Below are positions 1-64,000 of a DNA stretch of 64,000 nucleotides, one piece after another. A model generated the notes under the pieces. It was not told the origin of the DNA, made no database searches, and was given only the letters and a program-made list of their open reading frames with translations. Source of the DNA: Terriglobia bacterium (GTDB lineage: Bacteria; Acidobacteriota; Terriglobia; Terriglobales; Acidobacteriaceae); NCBI GenBank assembly GCA_020073665.1, contig JAIQEU010000016.1, positions 124,001-188,000 of the forward strand, written 5' to 3'. The position numbers were made by a program, and so were the translations under genes. Numbering within the stretch: the stretch's first letter is position 1; every line of letters starts with the position of its first letter.

Positions 1-672
1 GTCTACTTCCATAGCGATGGGGTGCAGGCAGCTGGGAAGGTTCCGATCGATGTAGCCCGTATCGGTTGCGATCTGCTCTCGATTTCGGGCCACAAGATGC
101 ACGCTCCCCAGGGTGTAGGTGCGCTCTACGTGCGCAAGGGAACTCTTCTGCAGCCCATGCTCTATGGCGGCAGTCACGAGCGCTCGCGGCGCGCGGGCAC
201 GGAAAATGTACCCGGCATCGTCGCCCTGGGCAAGGCGGCGGAACTGGCCCGGGAAGGATTGGCCGACGGCAGTGTCGCTCGCATCGCCGCCCTGCGCGAT
301 CGCATCGAGCAGACGATTCTGGAATCCGTCGAAGCTACGGGTGTAAACGGAGCGGACGCGCCGCGCGTACCTAACACTGTGAACATCCATTTCGATTACA
401 TCGAAGGTGAGGCGCTCGTGATCGCTCTCGACTTGAAGGGACTGGCGGTCTCGACTGGCGCGGCTTGTTCGTCCGGAGCAATTGAACCCTCGCACGTGTT
501 GACTGCCATGGGACTGACACCGGACCGTGCCCGTGCCAGCTTACGCTTCAGCCTGGGCAAGCAGAACACCGCGGAAGATGTCGATTTTGCCCTGCAACTG
601 GTTCCCAGTACTGTTGCCCGACTGCGCGAACTGTCTCCCGTTTACAATAGGAAACAAGCTATTAGCTCCTAG
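1..672 (+). CDS. iscS: Cysteine desulfurase (IscS/NifS-type), 3' portion
   Basis: PLP-dependent enzyme that takes sulfur from L-cysteine as a protein persulfide for Fe-S clusters and tRNA thiolation. The reading frame is open to the left edge of the window, so the 5' part lies outside; about 223 residues are visible of roughly 390 expected. Visible landmarks are FHSDGVQAAGK near the edge, SGHKMHAPQG containing the PLP lysine, GTENVPGIVALG, and STGAACSSGAIEPSHVL containing the catalytic cysteine of the group I loop. It is followed 80 bp later by mnmA on the same strand. MnmA uses persulfide sulfur originating from IscS, so the pairing suggests that this copy supplies tRNA 2-thiouridylation, although a general Fe-S role cannot be excluded. 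The exact subgroup (IscS versus NifS) is not fixed by this fragment. Confidence 0.9.
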   Translation, partial: VYFHSDGVQAAGKVPIDVARIGCDLLSISGHKMHAPQGVGALYVRKGTLLQPMLYGGSHERSRRAGTENVPGIVALGKAAELAREGLADGSVARIAALRDRIEQTILESVEATGVNGADAPRVPNTVNIHFDYIEGEALVIALDLKGLAVSTGAACSSGAIEPSHVLTAMGLTPDRARASLRFSLGKQNTAEDVDFALQLVPSTVARLRELSPVYNRKQAISS

Positions 673-702
673 CTCCTAGCTCCTAGCTCTTAGCGATTAG
701 CT
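660..702. repeat. Short tandem repeat after cysteine desulfurase gene
   Basis: Overlapping copies of a TAGCTCC/TAGCTCT unit run through the stop codon and into the spacer before mnmA. A related word pattern (GAGCTAAGAGCC) recurs at about 729-740. It belongs to the low-complexity intergenic sequence type seen elsewhere in this window. No function is visible. Confidence 0.6.
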
Positions 703-751
703 GGGGCTATCGGTCGCAATCGTCGGTGAGCTAAGAGCCAGAAGCCGCTTT

Positions 752-1861
752 ATGCCTTCCACTACCATCGCCGTCGCTATGTCGGGAGGAGTTGACTCCT
801 CCACCGTCGCAGCCATGCTGCGCGCCGACGGACACCAGGTGATCGGCCTGACTATGCAGCTGTGGAACCAGCGACGGCTGGCGGGTCATGCGGGCATGCC
901 CGAGGCGGTACAGGGCCGCTGCTGCTCGCTGGACGACGTGTACGACGCGCGCCGCGTCGCCGAGACCATCGGCATCCCCTACTATGTCGTCAATCAGGAG
1001 GAGCGGTTCGAGCGCGATGTAGTGCGCCCGTTTGTGGACGAATACCTCTCGGGACGCACGCCCATCCCTTGTAGTCTGTGCAACAATCACTTGAAGTTTG
1101 ACCAGCTATTGATTGTCGCCAAGCAGATTGGCGCCGACACGCTGGCCACCGGCCACTACGCCCGCGTGGAGCGCGACGAGCTGCGGGGCCGCTGGCTGCT
1201 CAAGCGCGCCGCCGATCCCTCGAAGGACCAGACCTATTTCCTGTTTGGCCTGACCCAGGAGCAGCTCAGCCGCACCCGCTTCCCCCTGGGGGGCATGACC
1301 AAGCCTGAGGTTCGCGAGTTGGCGCGGCGGTATGGGCTGGCTCTCGCCGAGAAGCCGGACTCGCAGGAGATTTGCTTCGTCCCCGGCGGCGATTACAAGA
1401 GCTTTCTCGATGCCTATCTCGCCGAGCGCGGTGAGACCCTGCCCGACACCGCGGGCGAACTAGTCACCAGCGATGGGCAAGTTATCGGCGAGCATGGCGG
1501 TATTCACAATTTCACCGTCGGACAGCGCAAAGGATTGGGCGTGGCCACTGGCTCGCCGCTTTACGTCCTGCAGATCAAGGGGGACGCTCGCCAGGTAGTG
1601 GTTGGCCATCAGGAGGAGCTGTACTCGAAGACCCTCCGCGCCCGCCAGGTGAACCTGATTGCGGTGGATGAGTTGCGCGAACCCATGCGCGTTACCGTGA
1701 AGATCCGTCACCGTCACGAGGGGGCCCCGGCTACTGTCGAGAAGTCGGGCGACGACGAGTTGCTGGCCACCTTTGACCAGCCTCAGCGCGCCATCACTCC
1801 TGGCCAGGCAGCCGTCTTCTACAACGGAGATATCGTGGTTGGCGGCGGCTGGATCGCGTAA
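752..1861 (+). CDS. mnmA: tRNA-specific 2-thiouridylase MnmA
   Basis: Catalyses ATP-dependent 2-thiolation of U34 in tRNA-Lys, -Glu and -Gln, in the cytoplasm. The 369-residue length is normal for the family. The N-terminal PP-loop [13 protein letters not shown] binds ATP. The first catalytic cysteine is in [11 protein letters not shown] (about residue 110) and the second in [12 protein letters not shown] (about residue 208). [13 protein letters not shown] and the C-terminal beta-barrel segments ([17 protein letters not shown]) also match the family. The ATG at 752 starts directly before the canonical [17 protein letters not shown] segment. It lies downstream of a cysteine desulfurase gene that can provide the sulfur, so the two form a functional pair. 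It converges with the next gene. Confidence 0.95.
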
Positions 1862-1865
1862 GGCC

Positions 1866-1898
1866 AAAATAAAAAAGGCAGCGTCGGAACGCTGCCTT
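1866..1898 (-). terminator. Rho-independent terminator, minus strand
   Basis: A perfect 10-bp stem (AAGGCAGCGT/ACGCTGCCTT) with a 4-nt loop is flanked on the left by a run of A, which reads as a U tract on the minus strand. It sits just past the stop of the minus-strand gene ending at 1918 and may also slow transcription arriving from mnmA. Confidence 0.8.
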
Positions 1899-1917
1899 CG
1901 TGGTCTCTCGCGATCTC

Positions 1918-2430
1918 TTAAATGAACATCTCGTCCTGGGGCACGCTGACGCCGTCGCGCCGCCGCTTTTTTCCACCCAGCAGGAATTCCAATCCGGCGG
2001 TGACGCCGTTCACCAGTCCGCTGAACTGCCGCACCGGCGAGATCACGGTCTTGTGCACCATCTCGGTGGTCTCTTCCACTCGATCCATGGTGCGGTTCAA
2101 CAGTTCGTCCGCGCGTATGACCTGCAGGCGGGTGCGGTCGACCACGTCGTTGAGAGTGGCGTCGAGCCGTTCCACCTGGCCACGTACCGTGGAGGTCACC
2201 TGGCTGACATTGCTGATGGCCAACTCGATTTTGGGTCGCAGGTCCGTCAGCATGGAGTGAGCCAGTTCGGTAGTGGGAAGGACTTTGGTCTTTATTTCCG
2301 TTGCCAAGGCTTCCATCTTGGCGGTGCTCTGGCGTACGGCAAGGTACATCGCGATCAGGATGCAGGCCTGGATCACGATGGCGACCGCCGCGATAATGAC
2401 GAACGCGAGCATGAGCTGTGCGTTGTCCAT
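1918..2430 (-). CDS. Membrane-anchored coiled-coil protein, DUF948-like
   Basis: A 170-residue protein with one N-terminal transmembrane helix (about residues 7-32, LAFVIIAAVAIVIQACIL) followed by a long helical, heptad-like region (TELAHSMLTDLRPKIELAIS to VEETTEMVHKTV). The tail is short and basic. This resembles DUF948-type general stress or envelope proteins. Its minus-strand neighbour upstream encodes a YtxH-like protein; both are small membrane-tethered helical proteins often found together in acidobacteria, so co-transcription is likely. The precise role is unknown. A terminator follows it at 1866-1898. Confidence 0.65.
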   Translation of the reverse strand: MDNAQLMLAFVIIAAVAIVIQACILIAMYLAVRQSTAKMEALATEIKTKVLPTTELAHSMLTDLRPKIELAISNVSQVTSTVRGQVERLDATLNDVVDRTRLQVIRADELLNRTMDRVEETTEMVHKTVISPVRQFSGLVNGVTAGLEFLLGGKKRRRDGVSVPQDEMFI

Positions 2431-2490
2431 AGTTGGTGCTCCGCTTCATCCCTGGCGAACCGGCACGGGCGATCCCGTGGGCGCGGGCCG

Positions 2491-2805
2491 TTACAGGTTC
2501 TGCGACCCGCCGCCAGCTTCGGTGCTGGTAGTTTCGCGGTAGGCTTGCCGACCCGCTTCGTACGCCGACCGGAACTGCTCTTTCTGCTGATTCAAGGTTT
2601 CGCGGCCACGGTCCACCCAGCCGGCGGCCTGTTCCCGTGCCTGGCGCGCGCGCTCGCGCATGAATTGGCGTCCTTCTTCCGCGCGGGAGCGAATTGCCTC
2701 CCGGGTCTCGTCACCGGAACGCGGCGCATAGAGCACGCCAGCCAGCGCGCCGATGCCCAGGCCCGCAAGAAACCAGAGGAAATTATTGCTCTCTCGGTCC
2801 GACAT
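2491..2805 (-). CDS. YtxH-domain small membrane protein
   Basis: A protein of 104 residues. It begins MSDRESNNFLWFLAGLGIGA, a single glycine-rich transmembrane segment followed by GVLYAPRSGDETR, the signature of the YtxH family (gas-vesicle/stress-protein-like). The rest is a charged amphipathic helix with Arg/Glu repeats. I chose the ATG at 2805 because a GGAGG Shine-Dalgarno lies 8 nt upstream and because the residues before it in frame look non-coding. It is upstream of the DUF948-like gene on the same strand. Its function is inferred only as envelope or stress related. Confidence 0.75.
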   Translation of the reverse strand: MSDRESNNFLWFLAGLGIGALAGVLYAPRSGDETREAIRSRAEEGRQFMRERARQAREQAAGWVDRGRETLNQQKEQFRSAYEAGRQAYRETTSTEAGGGSQNL

Positions 2806-3000
2806 AACCAACCTCCACGAGCATTTGTGACTAGTCGGATGGTAGCACCCGCTATGGCGAAATACAATTGCAGCGGTGCCCAGTGGGGCCCCGCCCCCGC
2901 CGGGGCTCGCAGTCACAAGGAGCTGTGTCCGCCGTCACCGACCAGAGTGCGGCGATGATGTTGCCTATGGGAAGCCGCCTTGCGGCTGTAGAAGGCCCCC

Positions 3001-3666
3001 GTGGGACGCTTTTTCGTCGAGCACCTGGAACAGTTCGTGACTTGGGGACCGCGCATATTCCCCTGGCTGATTTTCATTGGCCTGCTGGGGGCGTGGTGGC
3101 TGGGCAGGGCGGATCGGTTCTTTCTCCCCAAGGGTTGGCCCGCGAGAGCAGTCTCATTCCTGCTACTCGGGCAGGCGATTGCTTCCGGGGTCGGCCTTTT
3201 TTGTTTGAATGGCGCGTTATCGCCGTTCTCGCACACGGTCGCCACTTTGCGTTCCAACCTGAACGAAAAACTTCCCGATCTTTCGTTTCGCCTGGTGGCC
3301 GATGACTCGCAGCATTTTCTGCACGAGTTCGAAGGCAGAGTGGTCATTTTGAATCTTTGGGCGACGTGGTGCCCGGGATGCGTGCGTGAAATGCCAAGTC
3401 TCAACCAGTTGCAGTCAGACTGCACAAGTCAGAGTTGCGTGGTGATCACCATTTCCGACGAGAGCGCCGACAGACTGCGTACTTTTGCCCGGAGTCATCC
3501 CACCAACACAGTGAATGGTTATGTGGACCGGTTTGATTGGGTCCAGATGGGCACCTTCCGCCCATTCACCTTGATCATTGATGGCCGCGGCATCTTAAGG
3601 GAATACGCATTCGAAGAAGTGGATTCCGGCCGATACGAGGCAAAGGCTCGCAGGTATTTGCACTGA
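3001..3666 (+). CDS. Membrane-anchored TlpA-like thioredoxin-fold protein
   Basis: A protein of 221 residues. The N-terminal part has two hydrophobic segments (about residues 15-34, FPWLIFIGLLGAWWLG, and 46-75). The C-terminal thioredoxin fold carries the redox motif WATWCPGCVREMPSL (Cys-Pro-Gly-Cys) at about residue 124. The later segment FRPFTLIIDGRGILREYAF matches the cis-Pro loop region of TlpA/ResA proteins. It likely reduces or isomerises disulfides on the periplasmic side, for example in cytochrome c maturation, but no partner genes are adjacent. The start is a GTG at 3001; other starts are possible. Confidence 0.75.
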   Translation: MGRFFVEHLEQFVTWGPRIFPWLIFIGLLGAWWLGRADRFFLPKGWPARAVSFLLLGQAIASGVGLFCLNGALSPFSHTVATLRSNLNEKLPDLSFRLVADDSQHFLHEFEGRVVILNLWATWCPGCVREMPSLNQLQSDCTSQSCVVITISDESADRLRTFARSHPTNTVNGYVDRFDWVQMGTFRPFTLIIDGRGILREYAFEEVDSGRYEAKARRYLH

Positions 3667-3769
3667 GCCTGGCGGAGCCCGGCTACTTTTCGCGCAGGAC
3701 GCGCCAACGTGCCCCTTGTGGCGAAGGCCCACAAGCGAGACAATGTCACCGCATCTAGGAGGAGCCCCG

Positions 3770-4201
3770 GTGTCACCGAAATATCGCCAGCCCGGCTACC
3801 AGGATCACGGCGAGGAAAGGCAGAAGCGAGACTCTGCCGAAAGGCCATCGCCGGCGAAGCGGGACAACACCTTTGGCCCGCGGCCCATTCAGATGCCGGG
3901 AACCCGCGACGTTTCCCGCTGCTCGCAGTGCGGTACCGTGCTGCCGTCGCTGGGCGCGCCTCCTGCCCAATGCCCCAAGTGCGGGTTCGAACTGCACTCG
4001 TGCAAGCAGTGCACTTACTTCGATCCTTCCAGCCGCTTCGAATGCATGCAGCCCATCGCCGAGCGCATCCCGCGCAAAGACACGCGCAACGAATGCGCCT
4101 CTTATTCCATCCGCGTCACCCGGGAGAAAGAGACGTCCACTCCCGCCTCGGTACGTCCCAATGACGCGCGCCAGGCTTTCGAGAACCTCTTCAAGAAGTA
4201 G
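3770..4201 (+). CDS. Conserved hypothetical zinc-ribbon protein
   Basis: A protein of 143 residues. The start is set to the GTG at 3770 because a strong AGGAGGAG ribosome-binding site (3757-3764) precedes it by 5 nt. After a basic, proline-rich N-terminus come paired cysteine knuckles: CSQCG, then CPKCG, then CKQC, followed by FECMQP and NECASY. This pattern of at least eight cysteines suggests two metal sites. Its role is unknown; it may bind nucleic acid or protein. It is convergent with the SDR gene. Confidence 0.65.
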   Translation: MSPKYRQPGYQDHGEERQKRDSAERPSPAKRDNTFGPRPIQMPGTRDVSRCSQCGTVLPSLGAPPAQCPKCGFELHSCKQCTYFDPSSRFECMQPIAERIPRKDTRNECASYSIRVTREKETSTPASVRPNDARQAFENLFKK

Positions 4202-4203
4202 GG

Positions 4204-4282
4204 AAGCAGGCGGCAGATTCCAGGCTGGGGGATTTGTTGATCCGCTTCCGGTCGCTGCGACCCGCGACCTGCCGCCTGCCTT
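4204..4282. repeat. Inverted repeat between convergent genes
   Basis: GCAGGCGGCAG (4206-4216) is repeated as its exact reverse complement at 4269-4279, separated by about 52 nt. It fills the whole gap between the convergent zinc-ribbon and SDR genes. It could serve as a bidirectional transcription end or be one of the region's dispersed palindromes; no clear U tract is present. Confidence 0.4.
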
Positions 4283-5004
4283 TACGGCTTCAGGGTCGGC
4301 CGCAGCAGGACTTCGCTCGCAAACGACTGCGGCGCTTGGGTCACCAGCATGGCGACCACGTGGGCGACGTCTTCTGGCTGCAGCATCCTGGCTGGGTCTT
4401 TCCCCGCGTGCGGGCTCAACTCGGTATTGACCGATCCCGGACACACCACCGATACCCGGATGTTGTAGGCGCGCAGCTCTTCAGCCACCGAGTAGCTCAG
4501 CCCGTTCAGGCCCCACTTGGAAGCGGCGTAGGCGGCGCCATTGGGGAGCGCGTTCTTTCCCGCCAGCGAAGAAATGTTGACGATGTATCCCCGACGGGCG
4601 CGAATCATAAGGGGCGCGAAGCTGCGCATGGTGTAGTACGCGCCCCGAAGATTGGTGTTCATCACGCTGTCCCAGGATTCCGGCGGGAGCTGGTGAAGCG
4701 GTCGATCGAACTCGGCAATCCCGGCGTTGTTAACCAGGATGTCAACCCGGCCCAAACTGTGCTCAACCTGCGCGGCCAGGCGTTCCACCGAGCTCAAGTC
4801 GGCCACGTCGCACTCCACCACTTCTGCCCGTCCGCCAGAGCGCGAAATGGCGGCGGAGGTTGCTTCTAACGGTCCGCGGGTACGCCCGCAAAGCACGATC
4901 AGCGCCCCGAGTTCTGCCAACCGGCGTGCGATGGCCGCGCCGATTCCGCGCCCCGCTCCCGTGATCACCGCTACCTGTCCCGCTAAAGGATTCACTTCTG
5001 GCAT
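4282..5004 (-). CDS. Short-chain dehydrogenase/reductase (SDR)
   Basis: NAD(P)-dependent oxidoreductase of 240 residues, classical SDR. The cofactor loop is TGAGRGIGAAIARRL near residue 13, followed by NNAGIAEFD. The catalytic residues are Ser in NISSLAGK and Tyr/Lys in AAYAASKWGL, with PGSVNTEL after them. The ATG at 5004 was chosen: it has an upstream GAGGAGGGG and starts the fold immediately, whereas the in-frame extension upstream looks non-coding. RCGRT-like residues after the second beta strand (CGRTRG) are compatible with NADPH preference. The family resembles FabG-like or 3-oxoacyl reductases, but the substrate cannot be named. Confidence 0.85.
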   Translation of the reverse strand: MPEVNPLAGQVAVITGAGRGIGAAIARRLAELGALIVLCGRTRGPLEATSAAISRSGGRAEVVECDVADLSSVERLAAQVEHSLGRVDILVNNAGIAEFDRPLHQLPPESWDSVMNTNLRGAYYTMRSFAPLMIRARRGYIVNISSLAGKNALPNGAAYAASKWGLNGLSYSVAEELRAYNIRVSVVCPGSVNTELSPHAGKDPARMLQPEDVAHVVAMLVTQAPQSFASEVLLRPTLKP

Positions 5005-5319
5005 GGTTGAGCCCCTCCTCGGCCGCCGCCCGGCTGAACAAGCGATCCGGCGATGCCCATTTCGGCATCTTAACAAGAAGAAAATGGAGGCTGTTCTTAA
5101 AGCCGAACTTGCCATAGGCGGACTACATACTTATAATCCGGCTCACCGGAAGAGCGTACTGGTTGCCGTGGCGGTTAGTTCAGGCACGGAGCTTTCTGGA
5201 TCCATCGCATGGGCGACAAGCCCATGTTTTTGTGAGAAGCCTGGGCAAGAGTGTCTAGGGTCGGCCTGGGTGAGAGACGTCGTCGCTGATTTCCCGATAG
5301 TTTCCAAGGAGCCATTCGA
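5005..5319. other. Intergenic region without recognisable gene
   Basis: A 315-bp divergent spacer between the SDR gene and the secreted TPR gene. It must hold promoters for both. I see no convincing RNA gene or conserved reading frame. Confidence 0.5.
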
Positions 5320-6633
5320 ATGAAGAAGAGTCTAGTCGCGATGGTTATTGCGCTTGCCGTTTTCGCCGTCGGCCAGGACGGAGCCGCACCGCAATCGCAA
5401 CCCGCGGCCGCCACACCTCAAGCCCAGCCGGCCCAACAGAAAAAAGAGATCAAGGACCCGGCCGAGTACAACGCCTACGTTGGCGCCGTACAGCAGACCG
5501 ATGCCGCCGCCAAGATCAGCGGTCTGGAAGCCTTCCTGACCCAATATCCCAACAGCGTGATGAAGGTGGACGCGCTGGAGTTGCTGATGGGTGCTTACCA
5601 GCAGACCAACAACCAGGCGAAGATGATGGATGCTTCCACGCGGCTGCTGACCGCCGACCCCAACAATCTTCGCGCCCTGGCGCTGCTGGCCTACACGGAT
5701 CGGGCAAAGGCGGAAGCCAATCAGGATCCGCAGAAGAGTCTGGCTGAGGGCGCGCAGTACTCCGAGCGCGGTCTGACCGCACTCAAGACTGCCACCAAGC
5801 CGGAGGGCATGTCCGAGCCCGATTTCGACAAAATGAAGAGCCAGATGGCCAACATCTTCCACGGGGTGGCTGGAATCGCGGCCCTGCAGAACAAAGATTA
5901 CGCTGGGGCCCAAACCCATCTGCGTGCCGCCGTGCAAATTGAGCCGAACGACCTGCGCAATGTGTATCCGCTGGCCTTGGCTTACCTGACGGCGACGCCT
6001 CAGGATTACGTGAACGGTCTCTTCTTTATCGCGCGCGCGGGCAATCTTGCCGCTGGTTCGCCAGGGCAACCGCAGATCCAGGCCTACGGCAAGAGCCAGT
6101 ACACCAAGTATCACGGCTCCGATCAGGGTTGGGCCGATCTGCTGACCACCACCAAGACCACCACCCTGCCACCAGATGGCTTCACCATCACCAAGTATGT
6201 GCCACCGACTCCGGCGGAACAGTGCACCGAGCTGGTGCAGAAGGGGTCTCCGAAGGAGATGTCATTCGCGGAGTGGGAACTATGTCTTTCCGCGGGTAAG
6301 CCCGAAGACGCCGACAAAGTCTGGGCAGCCATCAAGGGCGTGGCGCTGGTTATGGAAGGCAACCTCATTACCGGCGCACCCACCAAGCTGGAAATTGCCG
6401 CCAGCCAGGATGACATCGACGCCAAGCGCGCCGACGTCGTCCTCGACATGAGCGGCACGATCCCGCCCCGGCTGATGCCCAAAGAAGGTGGAGTGGTCGA
6501 CTTCCAGGGCACTCCCGTCTCCTACCAGGCGACGCCGTTCGTCATGATGATGGACAACGGAGCCCTGGTCACCAAAGGCCCGGCCACACCCGCGAAGAAG
6601 CCGCCAGTGAGAAAGAAGCCGGTCGCCAAGTAA
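5320..6633 (+). CDS. Secreted TPR protein, acidobacterial type
   Basis: A protein of 437 residues with a signal peptide (MKKSLVAMVIALAVFAVGQD), a low-complexity Ala/Gln/Pro linker (about residues 22-45), then TPR-like helical repeats (for example IFHGVAGIAALQNKDYAGAQ followed by IEPNDLRNVYPLALAYL). The C-terminal third contains a small beta-rich domain and ends in a Lys/Pro-rich tail. The ATG at 5320 follows AAGGAG. It probably acts in the periplasm as a protein-interaction scaffold; no enzymatic motif is seen. It is a single-gene unit with its own terminator. Confidence 0.7.
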   Translation: MKKSLVAMVIALAVFAVGQDGAAPQSQPAAATPQAQPAQQKKEIKDPAEYNAYVGAVQQTDAAAKISGLEAFLTQYPNSVMKVDALELLMGAYQQTNNQAKMMDASTRLLTADPNNLRALALLAYTDRAKAEANQDPQKSLAEGAQYSERGLTALKTATKPEGMSEPDFDKMKSQMANIFHGVAGIAALQNKDYAGAQTHLRAAVQIEPNDLRNVYPLALAYLTATPQDYVNGLFFIARAGNLAAGSPGQPQIQAYGKSQYTKYHGSDQGWADLLTTTKTTTLPPDGFTITKYVPPTPAEQCTELVQKGSPKEMSFAEWELCLSAGKPEDADKVWAAIKGVALVMEGNLITGAPTKLEIAASQDDIDAKRADVVLDMSGTIPPRLMPKEGGVVDFQGTPVSYQATPFVMMMDNGALVTKGPATPAKKPPVRKKPVAK

Positions 6634-6660
6634 ACGGCAACTCAGTTTCGAGCAAAGACG

Positions 6661-6687
6661 AAGGCAGCCTTTCGAGGCTGCCTTTTT
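6661..6687 (+). terminator. Rho-independent terminator
   Basis: A perfect 10-bp stem (AAGGCAGCCT/AGGCTGCCTT) with a TTCG tetraloop and a T tract, 28 bp after the stop of the secreted TPR gene. Confidence 0.9.
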
Positions 6688-6957
6688 CCGTGCCCCCTCG
6701 GCCGGGGCGCTTGACCTACTTCGAGTCACACCGCATCTGCTGCACCCCAAGCTGAATATTCCAAGTTGGCCGCACAGTGCGTGCCAGCGCGCTGCTCAAT
6801 ATGCCCCGCACCGCCCGGCTTAAGGTTCGCTTCAGGTTAGTGACATTTCTTTACGATCGCCGTAAGCAGCAAATCGCGAATGGCAGCGCATCTTACTGCA
6901 CATAACCCGGGGTCACAGGTGAGCATGCGAGCAGGGCCCCAGGGTTGGAGGTTTTCA

Positions 6958-7539
6958 ATGTTGCGAAACATTCGAATGGCAGCGTTTGCCGTGGCTGTGA
7001 TCATCGGATTCAGCGGCCTGGCTCTGGCACAGCAGCGTGATGATGACGATCACCCGCGTGATCGCTACGATCACCGGCGCGACGGAGACCATGACCGCGA
7101 TGACCATGCCCGGAGAGATCGTGACCGAGATCACGACCGAGACCGAGATCGTGATCGGGACCGCGACCGCAACTGGAGAAACCAGAATGGCTACGGCCGC
7201 TGGGGCGACCGGCGCGGCGATGGCGATGCCGATGATCGCGGCTACCGCAACGGCTACCCTGGCTATCCCAACGGGCGGAATTATCCATCGGGAGGGTACG
7301 GAAACCGTGGCTATGGCGCCTCGGGCTACAACCAGGGATACCAGGATGGCGCGTCAACTGCGGCCTCGGACGCGAGAGAAGGCAAGTCCTACAACCCGTC
7401 TCCTCGCGGACGCTACCGGAGCGCGGATCACGGCTACGGTGGCGGCAACTACGGCGCTTACCAGCAGTCGTACCTGCAGGGATACCAGCAGGGCTACCGG
7501 TCAGGCTACCAAAGGGGCCGGGGTCTCTGGGGGTACTAA
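6958..7539 (+). CDS. Secreted Asp/Arg-rich, Gly/Tyr-rich protein
   Basis: A protein of 193 residues with a clear signal peptide (MLRNIRMAAFAVAVIIGFSG to ALAQ). The mature N-terminus is a mixed-charge stretch of alternating Asp, Arg and His (residues about 27-75), encoded by near-repetitive GAxCGx codons. The rest is rich in Gly and Tyr and holds the motif DGASTAASDAREGKSYNP and repeated YQQ/YxxGY units at the C-terminus. The ATG at 6958 was chosen over upstream in-frame codons because of GGAGG at 6947-6951 and the signal peptide. The composition suggests an exported surface or matrix protein; similar proteins are known to me only as uncharacterised acidobacterial families. An outer-membrane barrel gene follows. 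Confidence 0.65.
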   Translation: MLRNIRMAAFAVAVIIGFSGLALAQQRDDDDHPRDRYDHRRDGDHDRDDHARRDRDRDHDRDRDRDRDRDRNWRNQNGYGRWGDRRGDGDADDRGYRNGYPGYPNGRNYPSGGYGNRGYGASGYNQGYQDGASTAASDAREGKSYNPSPRGRYRSADHGYGGGNYGAYQQSYLQGYQQGYRSGYQRGRGLWGY

Positions 7540-7546
7540 GAACGGG

Positions 7547-7600
7547 CCTCGGACCTCAGTCCTCGGCACGAACTTGGTTCTGGAGGTCTGAAGTCCGAGG
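7547..7600. repeat. Imperfect palindrome between two secreted-protein genes
   Basis: Arms CCTCGGACCTCAGTCCT (7547-7563) and AGGTCTGAAGTCCGAGG (7584-7600) pair with two mismatches around a 20-nt loop. There is no T tract, so it is more likely a REP-like repeat than a classical terminator. Confidence 0.6.
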
Positions 7601-7627
7601 TCCAAGATCTGATCCTAAGGAGAAAGC

Positions 7628-8260
7628 ATGCGGAAACCTGTAATCCTGATGTCGGCCATTCTATTTCTGTCAACGATGCTGGCGGCCCAGAGCAGCGAAC
7701 CCAAGACGGCCGTCGAAGACAACGCAGGACGAGCGACCCTGTTTGGCGGGTACAACTACCTTCGCAACAACGGAAACGGTTCTAATGGGTGGCAAGGACA
7801 AGGTACATTCAATTTCACTCGTCACCTTGGAGTCACAGCTGATGTAAGCGGCGACTACCGCACGCCCATCTCGGTCAACATTCTGGGCGTTACTGCCTCC
7901 GCCCACCAGCGGCTCTACACCTATTTGTTCGGACCCACTGTCACCACCAGCTTTGGCAGGACCTCGGTCTTCGGGCATGCCTTGTTCGGTGAGGCGCATT
8001 CCAGCCTGGGGGCGGGGATAACCCTTCCGATCATCGGGGGAATTTCTACAGGCCTTACCAGCGCCAATGCCTTCGCCATGGCCTTCGGCGGCGGTGTGGA
8101 CATTGGGTTGAGCCGGCACTTCGCCATCCGTGCGGCCCAGGTGGATTACCTCCGCACCCAATTCAGCGCCACCGATGCGCTGATAACCGGCCTGTCCACG
8201 AACCTCAGCGACAGTCAGAACAGCTTCCGATACTCGGGAGGAATTGTATTTCGGTTCTAA
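7628..8260 (+). CDS. Outer-membrane beta-barrel protein
   Basis: A protein of 210 residues with a signal peptide (MRKPVILMSAILFLSTMLAA). The mature part has alternating amphipathic strands (ATLFGGYNYLRNN, FTRHLGVTADVSGDYR, FAIRAAQVDYLRTQF) and ends with SGGIVFRF, a C-terminal aromatic residue typical of outer-membrane barrels. The size suits an eight-strand OmpA/OmpW-like barrel. The start follows AAGGAG. It lies downstream of the Asp/Arg-rich secreted protein gene, from which it is separated by a palindrome. Ligand and role are unknown. Confidence 0.75.
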   Translation: MRKPVILMSAILFLSTMLAAQSSEPKTAVEDNAGRATLFGGYNYLRNNGNGSNGWQGQGTFNFTRHLGVTADVSGDYRTPISVNILGVTASAHQRLYTYLFGPTVTTSFGRTSVFGHALFGEAHSSLGAGITLPIIGGISTGLTSANAFAMAFGGGVDIGLSRHFAIRAAQVDYLRTQFSATDALITGLSTNLSDSQNSFRYSGGIVFRF

Positions 8261-8447
8261 CCAGGTGAGCGAGAAGGCCTTTCATGCGGCGATTCCGCCG
8301 GCAGTTCAAGCGGGATCGCCGTAGTACTTCAGCTGACGGGACCGCCGCGAACCCTTTCTGAGGGATCTCATCCATCAGGCAAAGATTGATGGCGTTGTTG
8401 ATGCGCCACGCGGCCACCAGTTCATCAACCAGGTCGCGTTGCTTCAT
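8205..8447 (-). pseudogene. DinB-like protein remnant (N-terminal part)
   Basis: From the ATG at 8447, which has a strong GAGGAGGAGGG ribosome-binding site, the frame reads MKQRDLVDELVAAWRINNAI and continues NLCLMDEIPQKGF. This resembles the first helix of DinB/YfiT-like four-helix metal proteins (AWRINNRINLxLLDAI). After about 45 residues the similarity is lost and the frame ends inside the 3' end of the convergent barrel gene; a full DinB protein has about 150-170 residues. I read it as a truncated remnant, but an intact short protein cannot be excluded. Confidence 0.4.
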
Positions 8448-8496
8448 TCCCTCCTCCTCGCTGCGGGCGACGGCGCCTTTGGTTATACTATTGAGA

Positions 8497-9027
8497 ATGC
8501 CGATCCTGGAAAACATTGCGGCCATCGCCAAGGGTATGAGCATCACTTTCAAGGAGATGCTGCAGCCTACCGTGGTGGAGAACTATCCCGATGGACCGGG
8601 ACCGCTCAAAGGCGCCAAGTTCCAGGAACGCTTCCGTGGCGTACACGTGCTGCAGCGCGATGAAAATGGCCTGGAGAAGTGCGTGGCCTGCTTTCTGTGT
8701 GCGGCGGCCTGCCCCTCGAACTGCATCTACATTGAGGCCGCCGAGAACACCGCGGCCCACCGCGTAAGCGGCGCCGAACGCTACGCCAAGGTCTACAACA
8801 TCGACTATAACCGGTGCATTTTTTGCGGGTATTGCGTGGAGGCTTGTCCGACCGACGCGATTACCCATGGCCATGGATTTGAGATCGCGACCTTCAATGC
8901 CAGCGCGCTGGTGTATCGCAAGGAGCAAATGCTGGCAGCCGCGCCCGCGCATATGGGCGCGAACGCGGTGTTCAATCAGGATGCGGTTTCTACGGGCGCC
9001 CCGGCGTTGCCCGGGCAGGGGAGTTGA
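8497..9027 (+). CDS. nuoI: NuoI-like ferredoxin subunit of NADH-quinone oxidoreductase
   Basis: A protein of 176 residues with two tetranuclear cluster motifs, CVACFLCAAACP and CIFCGYCVEACP, spaced as in NuoI (complex I peripheral arm, electron transfer to quinone). The N-terminus MPILENIAAIAKGMSITFKE is the membrane-interacting helix of the family, so the ATG at 8497 was chosen over the in-frame upstream start. A TATACT hexamer lies only 8 nt before the ATG, so a leaderless or very short leader transcript is possible. No other nuo genes are nearby, and a second homologue lies at 58187. A terminator-like hairpin follows. Confidence 0.88.
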   Translation: MPILENIAAIAKGMSITFKEMLQPTVVENYPDGPGPLKGAKFQERFRGVHVLQRDENGLEKCVACFLCAAACPSNCIYIEAAENTAAHRVSGAERYAKVYNIDYNRCIFCGYCVEACPTDAITHGHGFEIATFNASALVYRKEQMLAAAPAHMGANAVFNQDAVSTGAPALPGQGS

Positions 9028-9055
9028 GAGTTCAACCCGCGTGATCCAGAAAGTG

Positions 9056-9083
9056 AAACGCCGGTCCCAGTGGGCCGGCGTTT
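9056..9083 (+). terminator. Terminator-like hairpin after nuoI
   Basis: AAACGCCGG and CCGGCGTTT form a 9-bp stem around a GC-rich loop, 28 bp after the nuoI stop. The T tract is short, so termination efficiency is uncertain. Confidence 0.6.
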
Positions 9084-9125
9084 GTGCATAAGACCAGTTG
9101 TCAGTAGCCGGTTCGCGGTTCTCAG

Positions 9126-12100
9126 ATGAGTGCCTTTCTTCAAGCCGTGCGGGAACGCGTCGTCATCTACGACGGCGCGATGGGGACAAACATCCAGTTC
9201 CGTGGTCCCAGTGTGGATGATTTCTGGGGCAAGGAAGGCTGCAACGAAATCCTGGTGCTGAGCCGGCCGGACATCATCAAGGACATTCACGCGGAATTTT
9301 TCAGCGTGGGTTGTGACGTGGTGGAGACAGACACGTTTGGAGCAACACCCGTGGTTCTGGCGGAATACGAACTGCAAGACAGGACCATCGAAATCAACCG
9401 GGCCGCGGCGCGGATCGCAAGGGAGGTGGCGCAGCAGTTCTCTACCAATGCCCAGCCCCGGTTCGTGGCCGGGTCGATTGGGCCTACCACCAAGCTGCCG
9501 TCGCTCGGGCACATCAAGTTCGACGACATGGTGGCCGGATACGTCACCCAAGCCACCGGACTGATCGAGGGGGGAGTTGATGTCCTGCTGGTGGAGACCT
9601 GCCAGGACCTGCTGCAGGCAAAAGCGGCGCTGGTCGGCGTGTTCGAAGCTATGCAGAAGGCCGGGAAGCGCCTGCCGGTTACGGTGCAGGTGACGCTGGA
9701 AGCGACCGGAACCATGCTGCTGGGGACGGAGATCGGGGCGGCCCTGACCGCGCTCGAGCCCTTCGACGTGGACGTGATCGGACTCAACTGCGCCACCGGG
9801 CCGGTCGAGATGAATGACTCGGTCCGTTACCTGGGAGTGAATTCCACCAAGTACATCTCTGTGCTGCCCAACGCTGGGCTACCGCAGAACGAAGGCGGGC
9901 ACGCGGTCTACAAGCTCAAGCCAGAGGATCTTGCCCAGTATCACAAGCACTTCATCGCCGATTACGGAGTGCGCATTGTAGGGGGATGCTGCGGAACCAC
10001 TCCCGCGCACCTGAAGGCGGTGGTGGATGCGGTCTCGGGTGTGGAACCGGCCAGGCGCGACGTAAAGCCGACCGCGGCCGCTTCTTCGGCGTACACCTCG
10101 GTGCCGCTGGATCTTGATCCCAAACCCCTGATTGTGGCCGAGGAAATGAACACGACTACCCGGGTCGAACATTTCCGCAACCTGGTGCGCAGCAAGAAGT
10201 ACGACGACATTCTCGCCCTGGCGAAGAAGCTGGTGAACGAAGGCTCGCACATGCTCGACCTGTGCTGTGCCATCGTGGGCGAGGACGAGAAGGGCTACAT
10301 TACGGCCATCCTGGAGAAGGTGGCGACGCGGGTGCCGGCGCCCATCCTGGTGGATTCGACCGAAGCCGACGTGGTGGAAGAGGCGCTGAAACGGATTCCG
10401 GGGAAGGCGATCATCAATTCCATCAACCTGGAAGATGGCGAGAAGCGCACTTCAAAAGTGCTGCCGATGGCCAAGCGCTACGGAGCAGCGGTGATTGCGC
10501 TGACCATCGACGAGGAAGGCATGGCGTTGACGGCGGAGAAGAAGGTCGCCATCGCGCACCGCATCTTTGACTTGGCAACCAAGAAATACGGCATCCGCCC
10601 GGTGGAGATCATCTTCGACGCGCTGACGCTTCCCATATCCACGGGGCAGGACGAGTACCGGACGGCGGGGATGGAGACGCTGGCGGCGGTCAAGCGCATC
10701 AAACAGGAACTACCCGAGGTGAAGACCATCCTCGGGGTGTCGAACATTTCGTTTGGGCTGGATGCCTATCCGCGGCGAGTGTTGAACTCGGTTTTCATGC
10801 ATGAGGCGGTGGACAACGGCCTCGATATGGCCATTGTGAACTACACCAAGATCTATCCCTTGTACAAGATTCCTCATGAAGAGGTTGAGCTCGCGCGGAA
10901 GCTGATTCATCGCGACACTACCGACGGCGACCCGCTGCAGCGATACATGCAGCACTTTGCTGGAACCAAAGGCAAGATTCAGGGCTCGACCACGGCGCAC
11001 GTGGAAACTCTTTCGGTTGATGACAAGCTGAAGTTCGCCATCATCAACGGCGAGAAGGCGGTCGGCGACGGAGCCCAGAAGAAGACGCTGGAAGAATTGC
11101 TGGAAGATGCGCTGGCACAGTACTCGCCGCTGGAACTGATCAACACGGTTCTGCTGGACGGAATGCGGACCGTTGGTGAGCTTTTCGGCGCACGCAAGAT
11201 GCAGCTGCCTTCGGTGCTCGATTCAGCCGCGGTGATGAAGCAGGCGGTGGCATATCTCGAGCCCAAGATGGAGAAGAAAGCCGGCTCGCAGAAGGGCACG
11301 ATTGTGCTGGCCACGGTGAAGGGCGACGTCCACGACATTGGCAAGAACCTGGTGGACATCATTCTGACCAACAACGGATTCCGCGTGGTGAACCTGGGAA
11401 TCAAGCAGCCGGGAGACACCATCATCCGCGCAGCCCAGGAGCATCGGGCGGATGCCATCGGACTCAGCGGGTTGCTGGTGAAATCGACGCTGGAAATGAA
11501 GTACGTGATCCAGGACCTGCAGCTGCAGAAGCTGGAGTTTCCGGTGATCTGCGGTGGAGCGGCACTGACTCGCAAGTACGTGGAGGACGATCTGCGACGG
11601 GAATACGCCAATGCCGTGTTCTATGCCGACGATGCGTTTGCCGGACTACACATCATGGAGGACCTGGCTTCACCGAACGGGGGACGGGATGCGCGTTTGG
11701 CGGAAGGACGCACGGTCAAGGAGTATGCGAAAGCAGCCGTAGTGGACGCCGAGATCGGCCCCGTATTTGCCGAACGCAGCCCGGTGGTGGGCGATGCACC
11801 CAATATCCCGACGCCTCCTTTCTGGGGCGTACGGGTAAAAAGAGACTTCGATCTGCGGGAATTGTTCCAGTACATCAACGACACCGCGCTGTTCAAGAAC
11901 CAGTGGCAGTTGAAGACTGCCTCGCAGGAAGACTATGCGCGGCTGGTCGAACAAAAGTACCGGCCGATCAAGCAGCAGCTGCAAGAGGATGTGATCGCCA
12001 ACGGGGTGTTTGAACCCAAGGCGGTGTACGGATACTTTCCGGCGCAGAGTGAGGGCAATGACGTCGTGGTATACGCACCTGAGGATGGGTACCGAGTACC

Positions 12101-12668
12101 TAGTACCGAGTACCGAGCGGGCCGGGGCGAGCCTTCGGCGACCGGAGCAGGCTTAAGCGAGGGCAGAGAATTGCTGCGTTTCACGTTCCCCCGCCAAAAA
12201 GAAGGTCGTAAGCTCTCGATCGCGGATTTCTTCGCCCCAAAAGCGTCAGGGAAGATGGACGTCATCGGGTTGTCGCTGGTGACCATGGGGTCGAAGGCCA
12301 CCCAGGAGACACTGCGGTTGTTTGAAGGCGGAGAGTACACCCGCTACCTGTATCTGCACGGGCTGAGCGTGGAAACGGCGGAGGCGCTGGCCGAATATCA
12401 GCACAAGACCATGCGCAAAGAACTGGGCATCGACGGAGAAGATTCTCCGCATATTCGCGACCTGTTCCATCAGAAGTATCGCGGGGCGCGGTACTCGTTT
12501 GGATATCCAGCCTGTCCGAACCTGGAAGACCAGACCAAGTTATTCGCCGTGCTGAAGCCCGAAGAGAACGTGGGCGTGCGGTTGACCTCAGCTTTCCTGC
12601 TGGAACCGGAGCAGTCGACCTCGGCGATTGTGGTGCATCATCCGGCGGCGAAGTATTTCGTGGTGTGA
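9126..12668 (+). CDS. metH: Cobalamin-dependent methionine synthase MetH
   Basis: Transfers methyl from methyltetrahydrofolate to homocysteine through cobalamin. The 1180-residue protein has all four modules. The homocysteine domain (about 1-310) has YDGAMGTNIQ, zinc ligands in GLNCATG and VGGCCGTTPAHL. The pterin domain (about 335-600) has LDLCCAIVGEDEK. The cobalamin domain (about 640-880) has the cap and GDVHDIGKNLV containing the cobalt-binding His. The C-terminal SAM-dependent reactivation domain (about 900-1180) has YFPAQSEGND and DFFAPKASGKMD. In the last domain about 25 extra residues after VVVYAPEDG are encoded by TACCGAGTAC-type repeats. No B12 or SAM riboswitch is evident in the short upstream spacer. 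Confidence 0.95.
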   Translation: MSAFLQAVRERVVIYDGAMGTNIQFRGPSVDDFWGKEGCNEILVLSRPDIIKDIHAEFFSVGCDVVETDTFGATPVVLAEYELQDRTIEINRAAARIAREVAQQFSTNAQPRFVAGSIGPTTKLPSLGHIKFDDMVAGYVTQATGLIEGGVDVLLVETCQDLLQAKAALVGVFEAMQKAGKRLPVTVQVTLEATGTMLLGTEIGAALTALEPFDVDVIGLNCATGPVEMNDSVRYLGVNSTKYISVLPNAGLPQNEGGHAVYKLKPEDLAQYHKHFIADYGVRIVGGCCGTTPAHLKAVVDAVSGVEPARRDVKPTAAASSAYTSVPLDLDPKPLIVAEEMNTTTRVEHFRNLVRSKKYDDILALAKKLVNEGSHMLDLCCAIVGEDEKGYITAILEKVATRVPAPILVDSTEADVVEEALKRIPGKAIINSINLEDGEKRTSKVLPMAKRYGAAVIALTIDEEGMALTAEKKVAIAHRIFDLATKKYGIRPVEIIFDALTLPISTGQDEYRTAGMETLAAVKRIKQELPEVKTILGVSNISFGLDAYPRRVLNSVFMHEAVDNGLDMAIVNYTKIYPLYKIPHEEVELARKLIHRDTTDGDPLQRYMQHFAGTKGKIQGSTTAHVETLSVDDKLKFAIINGEKAVGDGAQKKTLEELLEDALAQYSPLELINTVLLDGMRTVGELFGARKMQLPSVLDSAAVMKQAVAYLEPKMEKKAGSQKGTIVLATVKGDVHDIGKNLVDIILTNNGFRVVNLGIKQPGDTIIRAAQEHRADAIGLSGLLVKSTLEMKYVIQDLQLQKLEFPVICGGAALTRKYVEDDLRREYANAVFYADDAFAGLHIMEDLASPNGGRDARLAEGRTVKEYAKAAVVDAEIGPVFAERSPVVGDAPNIPTPPFWGVRVKRDFDLRELFQYINDTALFKNQWQLKTASQEDYARLVEQKYRPIKQQLQEDVIANGVFEPKAVYGYFPAQSEGNDVVVYAPEDGYRVPSTEYRAGRGEPSATGAGLSEGRELLRFTFPRQKEGRKLSIADFFAPKASGKMDVIGLSLVTMGSKATQETLRLFEGGEYTRYLYLHGLSVETAEALAEYQHKTMRKELGIDGEDSPHIRDLFHQKYRGARYSFGYPACPNLEDQTKLFAVLKPEENVGVRLTSAFLLEPEQSTSAIVVHHPAAKYFVV
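12089..12117. repeat. Low-complexity repeat inside metH
   Basis: Three direct copies of GTACC(T)GAGTAC-like units occur in frame within the reactivation-domain coding sequence. The surrounding residues (YRVPSTEYRAGRG onward) have no counterpart that I know in MetH proteins. Confidence 0.6.
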
Positions 12669-12684
12669 GAGGAAAGCGAAATCA

Positions 12685-12713
12685 GCCACGGATCGGCATA
12701 GATTCGCACGGAT
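12685..12713. repeat. Dispersed intergenic repeat, CCACGGAT type
   Basis: GCCACGGAT, then GATTCGCACGGAT, in the short spacer after metH. A related copy is at 43651-43678. Confidence 0.5.
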
Positions 12714-12739
12714 AGAACCCAAAATAATCGCTGGTGGCC

Positions 12740-13018
12740 CTAACGTACCGCCTTCTTCTCGTAGGTCATGGGGCGGGCGCTCCGCGGCGGGCGCTTAATG
12801 CCGTCGCGCAGCTGGCGGACATCGATCTTCAGTTCGGAGATGGTGCGGCTCAGGGTGTTGCGGTGCATGCCGAGCTGGCGGGCAGCGCGGCACTGGTTGC
12901 CCTTGTTCTCCTGCAGTACGGTCAGGATGAAGCGTTTCTTGAATTCGCGGACCGCCTCGGAATACAGAATGTTGCTCTTGTACATCTGCATGATGAGAGC
13001 TTCGAGCTGGTCTTTCAC
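12740..13018 (-). CDS. Fis-type helix-turn-helix protein
   Basis: A protein of 92 residues. The central segment FILTVLQENKGNQCRAARQL followed by GMHRNTLSRTISEL is the C-terminal Fis/NtrC DNA-binding helix-turn-helix (about residues 30-66). There is no receiver or AAA domain, so it is a stand-alone DNA-binding protein. It is transcribed away from the cvpA/purC genes on the same strand and may form the end of that operon. Targets are unknown; related stand-alone proteins act as nucleoid-associated or global regulators. Confidence 0.75.
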   Translation of the reverse strand: MKDQLEALIMQMYKSNILYSEAVREFKKRFILTVLQENKGNQCRAARQLGMHRNTLSRTISELKIDVRQLRDGIKRPPRSARPMTYEKKAVR

Positions 13019-13068
13019 GGTATCTCTCTTTCCTGGTCAAAAAAGCTGCCAGCGAATAAAGTCGTGGG

Positions 13069-13623
13069 CTACTTGCCCGTTCCAGTGCGCGGGGCCGGAC
13101 TTGGCGGTGGTTGGCCACCGCGGTGAAGCAGGTCGAGTCCCTGGTAAAACCGGGCGCGCAACTCCGACGGCGCCACCCAGATTGCGGCCCGTCCGGCCAC
13201 CAGGAAATATGGGGCCAGTTCGGACCCGTTCAGCCAACCGGACGTGGGCGCGAACGCGGTCATACCCATCAGGAACACGGCCACAAACAACACGCCTCGC
13301 ACCAGGCCCAACAAGGCGCCCAGAGTGCGATCCAAGAAACTCAAGCCGACTTCTTTCAACATCCAGCGGACCAGTCGCCCGCTCAGGCTGGCCACGACCA
13401 TCACTGCAATAAAGATGGTCAGGAAGCCTGCAATCTCCGCAAACCACGCCGCTTTCAGGAATTGCGAAAACCAATCGGCCAGCCGTCGATACTGCCACGC
13501 GGCCAGCAAATATCCCAGCACCAGGCCTGCCATGCCGAAGGCTTGGTGGAAAAAGCCTTCGCTGGCCGCCTGGATCACTGAGATCACGACGACTGCAATG
13601 ATGATCCAATCGGCGACGCTCAT
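13069..13623 (-). CDS. cvpA: CvpA-family membrane protein
   Basis: A protein of 184 residues with four hydrophobic segments. It begins MSVADWIIIAVVVISVIQAA, the family's first helix, followed by GFFHQAFGMAGLVLGYLLA and the conserved FLDRTLGALLGLVRGVLFVA helix. CvpA is needed for colicin V production and envelope homeostasis in E. coli, where it is encoded next to purF. Here it directly follows purC on the same strand, a different but similar purine-gene association. The C-terminal tail is Pro-rich and non-conserved. Confidence 0.85.
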   Translation of the reverse strand: MSVADWIIIAVVVISVIQAASEGFFHQAFGMAGLVLGYLLAAWQYRRLADWFSQFLKAAWFAEIAGFLTIFIAVMVVASLSGRLVRWMLKEVGLSFLDRTLGALLGLVRGVLFVAVFLMGMTAFAPTSGWLNGSELAPYFLVAGRAAIWVAPSELRARFYQGLDLLHRGGQPPPSPAPRTGTGK

Positions 13624-13650
13624 GGGACGGTCCCACGAGCGGTTTTGTGG

Positions 13651-14565
13651 CTACGCATTCAGTTCGCGTCCTGTGAGCCGAGTATAGGCCTCAAGATACT
13701 TTTCGCTGGTACGGCGAGCCACCTCAGGGGGGAGGGCAGGGGCCGGTGGCTGCTTATTCCAGCGAATTTCTTCCAGGTAATCGCGAACGTACTGCTTGTC
13801 ATAGGAATCCTGCGCCTTGCCCGGTTGGTAGGTGTCGGCCGGCCAGAAGCGGGAGGAATCCGGGGTAAGCACCTCGTCGGCCAGGGTGATGCCGGCCGGC
13901 GTACGCCCAAACTCAAACTTGGTATCGGCAATAATGATACCCTTTTGCCGCGCATGATCAGAGGCCTTCTGGTAAAGCTCCAGGCTGACTTCGCGAAGCC
14001 GGCGGCTGTCTTCGGGACCAACAATCTTGCACATGTCTTCGAACGAAATGTTTATGTCGTGCCCGCTGGAGGCCTTGGTCGCGGGGGTGAAAATCGGTTC
14101 GGGGAGTCGGGCTGACTCCTTCAAGCCGGAGGGCAGCGCGATGCCGCACACTTTGCCCGAAGCCTGGTATTCCTTCCACCCGGATCCGGACAGGTAGCCG
14201 CGCACCACACACTCGACCGGGAACATGTCGCCGCGCACCACCAGCATGGAGCGTCCGCGAAGCTGGTCGGCGTATTTCTGGACCGCGGCGGGATAACGCT
14301 CGACGTCAGCGGTGATCAAGTGGTTGGCGACGACGTCTTTGAGAAACTCGAACCAGAAGAGTGAAATCTGGGTCAGGACGCATCCCTTGTGCGGGATACC
14401 GGTAGCCAGCACGTAATCGAACGCCGAGATGCGGTCGGTGGCGACAAACAGCAGGCGGTCGCTGTCCAGACGGTAGACGTCGCGGACTTTGCCGCTGGCA
14501 TGCAGTTGGAGATCGGGGAAGTCTGTCTGCAAAAGAACGGAGTCGAGAAGTTCGGGGCTCATCAT
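13651..14565 (-). CDS. purC: SAICAR synthetase PurC
   Basis: Phosphoribosylaminoimidazole-succinocarboxamide synthase, a step of de novo purine synthesis using ATP, CAIR and aspartate. The 304 residues fit the longer, eukaryote-like form. Motifs are GKVRDVYRLDSDRLLFVATD near residue 25, SAFDYVLATGIPHKG, VVRGYLSGSGWKEY, and IIADTKFEFG with DEVLTPDSSRFWP. The start is ATG-ATG at 14565; either may be used and there is no clear Shine-Dalgarno. A good sigma70-type promoter is seen upstream. cvpA follows. Confidence 0.95.
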   Translation of the reverse strand: MMSPELLDSVLLQTDFPDLQLHASGKVRDVYRLDSDRLLFVATDRISAFDYVLATGIPHKGCVLTQISLFWFEFLKDVVANHLITADVERYPAAVQKYADQLRGRSMLVVRGDMFPVECVVRGYLSGSGWKEYQASGKVCGIALPSGLKESARLPEPIFTPATKASSGHDINISFEDMCKIVGPEDSRRLREVSLELYQKASDHARQKGIIIADTKFEFGRTPAGITLADEVLTPDSSRFWPADTYQPGKAQDSYDKQYVRDYLEEIRWNKQPPAPALPPEVARRTSEKYLEAYTRLTGRELNA

Positions 14566-14593
14566 GGAATTTTACAGGCAGAAAACGTGCCGT

Positions 14594-14621
14594 ATTCTAG
14601 CCCTCTAATAATTTTTGTCAA
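14594..14621 (-). promoter_or_regulatory. Sigma70-type promoter for purC
   Basis: On the minus strand TTGACA (14621-14616) is followed after 16 nt by TAGAAT (14599-14594), with the purC start codon about 30 nt downstream. It lies in an AT-rich island in otherwise GC-rich sequence. Confidence 0.65.
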
Positions 14622-14771
14622 CCGCCTGCGTCACAATCTTATGTTCGGCGGCTATCCGGTTCGGAACAATGAGGTTGACAGGAATGCGAGGGGACGAAAG
14701 CCTTACGGGGCGCTGGTTTCAAGAGCTGGGAATTGTGGAAAAGCTGAGGATGGCGGAGGATAAACTGGCCT

Positions 14772-14861
14772 AGTCGTCAGTCTTCCGTCGCCGGTCGTCA
14801 GCAGAAACAAAATCTGACTCAACCCGTCCCTTGACGACTGACGGCGGATGGCTGACGACTC
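14772..14861. repeat. Large imperfect palindrome, GTCGTCAG type
   Basis: Two arms of about 33 nt, starting AGTCGTCAG (14772) and ending CTGACGACT (about 14852-14860), are inverted copies with scattered mismatches. They are placed immediately downstream of smc and within the 302-bp gap between purC and smc. The rest of that gap holds only the purC promoter. Confidence 0.7.
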
Positions 14862-14867
14862 ATTTTT

Positions 14868-17800
14868 CTACGCGGTGGCCCCAAATCGCACGGACACCAG
14901 CTTGGAAACTCCCGGTTCCTGCATCGTCACTCCATAAAGCACAGGCGCGATGCTCATCGTCTTCTTACTGTGGGTGATGAGCACGAACTGGGTCTGCACC
15001 GACATCTCTTTCACCAGTTCGGTGAAGCGGCCGATGTTGGCTTCGTCGAGCGGGGCGTCCACTTCGTCCAGAATGCAGAACGGGCTCGGCTGGTATTGGA
15101 AGATGCCGACCAGCAATGACAGCGCAGTCAGAGCCTTTTCGCCACCGGAAAGCAGCAGCACGTTCTGCAGCTTCTTGCCGGGAGGCGAGGCCACTACGTC
15201 GATGCCGCTCTCGGCGCTATTTTCCTCGTCCGTCAGGCGCATGAAAGCGTGGCCGCCGCCGAATAGCTTCTTGAAAGTGGCCTGGAAGTTCTCGTTGATC
15301 CGGGCGAATGCCTCTTCGAACTTCTGGCGCGAGAACACATCGATCTCGCGAATCGTGGCCTGGGTGTTTTCGATGGAGTCGACCAGGTCTTTGCGCTGCG
15401 TATCGAGAAATGTGTGGCGCTCGGCGGTTTCCTTGTACTCCTCCAGGGCCATCATGTTGACCGGTCCCATGGCGTCCAGGCGGGTACGCATCTCGCGGTA
15501 GGCCTGGTCCTGAACCGTCAATTCCTCGCCGGTCGCGATGGGGATAGTGCTGTCGGCCATCAGGGCGTGGCGCTCGACGCCGATTTCGTTCAGGCAGGTT
15601 TCGGCCATGTACTGGGCGTCAGATTCTAGCTTGGCGGCAGCAGCAGAGAGTTCACCCCGCCGGTCGCGCGCCTGATCGAGCAACTGGCGGGCGGTGCGCA
15701 AGGCCTCGTCGATCTCGGCCAGCCGGGCACGCACCTGCTCGGACTCGAACTGCAGCAGGCCGTCACGGGCTTCGGTAGCGTTGCCCTCGGTAGCGAGTTC
15801 CAAAAGCTGGGCCGCGATCTGCTGGTTTTCGGCTTCACGCTGTAGTTTCTCGACCGCAGAAGAGTCGATCTGGGCACGCAGGGAATTGATGCGCTCAGCC
15901 AATTCGCCCACCAGCGATTCGATTCTCTGAAGCACCGCGGAGGCGGCGCGATGGCGTTCCTCTAAGGTGGCTACGCGGGCGAGGTGGTGCGAGGCGTTCT
16001 CTGTGGCTTGGTCGCGGTGCTGGCGCAAACTAGCGAGTTGTTCGGTGGCGCTGGCCGCCTGGTGCTCTAGTCCGGCGCGTTGCTGGTCGAGCAAGGAAAT
16101 TTCCGCGCGGCGCGCATTGATCAACGATTCTTGCTCGGCTCGCTCCGCCGCCAGACGCTGCATTTCGCGCTGGCAGGTGGTCACGCGTTCGCCAATGCGA
16201 AGCATTTCGGACTCGAGTTGCTGCAGCATGTGGCCTGAGGTCATGGCCTGCTTTTCGGCTTCGCGTTTTTCGCCTTCCAGCCGGTCGAGCAGGGAAGTGA
16301 GTTCTTTGATGTCCCGGCCCAGGGAGAGGACGCGCAGTTCCTCATCGCGCAGCGCGGTTTCCATCTCGGCCAGAAGCCTCAGCACGTCGCGCAGTTCGCG
16401 CTTCATGGAAAGCGGGCCTTCGGAGCGCTGCTTGCCCCCGGTGACGGTTACGTTGTGGAAACACTCACCGGTTTGGGAGAGGAAGAAGGCATCGGGATTT
16501 TCCAGCGCCAGTTCGCGGGCGAACCCGGGGTTCGAAACAATGTAGCCATCGCGCAGCTTGGGCAGGATGACTTCAAGCGACCTGCCGAAACCGTTCAGCA
16601 CCCGGATGGAGTGCTTCAGGGGAAGGATGGAGTGGTCAGGCGGCGCCTGGCGGGCATTCTCGTCCACCGCGAAAGAGAACTTGGCTTGCGAGTCCTCAGG
16701 GTGGACCAGGAACGTAGCCCGGCCATCGACGTCGGTGCGCAGCAGGCGGAGGCCCTCGTCGGCCGCATCCCACGATTTCACTACGATGTAGTTCAGTTCG
16801 TCGCGCAGGAAGTCTTCCACCACGCCTTCGAAGCGGGGTTCCACTTCCAGGAAGTCAGCCAGCACGCCGGCCGGGGCGAGTCCGCTCTGCATTACTCCCG
16901 ATTGGAACAGGCGGCGAACCGATTCGGTGGAATAACCGTGTTCGGCGATGACCGCCTCGAGCGAGCCGCGCTTACCGATGGCGGAGGCGTATTCGGCGCG
17001 CAAGCCATCCAAGCGGGCCTTGCATTCGGTCTCGGCTTGGCGCTTGGATTGGATCAGCTGGCGCGTCTGGGCAATCTCCTCGGTCAGGCCGGAGACGCGT
17101 TGCGATACGGTCTCAAATTCCAGGGCAAGTTGTCCGCGCTGGCCGCCGAATGCTTCCACTTGAGAGCTGGCGGTCCGCATTTCGGTTTGCAAGCGCTGTC
17201 CTTCGCGATCCACGGCTGCCAGGCGCTCTTCGGCCTGGGTCAGCTGATTGCGTAGATCGGCAGACGCTGCCACCGCCTCCATGATGGCGAGGCGTGATGC
17301 CTCCTGCTGCTGCTCGAGGTCAGAGAGCGCGTTAGCGGCGTCGGTCGCTTCCTGCTGGCACTGCGCGTGTTCCCGCTGGGCAGCGGCAAGGTCGGCCGCG
17401 GCCGAGGCCAGGGTCTGGCGGTTGGAATCGCGCTCTGCCTCAAGCGTGGTCAGCCGCTGGCAAGCTTGCGCGAGTTCGGCATCGGAGGCTGCGGAACGGG
17501 CAATCAGTTCGGTGCAGCGCTCTTCATTGTGACGGCGCTGGGCGTGGGCGCGGTCGGTTTCAAGCTTGATCTGGTTCAACCGCTCGCGGTTCTCACGGAT
17601 CTCGGTCTCAATGCCATAACCACGCTGGGTGCGCTCGGCCTGTTCAGCCTCGAGTTGCTGGACGGTCTCGGCCTGCTGGCGCATTTCCTCCGACAGGGTA
17701 TTGATCTGAGCGTCGAGCGCCGCGCTTTCCTGGTCCAACTGGGCGAACTTGCTGGCCAGCACCAGGCGCAACTTGGCCCGCATCTCTTCCCGCAGGCGGG

Positions 17801-18755
17801 CGTAGCGCTCGGCTTTCGAGGCCTGCCGCTTGAGGGAGTTCATCTGGCGTGTCACTTCTTCGAAAATATCGTTGATGCGCGCCAGGTTGAGCTTGGATTC
17901 TTCCAGGCGAGCCTCGGCGAGCCGCTTCTTGGTCTTGAACTTGGTAATGCCGGCGGCCTCTTCAATAATGGCGCGGCGGTCGGTGGGACGGCTGCTCAAA
18001 ATCTGGCCAATGCGTCCCTGCTCGATCAATGCGTAGGATTCCGGCCCCAAACCGGTGCCCATGAACAGTTCCTGGATGTCGCGCAGGCGGCAGAGCTTGC
18101 CGTTGAGCAGGTACTCGCTGTCGCCGGAACGGAACAGTCGCCGGGTGACCTGGATTTCTCCGGCGCGCTGCTGCTGTTGGAACTTGCGCCGCCGGATCTT
18201 GAGCACGACCTGGGATGCCGGCGGCAGGCTCGCCACAGGCGCTGAACCGTCGATGCTTACCACGCTGGCCCGTTGCCGCGTCCAGAACAGGGGCTCATCT
18301 TCGTCGGCAGCGGCCTGGATTTCTTCGACTTTCCCCGGCTGAGCTTCTTCAATCAAACGTTCGGTCTCTTCGGCGGCGCGGGTGCGGATGTCCGCTTCAT
18401 CCCAATCCTCGGCGCCTGCGGGAAGATCGTCCTGAATTTCGATTTCGGTTGGGTCTTGGGCATCGGGGCCCGAGTAGACCTCGGGATCGATCAGCGTGAG
18501 CGAAACCTCGGCCATGCCGGTAGGCTTGCGATCGCGGGTGCCGGCAAAGATGACGTCTTCCATGCGCGAGCCGCGCAGGGTCTTGGCCGATTGCTCGCCC
18601 AGGACCCAGGAGATGGCGTCCGCAATATTGGACTTGCCGCAACCGTTGGGCCCGATGATGGCGGCAATGCCTTCACCGTGGAACTTGAGCTCGGTGCGAT
18701 CGCAGAACGACTTGAAGCCGAGAACGTGAAGCCTTTTCAGTTTGAGCAACGTCAA
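14868..18755 (-). CDS. smc: Chromosome partition protein SMC
   Basis: ATPase of the bacterial condensin. The 1295 residues are longer than the usual 1150-1200. The N-terminal head has Walker A IIGPNGCGKSN (about residue 34). Two long coiled coils flank a hinge (about residues 530-660, GVLADFLEVEPRFEG). The C-terminal head has LLSGGEKALTA (signature) and CILDEVDAPLDEAN (Walker B). Between the head segments VSLTLID and IQVTRRLFRSGDSEY there is an acidic insert of about 105 residues, rich in Glu, Asp and Ala. scpA/scpB are not adjacent. The ATG at 18755 fits the family start. Confidence 0.95.
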   Translation of the reverse strand: MTLLKLKRLHVLGFKSFCDRTELKFHGEGIAAIIGPNGCGKSNIADAISWVLGEQSAKTLRGSRMEDVIFAGTRDRKPTGMAEVSLTLIDPEVYSGPDAQDPTEIEIQDDLPAGAEDWDEADIRTRAAEETERLIEEAQPGKVEEIQAAADEDEPLFWTRQRASVVSIDGSAPVASLPPASQVVLKIRRRKFQQQQRAGEIQVTRRLFRSGDSEYLLNGKLCRLRDIQELFMGTGLGPESYALIEQGRIGQILSSRPTDRRAIIEEAAGITKFKTKKRLAEARLEESKLNLARINDIFEEVTRQMNSLKRQASKAERYARLREEMRAKLRLVLASKFAQLDQESAALDAQINTLSEEMRQQAETVQQLEAEQAERTQRGYGIETEIRENRERLNQIKLETDRAHAQRRHNEERCTELIARSAASDAELAQACQRLTTLEAERDSNRQTLASAAADLAAAQREHAQCQQEATDAANALSDLEQQQEASRLAIMEAVAASADLRNQLTQAEERLAAVDREGQRLQTEMRTASSQVEAFGGQRGQLALEFETVSQRVSGLTEEIAQTRQLIQSKRQAETECKARLDGLRAEYASAIGKRGSLEAVIAEHGYSTESVRRLFQSGVMQSGLAPAGVLADFLEVEPRFEGVVEDFLRDELNYIVVKSWDAADEGLRLLRTDVDGRATFLVHPEDSQAKFSFAVDENARQAPPDHSILPLKHSIRVLNGFGRSLEVILPKLRDGYIVSNPGFARELALENPDAFFLSQTGECFHNVTVTGGKQRSEGPLSMKRELRDVLRLLAEMETALRDEELRVLSLGRDIKELTSLLDRLEGEKREAEKQAMTSGHMLQQLESEMLRIGERVTTCQREMQRLAAERAEQESLINARRAEISLLDQQRAGLEHQAASATEQLASLRQHRDQATENASHHLARVATLEERHRAASAVLQRIESLVGELAERINSLRAQIDSSAVEKLQREAENQQIAAQLLELATEGNATEARDGLLQFESEQVRARLAEIDEALRTARQLLDQARDRRGELSAAAAKLESDAQYMAETCLNEIGVERHALMADSTIPIATGEELTVQDQAYREMRTRLDAMGPVNMMALEEYKETAERHTFLDTQRKDLVDSIENTQATIREIDVFSRQKFEEAFARINENFQATFKKLFGGGHAFMRLTDEENSAESGIDVVASPPGKKLQNVLLLSGGEKALTALSLLVGIFQYQPSPFCILDEVDAPLDEANIGRFTELVKEMSVQTQFVLITHSKKTMSIAPVLYGVTMQEPGVSKLVSVRFGATA

Positions 18756-19175
18756 CTCCTCGGGAAGACCAGTGGCCAGCTGTCAGTGGCCAGTTGCCAG
18801 CGCTTGACGGCTACAGCATCACCGCACCGAATGCTCGGGCGCGGGTGTTTACCAAACGGATTCCTCCGCTGAAGAAAACGATGCATGCTCGACTTAAGCC
18901 GACCAATTTACCGCCCCGGGCTGGGAGGGACACAGCACAGATTGCGTCTACTGTACCGACCGATTCGCACCGGGGTCAAGTACGAAAACACTATATATGG
19001 TGTGGCCTCATTCACATACCGTCTATTTTGCACACACAATGCAGCCAGTGCGCGGAAAATCGGAAGGAGATTAGAAGGAAGGGAGAATCGCGAGAGCGAG
19101 TTAAGAGTAGCGCAAGGCAGGTACTCAGGCAAGCAAAAGCGGCGGATCAACCCAGGCTGACGCAGAAACTAGGGA

Positions 19176-19195
19176 CGCGGGCAAGAGTGCCCGCG
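19176..19195. repeat. Palindrome CGCGGGC-N6-GCCCGCG
   Basis: A perfect 7-bp inverted repeat followed by CCACAC. The same motif family occurs at 33999-34019 and 63455-63475. Confidence 0.65.
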
Positions 19196-19208
19196 CCACA
19201 CGAACAGG

Positions 19209-19231
19209 GGGACAGCCGAGGCGGCTGTCCC
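19209..19231. repeat. Palindrome GGGACAGCC/GGCTGTCCC
   Basis: A 9-bp inverted repeat around a short loop, immediately downstream of the M20 peptidase gene on the minus strand. A near-identical copy is at 23023-23046, also downstream of a minus-strand gene. Confidence 0.65.
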
Positions 19232-19243
19232 TCCGCAGACTGG

Positions 19244-20617
19244 TTACTTTCCTAGTTTTTCGAAGAACAAGCAGATGGACTCGATCCCGCGGTAGAAATT
19301 CGGGATGTGGAACTTCTCGTTGGGCGCGTGCAGGTTGTCGTCGGGGAGGCCGAAGCCCATCATCACGCTGGGAATCTTCAGCACGTCCTGGAAGTCGGTG
19401 ACGATGGGAATGGAGCCGCCGGAGCGGATGAACACGGTGTCCTTCTTGAAGATTTCGTGCATGGCTTCGGTGGACGCCTTGACGTACCTGTTGTCAGTGC
19501 CCACGACGCAAGCCGGCCCTTTGCTCCACACCTTGATCTTGGTCTCGATCCCTTTCGGGGTGAGCTTCTTTACGTGGTTGGTGTAGCGCTTAAGAATGTC
19601 ATCAGGATCCTGGTTGGGCACCAGGCGCATGGAGACTTTCGCTGCGGCTTTGGCCGGGATCACCGTCTTGGCGCCGGGAGCCGTAAAACCGCCGGGCATG
19701 CCATGGACTTCAAGCGTGGGGCGGGCCCAGGTGCGGTAGAGCACCGAGAATCCCGGCTCTCCGGTCAGCACCTTGGAACCGACTTCGGTCTTGCGATAGT
19801 GCTCTTCGTTGAAGGGCAAGCGCTTCCAGGCTTTCAGCTCGTCTTTGGTGGGCGCTTTCACTTTCGAATAGAAGCCGGGAATGAGGACCTTGCCCTTGGC
19901 ATCTTTCAGCTTGCTGATGATTTCAATCAGCGCAAAGAAGGGATTCGGGGCAGCGCCGCCGTACATGCCGGAGTGCAGGTCGGTCTTGGCGCCGAAAGCT
20001 TCGATCTCGGTATAGACGAGGCCGCGCAGGCCGACGCACAGAGTCGGAAGGTCGGGAGCAAAGAGTTCGGTGTCGCAGACCAGGGCAAAATCGGCTTTCA
20101 GTTTCTGCTTCTGCTTGCGGACGTACTCAGCGATGGACTCGCCGCCGACTTCTTCCTCGCCCTCGAAGATGATCTTGACGTTGAGCGGCAGCTTGCCGCC
20201 GTGGGCCTTCATCAGCGACTCGAGGGCTTTCACTTCCATCCAGAGCTGGCCTTTGTCGTCGACCGCGCCGCGGGCGTAGATGTTGCTGTTGCGCTCGGTG
20301 GGTTCGAAGGGCGGCGTGTGCCATTCATCGAGCGGGTCGGGCGGCTGCACATCGAAATGGGCATACATCAGGACGGTTGGTTTACCGGGAGCGTGCAGCC
20401 AATCAGCATAGAGCAGCGGATGTCCCTGGGTAGGGATCAGTTCGACGTTCTCCATGCCGATGCGGCGCAGTTCGCTGGCCACGAATTCGGCCGCTTTCTG
20501 GACGTCGCCTTTGTGTTCGTCGAGGGTGCTGATGCTGGGAATGCGAAGGAGATCTTTGAGTTCGTTTAGAAACCTCTGCTGGTTATCGCGGGCGTAACTG
20601 ACAGCTGGGGAAGCCAT
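19244..20617 (-). CDS. M20-family metallopeptidase (dipeptidase)
   Basis: A protein of 457 residues of the ArgE/DapE/ACY1/CPG2 family, binuclear zinc. Metal and catalytic motifs in order: VLMYAHFDVQPPDP (His, catalytic Asp), YARGAVDDKGQLW (bridging Asp), IIFEGEEEVGGES (Glu base and ligand), CDTELF (Asp ligand), and a C-terminal RSGGSIPIV followed by MGFGLPDDNLHAPNE (His ligand). The insert domain (about residues 195-310) is the dimerisation lid. The closest match by motif is the carnosinase/CNDP-like group of cytosolic non-specific dipeptidases. The start is ATG at 20617. Confidence 0.9.
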   Translation of the reverse strand: MASPAVSYARDNQQRFLNELKDLLRIPSISTLDEHKGDVQKAAEFVASELRRIGMENVELIPTQGHPLLYADWLHAPGKPTVLMYAHFDVQPPDPLDEWHTPPFEPTERNSNIYARGAVDDKGQLWMEVKALESLMKAHGGKLPLNVKIIFEGEEEVGGESIAEYVRKQKQKLKADFALVCDTELFAPDLPTLCVGLRGLVYTEIEAFGAKTDLHSGMYGGAAPNPFFALIEIISKLKDAKGKVLIPGFYSKVKAPTKDELKAWKRLPFNEEHYRKTEVGSKVLTGEPGFSVLYRTWARPTLEVHGMPGGFTAPGAKTVIPAKAAAKVSMRLVPNQDPDDILKRYTNHVKKLTPKGIETKIKVWSKGPACVVGTDNRYVKASTEAMHEIFKKDTVFIRSGGSIPIVTDFQDVLKIPSVMMGFGLPDDNLHAPNEKFHIPNFYRGIESICLFFEKLGK

Positions 20618-20922
20618 GGAAGTGTGTCCCTTTCTCGCGAGCGAACGCGAATGGATGGCGATTTTTGCGTGGCCATGAAACGTTTAAGTATACAAGGAAA
20701 GTAGGGGGCAGGTGGGCAGGGCCGCAGGGGGAAATCTTTGCCAAACTTGCCTGGACAAAATGGGTGGCTTCGTGAGGTTGTTGGTGAATGGCGATATTTC
20801 AACAGCAATCCACCCCAACGGCGCAGACTGATCACTTCCGAGTGGCCGACCTTCCATCCAGAGTCGTCGCATCGGATGAAACGCGCCGCGCGGGACTATA
20901 ATTGTGAGCACGGAGGCCATCC
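20618..20922. other. Divergent intergenic region with promoters
   Basis: A 305-bp spacer between the M20 peptidase and the START-like gene. A minus-strand TATACT lies about 65 nt upstream of the peptidase start. A plus-strand TATAAT (20897-20902) precedes the START-like gene. No gene or repeat is seen. Confidence 0.5.
20897..20902 (+). promoter_or_regulatory. -10 element for START-like gene
   Basis: A perfect TATAAT, about 10 nt before a GGAGG ribosome-binding site (20912-20916) that in turn precedes the GTG start at 20923 by 6 nt. No good -35 is visible. The leader would be very short. Confidence 0.45.
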
Positions 20923-21873
20923 GTGCCAGCGTCGCGATTGGGAAGGGATACCCACCTGCCAATCCGATCAGACTCGAAGACGGCCGGGCTTGTGCTTCTC
21001 TCCGTGATGCTCGGCTGCCTCGCTGCGCAGCCAGTCGAATCTGCGGAACTGAAAAAGGAAACCGCTGCCGGGTTCGACCGCTATATTGGCGCGTCCGAAA
21101 ACCGGATCAAGTCAGAACTCCAGAACGGGCCTTTCCTCTTTATTGACGAGCTGCCAGTGACGCGTCGGGTGGAAGCCTACGCACAGCTGCGTAAGGGACA
21201 AGTTCTGGTCAAGCAGGTCAACATGAGGGAAGATGAGCATCCCATCGAAGTCCCTCACGGACTGATTCACGACTGGATCGGCGTACTATTCATTCCGAAC
21301 GCCTCGCTGTCGCAAACCCTTGCTGTCGTCCAGGACTACGACAATCACCAGAACATCTACAAACCCGAAATACGCCATTCCAAGCTGCTCAACCGCAACG
21401 GCGACAACTTCAAGGTGTTTCTCCAGTTCTACAAGAAATCGATTGTCACTGTCGTGATCAATGCCGACTTTGACATCAACTACGAACGGTTCGGAACCAG
21501 CCGCGCCGTGAGCCGTTCCTATTCCACGCGGCTCGCGGAGGTGGAAAACGCCGGCCAGACAGACGAGCGCGAACTGGCAGTAGATGACGCGCACGGCTAT
21601 CTCTGGCGCCTTTATAGCTACTGGCGGTTCGAAGAAAAAGATGGGGGTGTTTATGTGCAGCTCGAATCGATCGGGCTGAGCCGTGCTGTTCCCGCCATTA
21701 TCGGCTGGCTGGTAAACCCACTGCTGAGAAGCATTCCGCGTGGAACCATTTCGAGCCTCCTCGGCGCTACCCGTGCGGCTGCCGCCAAACCGGGCGCAAG
21801 AACAAGTCTTCTCTTCCACACAGAGTCGGAGCCTCTTGGGAGAGTGCTCGGATCACGGGCGATCCCGAAGTAA
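20923..21873 (+). CDS. Conserved secreted protein, START/SRPBCC-like
   Basis: A protein of 316 residues. The GTG start follows GGAGG. An N-terminal hydrophobic segment (GLVLLSVMLGCLAAQPVESA) looks like a signal peptide after a rather long basic n-region. The body contains IHDWIGVLFIPNASLSQTLA, VQDYDNHQNIYKPE, DINYERFGTSR, YSTRLAEVEN and LWRLYSYWRFEEKDGGVYVQ, a pattern like START/polyketide-cyclase folds that bind hydrophobic ligands. I know such sequences only as uncharacterised acidobacterial proteins, so the function is open. The next gene is on the same strand 65 bp downstream. Confidence 0.6.
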   Translation: MPASRLGRDTHLPIRSDSKTAGLVLLSVMLGCLAAQPVESAELKKETAAGFDRYIGASENRIKSELQNGPFLFIDELPVTRRVEAYAQLRKGQVLVKQVNMREDEHPIEVPHGLIHDWIGVLFIPNASLSQTLAVVQDYDNHQNIYKPEIRHSKLLNRNGDNFKVFLQFYKKSIVTVVINADFDINYERFGTSRAVSRSYSTRLAEVENAGQTDERELAVDDAHGYLWRLYSYWRFEEKDGGVYVQLESIGLSRAVPAIIGWLVNPLLRSIPRGTISSLLGATRAAAAKPGARTSLLFHTESEPLGRVLGSRAIPK

Positions 21874-21938
21874 CCGGATTACTTCCTGTTTGCCGACGAC
21901 ATTTCATGTGACCGGTAGTCCTGAAAACGGGAGTCCTG

Positions 21939-22913
21939 ATGAAAGCGATTGTTTATCACCGCTATGGTTCACCCGATGTTCTCAAGTGTGAAGAAATTGA
22001 AAACCCCACCGCTGGCGACGATGAAGTCCTGATAAGAGTTCGCGCGGCTTCCGTCAATCCACTTGACTGGCGCTTAATGAGAGGCGTGCCGTACATATTT
22101 CGCATACTGTTCCGGCTGCGCAAACCGACTATCACACAACCCGGGCGACCCGGGCGTGATGTGGCCGGCCAGGTTGAAACGGTTGGTAGGAGCGTAACCC
22201 AGTTCAAACCAGGCGACGAGGTGTTCGGCTGGTGCCACGGGGCCTTTGCCGAGTATGCCTGTGCTTCCGAGTCAGCATTGGTCACGAAGCCCAATAACCT
22301 GACGTTTGAGCAAGCGACTGCTGTACCTGTGGCGGCGCTCACCGCATTGCAGGGTCTTCGGGATAAGGGACAGATTCAGCCGGGGCAGAAGGTCCTGATT
22401 AACGGCGCGGCAGGCGGCGTGGGTACGTTCGCGGTGCAGATCGCCAAGTCGTTCGGCGCAGATGTGACCGGCGTATGCAGTGCCAGGAATGTAGACATGG
22501 TCCGATCCATCGGCGCAGATCGGGTCATTGATTACACCCTAGAGGATTTCACCAAAAGTGGGCAACGTTACGACCTGATTCTCGACTGCGTTGGGAACCA
22601 TTCGTTATCAGCCTGCAGACGCGTCTTAAATCCGAATGGCATATGCGTTATCGCCGGAGCACCCAAAGAACCCCGGATCTTTCTGACTCGTGCGCTCGCA
22701 GCGCCTGTGTTGTCACGTTTCGTGAGCCAGAAGTTCGTCATGTTTATAGCGAAACTGAGAAAAGAGGACCTGACCATCATGCACGACCTCATGAAGGCCG
22801 GAAAGGTAAGGCCTGTCATTGACAAGTGCTACAGGTTGAGTGAGGTCCCTGAAGCGACCCGATATCTGGAAGAAGGACACGTTCGAGGAAAAGTAGTAAT
22901 CACTATGCCATAA
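21939..22913 (+). CDS. MDR-family NAD(P)H quinone oxidoreductase-like protein
   Basis: A protein of 324 residues, medium-chain dehydrogenase/reductase without structural zinc cysteines. The N-terminal GroES-like domain has RVRAASVNPLDWRLMRG and GRDVAGQVETVG. The nucleotide-binding Rossmann domain has VLINGAAGGVGTFAVQIAK (about residues 150-168) and the substrate region contains DLILDCVGN. The C-terminus GKVVITMP is typical. This matches the zeta-crystallin/QOR or alkenal reductase group; the substrate is unknown. GGAG precedes the ATG. It could be co-transcribed with the START-like gene. Confidence 0.85.
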   Translation: MKAIVYHRYGSPDVLKCEEIENPTAGDDEVLIRVRAASVNPLDWRLMRGVPYIFRILFRLRKPTITQPGRPGRDVAGQVETVGRSVTQFKPGDEVFGWCHGAFAEYACASESALVTKPNNLTFEQATAVPVAALTALQGLRDKGQIQPGQKVLINGAAGGVGTFAVQIAKSFGADVTGVCSARNVDMVRSIGADRVIDYTLEDFTKSGQRYDLILDCVGNHSLSACRRVLNPNGICVIAGAPKEPRIFLTRALAAPVLSRFVSQKFVMFIAKLRKEDLTIMHDLMKAGKVRPVIDKCYRLSEVPEATRYLEEGHVRGKVVITMP

Positions 22914-23022
22914 CAACAAAACCTCACAACGCACCGGCAAATTTCTCAGGAACCTGTGATAACTGTCGTAAACACGCGATTTCACGAATTGAAGGCTACC
23001 GGTGAAGCCGCCACGCTACGGC

Positions 23023-23046
23023 AGGACAAGCGGAGGCGGCTGTCCT
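23023..23046. repeat. Palindrome, second copy of GGACAxxC/GGCTGTCC
   Basis: AGGACAAGC...GGCGGCTGTCCT, nearly the same as the palindrome at 19209-19231. It lies downstream of the minus-strand ABC permease gene and could act as a transcription end, though no U tract follows. Confidence 0.6.
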
Positions 23047-23065
23047 ACGTGGCCGGTACCCCCGC

Positions 23066-24631
23066 CTACGCGGTCTGGGCTTGGACGCGGCGGCCCCAGT
23101 AGGCGGCGGCCAAGAGTCCGATTGTGGCCAGCAGGTAAACCGGTGCGTTTGCCGATTGCGGTGTCAGACCCATGAAGTCGAGGCCGGGGGTGTAGTGGGC
23201 TGGGCCGACGTACCACCACACGGTGTAAAGCGCCTCAAACGGCTTGCTTGAGCCGCTCCAGACGCCGAGAGCCAGGGCCAAGGTGGGTATGAAGAGGGCT
23301 CCGCCGATCCATGCTGCCAGGGCGTGCCAGTCCTGACCCAGTAGCAGGCGAATTCCCACTCCGCCGCCGGTGAGTATCGCGACCAGTATGCCGGCCGTCC
23401 ACAACGCGGGGAGTTGCCGGTAGAGCGCTCGTGGCGATGAAAAGATAAGCGATTGAGTGGCATGTTGGGTTTCGCGGGCCCCCATCTTCGACCACACCAG
23501 CACTGGCCACAGCCAAGCCACAATCAAGACACCCTGGCGAGTGGCAGCTGCAGGAGAGACCAGGCTAGCGATGGAGAGTCCGGCGGCCACCACGTACCAC
23601 CACCAGCGCAGACCTTTCAACATCAGCCGCAGTTCCGAGACCACCATTTGCCCGAAGCGGCCATGGATCGCGGATCGCTGCAGCGGGGTGAGGACAACAC
23701 TCGCGTGGATATCGCCAACGGCCACACGCTCCGCTTCACCGTTTCCGTTGGCGCCGGCATTTTGGGCCTTCTGCTTCCACAACGAAAACTCACGGGCGGG
23801 ATCGAAACGGTGGAAGAAGACGGAGGCCACCAGCGCGATACCCACCGCCACTGCGACCCAGGCAAGGCGCAACAGAACAGCGTGCGCGGTCCAGTCCACT
23901 CCGTTCCAAGTGAAGGTCCGGTAGGGCCGCTGGTTACCGATGGTGAAGTTGAAGCTGGGCCCGGATTGCGGATCGATCTTCCGCAAAGCAGTCCCCATGC
24001 TGTCGTAGAACACGTGCATCCCGGCAAAGTCGTCGGCTCCGATGACCGCGCTGGCGAGGGCAAACGTCCACACAAAGAAATAGGCTACGTTGCCGAAGCC
24101 CCCACGCAGCAGGGGCAAGGTTTCGAACAAAATGGCCACGGCGGCAGTGACCGCCATCGCCGGCAACGCAACCAGCACAAACGGCGACCAGAGTTTCCAC
24201 AGCGACAAGTGAAGATCTTCGGCGCGAAGGTATTGCATGCCCAGCGCGGCCAGCATGAGTACGACAACCATGGCCGCCAGCACCGTGAAGTTGCTGATCA
24301 TCTTGGCCACGGTGTAAAAGCTCTTGCGCATCGGCGTCGTCGCCAGGATTTGTCCTACGCGGGTCTGGACGTCTCGCTGCAGGGAATTCTTAACGATGTA
24401 GAAGCCGACCAGGGTCAGGAAAACGGACGCCGTCACCGTCATCAGGGCGCCGACCCAGGCGGAGTTGTAGATGCCGCGGTAGCCTTGGCCAACCTGCAAC
24501 TGGGCCTTTTCTTCGAGCACGGCGTACGCCAGATAGAGAGCACCGGCCAGGGTCAGCAGAAAACTGTAGCGTCGCACGCGCTCCAGGAAGTCGGCCTTCA
24601 CCAGGTGATAGAGAACGCGCCCGTGATTCAT
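23066..24631 (-). CDS. ABC-2 type transporter permease
   Basis: A protein of 521 residues with about 12 hydrophobic segments in two halves of six, for example YSFLLTLAGALYLAYAVLEE and ISNFTVLAAMVVVLMLAALG at the N-terminal half, VVAAGLSIASLVSPAA at the C-terminal half, and a soluble loop (about residues 195-250). It probably forms the membrane part of an exporter with the ATPase encoded just upstream; the two overlap by 4 nt (ATGA), implying translational coupling. The substrate is unknown; similar pairs carry antibiotics, lipids or peptides. Confidence 0.85.
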   Translation of the reverse strand: MNHGRVLYHLVKADFLERVRRYSFLLTLAGALYLAYAVLEEKAQLQVGQGYRGIYNSAWVGALMTVTASVFLTLVGFYIVKNSLQRDVQTRVGQILATTPMRKSFYTVAKMISNFTVLAAMVVVLMLAALGMQYLRAEDLHLSLWKLWSPFVLVALPAMAVTAAVAILFETLPLLRGGFGNVAYFFVWTFALASAVIGADDFAGMHVFYDSMGTALRKIDPQSGPSFNFTIGNQRPYRTFTWNGVDWTAHAVLLRLAWVAVAVGIALVASVFFHRFDPAREFSLWKQKAQNAGANGNGEAERVAVGDIHASVVLTPLQRSAIHGRFGQMVVSELRLMLKGLRWWWYVVAAGLSIASLVSPAAATRQGVLIVAWLWPVLVWSKMGARETQHATQSLIFSSPRALYRQLPALWTAGILVAILTGGGVGIRLLLGQDWHALAAWIGGALFIPTLALALGVWSGSSKPFEALYTVWWYVGPAHYTPGLDFMGLTPQSANAPVYLLATIGLLAAAYWGRRVQAQTA

Positions 24632-25509
24632 GCCGCCGCTCCCATGCGATGGTTGGAAAGGCTGTACAGGTAGGCGTCTTCCAGAGTGGGCAGGACGGGC
24701 TGCGCCCCGGCGGGTGGCTGCGGCGCCAGCACGCGCACGTGGACGCCGTCGCTGCGGCGGGTGGTGTTGCTCACCAGGTAACGTTGCTTGGCGGCGGTCA
24801 GCTCATTGCTGGGGATGACCCACTCCCAGACCATTCCTTCCACCTGGCGGAGTAATTCTTCTGGAGCCGCGTGCGCGACCAGCGCGCCTTTCGAAATGAG
24901 GGCGATATCAGTGGCGGTGGCTTCCACGTCGGAAACGATGTGAGTGGAGAGAATCACGATGCGTTCGCCGGCAAGGTCCGAAAGCAGGTTGCGGAAGCGG
25001 ACGCGTTCTTCGGGATCGAGCCCGGCGGTAGGTTCGTCGACGATGAGCAATTGCGGATCGTTGAGCAGGGCCTGGGCGATGCCGACACGCTGCTTCATTC
25101 CCCCGGAGAACCCGCCCAGCGGGCGCTTGCGGACGTCGGCGAGGTTAACCAAGTTGAGCAGTTCGTCAATGCGGCGCTTGGCGGTAGGCGCATCCAGGCC
25201 TTTGACTGCGGCCAGGTACTCCAGGAACTCGACCGCATTCAGGTTGGGGTAAACGCCGAAATCCTGCGGCAGATAGCCGAGGACGGCGCGCACGGCATCA
25301 GGGTTTATGGCCAAGTCGACGTCGTTCCATGTGACCTTGCCCGCAGTGGAGCGAGTGATGGTGGCGAGGATGCTCATCAGTGTGGTCTTGCCGGCCCCGT
25401 TTGGACCCAGCAGGCCCAGTACGCCGGGTCTGAGTTCGAGGCTGAAGTTGCGCAGGGCAAGAACATTGTTGCCGTACTGCTTGCTGACGTTGTCGATGAC
25501 CAGCTTCAA
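24628..25509 (-). CDS. ABC transporter ATP-binding protein
   Basis: A protein of 293 residues. Walker A GLLGPNGAGKTTLMSIL (about residue 37), Q-loop GYLPQDFGVYP, signature GFSGGMKQRVGIAQALL, Walker B LLIVDEPTAGLDPEERVRF and the H-loop ILSTHIVSDVE are all intact. The CcmA/DrrA-like type fits with an ABC-2 permease. It is first of a two-gene unit with the permease, which it overlaps by 4 nt. The C-terminal 70 residues form an accessory domain of unknown role. Confidence 0.92.
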   Translation of the reverse strand: MKLVIDNVSKQYGNNVLALRNFSLELRPGVLGLLGPNGAGKTTLMSILATITRSTAGKVTWNDVDLAINPDAVRAVLGYLPQDFGVYPNLNAVEFLEYLAAVKGLDAPTAKRRIDELLNLVNLADVRKRPLGGFSGGMKQRVGIAQALLNDPQLLIVDEPTAGLDPEERVRFRNLLSDLAGERIVILSTHIVSDVEATATDIALISKGALVAHAAPEELLRQVEGMVWEWVIPSNELTAAKQRYLVSNTTRRSDGVHVRVLAPQPPAGAQPVLPTLEDAYLYSLSNHRMGAAA

Positions 25510-25617
25510 GAATTGCCTCCCGCTTTGCCGAAGCGTAGTTCAGTAAACGCATAACACTTAACAAAAGTTCCATGGAAACCAGGTCGCAAGGCGGCAGATC
25601 ACAGAACGGGATGCCGG

Positions 25618-26052
25618 CTACGAAGTCGGTGGCGCTTTGGGTTGAAACAGCACCTTTACGCTGCCCTGGGCCAGGTAGGCGATGATGGCGAAGTCGGTGA
25701 CAACGTTGAAGGCGAACAGAGGAAAGTTCCAGTGTTGAATGGTCTGATGAAGCATTGCTGACAAGAAAAGATAGCTTGACCAGGCCAGGATGATGCCACA
25801 GAAGACCATGGCTGCAACGCGGGCGCGGGCCGCCAGTCGCCGAAGGCCTACACCGAGCACTACCCAGACCACGGCTTCGACCAGCGAGGTGAACATGTAC
25901 TGGTAGATGCCGATCGAACCTGCCGTGAGATAGCGAACCATCTGGCCCACAAACCACAGGCTGAGCAGGGCGCGAACGAAGCAGCAAACAATAATCAACA
26001 CCAATCCCAGAGGCAATTTCGAAACGGCGGAAGGCTCGCCGGCGTTGGTCAT
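25618..26052 (-). CDS. Small membrane protein
   Basis: A protein of 144 residues with four predicted transmembrane segments (VLIIVCCFVRALLSLWFV, IYQYMFTSLVEAVVWVVLGV, VAAMVFCGIILAWSSYLFL and FPLFAFNVVTDFAIIAYLA). I do not recognise a family. The start codon overlaps the stop of the upstream methyltransferase-like frame (ATGA), so the two were translationally coupled. The ABC transporter genes follow 108 bp downstream on the same strand. Confidence 0.65.
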   Translation of the reverse strand: MTNAGEPSAVSKLPLGLVLIIVCCFVRALLSLWFVGQMVRYLTAGSIGIYQYMFTSLVEAVVWVVLGVGLRRLAARARVAAMVFCGIILAWSSYLFLSAMLHQTIQHWNFPLFAFNVVTDFAIIAYLAQGSVKVLFQPKAPPTS

Positions 26053-26724
26053 GAGATCTTCTCCGCGGTCAGAACGGTGTAGGTCAGTTCACCTGAGCGG
26101 TAGGCATCGAGGATGATCGCGATGCCTTCCACGAACTCGCGCGCAGCCCGTGGCAACAGCGTGACGATAGGCCGGGCGAGGCTGGCGCGCTCCTGGCAAA
26201 TCTCCCAGGTGCGAATGATTTTGCTGGTCAGGTCCTGGCAATGCTTGACCTGCATGCCGGCAGCGCGGATCGCGGATTGATATTGTTCCAGCGTCCAAAG
26301 CTCGGGGCAGAGAAATGCGCGTGAAACTGCGCGGATTCGCGGACGATCCATGGAGCCGGTCCAGGCGGCCAGCAACAGTTGGCCTTCAGGTCTGAGGGTG
26401 CGGCTTACGTTGGCGAAGTAGCGTGGCTTGTTGGCGAAGTGTTCGGAGGATTCCATGGTCCAGACCACATCGAAGGCCTCAGCCGGGAACTCGTGCAGGT
26501 CTGCATCCTGCACCAGGAACGAAGTGGTGTGGGGAACCCGGGCCGTTCTCGCGTTGTCCAGCGCCAGGCGGCTCTTGATCGAGCATTTGGAGCTGCGCAT
26601 CGGCGGGAGACTCATCGCCGGTCAGAAACAATCCGTGATGAATGTGGTCGCCCCAGAAGGTGCGGTAGACGAAGGCGAGGGAATCGTAGTGGTCGCGGAT
26701 TTCAGCGGCGGTAGCCATCGTCAA
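26049..26724 (-). pseudogene. SAM-dependent methyltransferase with internal deletion and frameshift
   Basis: The N-terminal part (from about 26718-26724) reads [20 protein letters not shown] and then [18 protein letters not shown] in one frame. The C-terminal part reads [36 protein letters not shown] and LRPEGQLLLAAWTGSM in another. Both belong to one UbiE/tocopherol-type methyltransferase. What should lie between them, the SAM-binding motif I (VLDVGCGxGG) and about 40 residues, is missing at the junction near 26590-26605. The gene is therefore probably inactive unless this is an assembly error. It is followed by an overlapping small membrane protein gene. Confidence 0.7.
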
Positions 26725-26760
26725 GGCTGCAAAGTTTCAACGCAAAGGCGCCTGCGACGG

Positions 26761-27828
26761 CTATTTTACAAATCGCGCCGGCGAGAACGCCGAGATATCG
26801 TACTCGGGTTTGAGGCCGGTGACCAGTTGCGCCATGACGTGGGCGGTGATGGGAGCGAGTAGGATGCCATCGCGAAAGTGCCCGGTGGCGACGAAATACC
26901 CCGGGGCAGAAGTAGGGCCGAGGATGGGCAGGTCGTCGGGTGTGCCTGGGCGCAGACCGGCCCAAGCCTCAAGCAGCCGGGCCTGCCGTAGGGCGGGAAT
27001 CATGCGAAGCGCGGCCTGATGCATGCGCTGGATAGTGTCAGCATCCGTACGTTTGTCGTAGCCGGCTTCCTCCACGGTAGCGCCGATCACGATGCGGCCA
27101 TCGCTGCGGGGCACCAGGTAGACCTCGGGCGAGCGGATGACGTGGCGCAAGACATCGTGGGGCGCACCGACCACCGATAGCATCTGGCCCTTTACCGGAC
27201 GCGTGGGGAAAGAATGGGGTGGAAGACTTCCGGCCCACGCGCCCGCACAATTCACCACCACCGGAGCGTTGTAAGCAGTCTTGTCGGTGCGGACGCCGGT
27301 CACGCGTCCGTCCGCTTGGAGAATCTCGGTGACGGTGGTGCCGGAAGAAATGTCGACCTCGCGGTGTTTGGCGGCTTTCAGCGCGGCGGCCACCAGGGCA
27401 CGCGGATCAACGCTGCGTTCCTTCAGATAGATGGCAGGGCGGGTCGGATCGGCCAGCCCAGGTTCCAGTTCCGCAAGCGGCGTGGGCAGCAGGCTGTTGA
27501 GGGCGAAGCCGGGGCGTTCATGAATGTGCTCCCCGGGCGGGAAAACAATGGTGCCTTGCGAGCGGAGGTCAACGTCGAGGCCGGACTCATCCTGCAGTTC
27601 GTGCACGAACTCGGGATACATGCGGGCGCTGGCGGTAGCCAGAGGTTGCAAGGTGGAGGGCGTTTCCAGAGTGCAGTCGGCGAGCATGCCAGCGGCGGCG
27701 TGCGAAGCCTCGCGCCCTGGCTCTCCGCGTTCCACCAGCAGGATCTTGGCACCGCGCTTGTGCAGGGCGATGGAGAGGGAAAGGCCGACAATGCCGCCGC
27801 CCACGATAATGACGTCCCAGGTCTGCAT
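26761..27828 (-). CDS. thiO: Glycine oxidase ThiO-like FAD enzyme
   Basis: A protein of 355 residues of the DAO family. It has the N-terminal FAD dinucleotide fold DVIIVGGGIVGLSLSIAL, followed by REASHAAAGMLA, the flavin-binding NCAGAWAGSL and the C-terminal LEAWAGLRPGTPDDLPILG, GYFVATGHFRDGILLAP. These are typical of ThiO, which oxidises glycine to iminoglyoxylate for the thiazole of thiamine. No other thi genes are in the window, so a different D-amino acid or sarcosine substrate is possible. The ATG at 27828 begins right at the fold. Confidence 0.85.
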   Translation of the reverse strand: MQTWDVIIVGGGIVGLSLSIALHKRGAKILLVERGEPGREASHAAAGMLADCTLETPSTLQPLATASARMYPEFVHELQDESGLDVDLRSQGTIVFPPGEHIHERPGFALNSLLPTPLAELEPGLADPTRPAIYLKERSVDPRALVAAALKAAKHREVDISSGTTVTEILQADGRVTGVRTDKTAYNAPVVVNCAGAWAGSLPPHSFPTRPVKGQMLSVVGAPHDVLRHVIRSPEVYLVPRSDGRIVIGATVEEAGYDKRTDADTIQRMHQAALRMIPALRQARLLEAWAGLRPGTPDDLPILGPTSAPGYFVATGHFRDGILLAPITAHVMAQLVTGLKPEYDISAFSPARFVK

Positions 27829-27894
27829 CGAAGCATTGTAAAAGAAGAGGCGAGGCCAGAGTTTGGAGGAGCGCAGATGGTTACGCGCTGAGGG

Positions 27895-28161
27895 TCATTC
27901 GCGCGCGGCTTCGCGGCCATCGGGCAGGGAACTCATGCGCTGGGCGATGGCCGAAAAGTAGTCCTCAAGTTCGCGGGCGGCATCGATGGCTTTCTGCAAG
28001 ACCTGCTGCTCTCCGAAACGAGCGATTTCCTCGGTTGAGTAGTGAAGGCGAAGGCGCCCCGCGGCGACCAGAGCACTCAGCAGCTCGACCTGCACGCTAC
28101 GCAGGTCCGCGGTCAGGCGCACGATTTTTGCGCGATCCTTGGGATCGTCCCAGGAAAACAT
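27895..28161 (-). CDS. Conserved hypothetical small helical protein
   Basis: A protein of 88 residues from the ATG at 28161 (MFSWDDPKDRAKIVRLTADL), chosen because AGGAG lies just upstream and the earlier in-frame residues look unrelated. Mainly charged helices, no membrane segment, no recognised domain. It is divergent from the TetR gene. Confidence 0.5.
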   Translation of the reverse strand: MFSWDDPKDRAKIVRLTADLRSVQVELLSALVAAGRLRLHYSTEEIARFGEQQVLQKAIDAARELEDYFSAIAQRMSSLPDGREAARE

Positions 28162-28236
28162 TGCTTTGGTGTACTCCTGTTTTGGACTTCCAGCCGGCGG
28201 GGCCATCAATTCGCGGCGTTACCTGCACTGCTGGGT

Positions 28237-28242
28237 TATAAT
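28237..28242 (+). promoter_or_regulatory. -10-like TATAAT upstream of TetR gene
   Basis: A perfect TATAAT within an AT-rich island (about 28230-28300) in the gap before the TetR-type gene. No matching -35 is seen; the island may also hold an operator for the regulator, but I find no clear palindrome. Confidence 0.35.
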
Positions 28243-28316
28243 AGTGAATCGATTTATTGTACGATGTTAGTTATACGCTGTCAAAGATATTATTTTGGGC
28301 CCAGGGGGAACCACCG

Positions 28317-28877
28317 ATGCCAAGAGAAGCGGATCCACAGTTGGAAGAGCGCATTCTGGAGGCGGCAAGAAAGCTCTGGCACAAGGGCGGCGAAAAGATC
28401 CTCACCATGCGGGCGGTGGCGCGGGCGGCTGGCACCACGACGCCGACGCTTTACGAACGATTCAAAGACAAGCGGGAAATCCTCCATGCGCTCAGTCGTG
28501 AGGCGCAGTACAGCCTGTTTGCGGCGCTGCAGCCCAGTCGTTCTCCCCAGGCTGCCTGCCGGCGCTATTTGGAGTTTGCGTTGACCCATCCCAATGAATA
28601 CGAACTGTTGCTGGTGAGATGGGGCAGCCGGGTGGCGGAGAAACGGGAGACGCCCAACTTCGACTTTTTTCTTAGCTTGTTGGATAAGACTCTGGGCGGC
28701 TCGCGTGGGCAACGGACCCACTTGTTCGCGGCCCTGTTCTCGCAGTTGCACGGGACGGCCAAGCTGCTGAATGGGGGAAACGTTCCCGAAGAAATTGCCG
28801 GGCAACTGCGCCGTTCCTGCCTGCAAGCCTGCGACGTGCTGCTGAAAAATGCGCCGTCTCTCATGCTAGGGAAGTAG
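28317..28877 (+). CDS. TetR-family transcriptional regulator
   Basis: A protein of 186 residues. The N-terminal HTH is ILEAARKLWHKGGEKILTMR followed by AVARAAGTTTPTLYERFKDKREIL (about residues 11-55), the canonical TetR DNA-binding domain. The C-terminal ligand domain is of the WHG type, with YLEFALTHPNEYELLLVRWG. The ATG at 28317 follows AGGGGGA. It is divergent from the small hypothetical gene and upstream of the membrane/TPR gene; the target could be itself or either neighbour. Confidence 0.88.
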   Translation: MPREADPQLEERILEAARKLWHKGGEKILTMRAVARAAGTTTPTLYERFKDKREILHALSREAQYSLFAALQPSRSPQAACRRYLEFALTHPNEYELLLVRWGSRVAEKRETPNFDFFLSLLDKTLGGSRGQRTHLFAALFSQLHGTAKLLNGGNVPEEIAGQLRRSCLQACDVLLKNAPSLMLGK

Positions 28878-28984
28878 AGAGTCGTCCGTGTTACCGAGGT
28901 TACCCGCCGAACCCTTCTGGGTACGTGGGCTAACCCGGCTAAACCTTATAATCCGCGCAGACGGAGTCTCTTCTCAAGGCGCGG

Positions 28985-31198
28985 ATGGCGAAAGCAAAAG
29001 ACATACAAGCGGCTGGCGCGGGCAATCCTTTGTGGATTTACAACCCGTGGCTCGACTTAGTGGTGGGATGTGGAGCATGGTCAGCGCCGCTGCTGCTGAT
29101 CACTTACTTCGCGCGCAATTCCAGCACGCTGGCATGGTCAGTCGCGTTCTACGGGCTGGCGTTGTTCTTTAATTATCCGCATTACATGGCCACGCTGTAC
29201 CGCGCTTACCACCGGGCGGAAGATTTTGAGCGCTACCGCATTTTTACCGTCCACATTACCGCGCTGGTGGCGCTGACGCTGGTGCTGTCGCACTTCTGGT
29301 TCGCCATTCTGCCGTGGATTTTTACCCTATACCTGACCTTGAGTCCCTGGCACTACAGCGGGCAGAACTACGGGCTGTTCATGATGTTTGCCCGGCGGGC
29401 GGGCGCAAAACCTTCAAACGCTGAGCGGCAAGCCTTGTACCTGGCATTCCTGCTTTCGTACGGCGTGCTGTTTCTGAGCTTTCACACCGGGCCGTCCAGC
29501 GATCTGCTTTTTATTTCCATCGGACTTCCGGGAAGAGTAAGCACCCTGGTCGTGATGGTCCTGGCGGTGGCGTTTGTGGCGACCTCGGCATTCGGCCTGT
29601 CTCGCTTAGCTGGCCAGGTGGGATGGCGGCCGCTGCTCCCGGCGCTCACGTTGTTCTCGACACAGTTCCTGTGGTTCCTGCTGCCGACGGCGCTGTCGCT
29701 CGGCGAGCGGTTGCAGATCCCGCAGAGCCGTTACAGCAGCGGCGTGCTCGCGGTAATGCATGCGGCGCAATACCTGTGGATTACCAGCTACTATGCCCGT
29801 CGCGAGGCTAGCGCCGAAAATACGGGGCGCTGGCGGCCGTGGGCCTATTTCGGCGTGCTCATCGCTGGAGGGATTGCGCTGTTCGTCCCGGGGCCATGGC
29901 TGGCCAGCCGGCTGTTTCACCGCGACTTTGGAGCCAGCTTCCTGATCTTTACCGCCTTGGTGAACATTCATCACTTCATTCTGGATGGCGCCATCTGGAA
30001 ACTGCGCGAGGGGCGTATTGCCGCGTTACTTCTGGACACGCGGGAGCGGGTTTCTGCTGCCACAGCGGCAACTGGGAGCCGCGTGGCAGCATCGTTCCGC
30101 TGGTTGGTTGGCAGTTCTCCGAGCGCACGTATGCTGCGCATTGGAACCGCCGTGGTGCTGGTGGCGTGGGGCACGGTGGACCAGGTGCGCTACTACCTGG
30201 CGTTGCACGATGAAAGCCTGACCTACCTGCAACGAGCGGCAGCGCTCAATGCCTACGACAGTTCGTTGCAGATGCACCTGGGGCAGAAAGAAGTGGAAGC
30301 TGGACAAATGGAGCAGGCTGCGGCGGCGTGGCAGCAGGCCGTCCGTACCAATCCCAGCGATCCCGCGCCGCGCAACCAGTTGCTCAAGTACCTGACCGGG
30401 AAGAAACGCTTCCAAGAAGCCTACGAACTGACCCACCAGTCGCTGCAGTACACGCCCAAAGATGCCGACCTGCTGGTCAACCACGGCATCCTGGCCAGCC
30501 AACTCGGTCACAACCAGGAAGCGGCGGAAAGCTGGAAGAAAGCGATTGTGCTTGATCCTTCGCAGCTGTACGCGCACCTCTACTTGGCCGGCGAATTGGA
30601 TCGGGAGGGGAAGGCGGAAGCCGCCATCCCGCATTACATGACATATCTGGACCAGATCACTCGGCACCCGGACCAGGCCAGACCCGAAGAAGTGATCGCC
30701 ATCGTATTGCGGCTGGCGCAGTGCCAGGTGCAGGCGAAGCGTACGCAAGATGCGGAGCAAGCCTACGCTCTGGCGATGCGCATTGCTTCGCAGACCGGGG
30801 AGAGGCGGTTGGAAAGTTTTGCGGCGATCGGCGGCGCGCAACTGGAAGCCACGTTGGACAAGAAGGCGGAGGCCCTGCGTTTGTACCAGCGTGCGCTCAA
30901 GCTGGATGGGACCATGAATGATCCCCGTAGTGAGGCGACCGATTGGTACGGCTACGGCTTATATCTGCGCGATGCCGACTTCCCGGCGCGGCTGGCCTAT
31001 GCCTGCCTGCTGAAATCGGAGTTGCTAATGAAGTCACTGAAAGATGCCCCTGATATCAAGGCAGTAACCGCGGCGCGCGAAGACGTGGGCAAGAGGTTGG
31101 CCGGTAAAGCCGATGCCGTCCGGAGGAACCCGCAACCCGTGATTGAAGAAGCGCTGGCGCTTACCCTAGACCAGGCAACCGGTACGAATCATCCCTAA
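28985..31198 (+). CDS. Polytopic membrane protein with His motifs fused to TPR domain
   Basis: A protein of 737 residues. The N-terminal half (to about residue 390) has around ten transmembrane segments and conserved-looking His clusters at membrane faces: FNYPHYMATLYRAYHR, SPWHYSGQNYG and NIHHFILDGAIWKLREG. Such clusters occur in membrane di-metal enzymes, but I do not recognise this family with certainty. The C-terminal half has at least four TPR units (for example NHGILASQLGHNQEAAESWK). The start is ATG at 28985. The topology suggests that the TPR part faces one side of the membrane to recruit partners. Function unknown. Confidence 0.65.
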   Translation: MAKAKDIQAAGAGNPLWIYNPWLDLVVGCGAWSAPLLLITYFARNSSTLAWSVAFYGLALFFNYPHYMATLYRAYHRAEDFERYRIFTVHITALVALTLVLSHFWFAILPWIFTLYLTLSPWHYSGQNYGLFMMFARRAGAKPSNAERQALYLAFLLSYGVLFLSFHTGPSSDLLFISIGLPGRVSTLVVMVLAVAFVATSAFGLSRLAGQVGWRPLLPALTLFSTQFLWFLLPTALSLGERLQIPQSRYSSGVLAVMHAAQYLWITSYYARREASAENTGRWRPWAYFGVLIAGGIALFVPGPWLASRLFHRDFGASFLIFTALVNIHHFILDGAIWKLREGRIAALLLDTRERVSAATAATGSRVAASFRWLVGSSPSARMLRIGTAVVLVAWGTVDQVRYYLALHDESLTYLQRAAALNAYDSSLQMHLGQKEVEAGQMEQAAAAWQQAVRTNPSDPAPRNQLLKYLTGKKRFQEAYELTHQSLQYTPKDADLLVNHGILASQLGHNQEAAESWKKAIVLDPSQLYAHLYLAGELDREGKAEAAIPHYMTYLDQITRHPDQARPEEVIAIVLRLAQCQVQAKRTQDAEQAYALAMRIASQTGERRLESFAAIGGAQLEATLDKKAEALRLYQRALKLDGTMNDPRSEATDWYGYGLYLRDADFPARLAYACLLKSELLMKSLKDAPDIKAVTAAREDVGKRLAGKADAVRRNPQPVIEEALALTLDQATGTNHP

Positions 31199-31302
31199 CA
31201 ATTCTCGCCCATAAATTCTTAAAGTTGATAGGCTGAGAGACATCGCGAGCGAAGTCCTGGCCCGCGTGGGAAATGTTGCCTTCAATGAGCTCAAGGAGAT
31301 TT

Positions 31303-31854
31303 ATGCGACGACGCGGCTGGCTGCTGTTGGCGATGGTGGGCTTCATGGCCGGGGCGGTTCTGGCGCAGCAGGTGGCCAGCGACGCGCCGGCCACGCGGGA
31401 AGAAATCCTGAAGCTGTTTGACGTGATGCAAATTCGCCAGCAGATGGAGCAGGTCATGCAGCAGGTCATGCAACAGACCCGGACCATGAGCCACGAAGCC
31501 CTGAAGACCCGCCATCCCGACATCTCCGAGGAAGAACTCGCCCGGCTGGATGGGCTGTCCGAGCAATCCTTCAAGGATGTTCCCATCGAGGGCATGCTAG
31601 ACGATGTGATTCCGGTGTACCAGAAGCATCTCAGCAAGGCGGACGTGGAGGCGATGATTGGTTTCTATTCCACGCCGACCGGCCAGAAGATCCTGCGTGA
31701 AATGCCGGCCATGACGGCGGAAGGAATGCAGGCCATGTATCCGCGCATCCAGAAGCAGATGGACGAAGTCATGCGGCGAGCGGAGCAACTGGAGCAGCAG
31801 GAGCGGGAGAAAAAGCAGCCAGCCGCGCCCAAGCCTGAACCTCCTAAAGACTAA
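31303..31854 (+). CDS. DUF2059 secreted protein
   Basis: A protein of 183 residues. The signal peptide begins MRRRGWLLLAMVGFMAGAVL and is cleaved near LAQQ. The core VIPVYQKHLSKADVEAMIGF followed by YSTPTGQKILREMP is the DUF2059 signature. The Met/Gln-rich segment before it (MEQVMQQVMQQT) is helical. The tail is Lys/Pro-rich. The ATG at 31303 was chosen for AAGGAG upstream and for the signal peptide. Family function is unknown; it acts outside the cytoplasm. Confidence 0.8.
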   Translation: MRRRGWLLLAMVGFMAGAVLAQQVASDAPATREEILKLFDVMQIRQQMEQVMQQVMQQTRTMSHEALKTRHPDISEEELARLDGLSEQSFKDVPIEGMLDDVIPVYQKHLSKADVEAMIGFYSTPTGQKILREMPAMTAEGMQAMYPRIQKQMDEVMRRAEQLEQQEREKKQPAAPKPEPPKD

Positions 31855-31917
31855 CTCGCTGTCTAATGTCCTGGAGCCTCCGTGGTAGTTTTTTCTGTAG
31901 TGGAAGGCTGAGAGCGC

Positions 31918-33522
<1,605 letters not shown>

Positions 33523-33525
<3 letters not shown>

Positions 33526-33575
33526 CCACAGAGGACGCGGAGAAACTTGCGAAACCTCTGTGCCCTCTGTGGTTA
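33523..33575. repeat. Dispersed palindrome TAACCACAGAGG/CCTCTGTGGTTA
   Basis: Perfect 12-bp arms at both ends of the 63-bp gpmI-dehydrogenase spacer; the left arm includes the gpmI stop codon. It can form a hairpin in the transcript between the two genes. Confidence 0.75.
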
Positions 33576-33588
33576 AAAGGTTCTTCGC

Positions 33589-34575
33589 ATGAAGTTGCTG
33601 ATCGTTCTCCACCATCGCTTCGAGTTGTGGAACGCGCCGGCCTGGGTTGCGGAAAAGCTACGCACGGAGTTTCCCCAGGTTGAGGTAGTTCATCTGAACA
33701 GCTACGAGGGCGTGGAAGAGCAGCTTCGCGATGCCGAGGTAGCCATCACCTGGTCGCTGCGGGCGGAGCAGTTCAAAGCCGCGAAGAGGCTGCGCTGGAT
33801 TCATTCCCCCGCGGCAGCGGTCCACCAGTTGATTTTCCCGGAACTGGTGGCTAGCGACGTGGTACTGACCAACGCGCGCGAAGTTCACGGACCGGTAGTC
33901 GCCGAGCATGTGGTCGCGCAAATCTTCGCGCTCGCGAAGGGCCTCCCCGCGGCAGTACGCTTGCAACAACAGCACCTCTGGGGACAAGAGGCCATGTGGC
34001 GCGGGCGCCCCCGCCCGCGAGAAGTCGCGGGCGCCACCCTCGGGCTGGTCGGGCTGGGCAGCATCGGACGGGAGGTGGCCAAACGCGCCTCTGCTCTGGG
34101 CATGCGGGTGATCGCTGTCCGTGAGCATCCAGAGAAGGGAAGACCGGAATCAGTCGAACAGGTTTTTGCTCCTCATCAGCTCGACGAACTGCTGGCGCAA
34201 TCCGACTACGTGGTGCTGGCTGCGCCCATCACCCCCGAAACTCGTGGCCTGATCGGCGTAGCACGCCTTGCCAAAATGAAGGTGGACGCCTGCCTGATCA
34301 ACGTGGGCCGGGGCCCCCTGGTCGACGAGGATGCGCTCACCGAAGCCCTGCGTAAGCACAAGATCGGCGGCGCGGCGCTCGACGTATTCGAGAAGGAACC
34401 GCTGCCTGCAGATTCTCCGCTCTGGGACTTGGAGAGCCTGCTTATCACGCCCCATAGCGCGGGCCTCACCGAAAAGCTGTGGGAACGGCATTACCAGCTC
34501 ATTTCCGAGAATCTCCGGCGCTATCTGGCTCATCAGCCCTTGCTGGCGGTGGTGGATAAGAAGCGCGGGTACTGA
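33589..34575 (+). CDS. D-2-hydroxyacid dehydrogenase
   Basis: A protein of 328 residues of the D-isomer-specific 2-hydroxyacid dehydrogenase family, NAD(P)-dependent. The cofactor loop is GLVGLGSIGREVAKRA (about residue 150). Catalytic residues are Arg in NVGRGPLVDEDAL, Glu in DVFEKEPLP and His in ITPHSAGLT. The substrate is not predictable (phosphoglycerate, glyoxylate or other). Just before the Rossmann domain, the codons for RGRPRPRE lie in a GC-rich palindrome like those found between genes elsewhere in the window. Confidence 0.88.
   Translation: MKLLIVLHHRFELWNAPAWVAEKLRTEFPQVEVVHLNSYEGVEEQLRDAEVAITWSLRAEQFKAAKRLRWIHSPAAAVHQLIFPELVASDVVLTNAREVHGPVVAEHVVAQIFALAKGLPAAVRLQQQHLWGQEAMWRGRPRPREVAGATLGLVGLGSIGREVAKRASALGMRVIAVREHPEKGRPESVEQVFAPHQLDELLAQSDYVVLAAPITPETRGLIGVARLAKMKVDACLINVGRGPLVDEDALTEALRKHKIGGAALDVFEKEPLPADSPLWDLESLLITPHSAGLTEKLWERHYQLISENLRRYLAHQPLLAVVDKKRGY
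33999..34019. repeat. CGCGGGCG palindrome inside dehydrogenase gene
   Basis: CGCGGGCG (34000-34007) and CGCCCGCG (34012-34019) form an in-frame inverted repeat, preceded by TGTGG and followed by GCGGGCGCCAC. This resembles the intergenic copies at 19176 and 63455. Confidence 0.5.
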
Positions 34576-34666
34576 GTTCGGATGGCAGGTTGTAGATGTG
34601 TTGAGTGTCTAGCACCCGCCGGCCAACGCGAACGACCCACGACGAATAGCCAAAGGCTAGCTCTGA

Positions 34667-34695
34667 TTGACACACCTAGTTTCCCGCCATAGGAT
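34667..34695 (+). promoter_or_regulatory. Sigma70-type promoter for the kinase gene
   Basis: A perfect TTGACA (34667-34672), a 17-nt spacer and TAGGAT (34690-34695), ending 18 nt before the ATG of the kinase gene. There is no strong Shine-Dalgarno, so the leader would be short. Confidence 0.6.
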
Positions 34696-34713
34696 TCCTC
34701 CCACGGTATCTCC

Positions 34714-37434
34714 ATGATCGGGCAAACAGTCTCCCATTACAAAATCCTCAGCCAGCTAGGCAGCGGTGGCATGGGAGTAGTGTACGAAGCCGAGGACCTG
34801 AAGCTGGGGCGCCATGTTGCCCTGAAGTTCCTGCCTAAGGAACTGGAGAACGACCAGCAGGCGCTCGACCGTCTGCAACGCGAGGCCCGCGCAGCTTCGG
34901 CGTTGAACCATCCCGGAATTTGCACCATTTACGAAATCAACGAGCACCAGGGCCAGCACTTCATCGCCATGGAGTTGCTCGAAGGCAAAACGCTGGGCGA
35001 GAAAATCGGCGCGGGCGCGCTGCCCCTGAGCCAATTGTTGGACCTGTCGATTCAGGTCGCCGATGCGCTCGACGCGGCACACTCCAAGCGCATTCTGCAT
35101 CGGGACATTAAGCCGGCGAACATTTTTGTGACCGGGCGCGGGCAGGTCAAGATCCTGGACTTTGGTCTGGCCAAGCATGCGGCGGGACCGGGCACCTCCG
35201 AAACTCTGGATCCCAATGCGGCGACCCTGGCCACAATGCACCTCACCAGCCCGGGGATGGCGGTCGGGACGGTCGCATACATGTCTCCCGAGCAGGCGCT
35301 GGGGCAGGAACTCGACCAGCGCAGCGATCTGTTCTCGTTCGGTACCGTCCTGTATGAAATGGCCTCGGGATCGCTGCCCTTCCAGGGAACGACTTCGGCG
35401 GCGCTGTTCGACGCGATCCTCCACAAGCTGCCGGTTCCCCCGGTTCGGCTGAACCCGGAACTGCCGCCGGAACTGGAGCGCATCATTTCCAAGTTACTGG
35501 AGAAAGATCGCGATCTGCGTTACCAGGGTGCGGCCGAGCTGCGCAGCGACCTGAAGCGGCTGAAGCGGGATAGCGAGTCGGCGCGCAATGCGGCGGCAGC
35601 AACCTTGTCCGAGGTGCCGGTGGCGCCGGCCACCCGGCATCCGTCTTCACGAGCCACCCAGGTGGCACAGGGAGCGCGGCAGCACAAGCTGGGGACGGGC
35701 GCAATCGCGTTGGTAGCCCTGGTCGTGCTGGGAGCCGCGGCCTTCGGAGTCTATACGCTGGTTCATCGTCCACCAGCGATCCCCTTCCTGAGCATGAACA
35801 TCGAGAAGATCACCGACACCGGCAAGGCTTTCATGGCCGCGATTTCGCCGGACGGTAAATACGTTGTGCACGTGGCGCAGGAGCAGGGCCAGCAGAGCCT
35901 CTGGATACGGCATATTGCGACCGGCAGCAACACGCCGATTGTGGCGCCCACCGACGCCAACTATCAGGGTGTGACCTTTGCGCCCGACGGCAACTACGTT
36001 TATTTCAATCGCATTGAGAAAGACCATCCCGGGCTCGGCCAGCTCTACCAGGTGGCGGTTCTGGGCGGCACGCCCAAACACATTCTGAGCGATGTGGACT
36101 CGAACATCAGTTTTTCGCCCGATGGCCAGCGCTTTGTATTTCTCCGCAACGATTCTTCGCGCGGGCTGAGTTCGCTGATGTTCGCCCACGCCGATGGCAG
36201 CGGAGAACAAACGCTTCTGACCGAAACTCAGCCCAGCGCCTTGCAGGGATCGCCTTCCTGGTCGCCGGATGGTAAGGTGATCGCCGCCATGCATATCTCG
36301 GACAAGGCCGAGTTAGGCTCATTTGTGGCCGTGGATGCAACCAGCGGTAGCAAGAAAGAGATTGCCCCCGTGTCCCGGGTTGGCCTGATCGGCGATTCGG
36401 CCTGGACGCCCGACGGCGCCGGCTTGCTGTTGTCTTACGCGAGCCAAAGCACACGCTGGGACCAGCAGATTGGATATCTCTCCTATCCTGACGGCCAGTT
36501 GCGCCGCGTCACTAACGACCTCAACCACTACGCCAACACCTTCAGCGCCACGCGGGACGCGAAGTCCCTGGTCACCGTAGCCGCGGAATCGACCAACAAC
36601 ATTTTTGTGATGCCGGCGAAGGGCAACGCGGCCCAGGCAGCGCAGATCACGTCGGGCGAGGCGGAGGCGTTTGAACTGGACTGGACGCCGAATGCCAAGA
36701 TCGTAAGCGAGCCGCACAGCAGCGGTTTCGAACTGGATGAATACAACGCCGATGGCAGTGACAAGGCAACTTTGTTCGAAGACGCGTGGCCGGGCAAGAA
36801 TCCGTCGGTTTGCGGCGATGGGCAGCACGTGATCTTCATGTCGCTACGTGCCGGGCGCTCCACCAACGTGTGGCGTATCGATGGCCACGGCGGCAACCTG
36901 ACCCAAGTCACCCACGGGACCCTCGATTCCGCGCCGTTCTGCTCGCCCGACGGGAAGTGGCTGGTTTACAACTCGGCCGAGGGCGGAGCGTTAACCGCGT
37001 GGCGCGTGGGCATAGACGGTTCCAGTCCCCACAAGTTGACCGATTTCAGCAGCTTCAACCCCACCATTTCTCCCGATGGCAAGTGGGTGGCGCTGATCGA
37101 AGGGGAAGGCAGTGGGGTGAACTTCCACGCCAAACTCGCGATCATTCCCGCCGCCGGCGGCGCGCCGCTGCATGCCTTCGATATTGCCAACACCCAGTAC
37201 GGAAAGTTGCGCTTCACCCCTGACGGACAGGGCATTGCGTACCCGGCAATGGACGAGCACGGCGTGGCCAACCTATGGGTGCAATCTCTCAGCGGCGGTC
37301 CCGCGAAGCAGGTCACTGACTTCAAGAGCGACCGGATCTTCGACTACGCCTGGTCGCATGACGGGAAGCAGTTGGCAGTTTCCCGCGGCCGCATCAGCCG
37401 TGACGTGGTCTTGCTCACCGACACCGGGAAGTAG
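34714..37434 (+). CDS. PknB-like Ser/Thr protein kinase with TolB-like propeller
   Basis: A protein of 906 residues. The cytoplasmic kinase domain (about 10-270) has the Gly loop LGSGGMGVVYEAED, VALKFL (Lys), HRDIKPANI, DFGLA and SPEQALGQELDQRSDLFSFG, so all catalytic residues are present. A transmembrane helix (about 326-348, GTGAIALVALVVLGAAAFGV) follows a linker. The extracytoplasmic part is a WD40/TolB-type beta-propeller of repeated SPDGK-like units (for example ISPDGKYVVHV, PSWSPDGKVIA, ISPDGKWVALIEG). It probably senses an extracellular signal and phosphorylates cytoplasmic targets. A promoter lies just upstream. Confidence 0.93.
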   Translation: MIGQTVSHYKILSQLGSGGMGVVYEAEDLKLGRHVALKFLPKELENDQQALDRLQREARAASALNHPGICTIYEINEHQGQHFIAMELLEGKTLGEKIGAGALPLSQLLDLSIQVADALDAAHSKRILHRDIKPANIFVTGRGQVKILDFGLAKHAAGPGTSETLDPNAATLATMHLTSPGMAVGTVAYMSPEQALGQELDQRSDLFSFGTVLYEMASGSLPFQGTTSAALFDAILHKLPVPPVRLNPELPPELERIISKLLEKDRDLRYQGAAELRSDLKRLKRDSESARNAAAATLSEVPVAPATRHPSSRATQVAQGARQHKLGTGAIALVALVVLGAAAFGVYTLVHRPPAIPFLSMNIEKITDTGKAFMAAISPDGKYVVHVAQEQGQQSLWIRHIATGSNTPIVAPTDANYQGVTFAPDGNYVYFNRIEKDHPGLGQLYQVAVLGGTPKHILSDVDSNISFSPDGQRFVFLRNDSSRGLSSLMFAHADGSGEQTLLTETQPSALQGSPSWSPDGKVIAAMHISDKAELGSFVAVDATSGSKKEIAPVSRVGLIGDSAWTPDGAGLLLSYASQSTRWDQQIGYLSYPDGQLRRVTNDLNHYANTFSATRDAKSLVTVAAESTNNIFVMPAKGNAAQAAQITSGEAEAFELDWTPNAKIVSEPHSSGFELDEYNADGSDKATLFEDAWPGKNPSVCGDGQHVIFMSLRAGRSTNVWRIDGHGGNLTQVTHGTLDSAPFCSPDGKWLVYNSAEGGALTAWRVGIDGSSPHKLTDFSSFNPTISPDGKWVALIEGEGSGVNFHAKLAIIPAAGGAPLHAFDIANTQYGKLRFTPDGQGIAYPAMDEHGVANLWVQSLSGGPAKQVTDFKSDRIFDYAWSHDGKQLAVSRGRISRDVVLLTDTGK

Positions 37435-37912
37435 GTTTCTCAACGCGATCAGGCTGACCAGACGACGGCTGCCGTGGCGATTCGCCGCCCGCGAAAAACT
37501 CGAAATCAAGTCGAATTTGAAATGCACGCGGTTTTCTCCGGCGTCTTGAGGATCAGGCCCTGCCTTGGAAGGGAACGGCGTCAGCCGGCCGCTAAGCCCT
37601 TGATTTGCTTGCCATCCCAAGCCGGCGTCGACCGAGTGCTGCTTTCGCAGCCGGCTAGAGAAAAAAGGCTTGAGCCGGAAGTGCCACAGGGGGTATCCTT
37701 TTCTCGGTCGCACTTTCATACCGCACTTTCGGATGAAAGCTGCGAGCTTCCTCTTTGGCCCCGCCGATCCTGAGCAGGTCGGCGGGTTTTTTGTGGGCCG
37801 ATGCGACCGTAGCGACGCCGTCCCGGCGGCGGTCCGGAGGCATCTTCGCCCGCCGAACTCGTCACTTCGAAAAAGACCGTCATTGAGCCCCGGCAGACAA
37901 GGTGTATTTCAA
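37435..37912. other. Intergenic segment with possible small RNA
   Basis: There is no gene here. About 260 nt after the kinase, a segment (about 37690-37740) contains the hairpin CTTTCAT/ATGAAAG and repeated CGCACTTTC words, followed by a strong terminator at 37760-37792. This arrangement would suit a small RNA, but no family is recognised. Confidence 0.35.
37760..37792 (+). terminator. Orphan rho-independent terminator
   Basis: CCCGCCGATC pairs with GGTCGGCGGG (one G-U pair) around a TGAGCA loop, followed by six T. It is 326 nt downstream of the kinase stop with no gene between. Confidence 0.8.
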
Positions 37913-38095
37913 GCGTCCTCACGGGACGCGGTTTTCCGCTAGCTCACCCGGTATTTGAAACGCCGGGCTACTATCAATCGTCCCTACAGGGCGAGGGCTG
38001 GTCGATTCGCTTGGTCCCGTAGGGACAGCGGAGAGTAGCCCGCCAGTTTACTGGCGGCTAAGTGCCAGACGAGCGTGGCGTCCCATAGGGACGCC
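37913..38095. repeat. Cluster of short palindromes (GTCCC/GGGAC type)
   Basis: At least four short inverted repeats in 180 bp: GCGTCC-N4-GGGACGC (37913-37929), GTCCCGTAGGGAC (38014-38026), CGCCAGTTTACTGGCG (38041-38056) and GGCGTCCCATAGGGACGCC (38077-38095). GTCCCTACAGGG occurs near 37980. The pattern resembles REP/BIME-like arrays. Confidence 0.7.
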
Positions 38096-38146
38096 TGAAA
38101 CGCACCACCTAGCCTGCAGTGTTCGCGGCATGATTCTCTCCCAAGA

Positions 38147-38180
38147 ACAAAAAAGAGGCCGGGCTTGAGAGCCCGGCTCC
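38147..38180 (-). terminator. Rho-independent terminator, minus strand
   Basis: GCCGGGCT-TGAG-AGCCCGGC, with a run of A on its left side that reads as a U tract on the minus strand. It ends the transcript of the secreted repeat protein gene, whose stop is at 38206. Confidence 0.9.
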
Positions 38181-38205
38181 GGTTGAACGTGAGTTTCTAT
38201 TCTGG

Positions 38206-39117
38206 TTACGGCACAACCGTGAAGCCGTGAATGGCGCCGGCAGTGTCGGTGTAGCGGCCCACGATTTCGCCCGCGTTGTTCAGACCGCGGCAGCGGGTTT
38301 CGGTGGATGCGGGAAAGTTTATGGTGGTGTATTTCGTTCCTTTCCGGCTGTAACCTTGGAAAGGCCCCGAATTGCTGGTGCCCCAAAGTCCGACAATCTC
38401 ACCACTGTCATTAAGCCTGTCAGTGGCAGTTACAGCTACGCCGACACCCGGGAACGTAACATCGGTGAAGGTCTTACCGACGAGAGTGAATCCGTGTTCC
38501 GTGGCCGCTGAGTCGTCGTAAATTCCGGTCATCTGGTTCTTGTTGTTGATGCCAGTGAACTCAGTGAGGATGGCGCCATTGGGGGCGTTAAAGGTCGTAA
38601 AGGTGCCGGCGTTGTCAATGAAACCGTGGAAAACCCCTGAGCTGTCGGTAAAAGCGCCGACAATTACGCCGGCCTTGTTGATGCTCCACGCGTTGGTCAA
38701 AGTCGCGCCCGGCGGATCGATAGTCGTGAACTTGCCTTTGCTGAACATGAAGCCGTGGGTGACGTTGCTGGAGTCGATGTACCAGCCCACCACTTGGTTG
38801 CTATCGTTGACGCCATAAGCTCGCGACTGGATCGAGCCCGGCGGCTTCAGCATTTTGACCGTGCCGTTGATCATGGCCCAAGCCTGCGCAATACCGACAT
38901 GGGGCGCATCACACAAGTCGTTCGTGCAATCGTAGCCAACCAGTACGTTACCGGCTGTATTGAGGTCGTTTACGTCGGTCTCCATCGCGCCGGGGATATC
39001 GATGGTGGTGAAGGTCGGGGCGGCCGATTGCGCCTGGGAGAATGTGGGGGTGAGGGCTGTCATCAAAAGCAGGGAGAGGCAAACGACGGAAAACAAGGTA
39101 ATGCTGGGTTTGAGCAT
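38206..39117 (-). CDS. Secreted repeat protein (HAF-like NxxGxIVGxY repeats)
   Basis: A protein of 303 residues. The signal peptide begins MLKPSITLFSVVCLSLLLMT and is cleaved near SQAQS. The mature protein consists of about six to seven repeats of roughly 40 residues with the pattern GINNxGxIVGxYxDxxGxxHGF followed by GxFTTIDxPGA. These predict a beta-propeller or beta-solenoid. The ATG at 39117 was chosen over long upstream in-frame extension because of GAGGAGG about 10 nt upstream and the signal peptide. It is exported; its function is unknown. A terminator follows. Confidence 0.8.
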   Translation of the reverse strand: MLKPSITLFSVVCLSLLLMTALTPTFSQAQSAAPTFTTIDIPGAMETDVNDLNTAGNVLVGYDCTNDLCDAPHVGIAQAWAMINGTVKMLKPPGSIQSRAYGVNDSNQVVGWYIDSSNVTHGFMFSKGKFTTIDPPGATLTNAWSINKAGVIVGAFTDSSGVFHGFIDNAGTFTTFNAPNGAILTEFTGINNKNQMTGIYDDSAATEHGFTLVGKTFTDVTFPGVGVAVTATDRLNDSGEIVGLWGTSNSGPFQGYSRKGTKYTTINFPASTETRCRGLNNAGEIVGRYTDTAGAIHGFTVVP

Positions 39118-39293
39118 GGGGCAAAGCCTCCTCAAAATTTGGCGTGCCATGCTACGAAGACGCGCGCGGAGTGTCAAGGGTCGTAGGTCTTGAGCCTTTG
39201 TTCCTACAGGGCCCGAAAGAGGCGCGCAACGGCCCTTCCGGCGGCCACTGGGCAAGTTTGTGTACCATAGACCTGTCTCGGGAGACCTGTCCC

Positions 39294-41126
39294 ATGCGTT
39301 GCGCTTACCGGACCATTCGAATTCTGCTTTTTTCGTTATGCCTGCCAGGTTTGGTGACGTTTGGGTTCTGCGGGGAGCCGCAGTGGGTCGAGGTACGCTC
39401 GCCGCATTTTTCGGTGGCCACCGATGCCGGAGAAAAACGCGGCCGCGAGGTCGCCATGCGCTTCGAGCAGATGCGGGCCGTGTTCGGAGCACTGATGGTC
39501 AGGGCGAAGGTGAATACTCCCATTCCGCTGCAGATCATCGCTTTCCGCGGCAGCAAAGAAATGCGACAGTTCAGCCCCATCTTCCGGGGCAAACCCACCG
39601 AGTTGGGGGGGCTGTTTCAGGCGGGACAGGACCGCTGTTTCATCATGCTGGACATGTCGGTGGAGAATCCCTGGCAGGTGGTGTTTCACGAGTACGCCCA
39701 CCAGCTCATGAATGGCACGTTATCGGCGCAGGTGGACCCGTGGTTCGAGGAAGGATTCGCCGAATATTTCTCCAGCATCGAGGTGGACAGCAAGGAAGCC
39801 CGGGTGGGGAAGATTCCGGAAGAGGAATATCAGGTCCTGGAGCACATGGGTTGGATGAAGGTATCAGATTTGTTCCGGGTCCAGCAGAACACAAAGACTT
39901 ACAACGAGAATGGCGATCACCGAAATGTGTTTTATGCCGAGTCGGGAATGCTGGTGCATTACCTGTACGACAACAAACTTGTCCTGAAGGTCGGGGACTA
40001 CTTCAACTTAGTGCTCGACCAGCACGTGCCGATCGAGGACGCCATGCAGCGGGCCTTTGGTATGAATGGGGCACAATTCGACAAGGCGTTGCGAACTTAC
40101 GAAAGTAGCGGGCATTTCAAGTACTATCCGATCCCAACCCCGCCGGGAATCAACAGTAGCGATTACCGCGCTGCGCCGCTCAGCGCGGTGGATGCGGCGG
40201 CGATTCTGGCAGACGCGCATCTGCATTCCCCGGATTACCAGGCGAAGGCGACCGAGGAGTTTGAAGCCATACTGAAGACTGACCCCAACAACGCCGCAGC
40301 CCTGCGGGGACTGGGATACTCATACCTGATCAAGCGGAATTTCGCCAAGGCGGGCGAATACTTCGCGAAGGCGGCCGAGCACAATAGCAATGATCCCCGG
40401 GTGTTCTATTACTCCGCTCTGATGTTGCAGCAGCAGGGTGGGTTGTCCCCCGGCGACGGACGGCTGGAGGCGGTGCAGAAGCATCTGGAGAGCGCCGTCA
40501 AGCTCGACCCGGAATTTGCCGACGCCTACAGCTTGCTGGCGTTTATCTACAGATCAGGAGAAAAGAAGGAATTGGCCATCGCGACCATGCTCAAAGCGGT
40601 GGAACTGAATCCTCGCAATGAATCGTACCGCTTCAACCTCGCACAGATGTACTTAGACAGCCAGAACTTCGATTCGGCGACAGCGATCCTGGGCTCGTTG
40701 AAGAACAGCAGCAATCCGCAGATCGCGGAACATTCTGCCGAGGAACTGGCCCAGGTCGAAAGGTACAGGCTGGAAGCGCAGGAACGGGAAGCACAGAGTC
40801 GAGAGACCAACCGGCAGCCGGGGCAGGCAGCGCCGTCGAATGAGAATCCTGACGTGATTGAGCCTGAGGCCACGGGTTCGAACGGCGGGGTTGCCAGGTT
40901 CTTGAAGGGAAAACTGGTGAGCGTGGACTGTGCGGCGGCGCCCAGTGCGGTGCTGACCATTGTGGCGGGGGCGAAGACTTGGAAAATGCATACCGCGAAC
41001 GGCGCGAAGATGATCGTCATCGGTGCGGATAAGCTTGCCTGCAACTGGACCAACCAGAAGGTCGCGGTGAATTACCGCCAGACCGGGGATGGAACCGGAG
41101 AAATGATATCGCTGGAATTGCAATGA
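39294..41126 (+). CDS. Secreted zinc metallopeptidase-like protein with TPR domain
   Basis: A protein of 610 residues. The signal peptide begins MRCAYRTIRILLFSLCLPGL. An N-terminal gluzincin-like domain has the zinc motif VVFHEYAHQLMNG (HExxH) followed by DPWFEEGFAEYFSSIEV, containing the third-ligand Glu, as in DUF1570-type peptidases. From about residue 290 there are TPR units (LGYSYLIKRNFAKAGEYFAK; AYSLLAFIYRSGEKKELAIA). The C-terminal 100 residues form a small beta domain. It probably acts in the periplasm; substrate unknown. A small DUF4440 gene follows after 31 bp. Confidence 0.82.
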   Translation: MRCAYRTIRILLFSLCLPGLVTFGFCGEPQWVEVRSPHFSVATDAGEKRGREVAMRFEQMRAVFGALMVRAKVNTPIPLQIIAFRGSKEMRQFSPIFRGKPTELGGLFQAGQDRCFIMLDMSVENPWQVVFHEYAHQLMNGTLSAQVDPWFEEGFAEYFSSIEVDSKEARVGKIPEEEYQVLEHMGWMKVSDLFRVQQNTKTYNENGDHRNVFYAESGMLVHYLYDNKLVLKVGDYFNLVLDQHVPIEDAMQRAFGMNGAQFDKALRTYESSGHFKYYPIPTPPGINSSDYRAAPLSAVDAAAILADAHLHSPDYQAKATEEFEAILKTDPNNAAALRGLGYSYLIKRNFAKAGEYFAKAAEHNSNDPRVFYYSALMLQQQGGLSPGDGRLEAVQKHLESAVKLDPEFADAYSLLAFIYRSGEKKELAIATMLKAVELNPRNESYRFNLAQMYLDSQNFDSATAILGSLKNSSNPQIAEHSAEELAQVERYRLEAQEREAQSRETNRQPGQAAPSNENPDVIEPEATGSNGGVARFLKGKLVSVDCAAAPSAVLTIVAGAKTWKMHTANGAKMIVIGADKLACNWTNQKVAVNYRQTGDGTGEMISLELQ

Positions 41127-41157
41127 GGGGATGCTGGACTCGGATGTCGGGGTTCTT

Positions 41158-41607
41158 ATGAGACGAACTGTTGTGGTCGTGGCGTTGTTGTCTGGGATGG
41201 TTGTGGCGGCTTGGCCGGCAGGCAGCCAACGCGGCGAAATCGAAAAGACCATTGCCGACCTGGAAAACAAATGGTCAGAAGCGCAGAAAATCGCCAATGC
41301 GGACGCAGTAGCGCCGATGCTGGCCGAGAGCTTCGTCAATACCGATGCGGAAGGTCAGACCTACGGTAGAGACCGGCTGCTCTTTAATCTGAAGGGCGCC
41401 CGGTGGGAGTTGAACGGCATCAGCGACGTGAAAGTGACCGTGTACGGCACGACCGCGATTGCCACCGGAGCCTGGATGGGGAAGGGCGTGGATGGCGACG
41501 GCAGCAAGATCGACCGACGCGAGCGCTGGACTGATACCTGGGTGAAGATAGCCAACGCGAAATGGCTGTGCGTAGCCAGCCAGCAGACGGCAGTGCCACA
41601 GTTGTAG
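41158..41607 (+). CDS. Secreted SnoaL/DUF4440-like protein
   Basis: A protein of 149 residues with a signal peptide (MRRTVVVVALLSGMVVAAWP). The mature part, IEKTIADLENKWSEAQKIAN with ADAVAPMLAESFVNTDAEGQ and RERWTDTWVKI, has the NTF2-like cone fold pattern of DUF4440. The ATG at 41158 fits the signal peptide. It lies 31 bp downstream of the metallopeptidase gene, so it is probably in the same operon. Role unknown; members bind small molecules or act as enzymes. Confidence 0.75.
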   Translation: MRRTVVVVALLSGMVVAAWPAGSQRGEIEKTIADLENKWSEAQKIANADAVAPMLAESFVNTDAEGQTYGRDRLLFNLKGARWELNGISDVKVTVYGTTAIATGAWMGKGVDGDGSKIDRRERWTDTWVKIANAKWLCVASQQTAVPQL

Positions 41608-41716
41608 AAGAGAGACGTTAGGCCTTGCACCTCGCGCGTCCCTGTTCGTACTTCTCCGGGCGGGAATATAATTCCAACTCTCAGGCTTCTAACACATTCC
41701 TCCCAGGGGGCCCCTG

Positions 41717-43627
41717 ATGAGCGACCGCAAGAATCCAGACCATCACCTAGGCATGAACCAGGCAATCACCCGGCGGGATTTTTTTAATGGGGTGGCCATC
41801 GGCGTGGGTGGGCTGGTCACGGTGCCGGCGTGGATGCAGGCGCTGGCGGAGGCGGAGTACGCTCCCGAGAAGGCCGCTGGTTACTATCCTCCCGCGCTGA
41901 TGGGCATGCGCGGCAACCACGACGGTACCTACACCTTTGCGCACCGCCTGCGCGATGGCGAAGCCTGGGATGAAGCTGGCGCTCCTGAAAAGACGGGCGA
42001 GACGTATGACCTGGTGATCGTCGGTGGCGGCATCAGCGGGCTGGCAGCCGCGTATTTCCACCGCAAGAACGCCGGCAACAACGCGCGCATCCTGGTGCTC
42101 GACAACCACGACGACTTCGGCGGACATGCCAAGCGCAACGAATTCCAGGTCGGCAACCGCCTAGTGCTGGGCTACGGCGGAACCCAATCCATTGACACTC
42201 CCTCGGGGTACAGCCCGGTTTCGATGGGTCTGCTGAAGGAACTGGGAATTGATGTCCAGAAGTTCTACCAGGCTTACGATCAGAAGCTGTATTCGTCGCG
42301 CAAGCTGGGAACGGGCGTGTTCTTCGACAAAGAGACGTTCGGCGAAGACCGCTTCGTGGCCGGCATGGGCATGACACCGTGGAAGGATTTCCTGGCCAAG
42401 GCGCCGCTGTCGGATGAGGTGAGGCGCGACATTGAGCGGGTCTACACCGAGAAAGTAGATTACCTTCCGGGGTTGTCGCGGGAAGAGAAGCGCGCGCGCC
42501 TGAATAAGATCAGCTACGCCGATTTTCTCACCAAGATCTGCAAGATGACGCCGGACGCTTTGCCGTTTTTCCAGACCTATACTCACGACGAGTTTTGTGT
42601 AGGCATTGAGGCGGTGTCCGCCCTGGCCTGCTACGAGATTGGCGACGAGTATGGTGCGATCACCTTTGCCGGCTTCGACGGTATGGACCTGGGCGCAGGC
42701 GGCCCGGAGGAGCCGTATATCTTCCACTTTCCTGATGGCAACGCGTCGATTGCACGTCTGCTGGTGCGGTCGCTGATCCCGGGATCGATTCCGGGACATA
42801 CCATGGAAGACATTGTCCCGGCGAAAGTCGACTACAGCAAGTTGGACCAGTCGTCTTCGCCAGTGCGGATTCGGTTGAACAGCACCGTGGTGCGAGCGCA
42901 TCACCTGGGAGAAGTGGGGTCAGCCAAGGAAGTGGAAGTCGCCTACATGCGGGGCGGGAAGCTGCAGACGGTGCAAGCGAAGGCCTGCGTAATGGCCTGC
43001 TACAACGGGATGATTCCGTATCTGTGTCCGGAACTTCCCGACAAGCAGAAGGACGCGATGGCTTACCTGGTGAAGGCCCCGCTGGTGTACACCCACACCG
43101 CTGTCCGCAACTGGACCGCGTTCGACAAGCTGGGGGTGAGTCAGATTGTGGCCCCAGGGAGCTACCACAATTATGTGGCGTTGGATTTCCCGGTGAACCT
43201 GGGCGAGTACAAGTTTCCCAGCAAGCCGGAAGAACCCATGGTGCTGTTCATGCTGCGTACGCCTTGCAAGCCGGGCTTGCCGTCGCGGGAGCAACATCGC
43301 GCGGGCCGTGCCGAGTTGATGCGCACGCCGTTCTCGGTGTTCGAGCGCAACATCCGCGAACAGTTGGGACGGATGCTGGGCGGCGGCGGATTTGACCCGG
43401 CGCGAGACATTGCCGGCATCACGGTGAATCGCTGGGCGCATGGCTACGCTTTCGCAGGCAACCCGCTGTTCGATCCTGACTGGAAGGAAGACGAGAAACC
43501 GTGGGTGGTAGGGCGAAAGCCGTTCGGGCGCATCACCATCGCCAATTCGGACGCGGGCGGGTGGGCCTACACCAATGCCGCGATTGACCAGGCGTGGCGG
43601 GCCGTAGGGGAATTGGGTAAGGGCTAG
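41717..43627 (+). CDS. Tat-exported FAD oxidoreductase, spermidine dehydrogenase-like
   Basis: A protein of 636 residues. The N-terminus bears a twin-arginine signal ([20 protein letters not shown]), so a folded cofactor-containing protein is exported. The FAD fold is [20 protein letters not shown] (about residue 98), then [17 protein letters not shown]. The C-terminus [20 protein letters not shown] is the flavin-binding closing motif. The overall pattern, including [17 protein letters not shown], is what I remember from proteins annotated as SpdH spermidine dehydrogenases. That assignment is from memory and less certain than the fold. It would cleave polyamines and pass electrons to the respiratory chain, which would link it to the polyamine genes at 60-64 kb. 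Confidence 0.7.
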
Positions 43628-43650
43628 TCGTGAGTAGTGAGGAAGAACTG

Positions 43651-43678
43651 GCCACGGATTCTGACCGACAGTACGGAT
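43651..43678. repeat. Dispersed intergenic repeat, CCACGGAT type (second copy)
   Basis: GCCACGGATT, then GTACGGAT, the same word pattern as at 12685-12713. It is preceded by TAGTCGTGAGTAGTGAGG-like low-complexity sequence. Confidence 0.5.
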
Positions 43679-43778
43679 CGCTGGTTTCTTGGATGCCCTG
43701 GCGTTATCATTTTGTTATCAACCGGTGGGAATCTCTGCGTTTCACGTAACCTTCCGCACATAAGCAAGGAGGATACCT

Positions 43779-44315
43779 ATGAAGCTAGCGACATTCTTGC
43801 TCGTACTTTCGATAACGGCCTGGGGCTTTCAGGCGCCAGAACAGCATTCCTCGGAACCTTCGGCCAAAGCGGTGGCACGAATTCAGAAAGAGGTTCGGCA
43901 TGAGTTGCTGATGCTGCCGTACTTCGGGGTGTTCGACAACATCGCATTCAAGGTAGAGGGCTATAACGTAACCCTGTTGGGACAGGTAGTGCGTCCTTCG
44001 CTGAAGTCGGACGCGGAGCGGGTGGTGAAGGGAGTTGAAGGGGTGGAGAAAGTCGACAATCAGATCGAAGTGCTGCCGCCCTCCTCGATGGATGATCGCT
44101 TACGCCTGCGGCTGTTTCGCGCCATCTATGAATATGCTCCGCTGCAGAAGTACGAACTGGGAGTGAACAAACCGATTCGCATTATCGTGAAGGGCGGCAG
44201 GGTCTCGCTGGAAGGAGTGGTTGACAACGAGACCGATAAGAACATCGCCGGCATCCGCGCCAACTCGGTTTCGGGGATTTTCTCGGTGACCAACAACCTG
44301 CAGGTGGTGAAGTAA
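43779..44315 (+). CDS. Secreted protein with two BON domains
   Basis: A protein of 178 residues with a signal peptide (MKLATFLLVLSITAWGFQAP). Two BON modules (about residues 30-95 and 105-175): IAFKVEGYNVTLLGQVVRPS with GVEGVEKVDNQIEVLP, and IRIIVKGGRVSLEGVVDNET with SVTNNLQVV. BON domains bind phospholipid membranes and occur in osmotically inducible and secretin proteins. A strong AAGGAGG precedes the ATG. The TPR gene 58 bp downstream is on the same strand. Confidence 0.88.
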   Translation: MKLATFLLVLSITAWGFQAPEQHSSEPSAKAVARIQKEVRHELLMLPYFGVFDNIAFKVEGYNVTLLGQVVRPSLKSDAERVVKGVEGVEKVDNQIEVLPPSSMDDRLRLRLFRAIYEYAPLQKYELGVNKPIRIIVKGGRVSLEGVVDNETDKNIAGIRANSVSGIFSVTNNLQVVK

Positions 44316-44373
44316 GGCAACCAAGTTTCGTATTTCCGTGAATCTCAGAAGCCGGCCAGCGGCAGGAGGTTTT

Positions 44374-45993
44374 ATGTGGCGAATCGCGATCTTTTTGTGG
44401 GTCACATTGTTGGTGTCGTTGGCCTGGTGCGATGAAGGCCATCATCACGAGCTGACAGAAGACGAGGTGGGCTCGGTACACTTCGCCACTTCATGCTCGC
44501 CTGCCGTCGAAAAGAGCTTCAACCGTGCGGTGGCTCTGCTGCACTCGTTCCAGTACGAGGACACGCGCCGGGCTTTCGAGGCCATCGCAGCCCAGGATCC
44601 GAAGTGTGCCATGGCGCAGTGGGGCGTGGCCATGTCGCACTACCACGGGTTGTGGGAGAACGGTGATACCGCGGCGGGACGAGTGGCGCTGCACCAGGCG
44701 CAGGAGGTGGCTTCGGCCAATCCGCAAACCACCGCGCGGGAGAAGGGCTATATTGATGCCCTCGCCGAAATCTATCGCGAAGACGGGGACAAGTATTCAC
44801 ACGCCCAGGCCTTCGAGTTGAAGATGGCAGCGCTGCAAGCGGCCAACCCGGGCGACAGCGAGGCGGCGATTTTCCATGCGCTGGCGCTCGATATCGCGGC
44901 CCCCAAGACCGATAAGACGTTTGCCAACCAGCGCAAGTGTGGGGACATCTTGGAACCGATCTTTGCAAAGCAGCCGCACCACCCCGGCGTGGCCCACTAC
45001 ATCATTCACTGTTACGACAACCCGGTGCTGGCGGAAAAGGGACTGGGCGCCGCCCGCATGTATGCCAAGATCGCGCCGGCTTCGGCTCACGCCAATCACA
45101 TGCCCTCGCATATCTTCACCCGCGTAGGCTCGTGGGATGAGTCGATCAGTTCGAACCAGCGATCGGCGGCATTGGCCGCCGAAGCGGAGAAAACGTCCAA
45201 GAACGGGGAAGCGCGCGACCAGCGGCTGCACGCCATGGATTACCTGGAATACGCCTACTTGCAGAGCGGGCGGGTGCGGCAGGCGAAGAGTGTACTGGAC
45301 GAGATGAACTCGCTGTTGCCTGTGGCCGGGCTCACCCTGACGGGTGACTACGCAACCGCGGCTATTCCGGCACGCTATGCACTCGAGTTGGGCAACTGGG
45401 AGGAAGCGGGCGCCTTGCAAGCGAGCAGCCAAGGCACGCCCTGGGCACAGGCGATCACCTGGATGGCAGTGGGTGTGGGCAACGCACGTTCCAAGCATCT
45501 GGAGCGCGCCGCCCAGGCTGAGCAAACACTGGCCTCATTGCGAGAAGCTACCACCAAGCTGACCAATCCCTACTGGGCAAACCAGATCGAAGTGCAGCGC
45601 CGTGAAGTGGCGGCGTGGATCGCGGAAGCGAACGGCAAGAACGCGGACGCGGTGACCCTGATGCGTTCGGCAGCCGAACTGGAAGAGAGCATGGACAAGA
45701 GTCCCGCCACGCCTGGGGCGGTCATTCCGGCGCGAGAAATGCTGGCCCAGTTGCTGGCGGAACAGAATCGCCCGACGGAGGCTCTTGCCGAGTACGAGGC
45801 AGACCTGAAACTTGCGCCCAAGCGGTTCAACGCGGTTTATGGCGCGGCGGTCGCGGCGGAAGCAGCGGGGAATGCCAGCGCGTCAGCCAGGTATTTTCAG
45901 GAGCTGATTGATACCGCGGTCGGGGAAGAACGCCCGGAGTTAGTCAGTGCGCGCAAGAAAGTTGTGGAAAAGAAAGTAGCGAGCAGTAAATAG
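44374..45993 (+). CDS. Secreted TPR-repeat protein
   Basis: A protein of 539 residues with a signal peptide (MWRIAIFLWVTLLVSLAWCD), then a His/Glu cluster (EGHHHELTED). The body is a series of TPR-like helical pairs: FNRAVALLHSFQYEDTRRAF, CAMAQWGVAMSHYHGLWENG, and a segment with HYIIHCYDNP and HANHMPSHIFTRVG. The last two are characteristic of a TPR family frequent in acidobacteria and bacteroidetes. The ATG at 44374 follows AGGAGG. It may be co-transcribed with the BON gene. Function unknown. Confidence 0.78.
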   Translation: MWRIAIFLWVTLLVSLAWCDEGHHHELTEDEVGSVHFATSCSPAVEKSFNRAVALLHSFQYEDTRRAFEAIAAQDPKCAMAQWGVAMSHYHGLWENGDTAAGRVALHQAQEVASANPQTTAREKGYIDALAEIYREDGDKYSHAQAFELKMAALQAANPGDSEAAIFHALALDIAAPKTDKTFANQRKCGDILEPIFAKQPHHPGVAHYIIHCYDNPVLAEKGLGAARMYAKIAPASAHANHMPSHIFTRVGSWDESISSNQRSAALAAEAEKTSKNGEARDQRLHAMDYLEYAYLQSGRVRQAKSVLDEMNSLLPVAGLTLTGDYATAAIPARYALELGNWEEAGALQASSQGTPWAQAITWMAVGVGNARSKHLERAAQAEQTLASLREATTKLTNPYWANQIEVQRREVAAWIAEANGKNADAVTLMRSAAELEESMDKSPATPGAVIPAREMLAQLLAEQNRPTEALAEYEADLKLAPKRFNAVYGAAVAAEAAGNASASARYFQELIDTAVGEERPELVSARKKVVEKKVASSK

Positions 45994-46013
45994 CGTCGAG
46001 GCGCGGACCAGTG

Positions 46014-48449
46014 CTACTCGTAGCGCAGCGCCAAGACGGGATCGGTACGGGTAGCTCTGCGAGCCGGGACGTAGCATGCCAGGAAGGCGGTAGCTGCCAG
46101 CAGCAGCGCGGCGCCGGTGAAGGCAAACGGGTCGGCGGCGCGGGTGTCGAACAGCAGGGTGGCGAGCAGGCGTGTGAGCCCGAACGACGCCGCTACACCG
46201 AGAGTGACTCCCACCAGGGTAAGGCCCATGCCGTGGCCCACGACCAGTTTCAGGATGTGGCGGGGCTGCGCACCCAGCGCCATGCGGATCCCCATCTCCT
46301 GGCGCCGCTGGCTCACCGAATAAGCCATCACGGCGTAAATGCCGACCGCAGCAAGCAGCAGGGCTAGTCCGGCAAAAACCCCCACGAATTGCATGATGAG
46401 CCGAGGCTGAGCGGCGGAATTGGCGACGACCTCGTCCATGCTCAGAATGCCGGAGACCGGCATAGTCGGATCAAGTTCAGCAAACTTCTGCCGGATCGCG
46501 TTCACCAGGGGCGTGGGATCGGATTGCGAGCGCACCACCAGTGTCGCCGACGGCCAGGGCGCCTGGGCCATGGGGAGAAACATTTGCTCGGTACTAGGAG
46601 TGCCGAGCGAGTTGAACCTGGCGTCGGCAACCACTCCGACCACTTCGCGTGGAATTTTGTTGCGCGAATTCATCAGATGTTTCCCAATGGGATCCTGGTT
46701 GGGCCAGTAGCGGTCTGCCAAACTCTGGTTCACGATGGCGATGTTGGTATTCCCCGCTACGTCCTGGTCGGTGAAGAAGCGGCCACGGATCAGCGGCGTA
46801 TGCATCGCCCGAAAATAATCGGGGGTGACTCGATCCTCGGCGATCACCGGATCCTTGCCGATTCCCTGGCAAGCGATACCCTCGGGACAGAAGAAGACGA
46901 ATATGGTTGTGTTAGCCAAAGGCACGCTGCTGGCGAAACCGGCGGACTGGACCGCAGGAACGTTTTTCACCCGTATCAACAGTTGCTGGTAGAACTGGGC
47001 CTGCTGCTCCGGCGTCGAGTAATGGCTGGCAGGCAATGTGATGGGAAAAGTCATCACACGATGCGACTCGAATCCTGGATTCACTTCCATCAGGCGCGCG
47101 AAACTTTTGATCAGCAGTCCAGCTCCGGTCATCAAGACCAGGGCCACGGCGACTTCCGCCACCACCAGCAGCGAACGGAACCGGTTGCGGGCAGAGCCGT
47201 CAGAAGAGCCGCGTCCACCTTCTTTCAGAGTGTCGTGCAAGTCGCGTCCAGAAATTTGCCAGGCCGGAACGAGTCCGAAGCCAAGACCTGTTAGCGTGCA
47301 TAGCGCGAGGGTGAACAAGAGCGCAGTGCCGTCCACAGTGGTTTGTTCAAGGCGGGGCACCGCCCCCGGCGTGATGAGACGCAGCAGAGGTACCAGCGCA
47401 GCGGCCAGCAATACTCCCAAGACGCCTCCCAGCAACGACAGCACCACGCTTTCACTGAGCAACTGGCGAATAAGACGTGCGCGCGAGGCGCCTAAGGCCT
47501 TGCGAATGGCGATTTCCTTCTGTCGAACGGTAGCGCGTACCAGCAGCAAGCTGGCCACATTGGCGCAGGCAATCAGCAAAACGAAGCCCACCGCAGCCAG
47601 CAGCACCAGCAGCGAGGGGCGGAGGGTTCCAACCAGGTTTTGCTCCAAGGAGGCTACTGACAGGCCGTACTTGAAGTCGGCGTTACTGCCAAACTGCTGG
47701 CGGTAGTTGGCATTGAGGGTGTCGAGTTCAGCTTGGGCGCTGGCCACGGTTTCTGCCGGCCGCAGTCGTCCTAGAAAGAACAGGTAGCCAGCTCCGCTGT
47801 GGACCTGCGCCTGGTTCAGGAAATCGATTTCGAAAATTCGTGGAAGCCAGATTTGCGGCTCCGGGAACTGCAGCGGGAAATGGAACCTGGGTGGCAGGAT
47901 GCCCACCACAGTCACACTCTTGCCATCCAGTAGCAGAGGCTTTCCGATCAGGCTGGGGTCGCCGCCGAAATGGCTTTGCCAGAAGCCGTCGGTAACCACG
48001 GCGACGTCGCGCCCGCCGGGCTGGTCTTCTTCGGGAAGGAATCCGCGGCCAAGTGCGGGGGCGATTCCCAAAGTACGAAACAGGTCGAGCGAAGCGTGGG
48101 CGGCGGGGACGGGCTCGGGCTCGCGCCCGGTGACCAGGCCCACCGTCAGCGGATAGTACGCTGCGGAAGCTTCGAGCGTCCGGCTCTGGTCGCGGATGGC
48201 GTCGAACTTGGTAAACGAAACCTGGATCCCGGTGAAGGCGCGGTTCACGGTGTCCGCCTGGGACACGCTGATTAAGCGGGCCGAATCCGGGAAGGGAAGC
48301 GGGCGGAGCAGGACGGCATTCACCACGCTGAAGATGGCGGTGTTGGCCCCAATGCCGAGCGCCAGGGTGAGCACCGCGACTACTGTGAAGCCCGGGGTCT
48401 TCCAGAGCACGCGGCAGCCGTAGCGGATGTCTTGCCAGGTCTCTTCCAT
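46014..48449 (-). CDS. MacB-like ABC permease, ADOP type
   Basis: A protein of 811 residues. The start METTWQD-like segment ([20 protein letters not shown]) and [20 protein letters not shown] are the hallmark of acidobacterial duplicated orphan permeases. Two MacB-type halves each carry a periplasmic MacB_PCD domain and FtsX membrane helices: [20 protein letters not shown] for the first set and [20 protein letters not shown] for the second. The short coupling motif [20 protein letters not shown] precedes helix 3, and its equivalent [20 protein letters not shown] is in the second half. There is no ATPase gene next to it, which explains the name orphan. Substrate unknown; related to macrolide/peptide export or lipoprotein handling. 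Confidence 0.9.
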
Positions 48450-48738
48450 AGGGTTTGGGTTCAGAGCATTAGACGACTTTCTGGCACAAGGTGAGCGAGT
48501 TAGGGCGAATCGTCATCAAGAATGTTGTCGCCGTGACCGAGCATGAGCAAGAAAATCCTACAACCCTGCATGGAAATAACATCTATTTGACATTCCTCTG
48601 ACACGCCCTACCGCGGTTCAACGCTAGATAGGGCTCATCGGCCGCTTAACCGTGATGGCTAACCAGGCCCATCGGATCTCAACTCACTCGACGCAAACCA
48701 GGCTTTTCGTTCGCAACCGTAAAGGATAAGGAGTCTAC

Positions 48739-50205
48739 ATGAAACGCATTCGCACTCGGTCCCTAGCTGTTTTGTTGGGTCTAGCTTTCTTGACCACTGC
48801 CAAAGCACAAAACATCACTCAGCTGTTCGGCTTTCCTTGCCCGAATCAGCAATTCGGTACCTGTCCGCAGGGCTACCGGCCGGATGTGCTGATTCAGGCC
48901 TCAGACGGAAATTTTTATGGTACCGCCCAGCTCACTACCCAGGGTACCTCCAACCCGCAGGGTGGCACGGTGTTCAAAATCACACCCGCGGGTCAATTCA
49001 CGCTGCTATTTACGTTCACCCACAATCTCAGTGGGAATTATGTGAACGGCGATCAGCCTGCGACCGCCCTGGTGGAGGGCAACGACGGGTTTCTTTACGG
49101 CAGCACGTTTACCGGCGGCACCAACAATGCCGGCGTGCTATTCAGAATCGGCAAGAACGGCAAGGGGTTCAAGGTGGTCCATAACTTCTGCTCCTCTGAC
49201 AACTGCGCCGACGGCAATTTGCCGATTGCCCTCCTCCTGGGACAAGACGGCAACTTCTACGGGGCCACGGAGTTTGGCGGGTCCAACGACGCGAACTGCC
49301 AGATTCACGGCGGTTGCGGGACGATTTTCCGCTTCACTCCACCCAGTACCCTCACCACGCTGTTTGTGTTTGACGGCAGCCAGAATGTGGGTGCGAGCCC
49401 AATCGGCTTGACACAGGGCGCAGACGGGAATTTCTATGGGGTGGGTGGAGGACAAATTTTCCGCTTTACCTCCGCCGGACAGTTCACCGTGCTGCAGGAC
49501 TTCCCTAAAGTGAACGGGATCCTTCCCACCAATGCCACCAGTGGACTCTTCCAGGCGTCCAACGGAATCCTCTACGGCGCGCTTACTACGTACGCTATCG
49601 ATCAGCTTCAGTTCTACGAGATCAACCCGTCGGGCAGCGGGTTCCTGGAGTTTCCATCGTTCGGCGACCGCTCCGGTCTGGGGCCTTCGGTACCGCGGTT
49701 GATTCAAGCCTCGGATGGAAATCTGTGGGACGCTGTCGACGTCATAGGAAATGGCGGCGGCAGCGTTATTGCTATGTCGCCGGCGAGCGGCGCGGTGCTC
49801 AGGAGCTTCGCTTTTACAGGTGCGACTGGGGAGACTCCTGAGGCCTCAGTGGTCCAAGCCGCCGACGGCAAGCTTTTCGGCACTACCATTCTGGGCGGGA
49901 AGGTGGCGAAAGGCAAAGTTGCCAGCGGTACGGTCTGGACCCTGGACGCCGGCCTGGCAGCCCCGCCAGCGGCGATCGCAAACTTCGCTCCATCCAGCGG
50001 AGGCGCAGGTTCAACCGTGACCATTCGCGGCAACCACTTTATTGGAACGACGGCGGTAACCTTCAACGGCGTCAGCGCCGCATTTAAGGTGCTGACTGTG
50101 AACTTCATCACGGCTACCGTGCCGGCAGGCGCAAGCAGCGGGCCGATTGCGGTGACCAACCCCGGAGGTACGACGGACAGCAGTGGCCAATTCACTGCGC
50201 AGTAG
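48739..50205 (+). CDS. Secreted TIGR03803-type propeller protein with IPT/TIG domain
   Basis: A protein of 488 residues with a signal peptide (MKRIRTRSLAVLLGLAFLTT). Repeats of about 50 residues carry LIQASDGNFYG, GTVFKITPAGQFTLLFTF, FLYGSTFTGGTNNAGVLFRI, and similar units, the TIGR03803 pattern. From about residue 405, IANFAPSSGGAGSTVTIRGN begins an IPT/TIG immunoglobulin-like domain that ends the protein. AAGGAG precedes the ATG. It is exported, possibly with a carbohydrate or adhesion role. It is the last host gene before the integrated element. Confidence 0.85.
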   Translation: MKRIRTRSLAVLLGLAFLTTAKAQNITQLFGFPCPNQQFGTCPQGYRPDVLIQASDGNFYGTAQLTTQGTSNPQGGTVFKITPAGQFTLLFTFTHNLSGNYVNGDQPATALVEGNDGFLYGSTFTGGTNNAGVLFRIGKNGKGFKVVHNFCSSDNCADGNLPIALLLGQDGNFYGATEFGGSNDANCQIHGGCGTIFRFTPPSTLTTLFVFDGSQNVGASPIGLTQGADGNFYGVGGGQIFRFTSAGQFTVLQDFPKVNGILPTNATSGLFQASNGILYGALTTYAIDQLQFYEINPSGSGFLEFPSFGDRSGLGPSVPRLIQASDGNLWDAVDVIGNGGGSVIAMSPASGAVLRSFAFTGATGETPEASVVQAADGKLFGTTILGGKVAKGKVASGTVWTLDAGLAAPPAAIANFAPSSGGAGSTVTIRGNHFIGTTAVTFNGVSAAFKVLTVNFITATVPAGASSGPIAVTNPGGTTDSSGQFTAQ

Positions 50206-50315
50206 AGGCAGTTCAGGGATTGAAGGAGACGCTCGACCGTGCGGGTGCGGACGCGAGAGCGTCCCTTCGATCTGGAAATGGGATTTTAGGGAGTTTCTCT
50301 GCAGCTCAAGTTAAG

Positions 50316-50335
50316 TGGCGGAGAGGGAGGGATTC
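50316..50335. other. Attachment site, distal copy
   Basis: A 20-bp perfect copy of the tRNA-Ser 3' end. The bases on either side do not match, so 20 bp is the exact shared core. Confidence 0.85.
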
Positions 50336-50648
50336 TCTTTCGGCCACTTCTAGCAAGTCCTGATGATTCCTACTGTTAGCGAAAATAGCCTGTGTTCATG
50401 CGGGTTGCAAGCACTTTCCTAACTTCCGTTCCTGTTTCTACAGTTTCTCTAGTTTCCTCTGGTTCCCTCTAAAACGGTATCACTGGTATCAGTGTCCGAG
50501 CACTATTGTGATTCGACATTTCCGAGCAATAGCGCCACGCGGGAAGCCCTGCAAAGTTCCTTGAGAGGACAGAAATCACGGGTGTATCAAGTGGTTTTCG
50601 GGGACGGACCGCAATCCAGAGGCGGGAGGGAGTAAAATAACCCGCGCA
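50336..50648. other. Element left end without gene
   Basis: A 313-bp stretch inside the element. It holds two GGTATCA words (50476 and 50485) that match words near the other end. No reading frame is convincing. Confidence 0.5.
50476..50495. promoter_or_regulatory. Possible integrase arm-type sites (left)
   Basis: GGTATCA at 50476-50482 and 50485-50491. The 13-mer CTGGTATCAGTGT (50483-50495) is repeated exactly at 57375-57387 near the other end. Confidence 0.45.
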
Positions 50649-51296
50649 ATGAACTATACACCCCCTCAGCACCGCAAGCCTGCGTTTCATTGTCCGCATC
50701 CATCTTGTAATGTGTATGCCAAGCAAACATGGGGTCCGGGATGTTGGGTACCTACCACTTCCCATGAGATCCTGAACCGTCTTAGTGTAGCTCGCTGCGA
50801 CCACTGTCAACATCTGTCTTTCTGGGTAGATGAGAAATTGTTGTTCCCCGTGAGTAGGACCACACCTCCACCGCATCCTGACATTCCAGAGTCCCTTAAG
50901 GCCGACTTTGAAGAGGCTCGTGCGGTGTTCCAAGATTCGCCCCGGAGCAGCGCAGCGCTTTTGAGGCTAGCGATTCAGAAGTTGTGCATAGCACTGGGAT
51001 CGCCCGGAAAGAATCTCAATGAAGACATCGGGGGACTCGTAGAGCAGGGTTTGCCCTTTCAGGTTCAGCGGTCACTCGACATCGTTAGAGTGGTTGGAAA
51101 CAATCAAGTTCACCCCGGCGTCTTGGACGTTCGGGACGATCCATCAATAGCGATGACGCTGTTTGAACTGGTCAATATTATTGTTGAAGATCGAATTGCT
51201 CGGCCCAAGCAAGTCGAAGCATTGTATGCAAAGCTCCCCGAAGGTGCCCGCAAGCAGATTGAAGAGCGCGATGCCAAGTCTAAGACTCAGCCCTAG
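50649..51296 (+). CDS. DUF4145-domain protein with zinc finger
   Basis: A protein of 215 residues. An N-terminal knuckle (FHCPHPSCNVYAKQTW, then ARCDHCQHLSFWV) supplies four cysteines for a zinc finger. The DUF4145 domain follows: IPESLKADFEEARAVFQDSP, SAALLRLAIQKLCIALG, VGNNQVHPGVLDV. DUF4145 occurs alone and fused to restriction-endonuclease-like and other defence proteins, so a defence or nucleic-acid role is possible but unproven. It is the first gene of the element's left side and reads rightward alone. Confidence 0.75.
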   Translation: MNYTPPQHRKPAFHCPHPSCNVYAKQTWGPGCWVPTTSHEILNRLSVARCDHCQHLSFWVDEKLLFPVSRTTPPPHPDIPESLKADFEEARAVFQDSPRSSAALLRLAIQKLCIALGSPGKNLNEDIGGLVEQGLPFQVQRSLDIVRVVGNNQVHPGVLDVRDDPSIAMTLFELVNIIVEDRIARPKQVEALYAKLPEGARKQIEERDAKSKTQP

Positions 51297-51406
51297 GTAC
51301 TGAAACGAGATTCCTGCGCCTGCGAGCAGTCTTCAACTACCTGCCATTCACCTATCGTTCGCACTGCCTTGCGTGTGACGGTGACACAGAGGACCTGCTG
51401 AACAGA

Positions 51407-51796
51407 TCACAGCGATAGGCGAATCCGCAAGAGGGAATCCATCGTCGCCAAGCCTAGCTCTTCCAGCTCCAAAGCACAGAGCGCAGCGGCTACCTTGTCG
51501 GTGCCTTCGCCGCTGTCATCCGGCCTCTTCACTTTTCCCTGTTCCACGGCATGGTTAATTGCTGTGGTCATCTGCTCATCACTAAGACCACACTCCATGA
51601 GATAGTTGACGAGCCCAAAAAACGTCAAGCTATTTCCCAAACGTTGCCTTTCCTCTGTAGTGGCAGGATAGTTCCAGATGCGGTTTACCAAATCCAACAC
51701 CTCAGCCGTGTACTTGTCCCGTTCAATTCCCTCCTGCATGGCCTCTTTTTGCAGCCTCATGCGCTCTGCGAGATATTCCAGCTTAGTTGTGTCCAT
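51407..51796 (-). CDS. Hypothetical protein of integrative element
   Basis: A protein of 129 residues from the ATG at 51796, which has GGGGAGG upstream. It is predicted all-helical (LEYLAERMRLQKEAMQEGIE; TEERQRLGNSLTFFGLVNYL) and acidic near the C-terminus. No family is recognised. Its start overlaps the 3' end of the serine recombinase gene by 14 nt, so the two are probably one transcript. Confidence 0.55.
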   Translation of the reverse strand: MDTTKLEYLAERMRLQKEAMQEGIERDKYTAEVLDLVNRIWNYPATTEERQRLGNSLTFFGLVNYLMECGLSDEQMTTAINHAVEQGKVKRPDDSGEGTDKVAAALCALELEELGLATMDSLLRIRLSL

Positions 51797-52715
51797 TACT
51801 GCCTCCCCTTTTTCGAAGGATGTTCCGAATCGTTTGCGTCTTGAACTCGCAGCCGTACCGCGTACGCGTCCCTTCCGCGTTGAGTGTCTTGGCAATCGCG
51901 TAGCTGCTCACGCCGTCGGCACTCATCTGCCGAATCCGAGTGACTACCGCCCGCTCTGCGTCGAACTCGTGTGACGGGTGTTCACCATAGGGCCAGCGTC
52001 CATCTACGCGACGTTGACCTCTCCACTGCCTTTTACCAGCCGCTAGGCGGGACACAGTAGCGTCCCTGTCCATCTCGGCTAGCATCCCGTTGACTCCACC
52101 CATCACACTCCCGCCTAAGTCTGTGCCAGTCGCATCCATCACGGTGACGCCATTGTCCCTGCACATCCCGATGAACGACCAGAACGCAGGCTGTGTCCTT
52201 CCGATGCGCTTGGCGTCGTAGCAGAGCACAGTCTTCACGCCATCCGCTAGCAGGGCCGCGATGAGCAGCTTCCCCTGTGGCCGTGCGTGCATCGGCAGTT
52301 TCCCCGTCACTCCATCGTCCGCGTACTCGGCGACGATCTCAAGTGACGAACGTGCGGCAAACGACTTGCAGGAATCCCGCTGGACTGGTAGACCAGCTTT
52401 GTCCCGCCCGTCATCACCGCTGGTTCTCAGGTACAAGTAAGCCTTCATTGTTTCCCCTTTCCAGTTCTGTGATGTACTCCCGCGCCAGTCTGTCTCGCTC
52501 ATCCTTCGCGGTTGTCTTGGTTGCCAGTTGCACCCGTACGCCTGCAACGGCTGCACGGGTGCTGGCTCAGGCAGTCCCAAGTCGGCATGAGTGAAACTCA
52601 CTTCTGTCCAGTGTCCTTCGCCAGTGCGGGTGTACTTGTACCGTCCACTCACCATGCGCCGTTGCAGAGTTTTCGGTGAGATGCCGATGAGGGCACATGC
52701 TTCGCGTTTATTCAT
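51783..52715 (-). CDS. Serine recombinase (resolvase family)
   Basis: A protein of 310 residues if started at 52715. The N-terminus (MNKREACALIGISPKTLQRR) looks like a small helix-turn-helix, followed by a linker. The catalytic domain starts at about residue 90, KAYLYLRTSGDDGRDKAGLP, with the presumed nucleophile Ser in RTSGDD, and continues with CYDAKRIGRTQPAFWSFIGM and GMLAEMDRDATVSRLAAGKR. A C-terminal Recombinase-like region (QMSADGVSSYAIAKTLNAEG) is the DNA-binding part. Alternatively, translation starts at the Met at about 52448. Its role in an element that also has a tyrosine integrase is unclear. Confidence 0.8.
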   Translation of the reverse strand: MNKREACALIGISPKTLQRRMVSGRYKYTRTGEGHWTEVSFTHADLGLPEPAPVQPLQAYGCNWQPRQPRRMSETDWRGSTSQNWKGETMKAYLYLRTSGDDGRDKAGLPVQRDSCKSFAARSSLEIVAEYADDGVTGKLPMHARPQGKLLIAALLADGVKTVLCYDAKRIGRTQPAFWSFIGMCRDNGVTVMDATGTDLGGSVMGGVNGMLAEMDRDATVSRLAAGKRQWRGQRRVDGRWPYGEHPSHEFDAERAVVTRIRQMSADGVSSYAIAKTLNAEGTRTRYGCEFKTQTIRNILRKRGGSNGHN

Positions 52716-53161
52716 TCTGTGTGCTCCGTAAAATTAAGATCAACGGACAGGGCCAGCCCAAGGAGACTAAGAGGGCCAGCCCTGCCGTGTTTCCGAAGTG
52801 GGAGGCTCAAGCCCATCGGAAAAATCTCGCTGACTCTGTGCGAGCATGGATAGTGCAGCGCAGAGCCAGCGTCCTGCCAAGGAGAAGAGGCAGGGAACTT
52901 GTTTACGCTCCGCGTGTTCCTGTCTCACCAGCCCTCGCCCCGCTGACGCCTGACTTCATGAGGCCGATACCGACGCCTGTGCGGTCGGACACTCCAACCG
53001 AGGTCACTTGGTGGAAGCGTCTGCTATTCCAAGAACGAAAGCGGCACGGACAGGTAGAGGGCATTCTCACGCGGCACGTTGAGAGCCTTCAACAAAGCAA
53101 CGACGATCTGCGAATGCTGATCGTAAAGATGACAGCCGACCGTCTGACGGAGAAGAAATGA
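52697..53161 (+). CDS. Hypothetical protein of integrative element
   Basis: A protein of 154 residues. Basic, Arg/Pro-rich N-terminal half and a helical C-terminal half (HGQVEGILTRHVESLQQSND). The 5' end overlaps the divergent recombinase gene by 19 nt if this start is used; a later start is possible. It overlaps the next gene by 4 nt (ATGA), so they are translationally coupled. No family is recognised. Confidence 0.5.
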   Translation: MLRVYSFCVLRKIKINGQGQPKETKRASPAVFPKWEAQAHRKNLADSVRAWIVQRRASVLPRRRGRELVYAPRVPVSPALAPLTPDFMRPIPTPVRSDTPTEVTWWKRLLFQERKRHGQVEGILTRHVESLQQSNDDLRMLIVKMTADRLTEKK

Positions 53162-53676
53162 TGGCACAAGAATTAGACCCCAAGCTGTACAACGGCGTCC
53201 TTGACGCATTCCACGCCCACGGCATCAAACCTCTAGACGCAACCATCGGGACCGTGGTCGAGACACTGGCAACGAAGTACGGCGTCACCGCCTCGATCAG
53301 TGACCTAGGCCATCTGGAACTGACGCAGAACGGCTCACCCGCCGTGCTGAGCACTGTCTTGGAGGCTTACCGCAAGAAGCACGGTGAGCAGTTCGTCGCA
53401 GACCCACGCAGAGATGACGTGGTATCGCGTCAGGACTTGGAGCGCGGCACTCCACAGGAGATCGTGCAGGCGAAGGCGAAGTTCATCGGTATGCACTCCG
53501 TGGAGGCTTTCGAGAACCTGCCCAAGACACGGGATGAGGCACAGCGCAAGGCTGCTGTCCCAAGCATGGACATGACCAAGGACGAGTATCTGAGCCTGAG
53601 TCTCAAAGACCGCAGCCGTCTGGTCGGCAAGATTGGCCCTGAAGCAATCGGAAAGATCATGCAGCGCAGAGGCTAG
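53158..53676 (+). CDS. Hypothetical, phage-like protein of integrative element
   Basis: A protein of 172 residues. The acidic N-terminal half has VLDAFHAHGIKPLDATIGTV; the C-terminal half has EYLSLSLKDRSRLVGKIGPE and AIGKIMQRRG. The pattern DEYLSLSLKDR is reminiscent of phage structural or scaffold-like small proteins, but the resemblance is weak. Coupled by a 4-nt overlap to the gene before it. Confidence 0.5.
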   Translation: MMAQELDPKLYNGVLDAFHAHGIKPLDATIGTVVETLATKYGVTASISDLGHLELTQNGSPAVLSTVLEAYRKKHGEQFVADPRRDDVVSRQDLERGTPQEIVQAKAKFIGMHSVEAFENLPKTRDEAQRKAAVPSMDMTKDEYLSLSLKDRSRLVGKIGPEAIGKIMQRRG

Positions 53677-54014
53677 GCTGCTTTCTCGACCGAGAAGTGC
53701 TCATGGTACTGCTCGCTAGTGATCCGGGGAACATCCACGGTCACCCCGGCCAACAGCACTTCTCCCCTTCTGCATTCCAGATCGCCCTCCAGCCGGACGC
53801 GGAACAGCCTCGGTGCTACCTCGATGATGGTGCCGACGCTGCTGTGCTGCAAGTAGTCGTCGAACCACGAGACCTTAACCCGGTCCCCTTCAGATATTTC
53901 GCTATCCAACTTGAGCCTGCTATTGAATGTGGAGTCAGCTACGTTTGCTCCACATTGTTCGCAGTGCCCAAAAGCATCGTCTGTCAGGTGTACGCAAGTA
54001 TCATCCACTGGCAT
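53673..54014 (-). CDS. Hypothetical zinc-knuckle protein of integrative element
   Basis: A protein of 113 residues. The N-terminus holds Cys and His ligands (CVHLTDDAFGHCEQCGAN), a probable single zinc site. The C-terminal half is a small SH3-like beta barrel, with DRVKVSWFDDYLQHSSVGTI and FRVRLEGDLECRRGEVLL. The start is ambiguous: ATG at 54014 lies very close to GGGAGG, and a GTG at 54008 has better spacing. Its 3' end overlaps the convergent gene by 4 nt. Function unknown. Confidence 0.55.
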   Translation of the reverse strand: MPVDDTCVHLTDDAFGHCEQCGANVADSTFNSRLKLDSEISEGDRVKVSWFDDYLQHSSVGTIIEVAPRLFRVRLEGDLECRRGEVLLAGVTVDVPRITSEQYHEHFSVEKAA

Positions 54015-54074
54015 TCCTCCCTTTGATTGTAACAAACCGAGTTTTATCGAAATTCAACGAATCAGGAGATTCAA

Positions 54075-54395
54075 ATGAGCACACAGCAACCGAATGACCT
54101 ACAGAGCCAGAGCAACGCACCTGTAGTCGAAGCAAAGAACACCAACAACATGACCGTACCAGCACCAGCCGACGTGCAGAACTTCCAAGCACACAAGGTA
54201 GACAGGCAAGACGAGTCCGCAGACTTCTCGACTGAGCAGTTCAAGAACGCACCCGGCCCACGTGGCGTCAGTCGGGTGCTTCTCTTGCTCAATGTGTCTC
54301 CCCTTGGGTGCGAGTCTCTCACGCTCGAATTGTCGTGCGCACACTATACGCACCACTCTCACCGATGCGTACACCGTACGCACACCGAAATTTAG
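54075..54395 (+). CDS. Hypothetical protein of integrative element
   Basis: A protein of 106 residues. CAGGAGA precedes the ATG. The first 60 residues are hydrophilic and Asn/Gln/Glu-rich (MSTQQPNDLQSQSNAPVVEA). The remainder (VLLLLNVSPLGCESLTLELS with several His) is of very different composition, which suggests a frameshift or run-on past the original end. No family is recognised. Confidence 0.45.
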   Translation: MSTQQPNDLQSQSNAPVVEAKNTNNMTVPAPADVQNFQAHKVDRQDESADFSTEQFKNAPGPRGVSRVLLLLNVSPLGCESLTLELSCAHYTHHSHRCVHRTHTEI

Positions 54396-54404
54396 AAAGA
54401 CACC

Positions 54405-54659
54405 ATGAACTCTTACTCAAAACCAATATCCGTACGACAGGGTGACCTTGCAACCCTCGAACTGATGTGGGCTGCGTCGTTCCCTAGCTTCCCCTGCCCG
54501 GAAGAAAAATACTTGCGAGGATGGCTCAACACTCAGCACGTCTCCATCGTCTGCTCTGCCATCGAACATGCTTCACAGTCCCACGAACGTTTTCAGAATG
54601 GCGCACACGCTGGACGTGTGGTCTCTATCCTCCTCAGAAATGTGAGATTCGCAGAATGA
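54405..54659 (+). CDS. Hypothetical protein of integrative element
   Basis: A protein of 84 residues, starting MNSYSKPISVRQGDLATLEL with a Trp/Phe/Pro-rich middle. It ends in a 4-nt ATGA overlap with the next gene, which supports both as real. No family is recognised. Confidence 0.5.
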   Translation: MNSYSKPISVRQGDLATLELMWAASFPSFPCPEEKYLRGWLNTQHVSIVCSAIEHASQSHERFQNGAHAGRVVSILLRNVRFAE

Positions 54660-55036
54660 GCGCACCGAACAAAGAAAAACGTTTAATCAAAGAGATGGAA
54701 AAGTCCTACGCTGCAAACCGTGCGCTGCTCGTGGAGTCCATGAACGAATGTTCCAAGGGCACCAGTTCGTACAGGCAGCACGTCGCAGACCTTGACCGCC
54801 TAGACCGGGCACACCGTGATGAGATGGCAGCGCGCGGAGTCGTACCTGAGAACTTGGGACAGGTCGCACAGCAGCACTTCGTGTACATCAGCCACGTGTC
54901 TACCGTCCCGGCCAACCGCGAAGAGCTTGCCAAGATACTCGGGAAGCAGATGGCGAAGGCGTGTGAGAACCTGCACTTGGCTGAAGAGGATGAGGCAGCC
55001 CGTCAGGAACTGGAAGCAGACTTCCCCGCGAAGTAA
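54656..55036 (+). CDS. Hypothetical protein of integrative element
   Basis: A protein of 126 residues from the ATG at 54656. It is predicted all-helical and highly charged (LIKEMEKSYAANRALLVESM; ACENLHLAEEDEAARQELEA). It overlaps the previous gene by 4 nt, and the start was chosen for that coupling. It ends immediately before the convergent gene stop. No family is recognised. Confidence 0.55.
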   Translation: MSAPNKEKRLIKEMEKSYAANRALLVESMNECSKGTSSYRQHVADLDRLDRAHRDEMAARGVVPENLGQVAQQHFVYISHVSTVPANREELAKILGKQMAKACENLHLAEEDEAARQELEADFPAK

Positions 55037-55483
55037 CTAGCGGCCTGAGGGAAAGTCCGACCTGAGAATGGGGGACGAGTACGCATCGGCACCCGCACTC
55101 ACTTTTACGGATTCTCCGCAAACGAGACATGCACGATATTCGGCTGTGCCGCTCCAAAACGGCTCTCCCATTTGCGCCTCGATATTCTTGGCGAAGCACT
55201 TCATACAGAGAGGCTGGTCGGGCCGTGACTTGTGGTATTTGAACGGCATACGAAATTCGTACTCGTCACTCTTGAAGCGTAGCTTATCTCGAAGATAGCG
55301 GTTCTGGTCTTCGAGTTCCGAGGCCGAATGCTTGAGTTCACGCACTTGGCTCAGTATCTCGTCAACCTTCTGCTGCGCATCGCGGTCCTTCAGAGTTTTC
55401 AGAAGCTCGAAGAGCTTTGTCGAGACCTCACCCGCAGTCTTTGCGATGGTCCATACAGTTGTAGCGGCTGTAACAGGTTCCAT
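55037..55483 (-). CDS. Coiled-coil protein with zinc knuckles, integrative element
   Basis: A protein of 148 residues. The N-terminal 75 residues form a heptad-like helix (STKLFELLKTLKDRDAQQKV; ELKHSASELEDQNRYLRDKL). The C-terminal part carries two Cys-x2-Cys pairs, CMKCFAKN and CLVCGESV, so a zinc site is likely. It ends in a Ser-rich tail. Similar small proteins are common and uncharacterised. Convergent with the preceding gene. Confidence 0.6.
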   Translation of the reverse strand: MEPVTAATTVWTIAKTAGEVSTKLFELLKTLKDRDAQQKVDEILSQVRELKHSASELEDQNRYLRDKLRFKSDEYEFRMPFKYHKSRPDQPLCMKCFAKNIEAQMGEPFWSGTAEYRACLVCGESVKVSAGADAYSSPILRSDFPSGR

Positions 55484-55515
55484 GAGTGTGATTGTACTCC
55501 AAGAACCTTGATCTT

Positions 55516-55716
55516 ATGACCTCACACCCATCTCTAGCTGACCAGATCGAAAAGACTGGTCATGCTTTGACAGCCGACGAACTTGCCGACGTGCTGTCAG
55601 TTTCTCGCATCACGATTTTCAAGCAGGCAAAGGCAGGGCGCATCCCATCGTTCCGAGTGGGGACCTGTGTCCGGTTTTGTCCTCACACAGTGGCGCAGTG
55701 GCTCAGGACGCAGTAG
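55516..55716 (+). CDS. Excisionase-like helix-turn-helix protein
   Basis: A protein of 66 residues. The segment ALTADELADVLSVSRITIFK followed by QAKAGRIPSFRVGTCVRFCP is the winged HTH_17/MerR-like DNA-binding domain of excisionases (Xis/AlpA). Being located in an integrase-bearing element, it could control excision or gene expression of the element. It is divergent from the coiled-coil gene. Confidence 0.75.
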   Translation: MTSHPSLADQIEKTGHALTADELADVLSVSRITIFKQAKAGRIPSFRVGTCVRFCPHTVAQWLRTQ

Positions 55717-55723
55717 ATGCCCT

Positions 55724-55918
55724 TTAGGGTGTGTCTATGATGACTTCGGCGAGCTTCATCTTCTCCAGCAGACGCATTAGATCATCTGTCTGTTGGTGGG
55801 GAATGGCCTTGTCAAAGATCAGGGTGACAAATGAGCGACCACCACAAGCAATATGAACGCCTCTAGTCACTCCGTCGTCTACGCACTTCACGTCCGCTAC
55901 CTCTAGTTTTTTCAACAT
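55724..55918 (-). CDS. Hypothetical small protein of integrative element
   Basis: A protein of 64 residues, mixed alpha/beta (KCVDDGVTRGVHIACGGRSF; DDLMRLLEKMKLAEVIIDTP). It lies 7 bp past the excisionase-like gene on the opposite strand. No family is recognised; I consider it plausible on length and composition only. Confidence 0.4.
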   Translation of the reverse strand: MLKKLEVADVKCVDDGVTRGVHIACGGRSFVTLIFDKAIPHQQTDDLMRLLEKMKLAEVIIDTP

Positions 55919-56013
55919 GCGAGAAATTCTAGCACCAGCAGGTGCAGACTGGGGGCTGCGAACAATGTAAGTCCTCCTTCGGGCGTATACTCTTCTGTTT
56001 GAGGGAGGAACAA

Positions 56014-56193
56014 ATGAACGAACTGCCTATCTTAGCTGCTATCCTCACCGTCGCTGCCCAACAACGTCCCGAGCGACAACAAACACAGAGAACGCAGACG
56101 CACAACCTACATACGCAGATCATGACGGACTACAAGGAGTTCCTGAGCCATCTGACCACACACCATCCCGAGCTAATTAAGAAGACAGCGTAA
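56014..56193 (+). CDS. Hypothetical small protein of integrative element
   Basis: A protein of 59 residues. The ATG at 56014 has a good GGGAGGA ribosome-binding site. Gln/Thr-rich middle (AAQQRPERQQTQRTQTHNLH) and a charged helical tail. Convergent with the integrase gene, whose stop is 18 bp away. No family is recognised. Confidence 0.45.
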   Translation: MNELPILAAILTVAAQQRPERQQTQRTQTHNLHTQIMTDYKEFLSHLTTHHPELIKKTA

Positions 56194-56210
56194 AGGCGAA
56201 TTTCTTCGCG

Positions 56211-57356
56211 CTACGCGAAAATCTCATTCACCTTTTCGCGTACCTGCTGGCTGCGTGAGGGTTTGAGATAGCGCATCGTTGACTCCATGTCGCTGTGACC
56301 AAGCCACTGCTGTACTGTGCGCAGATCGACGCCAGCCCACAGTGACCACGTTGCGAACGTTGCACGGAACTTGTGAAGCCAGAAACCATCCTTGTCCAGC
56401 TTCGCACGTTCGGCAACGGCCTTCAGGCAGTCGAGGAAGTCTAGCTTAGGCTTGCATCCCGCAGTAGGGAACACAAGACCGCACGTCTTGTCAGACTTCG
56501 CCTTCAGTGCCTTCAGGCTCTTCACGAGTTTCGCAGGGATGGGAATCTCACGTTCCTTGTACGCCTTTGGAGTCCATCCACGGTCGGGCTTGTGGCTGAC
56601 TCTCACCGTGCCGTGCGCGAAGTTCACATCCGACCAGTACGTGTACATCACTTCCTGTTCACGCATCCCGGTCATCAGGAAGAACTCGAACCAGAGCCGT
56701 TCCTGTGCATCGCAGGCTTTGAAGAGCTTTTTCAGTTCTTCCTTTTCGTAGACCTCTGGCTCTTCCTCCACGAATCGCGGCCAGTCGTTTTTGTTGACCA
56801 GTCCCCGAATGCCTTGCGCCTTCAGGAAGGTCATCAGGTTCTCAAACTTGTTATAGACGCTGCGTGGTGCCTGCTCTTTGTCGTCCCGCAGGAAGGCAGA
56901 GAACTTCAGCAGGTCTTTGCGGTCAACGTCTGCAAGATTGATCTTGTGGCAGGACTCCACGAAGTACGACAGAGCCGTGCTGTACGCTGCGAACGTCTTG
57001 GGCTTTTTGCTGAGCTTGGTTTCCTCAAGGTACTCGGCAACCGATACCGCCAGCGACGTGTGACCGTTCTGGTCCTCTGGCACCACGGAGACACCGTTGT
57101 TCACTGCATTGAGTTCGGCCTCTTTGCGCAGCCGTCTCGCACTGGCGTCCGCTGCATCCTTGCCTACTGACAGCCGTACACGCTTGCCGCCTTCGCGCCA
57201 CTCAAGGTAGTACGCGCCTTCGGGATGCCGTTCTGGATTACCGTCGATGAGAACCACGTCTGGCTTGACGCGGCCATTTGCAGACAGCACCACAGGGCAG
57301 TAGCGCGGCCCCTTGCTGGTTTGAACTCTCTTTGTGACGTTGACTTCGCGGTTCAT
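56211..57356 (-). CDS. int: Tyrosine recombinase (phage-type integrase)
   Basis: A protein of 381 residues. An N-terminal arm-binding region, a SAM-like core-binding domain (about residues 100-190, SLAVSVAEYLEETKLSKKPK) and the catalytic domain. Catalytic residues: Arg in MTGMREQEVMYTYWSDV, Lys in the beta hairpin near TVRVSHKPDRG, His/Arg in WLHKFRATFATW, His in QWLGHSDMESTMRYL, with the Tyr nucleophile in MRYLKPS. It is the gene closest to the tRNA-Ser end and reads away from it. It mediates integration at the tRNA 3' end. Confidence 0.92.
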   Translation of the reverse strand: MNREVNVTKRVQTSKGPRYCPVVLSANGRVKPDVVLIDGNPERHPEGAYYLEWREGGKRVRLSVGKDAADASARRLRKEAELNAVNNGVSVVPEDQNGHTSLAVSVAEYLEETKLSKKPKTFAAYSTALSYFVESCHKINLADVDRKDLLKFSAFLRDDKEQAPRSVYNKFENLMTFLKAQGIRGLVNKNDWPRFVEEEPEVYEKEELKKLFKACDAQERLWFEFFLMTGMREQEVMYTYWSDVNFAHGTVRVSHKPDRGWTPKAYKEREIPIPAKLVKSLKALKAKSDKTCGLVFPTAGCKPKLDFLDCLKAVAERAKLDKDGFWLHKFRATFATWSLWAGVDLRTVQQWLGHSDMESTMRYLKPSRSQQVREKVNEIFA

Positions 57357-57374
57357 CGGTGACCCTTTCTGATT

Positions 57375-57395
57375 CTGGTATCAGTGTAGGTATCA
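57375..57395. promoter_or_regulatory. Possible integrase arm-type sites (right)
   Basis: GGTATCA at 57377-57383 and 57389-57395, in the gap between the integrase start and the tRNA. CTGGTATCAGTGT here equals the word at 50483-50495. The integrase promoter must also lie here. Confidence 0.45.
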
Positions 57396-57426
57396 CCGGG
57401 ACGTAAGTGCTAGATTACAAAGGTAA

Positions 57427-57446
57427 TGGCGGAGAGGGAGGGATTC
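57427..57446. other. Attachment site, tRNA copy
   Basis: The 20 bp at the 3' end of the tRNA-Ser gene, identical to 50316-50335. It includes the acceptor strand, CCA and part of the T arm. Confidence 0.85.
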
Positions 57447-57516
57447 GAACCCCCGATACCCGTTAAGGTATGTCCGCTTTCGAGGCGGATCGTTTCAACC
57501 ACTCACGCACCTCTCC
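57427..57516 (-). tRNA. tRNA-Ser (anticodon CGA), with encoded CCA
   Basis: On the minus strand the sequence starts GGAGAGG and ends CCTCTCCGCCA, so the acceptor stem is a perfect 7 bp, with discriminator G and an encoded CCA. The anticodon loop CTCGAAA gives anticodon CGA (UCG codons) and the long variable arm and 90-nt length are those of tRNA-Ser. The T arm reads GGTTCGAATCCC. The last 20 nt of the gene form one copy of the element's attachment repeat. Confidence 0.95.
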
Positions 57517-57618
57517 GCAGCAGAACAGTAGTTAGGAGCGAGTAGTCAGTAGGCAGCTAAGCCCCGCTTCCTTATCCTTCGACTTCGCGCAGGGTCGGGA
57601 TGATGGTTGCGGCTGGAT

Positions 57619-58074
57619 CTATTGTTTGTCCCGACGACTTCTAAAAAACGCCTGCAACATTTCGGCGCACCTTCCGGCCAAAACTCCTGCTCGCACTTCC
57701 ATTTGGTGGTTCAGCCGGGGGTGGTTCAACACCTCCATTACCGAATGGACGGCGCCTGCCTTGGGGTCGTCGGCGCCATAAACCAAGCGTTTCAGCCTGG
57801 CATGCACCATCGCGCCCGCGCACATGGCGCACGGCTCAATTGTAGCAAACAGCGCGCAGCCTCCCAGGCGATGGTTACCAACCGTGGCACCGGCCTGGCG
57901 GAGGGCGACGATCTCGGCGTGGGCGGTGGGATCGGAATCGGCGAGATTGCGGTTCCAGCCGCGGCCGACGATCTTCCCGTCACAGACGACCACGGCGCCG
58001 ACGGGCACTTCACCCGCGTCAAGGGCCCGCTGAGCGGCGCGGAGCGCTTCTTCCATGAAGAGTTCGTCGGTCAA
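57619..58074 (-). CDS. tadA: tRNA adenosine deaminase TadA
   Basis: Converts A34 to inosine in tRNA-Arg(ACG); zinc-dependent deaminase fold. The motif HAEIVALRQAG (His ligand, catalytic Glu) and PCAMCAGAMVHARLKRLVYG (two Cys ligands) are intact. The start is placed at the TTG at 58074 (LTDELFMEEALRAAQRALDA), which gives the typical 151 residues and the conserved N-terminal FM; an ATG at 58056 is the alternative. The sequence upstream is a low-complexity repeat (CAGTTGTCAGTGTCCAGTTG). It is separated from tRNA-Ser by about 100 bp. Confidence 0.88.
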   Translation of the reverse strand: MTDELFMEEALRAAQRALDAGEVPVGAVVVCDGKIVGRGWNRNLADSDPTAHAEIVALRQAGATVGNHRLGGCALFATIEPCAMCAGAMVHARLKRLVYGADDPKAGAVHSVMEVLNHPRLNHQMEVRAGVLAGRCAEMLQAFFRSRRDKQ

Positions 58075-58186
58075 AGCAGTTGTCAGTGTCCAGTTGCCAG
58101 TTGGTTTCTGATTGTAACGGGCTGAGGTTTCCGCGGCTAGTTGCCAAGTGCGTCTTTTACAGCCTTGATGATATGCTTTACAGGTT

Positions 58187-58648
58187 ATGGGAATGCCGAG
58201 CCTGTTGCGCAAAGTCTTTCTAGTAGACCTGATCCAGGGTCTAAAGGTCACGTTCCTCTACCAGGATCCCAAAGAAATTTATACCGAGCAGTACCCGCTG
58301 CAGCGTCCGCAGGTGGCGGAGCGGTATCGCGGCGCGCCGCGGCTGAATGTCAATCCCGACACTAATGAGACCATGTGCATTGCCTGCGACCTGTGCGCGC
58401 TGGCCTGCCCCGAGCACCTGATCGTAGTCTCCAGCGAACGCAACGAAAAGACTCGCCGCAAGGAACTCACCAACTTTACTTACGACCTGAGCCGCTGCAT
58501 GTTTTGCGGATTGTGCGAGGACGCCTGTCCCACCGACGCGCTGGAGTTGACCCAGGATTTCGAACTGGCCAACTACAACCGCGAGGGCATGATTTGGAAC
58601 CGCGAAACCCTGGAGAAGGGGCCGCAGCCGACGCAGTACAGAAAGTAA
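58187..58648 (+). CDS. nuoI: NuoI-like ferredoxin protein, second copy
   Basis: A protein of 153 residues. Two cluster motifs, CIACDLCALACP and CMFCGLCEDACP, are spaced as in NuoI. The N-terminus (MPSLLRKVFLVDLIQGLKVT) and LYQDPKEIYTEQYP are also those of NuoI. The start may be ATG at 58187 or 58193. It is a paralogue of the gene at 8497, and both are isolated from other complex I genes in this window. Gene symbol given for the family, with the same caution as for the other copy. Confidence 0.85.
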   Translation: MGMPSLLRKVFLVDLIQGLKVTFLYQDPKEIYTEQYPLQRPQVAERYRGAPRLNVNPDTNETMCIACDLCALACPEHLIVVSSERNEKTRRKELTNFTYDLSRCMFCGLCEDACPTDALELTQDFELANYNREGMIWNRETLEKGPQPTQYRK

Positions 58649-58718
58649 ACTCCACCTTTCGGTTCTGATCAGAGCCGGTGTCAAGGTCAGCTTCTGCCCG
58701 CAATTCGTCCCAGCCCGT

Positions 58719-60059
58719 CTACTTTGCGAGTTTCTCTCCCAGCACGAAACGCATGTTGACGAAATCCAAGGTGAAGCTGCGAAAGGGGGTGATCAGGTCG
58801 CGACCCAGGTTGCCGTAGACGTAATCCATGTCCGTGCCGAGCGGCGCGGTGAACACCGTGACCTTATCCAGTTCCACAGTCGTTTTACCGACGTCCAGCT
58901 CAACCTTGGGCAGTTCGTAGGTCTCCAGCATTTTCATGCCGCCAGCCCCGGATAAGCCGGATTTCTTCGTCTTCAGTGCTGCAAAGTCCTTGGGAAAATC
59001 ACGGAAGTATCTGGCACTGAAGTTGGTGGTGGTGGCGCCCGTGTCGAAAGCAAAAGGAAGTTCCCGCCCATCGAGATGGCAGGCCAGCAGAGGCATGAGC
59101 TGCTCCATGTACAGTGGAGCGCCCTGGTCCGCTGTGGTGTTAGGTACAGGATCGACCTGGATGCGATCGGGGAAGAAGGTTAGTGCTCCCAGGGCACCCA
59201 GTACCGGATATCCCAAGATGGCGTAGATCTGATATTTCCCGTTCTGCACGGTGATGTTGAGAGCGCTGTCCTCCAGCACCAGCAAAACCACGTTGTGGAA
59301 CGTGGCCGTGCCGATGCTGAGACTCGGCAGAACCGCGATGTGCAGCGGCACTCGGGTGCCGGAGACACCTTGCGTCTGCGCCTGTTTTTCGGAGACTTTC
59401 AAACCGAGCTGTTTGGCGAAGCTCAGAGTGACGGTGGAGAAATTAGCGCCAGTGTCGAGCACCCAGCTTCGGGTGACGCCACCGGTAGCGATATTCGCAT
59501 CGATAGTTCCGATTTCGCTGTGGTGAGTTGGGATGGTGAAGCTCCCGTGAACTTCAACGGTCTGCCGCGGCGTTTCGCTCAGCAGGCCTCGCAAGCGGAA
59601 CTCGTCCTCCATGCCCTGCTGCTCAGTCTTGTCGAACTGGTCGGCGAATTGCGCGAGGGCCTCCTCAAGGGCTCGGCTTGCTTCGGCATAACGAAAGCTC
59701 TTGGTGTAGTCGTCGGCCAGCGTGTTCAGGGCTATGGCAGCGTGAGCAGCTTGCTGGGTCTTGAGTAAGGGAAGCGCCTTTTCCAGAAGACGGACGGAGA
59801 GGTCGACCTTATTTTCGCGATTCGCCAGGATGCCCGCGTAGTAGTCGGTCTCCAATTCTGGCAGCCGGCTGTGCGCTAGTTCGCGGCCGAGGTCGCCGTA
59901 CTGTTGTTTCTTGATGAGGTCGTCCAGGGGGTTGTGACCCGGCTGGGCAATCTGCGGAGCGTTTTCCTTCCGAACGGAGGGAGAAGGCGCTTGGGCGAAG
60001 AGGTTGATTCCGAGAATCAGCGCCAGAGCCAGTGGGCAACAAAAGCGTGATGAAAGCAT
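58719..60059 (-). CDS. Secreted protein with two retropepsin-like aspartyl protease domains
   Basis: A protein of 446 residues with a signal peptide (MLSSRFCCPLALALILGINL). The N-terminal 150 residues are helical and TPR-like (AIALNTLADDYTKSFRYAEA). Two aspartic-protease signatures follow: WVLDTGANFSTVT (about residue 200) and FAFDTGATTTNFS (about residue 345). Two such half-domains in one chain could form the dimeric active site of a pepsin-like enzyme. The flap regions are glycine-rich. Substrate unknown; exported. Confidence 0.8.
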   Translation of the reverse strand: MLSSRFCCPLALALILGINLFAQAPSPSVRKENAPQIAQPGHNPLDDLIKKQQYGDLGRELAHSRLPELETDYYAGILANRENKVDLSVRLLEKALPLLKTQQAAHAAIALNTLADDYTKSFRYAEASRALEEALAQFADQFDKTEQQGMEDEFRLRGLLSETPRQTVEVHGSFTIPTHHSEIGTIDANIATGGVTRSWVLDTGANFSTVTLSFAKQLGLKVSEKQAQTQGVSGTRVPLHIAVLPSLSIGTATFHNVVLLVLEDSALNITVQNGKYQIYAILGYPVLGALGALTFFPDRIQVDPVPNTTADQGAPLYMEQLMPLLACHLDGRELPFAFDTGATTTNFSARYFRDFPKDFAALKTKKSGLSGAGGMKMLETYELPKVELDVGKTTVELDKVTVFTAPLGTDMDYVYGNLGRDLITPFRSFTLDFVNMRFVLGEKLAK

Positions 60060-60087
60060 AGAGAGTCTAACTCCGTATTCTCACAGG

Positions 60088-61188
60088 TTAAACCGCGCGA
60101 CTGCTACCGATGGGCTGTTGTTGCGTCATGCAGTGCATAGCACCAAATCCCCAGATCAAGTCTCCCGAGTAGATGCCGACTACATCGCGGTCGGGGAAAA
60201 GGTCGGCGAGGATGTCGAGGGCGAAGCGGTCGTTGGGGTCGTTGAAGACGGGCACCAGCACTGCACCGTTAGCAATGTAGAAATTGCCGTAGCTGGCGGG
60301 CAGGCGTCGTCCTTCGAAAACCACCGGACCGGGCATGGGGAGTTCGATGATGGCGAGCGGCTTGCCGCCCTGGCCGGTGGCGGCGCGCAGGCGGCGGATA
60401 TTCTCCCGCAGAGGCTCGTAGTTGGGGTCATTGGGATCGGACTCGACGACGGTAACGACCGTGTCGGGCGCAACGAAGCGAGTGATGTCGTCGACGTGGC
60501 CGTGCGTGTCGTCACCCGTAATGCCGCGGTCGAGCCAGATCACGTTCATGATTCCCAGGTAATCCGCAAAGATCTTTTCGTAGTCCTTGCGCTTCATAGC
60601 GGGATTGCGCTGCTGGACCTTGCTGAGCAGGCATTCTTCGGTGGTCAGCAGCGTGCCTTGGCCGTTGCTGTCGATGGAGCCGCCTTCCAGGATGACGCGC
60701 TGTTTGCCGAACATGGGACGGATTTCGCGGGCCTGGGTGGACTCGGCCATCAGGGAGCCGATTTTTTCGTCGTGCTGGTAGTTGGGGTATTTGGCCCAAG
60801 CGTTGAAGCGCCATTTGATAGCGGAAAGCTGGGACGAACACGCAAGGTCTCGCGACTTGGCTCGGGATGACGGATTGGTAGATGTGACAAACGTGCAGCC
60901 GGAGTCGCGGGTCCACGCGCGGTTGGTGGGCCAGCGGTGGAAGCACACGTTGTCACTGAGCGCGTTGGCGCGGTAAAGAACCTTGCGAGCGCGCTTTTCA
61001 GAGGCGGCGTCGTTGACGATCAGATCGACTCGTTCATGGCGGGCGAGATTACGGATGATTTCGGTGTAGACCCAGGGGATGGGCTCAAACTTTCCCGGCC
61101 AGTCGTCTTGGAAGTGCGGCCATGCCAGCCAGGTGGCGGCGTGCGGCTCCCATTCGGCGGGGAAGCGGACATCGAGTGGGGCCGACAT
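60088..61188 (-). CDS. aguA: Agmatine deiminase AguA
   Basis: Hydrolyses agmatine to N-carbamoylputrescine plus ammonia (guanidino-group-modifying fold). The 366 residues begin MSAPLDVRFPAEWEPHAATW with a start at 61188; an ATG at 61227 is the alternative. Active-site elements: WTRDSG (about residue 93), ILEGGSIDSNGQGTLLTTEE, GDDTHGHVDDITRF and the Cys in GAMHCMTQQQP, with the usual N replaced by A-M. Between SGCTFV and WRFNAWAKYP there are about 12 more residues than in typical family members (TNPSSRAKSRDLACSSQ), read from a repeat-like sequence. The gene is in a polyamine cluster, next to aguB. Confidence 0.9.
   Translation of the reverse strand: MSAPLDVRFPAEWEPHAATWLAWPHFQDDWPGKFEPIPWVYTEIIRNLARHERVDLIVNDAASEKRARKVLYRANALSDNVCFHRWPTNRAWTRDSGCTFVTSTNPSSRAKSRDLACSSQLSAIKWRFNAWAKYPNYQHDEKIGSLMAESTQAREIRPMFGKQRVILEGGSIDSNGQGTLLTTEECLLSKVQQRNPAMKRKDYEKIFADYLGIMNVIWLDRGITGDDTHGHVDDITRFVAPDTVVTVVESDPNDPNYEPLRENIRRLRAATGQGGKPLAIIELPMPGPVVFEGRRLPASYGNFYIANGAVLVPVFNDPNDRFALDILADLFPDRDVVGIYSGDLIWGFGAMHCMTQQQPIGSSRAV
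60831..60874. repeat. Dispersed repeat in frame inside aguA
   Basis: On the minus strand GTCATCCCGAGCCAAGTCGC followed by GAGACCTTGCGTG. This word is common in acidobacterial intergenic repeats. It codes SSRAKSRDLA in the agmatine deiminase frame. Confidence 0.55.
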
Positions 61189-61230
61189 TAAAGTATCACT
61201 TGAAGTGTGGCGCAGGCGCGGTGACATGGT

Positions 61231-62133
61231 TCAGTCGATCAGCCGATTGGTGATCGGCGCATAACTGTCGATGCGGCGGTCGCGCAGGAAGGGCCAGTTG
61301 CGGCGGGTGTCTTCCAGCACTTTCATGTCGACTTCGCCGATGAGAATCTCTTCCTTATCGTGCGAAGCTTCGGCGAGCACCCGGCCGAAGGGATCGCAGA
61401 GGAAGGAGCCTCCCCAGAACTCGAGCCCGGCGCCGGGAGCGGTCTTGCCGAGAATGTCGCCGTTTTCAACGCCCACGCGGTTGACCACCCCCACGTAAAC
61501 CCCATTGGCAATGGCGTGGGCACGCTGGATGGTTCGCCAGGCATCGTGCTGCGCCGCGCCGTACTCGGCTTTTTCTGCCGGATGCCATCCGATGGCGGTA
61601 GGGTAGAACAACAGCACTGCGCCTTGAAGTGCGGTGACCCGGGCGCCCTCGGGATACCACTGGTCCCAGCAGACGAGCGTGCCGATCTTGCCGGCGCCGG
61701 TGTCGAACGCGCGGAACCCGAGGTCTCCGGGAGTGAAGTAATACTTCTCGTAATACAGAGGGTCGTCAGGGATATGCATCTTGCGGTAGATGCCGCGCAG
61801 CGAGCCGTCGGCGTCGAAAATAGCTGCGGTATTGTGGTAGACACCGGGCGCACGCTTTTCAAACAAAGAGGCGATCAGGACGATATGCAGCTGCTTGGCG
61901 ACCGCACTGAGGTGGTTCGTGGTGGGGCCGGGAATCGGTTCCGCCAGGTCGAACAGCGCTGCATCTTCTCGCTGGCAGAAATACTGGGTCTGGAAAAGCT
62001 CGGGCAGACAGATGACCTGGGCGCCTTGAGCCGTGGCCTTATGAATGCGATCGATGGCGCGCTGCAGATTTTTCACCGGGTCGGAAGTCATGGACATCTG
62101 GATGAGTCCGACGCGGAATTTGTCAGGCGGCAA
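61231..62133 (-). CDS. aguB: N-carbamoylputrescine amidase AguB
   Basis: Nitrilase-superfamily enzyme converting N-carbamoylputrescine to putrescine, CO2 and ammonia. The 300 residues are normal. The catalytic triad is Glu in CLPELFQTQYF (about residue 47), Lys in RKMHIPDDPLYYEKYYFTP (about residue 121), and Cys in LVCWDQWYPEGAR (about residue 159). RQCREDAAL-like residues (QREDAALFDL) and the C-terminal GEVDMKVLEDTRRNWPFLRD fit the AguB subgroup. It lies directly upstream of aguA on the same strand, 42 bp away, which supports the pathway. Confidence 0.93.
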   Translation of the reverse strand: MPPDKFRVGLIQMSMTSDPVKNLQRAIDRIHKATAQGAQVICLPELFQTQYFCQREDAALFDLAEPIPGPTTNHLSAVAKQLHIVLIASLFEKRAPGVYHNTAAIFDADGSLRGIYRKMHIPDDPLYYEKYYFTPGDLGFRAFDTGAGKIGTLVCWDQWYPEGARVTALQGAVLLFYPTAIGWHPAEKAEYGAAQHDAWRTIQRAHAIANGVYVGVVNRVGVENGDILGKTAPGAGLEFWGGSFLCDPFGRVLAEASHDKEEILIGEVDMKVLEDTRRNWPFLRDRRIDSYAPITNRLID

Positions 62134-62182
62134 AGTTGTAGCTCCTGTAGCGAGGTCGAGCTTTAGGATAACAGAGAGTGCA

Positions 62183-62246
62183 CGGTAGTCAGGGGGCAGT
62201 GGTGAGGAGTCAGCGCCGGCTCCTGACTACTGACTCCTGCCTACCG
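62183..62246. repeat. Large imperfect palindrome, GTAGTCAG type
   Basis: Arms CGGTAGTCAGGGGGCAGT (62183-62200) and ACTGACTCCTGCCTACCG (62229-62246) are inverted copies with a GC-rich centre, in the divergent spacer between aguB and the DHS-like gene. Both promoters must also lie here. Confidence 0.7.
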
Positions 62247-62292
62247 TTCTAGTAAAGTAATCCTTCGACATAATCCAGCTGGAGGTGTGATC

Positions 62293-63396
62293 TTGAAGAA
62301 TGGCAATCATCATGACGGTGCGGGTATCGAGCGCAAACTGCACGATCCGATTGAAGACCGGCTGATTCCGCTGGAGCCGCTCGACCTTACCCAGGTGCGT
62401 TCCATCGACGACCTGGTACGGGCCATGGCCAAAACGGCCTTCACCGGGCGACAGGTGGGCGAGGCAGCCGACGTCCTTGAAGCGATGGCGCGCGACCAGG
62501 ACTGCTTCGTGGTGATGACCCTGGCGGGTGCCATGACCGTGGCCAAGCAGGGGCTGATCATCGCCGAATTGATTGATCGCGGCATTGTCAATGCTATTGT
62601 TTCCACTGGCGCGCTGATGGCGCACGGGCTGGTCGAGGCCACTGGCCGCGCTCACTTCCGCTACAACCCCGACGTTCCTGACACCGAGCTTTATGAACAG
62701 GGATACAACCGGGTTTATGACACGCTGGAACCGGAACAGAACCTGGATGACGTGGAAGAAGTGATGTCGCAAATCCTGGAAGGCTGGGACCACAACGATG
62801 TGGTTTGCTCGTACAAGCTGAACCATGTGATTGGGGAGCACCTGGCGAAGACCGCGAAGGGGCAGCGGGGAATCCTGAAATCAGCCTACGAAAAGGGCGT
62901 GCCGGTGTTCGTGCCGGCGTTTACCGATTCCGAGTTGGGCCTGGACGTGGCGCTGAACAACCGGCTGCGGGAGTCCACCGGCAGGCACAAGCTGCGATTT
63001 GATCCCTTTCTCGACCTGGAACATTTTGCGGCAACCTTGCTGCGGCAGACACGGCTGGGCATCCTGACCATTGGCGGAGGAGTGCCGCGCAATTGGTCGC
63101 AGCAGTTTGGTCCGTTCATCGAGCTGCGGCACCGGCGGCTGGGGGAGAACGTGCCCCTGAAACGCTATCACTACGGCGTGCGGATTTGCCCCGAGCCGGT
63201 GTACTGGGGCGGATTGTCGGGTAGCCCTTACAGTGAAGCCATCTCGTGGGGGAAATTCGTGCCTCCAGCCGAGGGCGGAAAGTTCGGCGAAGTGTTTGTG
63301 GATGCGACCGTGGGGCTACCGCTGATCGTAGCGGCGGTGCTGGAACGGTTAGGCAAGGGCGCCAGCAAAGGGAAAAAAGAGAAGGCTAAGAAATAG
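62293..63396 (+). CDS. Deoxyhypusine synthase-family protein
   Basis: A protein of 367 residues. The NAD-binding fold has MTLAGAMTVAKQGLIIAELI, VSTGALMAHGLVEATG, and VPAFTDSELGLDVALNN; ILTIGGGVPRNW is the glycine-rich site. The segment SPYSEAISWGKFVPPAEG contains the lysine that forms the enzyme-substrate imine in deoxyhypusine synthases. Bacteria lack eIF5A, so homologues act instead as homospermidine or similar aminobutyltransferases; this fits the putrescine genes around it. The TTG at 62293 was chosen for the 7-nt spacing after GGAGG; the GTG at 62287 is too close. Confidence 0.85.
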   Translation: MKNGNHHDGAGIERKLHDPIEDRLIPLEPLDLTQVRSIDDLVRAMAKTAFTGRQVGEAADVLEAMARDQDCFVVMTLAGAMTVAKQGLIIAELIDRGIVNAIVSTGALMAHGLVEATGRAHFRYNPDVPDTELYEQGYNRVYDTLEPEQNLDDVEEVMSQILEGWDHNDVVCSYKLNHVIGEHLAKTAKGQRGILKSAYEKGVPVFVPAFTDSELGLDVALNNRLRESTGRHKLRFDPFLDLEHFAATLLRQTRLGILTIGGGVPRNWSQQFGPFIELRHRRLGENVPLKRYHYGVRICPEPVYWGGLSGSPYSEAISWGKFVPPAEGGKFGEVFVDATVGLPLIVAAVLERLGKGASKGKKEKAKK

Positions 63397-63454
63397 CTGG
63401 TACCTGGTGGTAGCGCCGGCGTCCCGCTGGCCACCAGGAATGTTGGCAAGCACA

Positions 63455-63475
63455 GCGCGGGCGAGTCGCCCGCGC
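63455..63475. repeat. Palindrome GCGCGGGCG/CGCCCGCGC
   Basis: Perfect 9-bp arms with a 3-nt loop, in the 94-bp gap between two convergent polyamine genes. It belongs with the copies at 19176 and 33999. Confidence 0.7.
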
Positions 63476-63490
63476 CCACACAGGCTATTC

Positions 63491-64000
63491 CTAGTCGAAA
63501 ATGAAGATTGCGGCCGCGATTACCGTCGTCCAGAGGCCGCGCTTGTCGCCTACCGCGGATTGAGTGACGTTGGCGGTGCGGACGATTTTGTTGGAGATGC
63601 GATAGATCTCTTTCTTTTCGTCCCACGAGCGGTCGGGATCGAACTCCACGTTCAGCGTAGTCGCCAGCATTTCGGCCGCTAGTTCTTCCGCGTAGTCCCC
63701 GGCGGCGTCTTCGGTTTCCCCAAAAGAGTGGTGTTCGCTGAGGTAGCCGTAGGTATTGCGGTCAGCCGGAATGGCTACTCCGATGCTGGCTGCGAGCAGG
63801 CGGTGCGGTTCGTGGGTGGAATTCTCCGCGACCACGGAGAAGACTACTTCTCCGGGGTGCAAGTAGGTAAGCCCCTGGGAGCGCGGAATCAGCTTGCACT
63901 GGGGCGGAAAAATGGAGGAAACGCGTACCAGGTTTTGTGCCGCAATGCCGGCATCGCGCAACGCCAATTCAAATGAGGTGAGACGTTCGCGGTGTTTGCC
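63491..64000 (-). CDS. pdaD: Pyruvoyl-dependent arginine decarboxylase, 5' end outside window
   Basis: Self-processing enzyme giving agmatine from arginine. The frame is open to the window edge, where it reads [20 protein letters not shown]; about 169 residues are visible. The self-cleavage serine pair is in [17 protein letters not shown]. Then come [27 protein letters not shown] and [20 protein letters not shown] with the metal or substrate contacts of the family, and a beta-strand end TTVIAAAIF. The initiating codon lies beyond 64000. It converges with the DHS-like gene and supplies agmatine to AguA. Confidence 0.9.

Follow-up and report, generated by a model that had tools for sequence, protein, structure and literature searches.

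A complete integrative element of 7.1 kb very probably occupies positions 50316-57446 of the window (the whole 64-kb stretch of DNA analyzed here), combining a tRNA-Ser integrase, co-varying arm sites and a RAZR/PD-T7-4 homologue as cargo. The element, from a soil acidobacterium, is most likely a defence-carrying integrative island, and possibly a phage satellite.

The ends are marked by a perfect 20-bp direct repeat, TGGCGGAGAGGGAGGGATTC, which occurs exactly at 50316-50335 and 57427-57446. A single tRNA gene was detected in the window by ARAGORN, tRNA-Ser(CGA) at 57427-57516 on the minus strand; the right copy of the repeat is therefore the 3' end of this gene. This agrees with the preliminary description of this DNA, in which such a repeat, with one copy forming the tRNA end, was said to bound 7.1 kb. 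The repeat unit measures 7111 bp from start to start. Two 20-mers are exactly repeated in the 64-kb window, the other being a 7-bp tandem repeat at 663, and from base composition 1.9e-7 copies of the 20-bp repeat would be expected per 64 kb. Additional core copies with fewer than six mismatches were not found within the window, the next closest sequences differing at six positions. Since the point of exchange cannot be placed inside the 20 bp, boundaries called exact are exact to within 20 bp. The G+C content is lower inside the element (0.549) than in the flanks (0.595-0.599). The features are as follows.

50316-50335, unstranded: distal attachment copy (displaced tRNA 3' end), identical to the tRNA end over 20 bp
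50476-50491, minus: two distal arm sites TGATACC, read as GGTATCA at 50476-50482 and 50485-50491, 156 and 147 bp from the core
50649-51296, plus: DUF4145 protein, RAZR/PD-T7-4 homologue by sequence, 215 aa (PADLOC, PDB 9y9c, Pfam DUF4145)
51407-51799, minus: 130-aa ORF, no relatives found
51783-52448, minus: small serine recombinase, resolvase-like, 221 aa (Pfam Resolvase, E 2.2e-18)
52697-53161, plus: 154-aa ORF, C-terminus common to L087
53158-53676, plus: 172-aa backbone protein without a fold match, also in L082, L087 and L150
53673-54035, minus: 120-aa ORF, no assigned function
54075-54395, plus: 106-aa ORF, no assigned function
54405-54659, plus: 84-aa ORF, weak likeness (E 0.0067) to the gene that follows the 172-aa homologue in L150
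54656-55036, plus: 126-aa ORF, no assigned function
55037-55483, minus: 148-aa protein, phrog_1244 (a family without known function), E 2.9e-7
55516-55716, plus: excisionase-type HTH protein, 66 aa (NCBIfam TIGR01764, above cut-off)
55724-55918, minus: 64-aa ORF, 73% identical homologue in L150
55942-56193, plus: 83-aa ORF, no assigned function
56211-57356, minus: tyrosine integrase, 381 aa, catalytic residues intact (Pfam, motifs)
57377-57395, minus: two integrase-side arm sites TGATACC, read as GGTATCA at 57377-57383 and 57389-57395, co-varying with the distal pair
57427-57446, unstranded: integrase-side attachment copy within the tRNA, exact repeat
57427-57516, minus: tRNA-Ser(CGA), intact, CCA encoded (ARAGORN)

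Read from the tRNA inward, the gene order is integrase, small ORFs, excisionase-type HTH protein, ORFs without relatives, 172-aa protein, serine recombinase and DUF4145 protein. Most internal ORFs have no relatives, and some may therefore not be genes. The integrase starts 70 bp from the tRNA end, in the adjoining position reported previously; it matches Pfam Phage_integrase (E 2.4e-24) and keeps all R/K/HxxR/H/Y catalytic motifs. Homologues of the 66-aa HTH protein adjoin the integrase in 14 loci, and the TIGR01764 match suggests that this protein is probably the excisionase. Comparison of the ORFs with Pfam, PHROGs and NCBIfam revealed no replication, packaging, conjugation or capsid genes, as had been noted from the sequence for all but packaging, and no relaxase or conjugation match was found in Pfam. 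What had been overlooked is the putative defence gene at the distal end, the main cargo.

The DUF4145 protein matches PD-T7-4 of PADLOC over its full length (E 1.9e-84, positions 3-210 of 211) and also matches Pfam DUF4145. The only related solved chain is that of the RAZR:GP77 complex (PDB 9y9c, E 2.1e-58, 24 chains). Residues C15, C20, C50 and C53 and the motif RVxGNNxVHPG are invariant in four homologues; in the window protein, the cysteines precede the HEPN-superfamily domain. The R..H motif, RVVGNNQVH, has seven intervening residues, one more than the usual HEPN spacing of Rx4-6H. RAZR, a ring-activated zinc-finger RNase, presumably senses phage assembly proteins, in keeping with the title of the PDB entry; a search for an account of RAZR in the open literature found none. 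DUF4145 has been assigned to the HEPN superfamily (PMC3710099), and PD-T7-4 was selected as an anti-phage system (PMC9519451). The AlphaFold model of the protein is weak (pLDDT 66), and the RAZR case therefore rests on sequence. By that measure, the protein is a full-length PD-T7-4/RAZR homologue with a predicted zinc finger in the HEPN RNase superfamily, and it would be expected to act in anti-phage defence in its acidobacterial host. In a search of 100 relatives, the gene occurred in just three genomes, including that of the window, which marks it as cargo. Homologues are also encoded by phages, namely, a filamentous Vibrio phage, whose depositors annotate PD-T7-4, and temperate Streptococcus phages. 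Another homologue (66%) lies 0.5 kb from a XerD-like recombinase at L151:7333-9620 (genome G037).

The ends of the element can be located independently of the 20-bp repeat. The TGATACC sites lie at +51 and +63 from the core on the integrase side and at -156 and -147 on the far side, and related elements with different cargo have four 7-bp arm sites at matching offsets. In each of seven attachment regions, one variant is present at all four sites: TGATACC in the window, G028, G023 and L087, TGATACT in L082, TGCTACC in L141, and TGATACG in L142. The distal pair pattern occurs six times in 2.2 Mb of two-strand sequence, five times at 154-157 bp from a core; the sixth pair, in L093, is not backed by a core, and an arm pair therefore does not always mark a usable end. 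At L065, the variants differ between the sides, as would be expected for two elements in tandem. The terminal 180 bp at the far end show 71-78% identity to L141, L158, G028 and L087. Arm sites and alike far ends fix both boundaries, and comparison with relatives confirms the boundaries first proposed. They also pair the ends of elements of 9.3, 9.8, 19.8 and 26.6 kb. The two 7-bp pairs, which flank the core, are probably integrase-binding sites.

Related integrases were found at 56 further loci in Acidobacteriota and, in the search of relatives, in 26 of the 100 genomes; the family and its elements are widespread and little described. Nearly all close relatives adjoin a tRNA-Ser gene (anticodon CGA, TGA, GGA or GCT), approximately 70-110 bp from its end. 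On a maximum-likelihood integrase tree, with good support for only 6 of 26 inner branches, the anticodon changes 17 times, compared to a mean of 17.6 after shuffling (as low in 93 of 200 shuffles), and is thus unclustered. The tRNA-Pro users, a distant branch with 47-50% identity, form one clade on the tree. Judging from its tRNA neighbors, the family uses all four tRNA-Ser isoacceptor genes regardless of anticodon. The core common to the family is GAATCCC(T/A/C)C(C/T)CTCTCCGCCA. In some cases, the core beside a family integrase is not part of a tRNA, as happens in tandem arrays (L087, L106 and L089). The preliminary description had named element genes at non-tRNA places as a finding that would speak against its reading; when this was checked, the integrase-carrying relatives had the integrase directly beside tRNA-Ser. 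The window's own genome (G000) also encodes a 40% identical integrase adjoining tRNA-Ser(GGA) (L058, contig C16) and two further, distant integrases (C50 and C58). At L063:7470-9754 (G007), two identical tRNA-Ser(CGA) genes lie 2.2 kb apart in direct order.

The tRNA-Ser(CGA) gene is unoccupied in 11 relatives from other genera, where the 15-25 kb that follow contain no integrase of the family. These relatives have a single tRNA copy, as anticipated earlier for an empty site, and no second core. Relatives conserve the right flank (from tadA and ferredoxin onward), and in genome G049 the tRNA has the left-flank gene (46014-48449) on one side and the right-flank genes on the other. A 978-bp insertion separates an 18/20 core copy from the tRNA in G049; it has no integrase and contains an NYN nuclease gene that is also listed by PADLOC. 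In G048, the integrase at the same site is frameshifted. The tRNA-Ser(CGA) site is a recurrent target. Next to the left repeat, a 488-aa gene (48739-50205) is missing at the G049 site and has a distant relative in integrase locus L110. This gene is possibly an older insertion; as part of the island it was rejected for want of an outer core copy.

The backbone of the element is shared with other loci. In L082 and L087, the closest elements, integrase, 172-aa protein, serine recombinase and arm-site layout are shared with the window, and phage-type HNH endonucleases are present. The element at L150:4223-13154, in tRNA-Asn(GTT), carries another integrase together with an 81% identical serine recombinase, a 34% identical 172-aa protein and the 73% identical 64-aa ORF. 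This indicates that integrase and backbone are exchangeable modules. The serine recombinase begins MKAYLYLRTSG, and its open frame runs upstream to 52715 with an HTH-like stretch; it is 62% identical in L087, rare overall (3 of 398 genomes), and without relatives among the viral contigs. For the 172-aa protein (model pLDDT 79), a fold search gave no match, and no relative of its family was found among phage records or viral contigs. What lies between the far end and the serine recombinase is variable; here this slot holds the RAZR/PD-T7-4 homologue. Elsewhere, family cargo includes a C5 methyltransferase with Vsr and SIR2 plus an NTPase. The former, in a 19.8-kb element (L052/L126, G023:C40), is accompanied by the candidate defence gene PDC-M41A followed by DUF5131 and by a DnaG-type zinc-finger protein. 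The SIR2-like protein and NTPase, at L094:18019-20912 downstream of a family integrase at tRNA-Ser(GCT), resemble candidate defence systems. An arm-site-paired element of 26.6 kb at tRNA-Ser(GGA) (L049/L123/L124, G028:C10) encodes COX1 and COX3 of cytochrome c oxidase and a UbiA-type prenyltransferase, an unusual cargo for an integrative element.

In two viral contigs, L141 and L142, the attachment region has the same layout in attP form: its two ends lie next to each other, as they would in a circular molecule. L141 (37 kb) has an 80% identical integrase, and its far-end 180 bp are 78% identical to those of the window; L142 (91 kb, integrase 56%) encodes a primase-helicase, a ribonucleotide reductase and an exonuclease and is clearly a phage. 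Five L141 proteins tested against PHROGs gave no phage-family match, and two terminase families had no match in either contig, so L141 is taken as a phage from its record and gene content only. With phage genes in L142 but negative results for L141 and the terminases, a satellite life is possible. The element would then excise and be packaged by a helper phage, probably one with the same attachment system. The HNH endonucleases of L082 and L087, a size that fits satellites, and a backbone also found in a tRNA-Asn element are in line with this reading. However, no terminase, capsid-remodelling, primase or cos-like gene was recognized in the window element with Pfam, PHROGs and NCBIfam, and the backbone protein has no phage match; we regard a satellite as a possibility of lesser weight. 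Slightly more speculative still is the wider proposal that acidobacterial temperate phages of the L141/L142 type have a family of miniature satellites to which this element belongs. Its members would share the phages' attachment system, enter serine tRNA genes of any kind and be equipped against competing phages with interchangeable defences, RAZR among them.

Two other readings concern the state and extent of the element. A decayed prophage or island remnant that is no longer mobile would account for the many small ORFs without relatives, and decayed copies exist at the same site in G048 and G049. However, here the integrase, the excisionase candidate, the two cores and the four arm sites are all intact. 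Decay therefore seems improbable, and the original view of a complete tRNA-targeted tyrosine-integrase element, with co-varying arm sites at both ends, is supported. It is highly improbable that the left repeat arose by chance or is an older copy, with the true island larger and including 48739-50205. The absence of the 488-aa gene at the G049 site and its relative in L110 would fit this, but the window has no more core copies at the above threshold, and the arm sites inside the 50316 copy sit at the fixed offset of the family.

For the preferred reading, a defence-carrying integrative island, the following scheme is proposed. The integrase, bound at the arm-site pairs, would recombine the tRNA gene with an attP core whose sequence equals the final 20 nt of tRNA-Ser. 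After integration, the tRNA would be intact again next to the integrase, and the 20 nt displaced from it would remain at the opposite end; the 66-aa HTH protein would probably act as excisionase. Excision and transfer are predicted. By homology, the RAZR/PD-T7-4 protein would detect phage assembly proteins and provide abortive defence through RNase activity, a benefit to the host that may help keep the element.

Acidobacteriota are abundant in soils, and their mobile elements are poorly described. This element offers verified ends, a large comparison family, anticodon-free tRNA-Ser targeting, and a putative defence cargo with a structurally studied relative. In addition, co-varying arm sites provide a simple way to pair element ends in fragmented metagenomes.

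Compared to PD-T7-4/RAZR (PMC9519451; PDB 9y9c), the cargo protein shows full-length similarity, four conserved cysteines, the DUF4145 domain and an association with integrases. It differs in its acidobacterial host and in the position of its gene at the end away from the integrase, and its function is putative. L082, L087 and L150, all from Acidobacteriota, share the 172-aa backbone protein and the small serine recombinase but differ in cargo, and L150 also in its integrase and tRNA-Asn(GTT) site. Small satellites and minimal islands (P4-like, PICI) are similarly compact, with an integrase, an excisionase and a defence gene; unlike these, the element has no recognized packaging, capsid-control or primase gene. 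As in tRNA-integrated islands with tyrosine integrases (Islander, PMC4383910), the integrase lies by the tRNA 3' end and a displaced tRNA fragment at the far end. In contrast to those islands, the integrase family uses all four tRNA-Ser isoacceptor genes, and the ends are common to elements ranging from about 9 to 27 kb as well as to two viral contigs. The general arrangement is thus ordinary, whereas isoacceptor-independent targeting, co-varying arms and the RAZR cargo go beyond the routine.
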